5,475 nucleotides of DNA from assembly GCA_030531135.1 (NCBI GenBank), contig JAUNOJ010000126.1, forward strand, positions 1 to 5,475, given 5' to 3'. How positions within the stretch are numbered: position 1 is the stretch's first letter; every line of letters begins with the position of its first letter. A program made the position numbers and the translations under genes. The notes under the pieces are model-generated. The model was given only the letters and a program-made list of their open reading frames with translations. It searched no databases and was not told the origin of the DNA. Below, in pieces: positions 1 to 5,475 of this stretch. The stretch comes from Sutterellaceae bacterium (lineage in GTDB: Bacteria > Pseudomonadota > Gammaproteobacteria > Burkholderiales > Burkholderiaceae_F).

Positions 1-2373
1 GTACTCGGATTATTATCTGATATCAATCAGTACATTATTGGCATGGGGAACTTACAGACCAATCCGGCTGTGCAGTTCTCCAATTCTTCGGACAGCAGCC
101 TTCAGATGGGCGAAATCAAGCCTGCCAATATCTCGATTCACGGTTCTGTCGCTTACCAGAACAACTACATGCTCGACGGTATTTCCACGAACAGCGATCT
201 GGATCCGGCAGAACAGACATCAGTCACTACCACTCGTTTGGGTGCTTCGGATGAACAGGGCTTTTATGTCGACTCTCGCTTGATTGACAGCGTGACCGTT
301 TACGATCACAACATTCCGGTCGAATTCGGCGGCTTTACCGGCGGTGTCGTGGATGCTCAGACGCGTTCTTGGTCGGGCGAAAACCATATCAGCATCTTCG
401 GACGCATGACCGGCTCCAACTGGTCGCATATCATCACCGATCCCAATCTCAATGTCTCGAGCTCTGATGGCGACATCTCGCACCCGGCGCAATTCCAAAA
501 CGAGTTCAGAAAGAAGACCTACGGCTTTAATGCCGAATGGGGTTTGACGGAAAACTTGGGCGTTGTTGTCGGTTACTCGCGCAGAGAGTCCAAGATTCCG
601 ACGGTTCAGATACCAACGACGAGAGTTACGCTCATTCCGGACAACGAGTGGGGTGGTCTTCAAGAGGTCATTACAGAAACGGTTCCCGGTGGAACGCAAA
701 CGCAAGAACGAACGTCGGATAACTTTTTTGCAAAAGCCACGCTGTATGTCTCGCCCGAGACAGAGGCCAATTTGTCTTTTGCCTATTCCGGCTATACATC
801 CAAAGCTTTTTTAAGCACTGTGGCCGACTCCGATTATGAGGATCAGCATGACGGCTATAACCTCACTGCAAGTTTTAAACATGCTTTCGATAATGCTCAG
901 TGGGAAGGCTCGTTAGCCTATACCTACATGAAAGACAAGCGAGACAGTGCAGTAGATTATTGGTCGCAGCTCGACGACTATTCCTATGAACCTGGAATAG
1001 GTCAGACGTTATCAACCTCTGCTTCAGGTGGCTTGGGTGATTTGACCTCCGATCAATCTATTATCACCGCTAAAACTAAACTTGACTTTAATCCGATCCA
1101 ATATATGGATGCCACACACCAATTTACAGTTGGTGCTGAACTTAATCTCACACACGCCTCCTACAAACGAGATAAGAACTACTACCGATGGATGGCTCCG
1201 TCAATGAGCGGGTATGTACAAAATGTGTACACGACAAGATGGATGGCGGGAAAGTACACCGCCGACTACAACCAGGGCGCGCTGTTCGGTCAGCATACGT
1301 TGCAATATAAGGATTGGACCATTCGTACAGGCGTACGCGGTGAGTATGATGACTTTACCGAAGACTTCAACATGGCTCCTCGATTTACGGCTGCTTGGGA
1401 TCTGCTTGGCGATGGTGACAGTGTCTTGACCTTCGGTGCAAATCGATACTACGGGCGCAACATCCTTACCTATGCCCTTTACAAAGCGCAAAATGGTGGA
1501 ATGCAGAATGCATATTGGTACGGATCAGATGAGGTCCCATTGGAAGATGAAGATTGGTTCGATTCCAACGACTTTGACGGTTTGCAGGACCTCAAAACGC
1601 CTTATGATGACGAATTTTCAGTCGCATTCTCTCAGAAGGTTGCCGATTGGGTCGGAACTTTAGCCTATGTTCACCGTAATGGTCATGACGGTGTTCGATC
1701 TCGCGGCATTACAGAAGGTGCCGGTAGTGATACTAGGTTCATACGTCAATTTTATAACGGTGGGGAAAGCAAGCATGATTCCGTCATCTTTACCTTGAGC
1801 AATGTTCAGCCGTTGAAGTTTGCCAGCGCCAATCACTATGTCAAGTTCTCTGCCGCTTGGCAACAAACCAAGAGCAATACGGCAATTGACGAAGGCTACA
1901 GTGAACTCGAGTCCGGCAGGACGATCAACATGAACAAGGTTTGGTATGACGGCGATGTGATGGACGCCGAAGATCTTGATGCGACCGACTTCAATATTCC
2001 TGTGCGTTTGGATCTTGAACTCACATCGGAATGGGATCAGTGGGGATTGACTTGGTACAACTATTTCCACTTCAATGCCAAACGTAGTCAAGCTATTCGT
2101 GATGACGGAGAGTACGCCTCTTGGTATGATCCGGAAGCCGATGAAACTACTCAAATTCGTAAGTACAGCAAAGTCCGCTTCGCCTCGACATGGAGTTGGG
2201 ATACCAAACTGCTCTACAAGCCCGACTGGGCACGCGGTGTCGGCATTTCGCTTGAGGTCTACAACGTTCTCAACAACGAAAACGCCACGGACGTCTTTGT
2301 CTACAAGGGACAGCAATACAAGAGCTACGACCCGGGTCGTCAGTTCTGGTTGCAGGTGACGTACGACTACTAA
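1..2373 (+). CDS. TonB-dependent outer-membrane receptor, 5'-truncated by window edge
   Basis: Ligand-gated outer-membrane importer powered by TonB-ExbB-ExbD. The frame is open from base 1, giving 790 visible residues. The ATG at 43 lies inside the plug domain and has no signal peptide behind it, so the true start, signal peptide and TonB box are upstream of the window. Plug motifs are visible: ISIHGSVAYQNNYMLDG (about residues 44-60), matching the family's 'I-x-I-R-G ... DG' region, and the plug end IDSVTVYDHNIPVEFGG ... GGVVDAQTR (about 95-122), matching 'EV..G...yG...GGvvn..tr'. From about residue 127 to the end, alternating aromatic/polar strands separated by D/N/G/S-rich loops form the barrel. 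The last residues (QFWLQVTYDY) end in Tyr, the usual aromatic C-terminus for barrel assembly by BAM. Three strongly acidic stretches lie at residues 510-538, 650-663 and 701-715. The middle of the gene is more AT-rich than its 3' end. The following ABC transporter and M16 protease suggest protein or peptide cargo as in FusA/YddB systems. The receptor class is secure; the substrate is inference. Confidence 0.93.
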   Translation, partial: VLGLLSDINQYIIGMGNLQTNPAVQFSNSSDSSLQMGEIKPANISIHGSVAYQNNYMLDGISTNSDLDPAEQTSVTTTRLGASDEQGFYVDSRLIDSVTVYDHNIPVEFGGFTGGVVDAQTRSWSGENHISIFGRMTGSNWSHIITDPNLNVSSSDGDISHPAQFQNEFRKKTYGFNAEWGLTENLGVVVGYSRRESKIPTVQIPTTRVTLIPDNEWGGLQEVITETVPGGTQTQERTSDNFFAKATLYVSPETEANLSFAYSGYTSKAFLSTVADSDYEDQHDGYNLTASFKHAFDNAQWEGSLAYTYMKDKRDSAVDYWSQLDDYSYEPGIGQTLSTSASGGLGDLTSDQSIITAKTKLDFNPIQYMDATHQFTVGAELNLTHASYKRDKNYYRWMAPSMSGYVQNVYTTRWMAGKYTADYNQGALFGQHTLQYKDWTIRTGVRGEYDDFTEDFNMAPRFTAAWDLLGDGDSVLTFGANRYYGRNILTYALYKAQNGGMQNAYWYGSDEVPLEDEDWFDSNDFDGLQDLKTPYDDEFSVAFSQKVADWVGTLAYVHRNGHDGVRSRGITEGAGSDTRFIRQFYNGGESKHDSVIFTLSNVQPLKFASANHYVKFSAAWQQTKSNTAIDEGYSELESGRTINMNKVWYDGDVMDAEDLDATDFNIPVRLDLELTSEWDQWGLTWYNYFHFNAKRSQAIRDDGEYASWYDPEADETTQIRKYSKVRFASTWSWDTKLLYKPDWARGVGISLEVYNVLNNENATDVFVYKGQQYKSYDPGRQFWLQVTYDY

Positions 2374-2402
2374 TTTCTCGATTCAATCAAATCAGTAGTG
2401 CT

Positions 2403-2438
2403 TTCCTGACGGGCTCCGCAAAAAGAGCCTGTCAGGAA
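2403..2438 (+). terminator. Intercistronic hairpin, terminator-like but lacking a T-tract
   Basis: A near-perfect inverted repeat begins 29 nt after the receptor stop. Arms 2403-2416 and 2425-2438 form 14 base pairs with a single G-U pair (2411/2430) and an 8-nt loop, CGCAAAAA. The 3' flank (ATATCTCATT) has no run of T on this strand, and the other strand has none beyond the opposite arm, so it is not a classic intrinsic terminator. It may give partial termination, or protect the 3' end of the receptor mRNA from exonucleases and so set unequal expression of receptor and downstream genes. The stem is seen directly; the role is inferred. Confidence 0.55.
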
Positions 2439-2464
2439 TATCTCATTTACGGCGTATCCCATTT

Positions 2465-4138
2465 ATGAATCAGCTCAAGGTATTTTGGCAACTCATTCGT
2501 CCGTTCTGGACGCAAAGCGAGGGCAGAAAGGCGGCGATGTTTCTCCTTTTGGTCGTTATCGCACTTTCTCTATCCTCCGTTTGGTTTTCCGTTCGCCTCA
2601 ACGAGTGGAACGGCGCATTTTTCAATGCGATTCAAAAGTTGGACGGCCCGACGATTTATTCGTTGTTGGGCGATTTTATTTTGATCGTTTCGGCTTTTGT
2701 GGTCGTGTTGGTCTACACGGACTGGTTGCAGAAAAAGCTCATCATCGATTGGCGTACGTGGATGACGAAAAACGTGTGCGCCAGATGGTTGTCGTCCGAC
2801 AGCCGCCACTATCGATTGCAGTTGGAAAGTCTTCAGCCCGACAATCCCGATCAACGCATCGCGGAAGACATCAATATTCTCATTGAAGTCTCGCTCGATC
2901 TTTTGATCTCGTTCTTGCGTTCCGTCCTGACGCTTGTGAGCTTTATCACGATTTTGTGGACGCTTTCGGGGACGTTGGACTTTACGCTCATCGGTATTGA
3001 TTTCTCCGTTCCCGGGTACATGGTTTGGGCTTGTTTGGCCTATACGCTGGTGGCAACCGCCATTACCCATTGGATCGGCAAGCCGTTGATGAAACTTAAT
3101 TTCGCGCAACAAAAGCGCGAGGCCAATTTCCGTACTGGCCTGATTGCACGCATTCACAATGCCGAAGCCATCGCCGGTCAGCATGGTGAAGAGAGCGAAT
3201 GCCGGCGACTACTCGACATCTTTCATCGTGTCCAAACCAACTGGCGTCAGTTGATGGACAAAAATCGTAATTTGTCTTTCTTTACCGTGGGTTTCGGCCA
3301 GGTCACGCAGTTGGCTCCGATCTTTTTTGCTTTACCCAAATTCCTGTCGGGCGCCATTCAGCTCGGCGGCTTGATGCAGATTCGCATTGCCTTCGGACAG
3401 GTAGCTTCGGCTGTCGGTTGGTTCATTTATTCCTACCGCGATATTGCCAAGTGGTCTGCTACGGTCGATCGTTTGACCTCCTTTGAAAAAGTTCTCAATT
3501 GTCCGGTTGCCGTTCGTGAGCAAGAAGTTCGTAACGAACCTCCGGCACTTCAAGCCGATGTTTCCTTGCAACTGCCCGACGGCAAACCTTTGCTCGGTCC
3601 CGTGAGTCTGAAGGCCGAAATCGGCAAACTCACCGTCATCAAAGGGGCTTCGGGCATCGGCAAGAGTTGCTTGTTGCGCGCACTGGCCGGGTTCTGGCCG
3701 CATTACGAGGGAACGATTTCTCGTTTGCCCGCGGCTGCCGTCTGGATTCCTCAAAGAATTTGGCTGGCACCTTTGAGTTTGAAAGCGCTTTTGGCTTATC
3801 CGGCAGATGCCCAAAGCTTGTCCGACGAAAGTTGTCGTGCGGCTCTGGCCGAAGTCGGTCTCGATCGTCTGGCTCAAGGCTCGCTGGACGAAGAGGATCA
3901 GCCCTGGCAACAGCGGCTTTCGGGCGGCGAACAGCAACGCCTGATGATTGCCCGCATTTTGCTGAGAAAGCCGAAATTGTTGTTGCTTGACGAAATCACT
4001 TCGGCTTTGGATGCACGCAGTACCCAAGAAGTACTGGATCTTTTGCGAGAGAAATTGGCGCAAAGCGCCATCGTCTTTGTTTCCCACCAATCCGAAGTGC
4101 ATCAGCGCGCCGACACACTGATTGAAATTAAAGGTTAA
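2465..4138 (+). CDS. YddA/SbmA-type ABC transporter, fused permease and ATPase (FusD-like)
   Basis: Complete 557-residue ABC half-transporter expected to dimerise in the inner membrane. The N-terminal half is the ABC_membrane_2/SbmA_BacA-type permease, with hydrophobic segments near residues 24-42, 64-86, 142-168, 184-203, 272-296 and 303-325. The family motif NPDQRIAED occurs at 127-135. The C-terminal ATPase (from about 362) has every catalytic element: Walker A GASGIGKS (394-401), Q-loop Gln430, signature LSGGEQQR (485-492), Walker B LLLLDE (505-510) with catalytic Glu510, D-loop SALD (513-516) and switch His541. From memory, YddA/ABCD relatives usually have LSLGEQQR, so the Gly here is closer to the general ABC consensus. 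Length matches YddA (about 560). The ATG at 2465 is chosen because no other ATG, GTG or TTG lies between it and the in-frame stop at 2396-2398, and the protein begins with the family's N-terminal region (FWQLIRPFW). The Shine-Dalgarno is weak (GGCG at 2451-2454 at best). YddA/FusD proteins sit beside receptor-protease pairs; SbmA/BacA relatives import peptides. Import of a peptide or iron-linked product is therefore plausible, but the direction and substrate are unproven. A vitamin B12 or other small-molecule transporter is an alternative. Confidence 0.93.
   Translation: MNQLKVFWQLIRPFWTQSEGRKAAMFLLLVVIALSLSSVWFSVRLNEWNGAFFNAIQKLDGPTIYSLLGDFILIVSAFVVVLVYTDWLQKKLIIDWRTWMTKNVCARWLSSDSRHYRLQLESLQPDNPDQRIAEDINILIEVSLDLLISFLRSVLTLVSFITILWTLSGTLDFTLIGIDFSVPGYMVWACLAYTLVATAITHWIGKPLMKLNFAQQKREANFRTGLIARIHNAEAIAGQHGEESECRRLLDIFHRVQTNWRQLMDKNRNLSFFTVGFGQVTQLAPIFFALPKFLSGAIQLGGLMQIRIAFGQVASAVGWFIYSYRDIAKWSATVDRLTSFEKVLNCPVAVREQEVRNEPPALQADVSLQLPDGKPLLGPVSLKAEIGKLTVIKGASGIGKSCLLRALAGFWPHYEGTISRLPAAAVWIPQRIWLAPLSLKALLAYPADAQSLSDESCRAALAEVGLDRLAQGSLDEEDQPWQQRLSGGEQQRLMIARILLRKPKLLLLDEITSALDARSTQEVLDLLREKLAQSAIVFVSHQSEVHQRADTLIEIKG
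4130..4134 (+). promoter_or_regulatory. Ribosome-binding site of the M16 protease gene, inside the ABC gene end
   Basis: AAAGG covers the last sense codons of the ABC transporter and stands 9 nt before the ATG at 4144. The site overlaps the upstream coding region and the ABC stop lies between it and the start codon. Ribosomes finishing the transporter would therefore uncover or reuse it, which suggests translational coupling. It also supports 4144 as the protease start. Confidence 0.65.
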
Positions 4139-4143
4139 TAGCT

Positions 4144-5475
4144 ATGAAATCTCAAAAGAATTCGTTTGGAAAAGTCAGCGTTTTGTCTCTGGCCGTATTG
4201 GGTGCCGTGGTGACGTTCGGACTTGCCGGTTGTGCGCAAAATCAAGGTGCGCGACAGGCAACCGATGATACGCAGACGCAAACGGCGATCACGGGCAGCG
4301 ACGTTTTGCCGATTGCTTCGGGAATGAAGCGCTATGTTCTTGACAACGGTCTGACGGTGCTTGTCTACCCGAGAAAGGATCCGAGAGAAAGTGCGGAATT
4401 CCGATTGGTTGTCAGAGCAGGCAGTCTTCAGGAAACGGAAAACGAGCGCGGTTTGGCGCATTTTGTCGAACACATGGCTTTTAACGGTACGCAAGACTTT
4501 CCGGGACAGACGATTTTCAAGCGTCTTGAAGAGCACGGTATCATGCTTGGTGTCGACGTCAATGCCGTGACGTCTTTGGCCGACACCACCTATAAGCTTT
4601 CGATTGGGCGCTCAACAGGAGAGTCTTTACAAGAGGCGATTCACACGCTGAGCCAATGGGCTTTTCACATCACGTTTGAAGAAGAGGCATTTAACCGCGA
4701 GCGCGAAATTATCGTCGAAGAATGGCGACTGCGCCAGGGGATCGGTTCACGCATCAACAATCCCTTGCAAAGCCTGCGCTACAAGGGTAGTGCATCTGCC
4801 GATCGCGATCCGATCGGGCTCATCGATATTATCCGCACAGCACCTGCGCAAAGAGCAAAGGACTTCTACAAGCGTTGGTACGAACCGCAAAACATGACGT
4901 TGTGCGTCACGGGCGACTATGACACCGAAGAGGTGATGGAACAGGTGCGCAAATATTTCGGCGACGTGCCGCGCGGCACACATACGACGCCGACGGATTG
5001 GGGACGTTTTACGCTATCCAAAAATCAGGCCGGATTGACGGCGCTCATTTTCGACGAAGAGCAAAGCGACCGTTTCGTGCAGGTCATGTTGCAGGAAAAG
5101 CTCGAAAATCCGCTCAATACCGTCAACGGTCAGTGGCGCGACATGCTCGAAAGATTGACACTGGAAATTCTCTCCGAGCGTTTCCGTTTAATCGGAGAAC
5201 ATGAACTCGTCGGAAGCCTTCAGGCTCCGGACAGTTCATGGGTTCTTTCACCGTCGCAAAGTCAGGTGCTGCTTTTGGTGCGTCCCAAGGCGCAGCAGTC
5301 TTATGAAGAGGCGCTTGCGATTGCTTCCACCGAAATTCATCGTTTGGCCCAAATCGGACCGACACAGACAGAGGTCGACGTAGCTTTGAAAAAGTACGGT
5401 TCGAAACTGACCGATCAAGCGGAGAACTACGCGCGTTATGCCAACCGCAATATCAACGATCAGATCGCCGAACCC
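4144..5475 (+). CDS. PqqL/FusC-like M16 zinc metalloprotease, predicted lipoprotein, 3'-truncated
   Basis: The frame is open from ATG 4144 to the window end, giving 444 residues, about half of the roughly 900-950 typical of PqqL/FusC. The N-terminus is a lipoprotein signal: basic MKSQKNSFGK, hydrophobic core 11-26, lipobox LAGC with lipidated Cys30. Residue +2 is Ala rather than Asp, which predicts transfer to the outer membrane. A polar linker (about 31-55) leads to the first M16 domain (about 60-200). The inverted zinc motif HFVEH gives ligands His106 and His110 and catalytic base Glu109; in ERE...EEW, Glu193 is the probable third ligand, with Glu186 the conserved helper. LAHFVEHMAFNGT and the G-x-D-V-N-A-x-T region (about 136-142) closely recall PqqL. 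The M16_C-type domain starts near FYKRWYEPQNMTLCVTGDY (241-259). No defect is seen in the visible half. The gene starts 5 nt after the ABC stop, placing it in the same operon. Expected role: periplasmic cutting of a protein or peptide brought in by the receptor. The family is secure; the cargo is inferred by analogy with FusC. A generic M16 peptidase not tied to import is the alternative. Confidence 0.93.
   Translation, partial: MKSQKNSFGKVSVLSLAVLGAVVTFGLAGCAQNQGARQATDDTQTQTAITGSDVLPIASGMKRYVLDNGLTVLVYPRKDPRESAEFRLVVRAGSLQETENERGLAHFVEHMAFNGTQDFPGQTIFKRLEEHGIMLGVDVNAVTSLADTTYKLSIGRSTGESLQEAIHTLSQWAFHITFEEEAFNREREIIVEEWRLRQGIGSRINNPLQSLRYKGSASADRDPIGLIDIIRTAPAQRAKDFYKRWYEPQNMTLCVTGDYDTEEVMEQVRKYFGDVPRGTHTTPTDWGRFTLSKNQAGLTALIFDEEQSDRFVQVMLQEKLENPLNTVNGQWRDMLERLTLEILSERFRLIGEHELVGSLQAPDSSWVLSPSQSQVLLLVRPKAQQSYEEALAIASTEIHRLAQIGPTQTEVDVALKKYGSKLTDQAENYARYANRNINDQIAEP

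Follow-up and report, generated by a model that had tools for sequence, protein, structure and literature searches.

A TonB-dependent receptor, an ABC transporter and an M16 protease are encoded in line by three long plus-strand ORFs in the 5,475-nt stretch of DNA analysed here (the window), which raises the question of whether they form a system that imports a protein or peptide and cleaves it inside the envelope, as the original prediction proposed, and, if so, what would power it and what it would bring in. The window is a complete contig (C397 of genome G000), so that both outer genes are fragments. Its features are:

1–2373, plus strand: FusA/YddB-family TonB-dependent receptor, 790 codons, open 5′ end (from sequence and AlphaFold2 fold)
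2374–2464, plus strand: receptor–ABC gap of 91 nt with a 14-bp RNA hairpin (−27.6 kcal/mol, z −4.3)
2465–4138, plus strand: YddA/SbmA-type ABC transporter, 557 aa, permease and ATPase in a single chain, motifs intact
4144–5475, plus strand: N-terminal half of a PqqL/FusC-type M16 metalloprotease, 444 aa, open 3′ end, with HFVEH and a lipobox
5417–5472, plus strand: overlap with the end of contig C64, 53 of 56 positions identical

The three genes do lie on the same strand, with 5 nt between the ABC stop and the protease start as had been claimed, and 91 nt between receptor and ABC. The 5′ end of the receptor gene falls beyond the contig end (signal peptide, TonB box and plug start are missing), and the truncated protein goes unrecognised by Pfam and NCBIfam models. 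Its only PDB sequence matches at E ≤ 0.001 were YddB (6ofr, 5e-74) and FusA (4zgv, 3e-57), and a fold search with its AlphaFold2 model (mean pLDDT 71.7) returned the same two structures (YddB, E 4e-53, TM 0.76; FusA, E 1e-47, TM 0.75), followed by 1fep as next best (E 3e-23). By eye, the first ~15 codons of the frame are unlike the consensus of relatives, a misfit that may be a contig-end error. When genome contigs were searched with the receptor sequence, a single weak acidobacterial match turned up; the receptor of G648, a genome from the window organism's order, resembles by eye the Vogesella receptor P0047. The ABC transporter contains PF06472, PF05992 (SbmA_BacA) and PF00005, has Walker A, signature, Walker B and H-loop at residues 394, 485, 505 and 540, and is 37% identical to E. 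coli YddA. The protease fragment (PF00675 and PF05193) has HFVEH at residue 106 and PqqL as its best PDB match (6ofs, E 3e-50). It also carries, by pattern, the lipobox LAGC, whose cysteine (Cys30) precedes Ala-Gln, and is accordingly predicted to be a membrane-tethered outer-membrane lipoprotein; the G019 protease has MTGC in the lipobox place, as judged by eye only. The PDB matches and the identity to YddA thus bear out the proposed kinship with FusA/YddB, FusD/YddA and FusC/PqqL for all three proteins.

What might energise such a receptor is not apparent from the window, and the original prediction had noted that no TonB-like FusB gene was visible. The missing tonB says nothing, however, because the window is a whole contig broken at both ends; exbB, exbD, tonB and three accessory genes occur on two further contigs of the same genome, so that a motor-less variant could be rejected as a product of contig truncation. 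Contig C64 carries the C-terminal half of the protease, ttpB (DUF3450, E 3e-52), ttpC (encoding a MotA_ExbB protein that has an extended N-terminal part) and part of exbB. A single protease spans the two contigs, with profile positions 9–436 on C397 and 419–956 on C64, the latter including the R/Y motif REKLRTELSGVY, beside RVNIREQASGAY in PqqL. The overlap between C397 and C64 has 3 mismatches in 56. Residues 17–102 of ExbB are encoded by the first 300 nt of C64, and residues 114–176, together with ExbD, TonB and TtpD, by the end of C211; no overlap was found between C64 and C211, with ~11 ExbB residues missing between them. From these data we infer the joining of C397, C64 and C211 in the window's own genome.

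In the related genome G019 (locus L010) all nine genes, for receptor, ABC transporter, M16 protease, TtpB, TtpC, ExbB, ExbD, TonB and TtpD, occur in one run, ExbB and ExbD being assigned by translation and likeness rather than by Pfam. The TonB2-type energiser order DUF3450 (TtpB), TtpC, ExbB, ExbD, TonB is thus unbroken in G019, and in the window's own genome it is shared between C64 and C211, ExbB being divided between the two contigs. G002, from the same genus as the window, has the same nine gene kinds in two divergent runs. TPR repeats are clear in TtpD of G002, G063 and G024 (E 2e-11 or better) and weak in that of G019 (best E 0.015), and the window genome's own TtpD was matched only by its likeness to G019 TtpD (E 7e-75). 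DUF3450 scored above cut-off in 4 of the 67 family genomes, exactly the four that have the receptor (Fisher p 1.3e-6). As to whether receptor, ABC transporter and protease co-evolve, their divergence was correlated over 11 systems (Mantel r 0.85 to 0.91). Hairpins at the same position as that in the window occur in G019 (z −3.3) and G002 (z −2.8), with no such hairpin in the Proteus receptor–ABC gap (z 0.2); the hairpin in the window would probably serve to hold the receptor message at a higher level. In the G019 genome no TonB_C protein other than the operon's TonB was detected, giving one TonB for two receptors with a Plug domain, and further TonB_C proteins are encoded elsewhere in G000, G002 and G063, so the operon's own motor need not be exclusive.

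The set shares features with several known systems. Pectobacterium Fus, by which plant pathogens steal ferredoxin, comprises the receptor FusA, the TonB FusB, the M16 protease FusC and the ABC transporter FusD (PMC5095587), and both cluster receptor, protease, fused ABC transporter and TonB. Fus has a lone TonB where the window's set has a six-gene energiser, and the RRxxYP motif of FusB, needed for ferredoxin import (PMC13253070), is replaced by RTPPQYP in the own TonB and by RVPPQYP in that of G019; the window protease also differs in having a lipobox. RRxxYP is detectable where present, as RRVNYP in the TonB of Pantoea sp. At-9b, whose plasmid pPAT9B03 carries an annotated Fus look-alike in the order tonB, receptor, M16, ABC, unlike that in the window. 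E. coli yddA-yddB-pqqL has homologous adjacent genes for receptor (28% identity), ABC transporter (37%) and M16 protease (38% across 211 residues from the catalytic part), but its PqqL lacks a lipobox by pattern, and the 20-kb E. coli stretch has 14 annotated features, none of them a tonB or ttp gene.

The E. coli order (ABC, receptor, protease) differs from that in the window, as had been stated, but the separate arrangement that was envisaged counts for little as novelty, since Proteus mirabilis H110 (L026) has the same receptor–ABC–protease order, and novelty of gene order was rejected on this ground. Order has already been said to vary among E. coli, Proteus and Yersinia (PMC5095587, 2016). 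The Proteus proteins are 49% (ABC), 44% (receptor) and 40% (N-terminal half of the protease) identical to those of the window, and the Proteus protease likewise has a lipobox. Unlike the window's set, the Proteus locus has a TonB-like ORF (phmmer 2e-9), an ECF sigma factor and FecR, and 30 kb there yielded no match to Ttp, ExbB or ExbD; P0035, similar by eye at the N-terminus, carries an extra signalling domain, PF07660. The energiser itself resembles the Vibrio TonB2 and TonB3 modules, which have the identical six genes in the order ttpB-ttpC-exbB-exbD-tonB-ttpD, and the V. vulnificus tonB3 operon likewise opens with a receptor gene (PMC6957404). The passages of that paper describing these modules mention no protease or ABC transporter, unlike the window's set, and TonB2 serves siderophores. 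Having a FusA/YddB-type receptor, an M16 protease with HxxEH and the C-terminal R/Y motif, and a FusD/YddA-type ABC transporter with intact motifs, the set is, as far as sequence can tell, an already described protease-associated import system joined to a six-gene energiser of the Vibrio TonB2 type. We did not find this combination in print in the open-access literature, and 'ExbB' and 'lipoprotein' occur 0 times in the main text of PMC6793856.

Sixteen receptor loci were surveyed, seven of them with a protease, and an inner-membrane importer was present in all seven (in G063, over two contigs). It is of the SbmA/YddA type in six of the seven, that of Vibrio pelagius being an NBD-less SbmA/BacA protein; in G063, a binding-protein-dependent Yej/Nik-type importer takes the place of the SbmA-type transporter. 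There, YejB scored above its NCBIfam cut-off and the ATPase above those of NikD and NikE, and the best NCBIfam model for the binding protein was NikA, below cut-off, so that a metal cargo is as possible as plain peptide. No end overlap was found between G063 contigs C168 and C116, and the gene order in this genome is therefore a presumed one. Six survey loci had neither protease nor peroxidase, two of them (G743:C1 and G595) near a contig end.

These transporters bear on two other readings. The ABC transporter might export, making the operon an importer coupled with an efflux pump, and proteins with ABC_membrane_2 do have an exporter-type fold; but the best solved-structure match of the window's transporter is 6tqe (Rv1819c, an importer), and G063 has a binding-protein-dependent importer at the same place. 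Despite a report of YddA-dependent norfloxacin efflux, in which YddA is a drug exporter (PMC9728188), we regard export as quite improbable. Detoxification, with receptor and ABC transporter importing antimicrobial peptides or small bacteriocins for the protease to destroy, would fit the NCBIfam names (microcin C and peptide antibiotic transporters) and the ability of M16 proteases to cut peptides. The SbmA and Yej families are indeed entry routes for peptide antibiotics, but an energised outer-membrane importer would be a costly means of toxin removal and Fur-like sites suit nutrition better, making this reading very improbable.

The window's own promoter lies off the contig, and Fur-box-like sites were sought in 12 regions. 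Five gave an uncorrected p < 0.05 (G019, G002, V. pelagius, the Proteus sigma/TonB region and G762), and seven did not: Pantoea, the Proteus FecR–receptor region, the window's receptor–ABC gap, G743, G648, G063 (12/19, p 0.19) and E. coli, a weak control (13/19, p 0.26). Across the 20 kb of the G019 locus, the sole match of at least 14/19 is 78 bp upstream of the receptor, and the only two of at least 16/19 in the 18-kb G002 locus are both in the divergent intergenic region. Because such sites precede the G019 and G002 operons, iron is the probable prize. By themselves they would also suit a siderophore receptor with unrelated neighbours, but this is barely credible and was rejected: the receptor groups by sequence and fold with FusA/YddB rather than with a family of known small-molecule substrate, and the three proteins co-diverge and co-occur.

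Alternatively, the same machine could take in proteins or long peptides to supply nitrogen and amino acids, the resulting peptide pieces entering through the inner-membrane transporter, with iron only a regulator or side benefit. Its inner-membrane partners come from families akin to peptide importers (SbmA/YddA, SbmA/BacA and the YejB of G063), and in a metabolomics screen YddA overexpression hastened depletion of amino acids and a dipeptide (PMC10971958). As a point against iron as the prize, a section heading in PMC6793856 denies PqqL and YddB any support of growth in iron-limited LB, so that even the E. coli system has no proven use of iron. Nonetheless, the Fur-box-like sites in G019, G002 and V. 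pelagius, in the last of which fhuF neighbours the locus, favour iron, and the NikA, NikD and NikE matches in G063 make metal as possible a cargo as plain peptide; we consider a nitrogen-source role unlikely.

The nine-gene set is thus probably an iron-stealing protein-import system that would bring its own energy module; we infer both the direction of transport and iron as the prize. Iron shortage would lift Fur repression, and the receptor would bind a small foreign protein at the cell surface. The operon's TtpC–ExbB–ExbD–TonB complex would then draw on the proton gradient, opening the receptor and pulling the protein in, where the M16 protease, lipid-anchored probably on the inner face of the outer membrane, would close on it and cut it. 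Cutting would free iron or an iron-peptide, and the SbmA-type ABC transporter would carry the product into the cytoplasm. The earlier proposal of import and cleavage within the envelope thus holds as regards kinship and the co-divergence of the three proteins, import and cleavage themselves being predicted.

Protease-associated import systems are a leading case for whole-protein import by bacteria, and in this lineage the motor is encoded together with receptor, protease and inner-membrane transporter, with G063 providing a natural change of the last transporter. Two matters thereby become directly testable: the power source for bringing proteins in, and the form (peptide, metal-peptide or free iron) of what enters the cytoplasm. 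More tentatively, and with some doubt, one operon might constitute a self-powered protein-eating envelope machine, with a receptor, a six-part proton motor, a protease moored beneath the receptor and a swappable importer. If so, the exchange of SbmA for Yej/Nik in G063 would mean that a peptide or metal-peptide reaches the cytoplasm, as opposed to the free iron-sulphur cluster of the published Fus model.

ORFs and homology agree with the original prediction that the window carries a receptor, a YddA-type ABC transporter and a PqqL-type M16 protease on one strand, the last two 5 nt apart; the gap between receptor and ABC gene is 91 nt:

1-2373, + strand: receptor, ORF open at its 5' end
2465-4138, + strand: ABC transporter, ORF
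4144-5475, + strand: M16 protease half, ORF open at its 3' end

Only two solved proteins, YddB (6ofr, E 5e-74) and FusA (4zgv, E 3e-57), matched the receptor by sequence at E <= 0.001, and both also headed a fold search with the AlphaFold2 model of the receptor (pLDDT 71.7 on average, low in the truncated plug), at E 4e-53 and 1e-47 respectively, followed by 1fep (E 3e-23). The first ~15 receptor codons (within 1-50) disagree with the plug consensus of relatives, probably through a contig-end error. The ABC chain comprises PF06472, PF05992 and PF00005, with Walker A, signature, Walker B and H-loop all intact, while the protease half contains PF00675, PF05193 and HFVEH and has PqqL as top solved match. 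An RNA hairpin in the receptor-ABC gap is strong in the window (z -4.3), in G019, a genome of the same family (z -3.3), and in G002, of the same genus (z -2.8), and no such hairpin occurs in the Proteus gap (z 0.2); its predicted role is likely to hold the receptor message above the level of the downstream genes.

The window is a complete contig (C397, 5475 bp); the draft genome it comes from totals 2.11 Mb in 403 contigs (completeness 87.55%). Two features sought in the window's flanks, a tonB-like gene and the C-terminal half of the protease, were found on contigs C211 and C64 of this genome, respectively. The 56 nt ahead of the final three bases of the window (5417-5472) are identical at 53 positions to the end of C64, the three mismatches pointing to a mixture of strains or to errors at contig ends in the draft. 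Past this overlap, C64 encodes the remaining, C-terminal half of the protease, then a protein matching DUF3450 (E 3e-52) and one matching MotA_ExbB whose N-terminal part is long. The protease profile is covered from position 9 to 436 by C397 and from 419 to 956 by C64, the pattern expected of one protein cut in two. The outer 300 nt of C64 encode ExbB residues 17-102 (31% identical to G019 ExbB), and the end of C211 encodes ExbB 114-176, followed by ExbD, TonB and a protein of 403 aa that matches G019 TtpD (E 7e-75). C64 and C211 showed no overlap, so their link depends on the split exbB and on the arrangement in G019, where a 365-kb contig carries receptor, ABC, M16, DUF3450, TtpC, ExbB, ExbD, TonB and TtpD as one run of nine genes. 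As far as the portion of PMC6957404 available to us goes, the Vibrio vulnificus TonB2 and TonB3 module is ttpB-ttpC-exbB-exbD-tonB-ttpD, which the six-gene tail in G019 equals in both content and order.

A Pseudoalteromonas donghaensis plasmid carries a similar module, with neither a receptor nor a protease in the annotation for about 8 kb around it, and a Vibrio sp. J383 conjugative plasmid (L066, 12043-15933), whose TtpC is the closest plasmid match to that of the window's genome, encodes TtpC-like, ExbB, ExbD, TonB and another protein, flanked by insertion sequences. TonB_C proteins numbered two in the window's genome (G000), two in G002, one in G019, three (one under cut-off) in G063 and one in G024, the last two also of the family; Plug domains numbered 1, 1, 2, 4 and 0, the truncated window receptor escaping this model. 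Since the sole TonB_C protein of G019 is the operon's own and the genome has two Plug domains, the operon motor may also serve a second receptor. The window's genome has another TonB/ExbD pair (L079, contig C76, 2479-3743), which adjoins an ABC transporter.

Among 67 family genomes, the receptor (E <= 1e-30) occurs in four (G000, G002, G019 and G063), and DUF3450 above cut-off in those same four and none besides (Fisher p = 1.3e-6, a statistic that ignores kinship); at E <= 0.001 DUF3450 reaches 18, mostly weakly. The protease profile hits 21 of the 67 at E <= 1e-20 and seven at E < 1e-40, a limit picked after the list was inspected, and these seven include all four receptor genomes (p 4.6e-5). 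The others are G024, with protease, TtpD, TonB, ExbD, ExbB and TtpC up to the contig end, and G027 and G050, whose protease is without such neighbours, as is a second protease in G063 and G002. Whether the three proteins co-evolve had been proposed as a check, and pairwise identities over 11 systems are indeed correlated (receptor-ABC 0.85, p 0.0004; receptor-protease 0.90, p 0.0002; ABC-protease 0.91, p 0.0002), with two systems assembled by indirect assignment, the window protease being half a protein, and close relatives inflating the values. Eight apparent shared sources, one the window's own, among the receptor, protease and ABC hit lists are a pointer and not a statistic, the look-up having drawn on 28 of the 48 rows for the receptor, 24 of the 120 listed for the protease and 14 of the 120 listed for the ABC, part of them chosen for matching. 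One 1226-aa database protein (P0034) joins about one third of a G019-type receptor to an almost complete protease in a single chain, and is a deletion or an assembly chimaera.

G002, whose receptor is only 27% identical to that of the window, arranges the same nine gene kinds as two divergent runs, its protease extending to the contig start; type III secretion export apparatus-like genes, recognized by eye, begin ~11 kb beyond the locus (L029, 6260-18688). Downstream of the G063 receptor come a binding protein of family 5 (E 4e-60 in Pfam; top NCBIfam model NikA, under cut-off), a YejB above cut-off (494 vs 445 bits), a YejE-like permease slightly under it (408 vs 439) and a double ATPase that falls below the YejF model (530 vs 834) and passes those for NikD and NikE, and finally DUF3450 and TtpC, where the contig ends. 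A separate G063 contig begins with ExbB, ExbD, TonB, a TPR protein and M16. No end overlap was seen between the two; if they join, the SbmA-type transporter would have been replaced by a peptide/nickel-type binding-protein importer in an otherwise equal machine.

Overlapping receptor samples (relatives, 4/150 at E <= 1e-3; class, 4/369 at 1e-40; family, 4/67 at 1e-30; order, 11/399 at 1e-30) together comprise 16 loci from 15 genomes. Protease and inner-membrane importer accompany the receptor at seven (G000, G019, G002, G063, G648, G743:C139 and G762), a di-haem peroxidase stands in the protease's stead at three (G372 and G319 by Pfam, G660 by phmmer), and six have neither (G269, G743:C1, G662, G701, G558 and G595); the DUF3450/TtpC module occurs at four, all of the window's family. 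Receptors of the same protein family at L019, L020 and L058 are paired with di-haem cytochrome c peroxidase, with no protease. G743 has two M16 proteases close to one receptor (L059, 6557-9319 and 16270-18960) and a second receptor locus elsewhere. We also read three of 29 matching plasmid-collection records and E. coli K-12, and the order varied: tonB-receptor-M16-ABC in Pantoea; yddA-yddB-pqqL in E. coli; in Vibrio pelagius, a receptor divergent from M16, an NBD-less SbmA/BacA, ExbB, ExbD, TonB and FhuF; and in Proteus mirabilis, a TonB-like ORF, ECF sigma and FecR, then receptor-ABC-M16. The ECF sigma factor and FecR upstream of the Proteus version (L026, 11959-13510) suggest substrate-sensed induction; FecR-like ORFs also lie upstream of receptors in G660, G662, G701 and G762.

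The top Fur-box-like site in G019 (14/19, reached by 15 of 3000 shuffles) lies 78 bp upstream of the receptor start, with no other at 14/19 in the 20-kb locus. Both 16/19 sites of the 18-kb G002 locus, the only ones at that score, fall inside its 662-bp divergent region (3/3000 shuffles), and V. pelagius has one site (6/3000). Seven of the 12 regions scanned, including G063 and the E. coli control, had no significant site.

The signal peptide of the window protease ends LAGC-AQ and, with Ala at +2 usually sorting to the outer membrane, points to a predicted outer-membrane lipoprotein. A lipobox was seen by eye in seven of the 17 rows of alignment A2, and a lipobox pattern flagged 13 of 38 proteases, plausibly in the window, Proteus and eight database proteins and doubtfully in G024, G648 and G762, missing MTGC in G019. 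Proteases of G002, G063, E. coli, Pantoea and V. pelagius have no lipobox, so the anchor is not general.

In the parts accessible to us, Grinter 2019 (PMC6793856) describes 24 FusA clusters of differing arrangement, 12 of them associated with a FusC homologue, and notes peroxidase-linked cases like those met in our survey; the window belongs to these FusA/FusC-type clusters. It is not Fus proper, because its TonB, unlike FusB, is without the RRxxYP motif, which FusB uses with ferredoxin according to the sections seen of PMC13253070 and PMC7593965. The literature searched held no report of such a system joined with a six-gene Ttp energiser, having a predicted membrane-anchored protease or swapped to a Yej/Nik-type importer. 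Classing this locus as a protease-associated import system, as originally predicted, is well supported, and its built-in motor sets it apart as a distinct variant, for which we infer the substrate and a role in iron.
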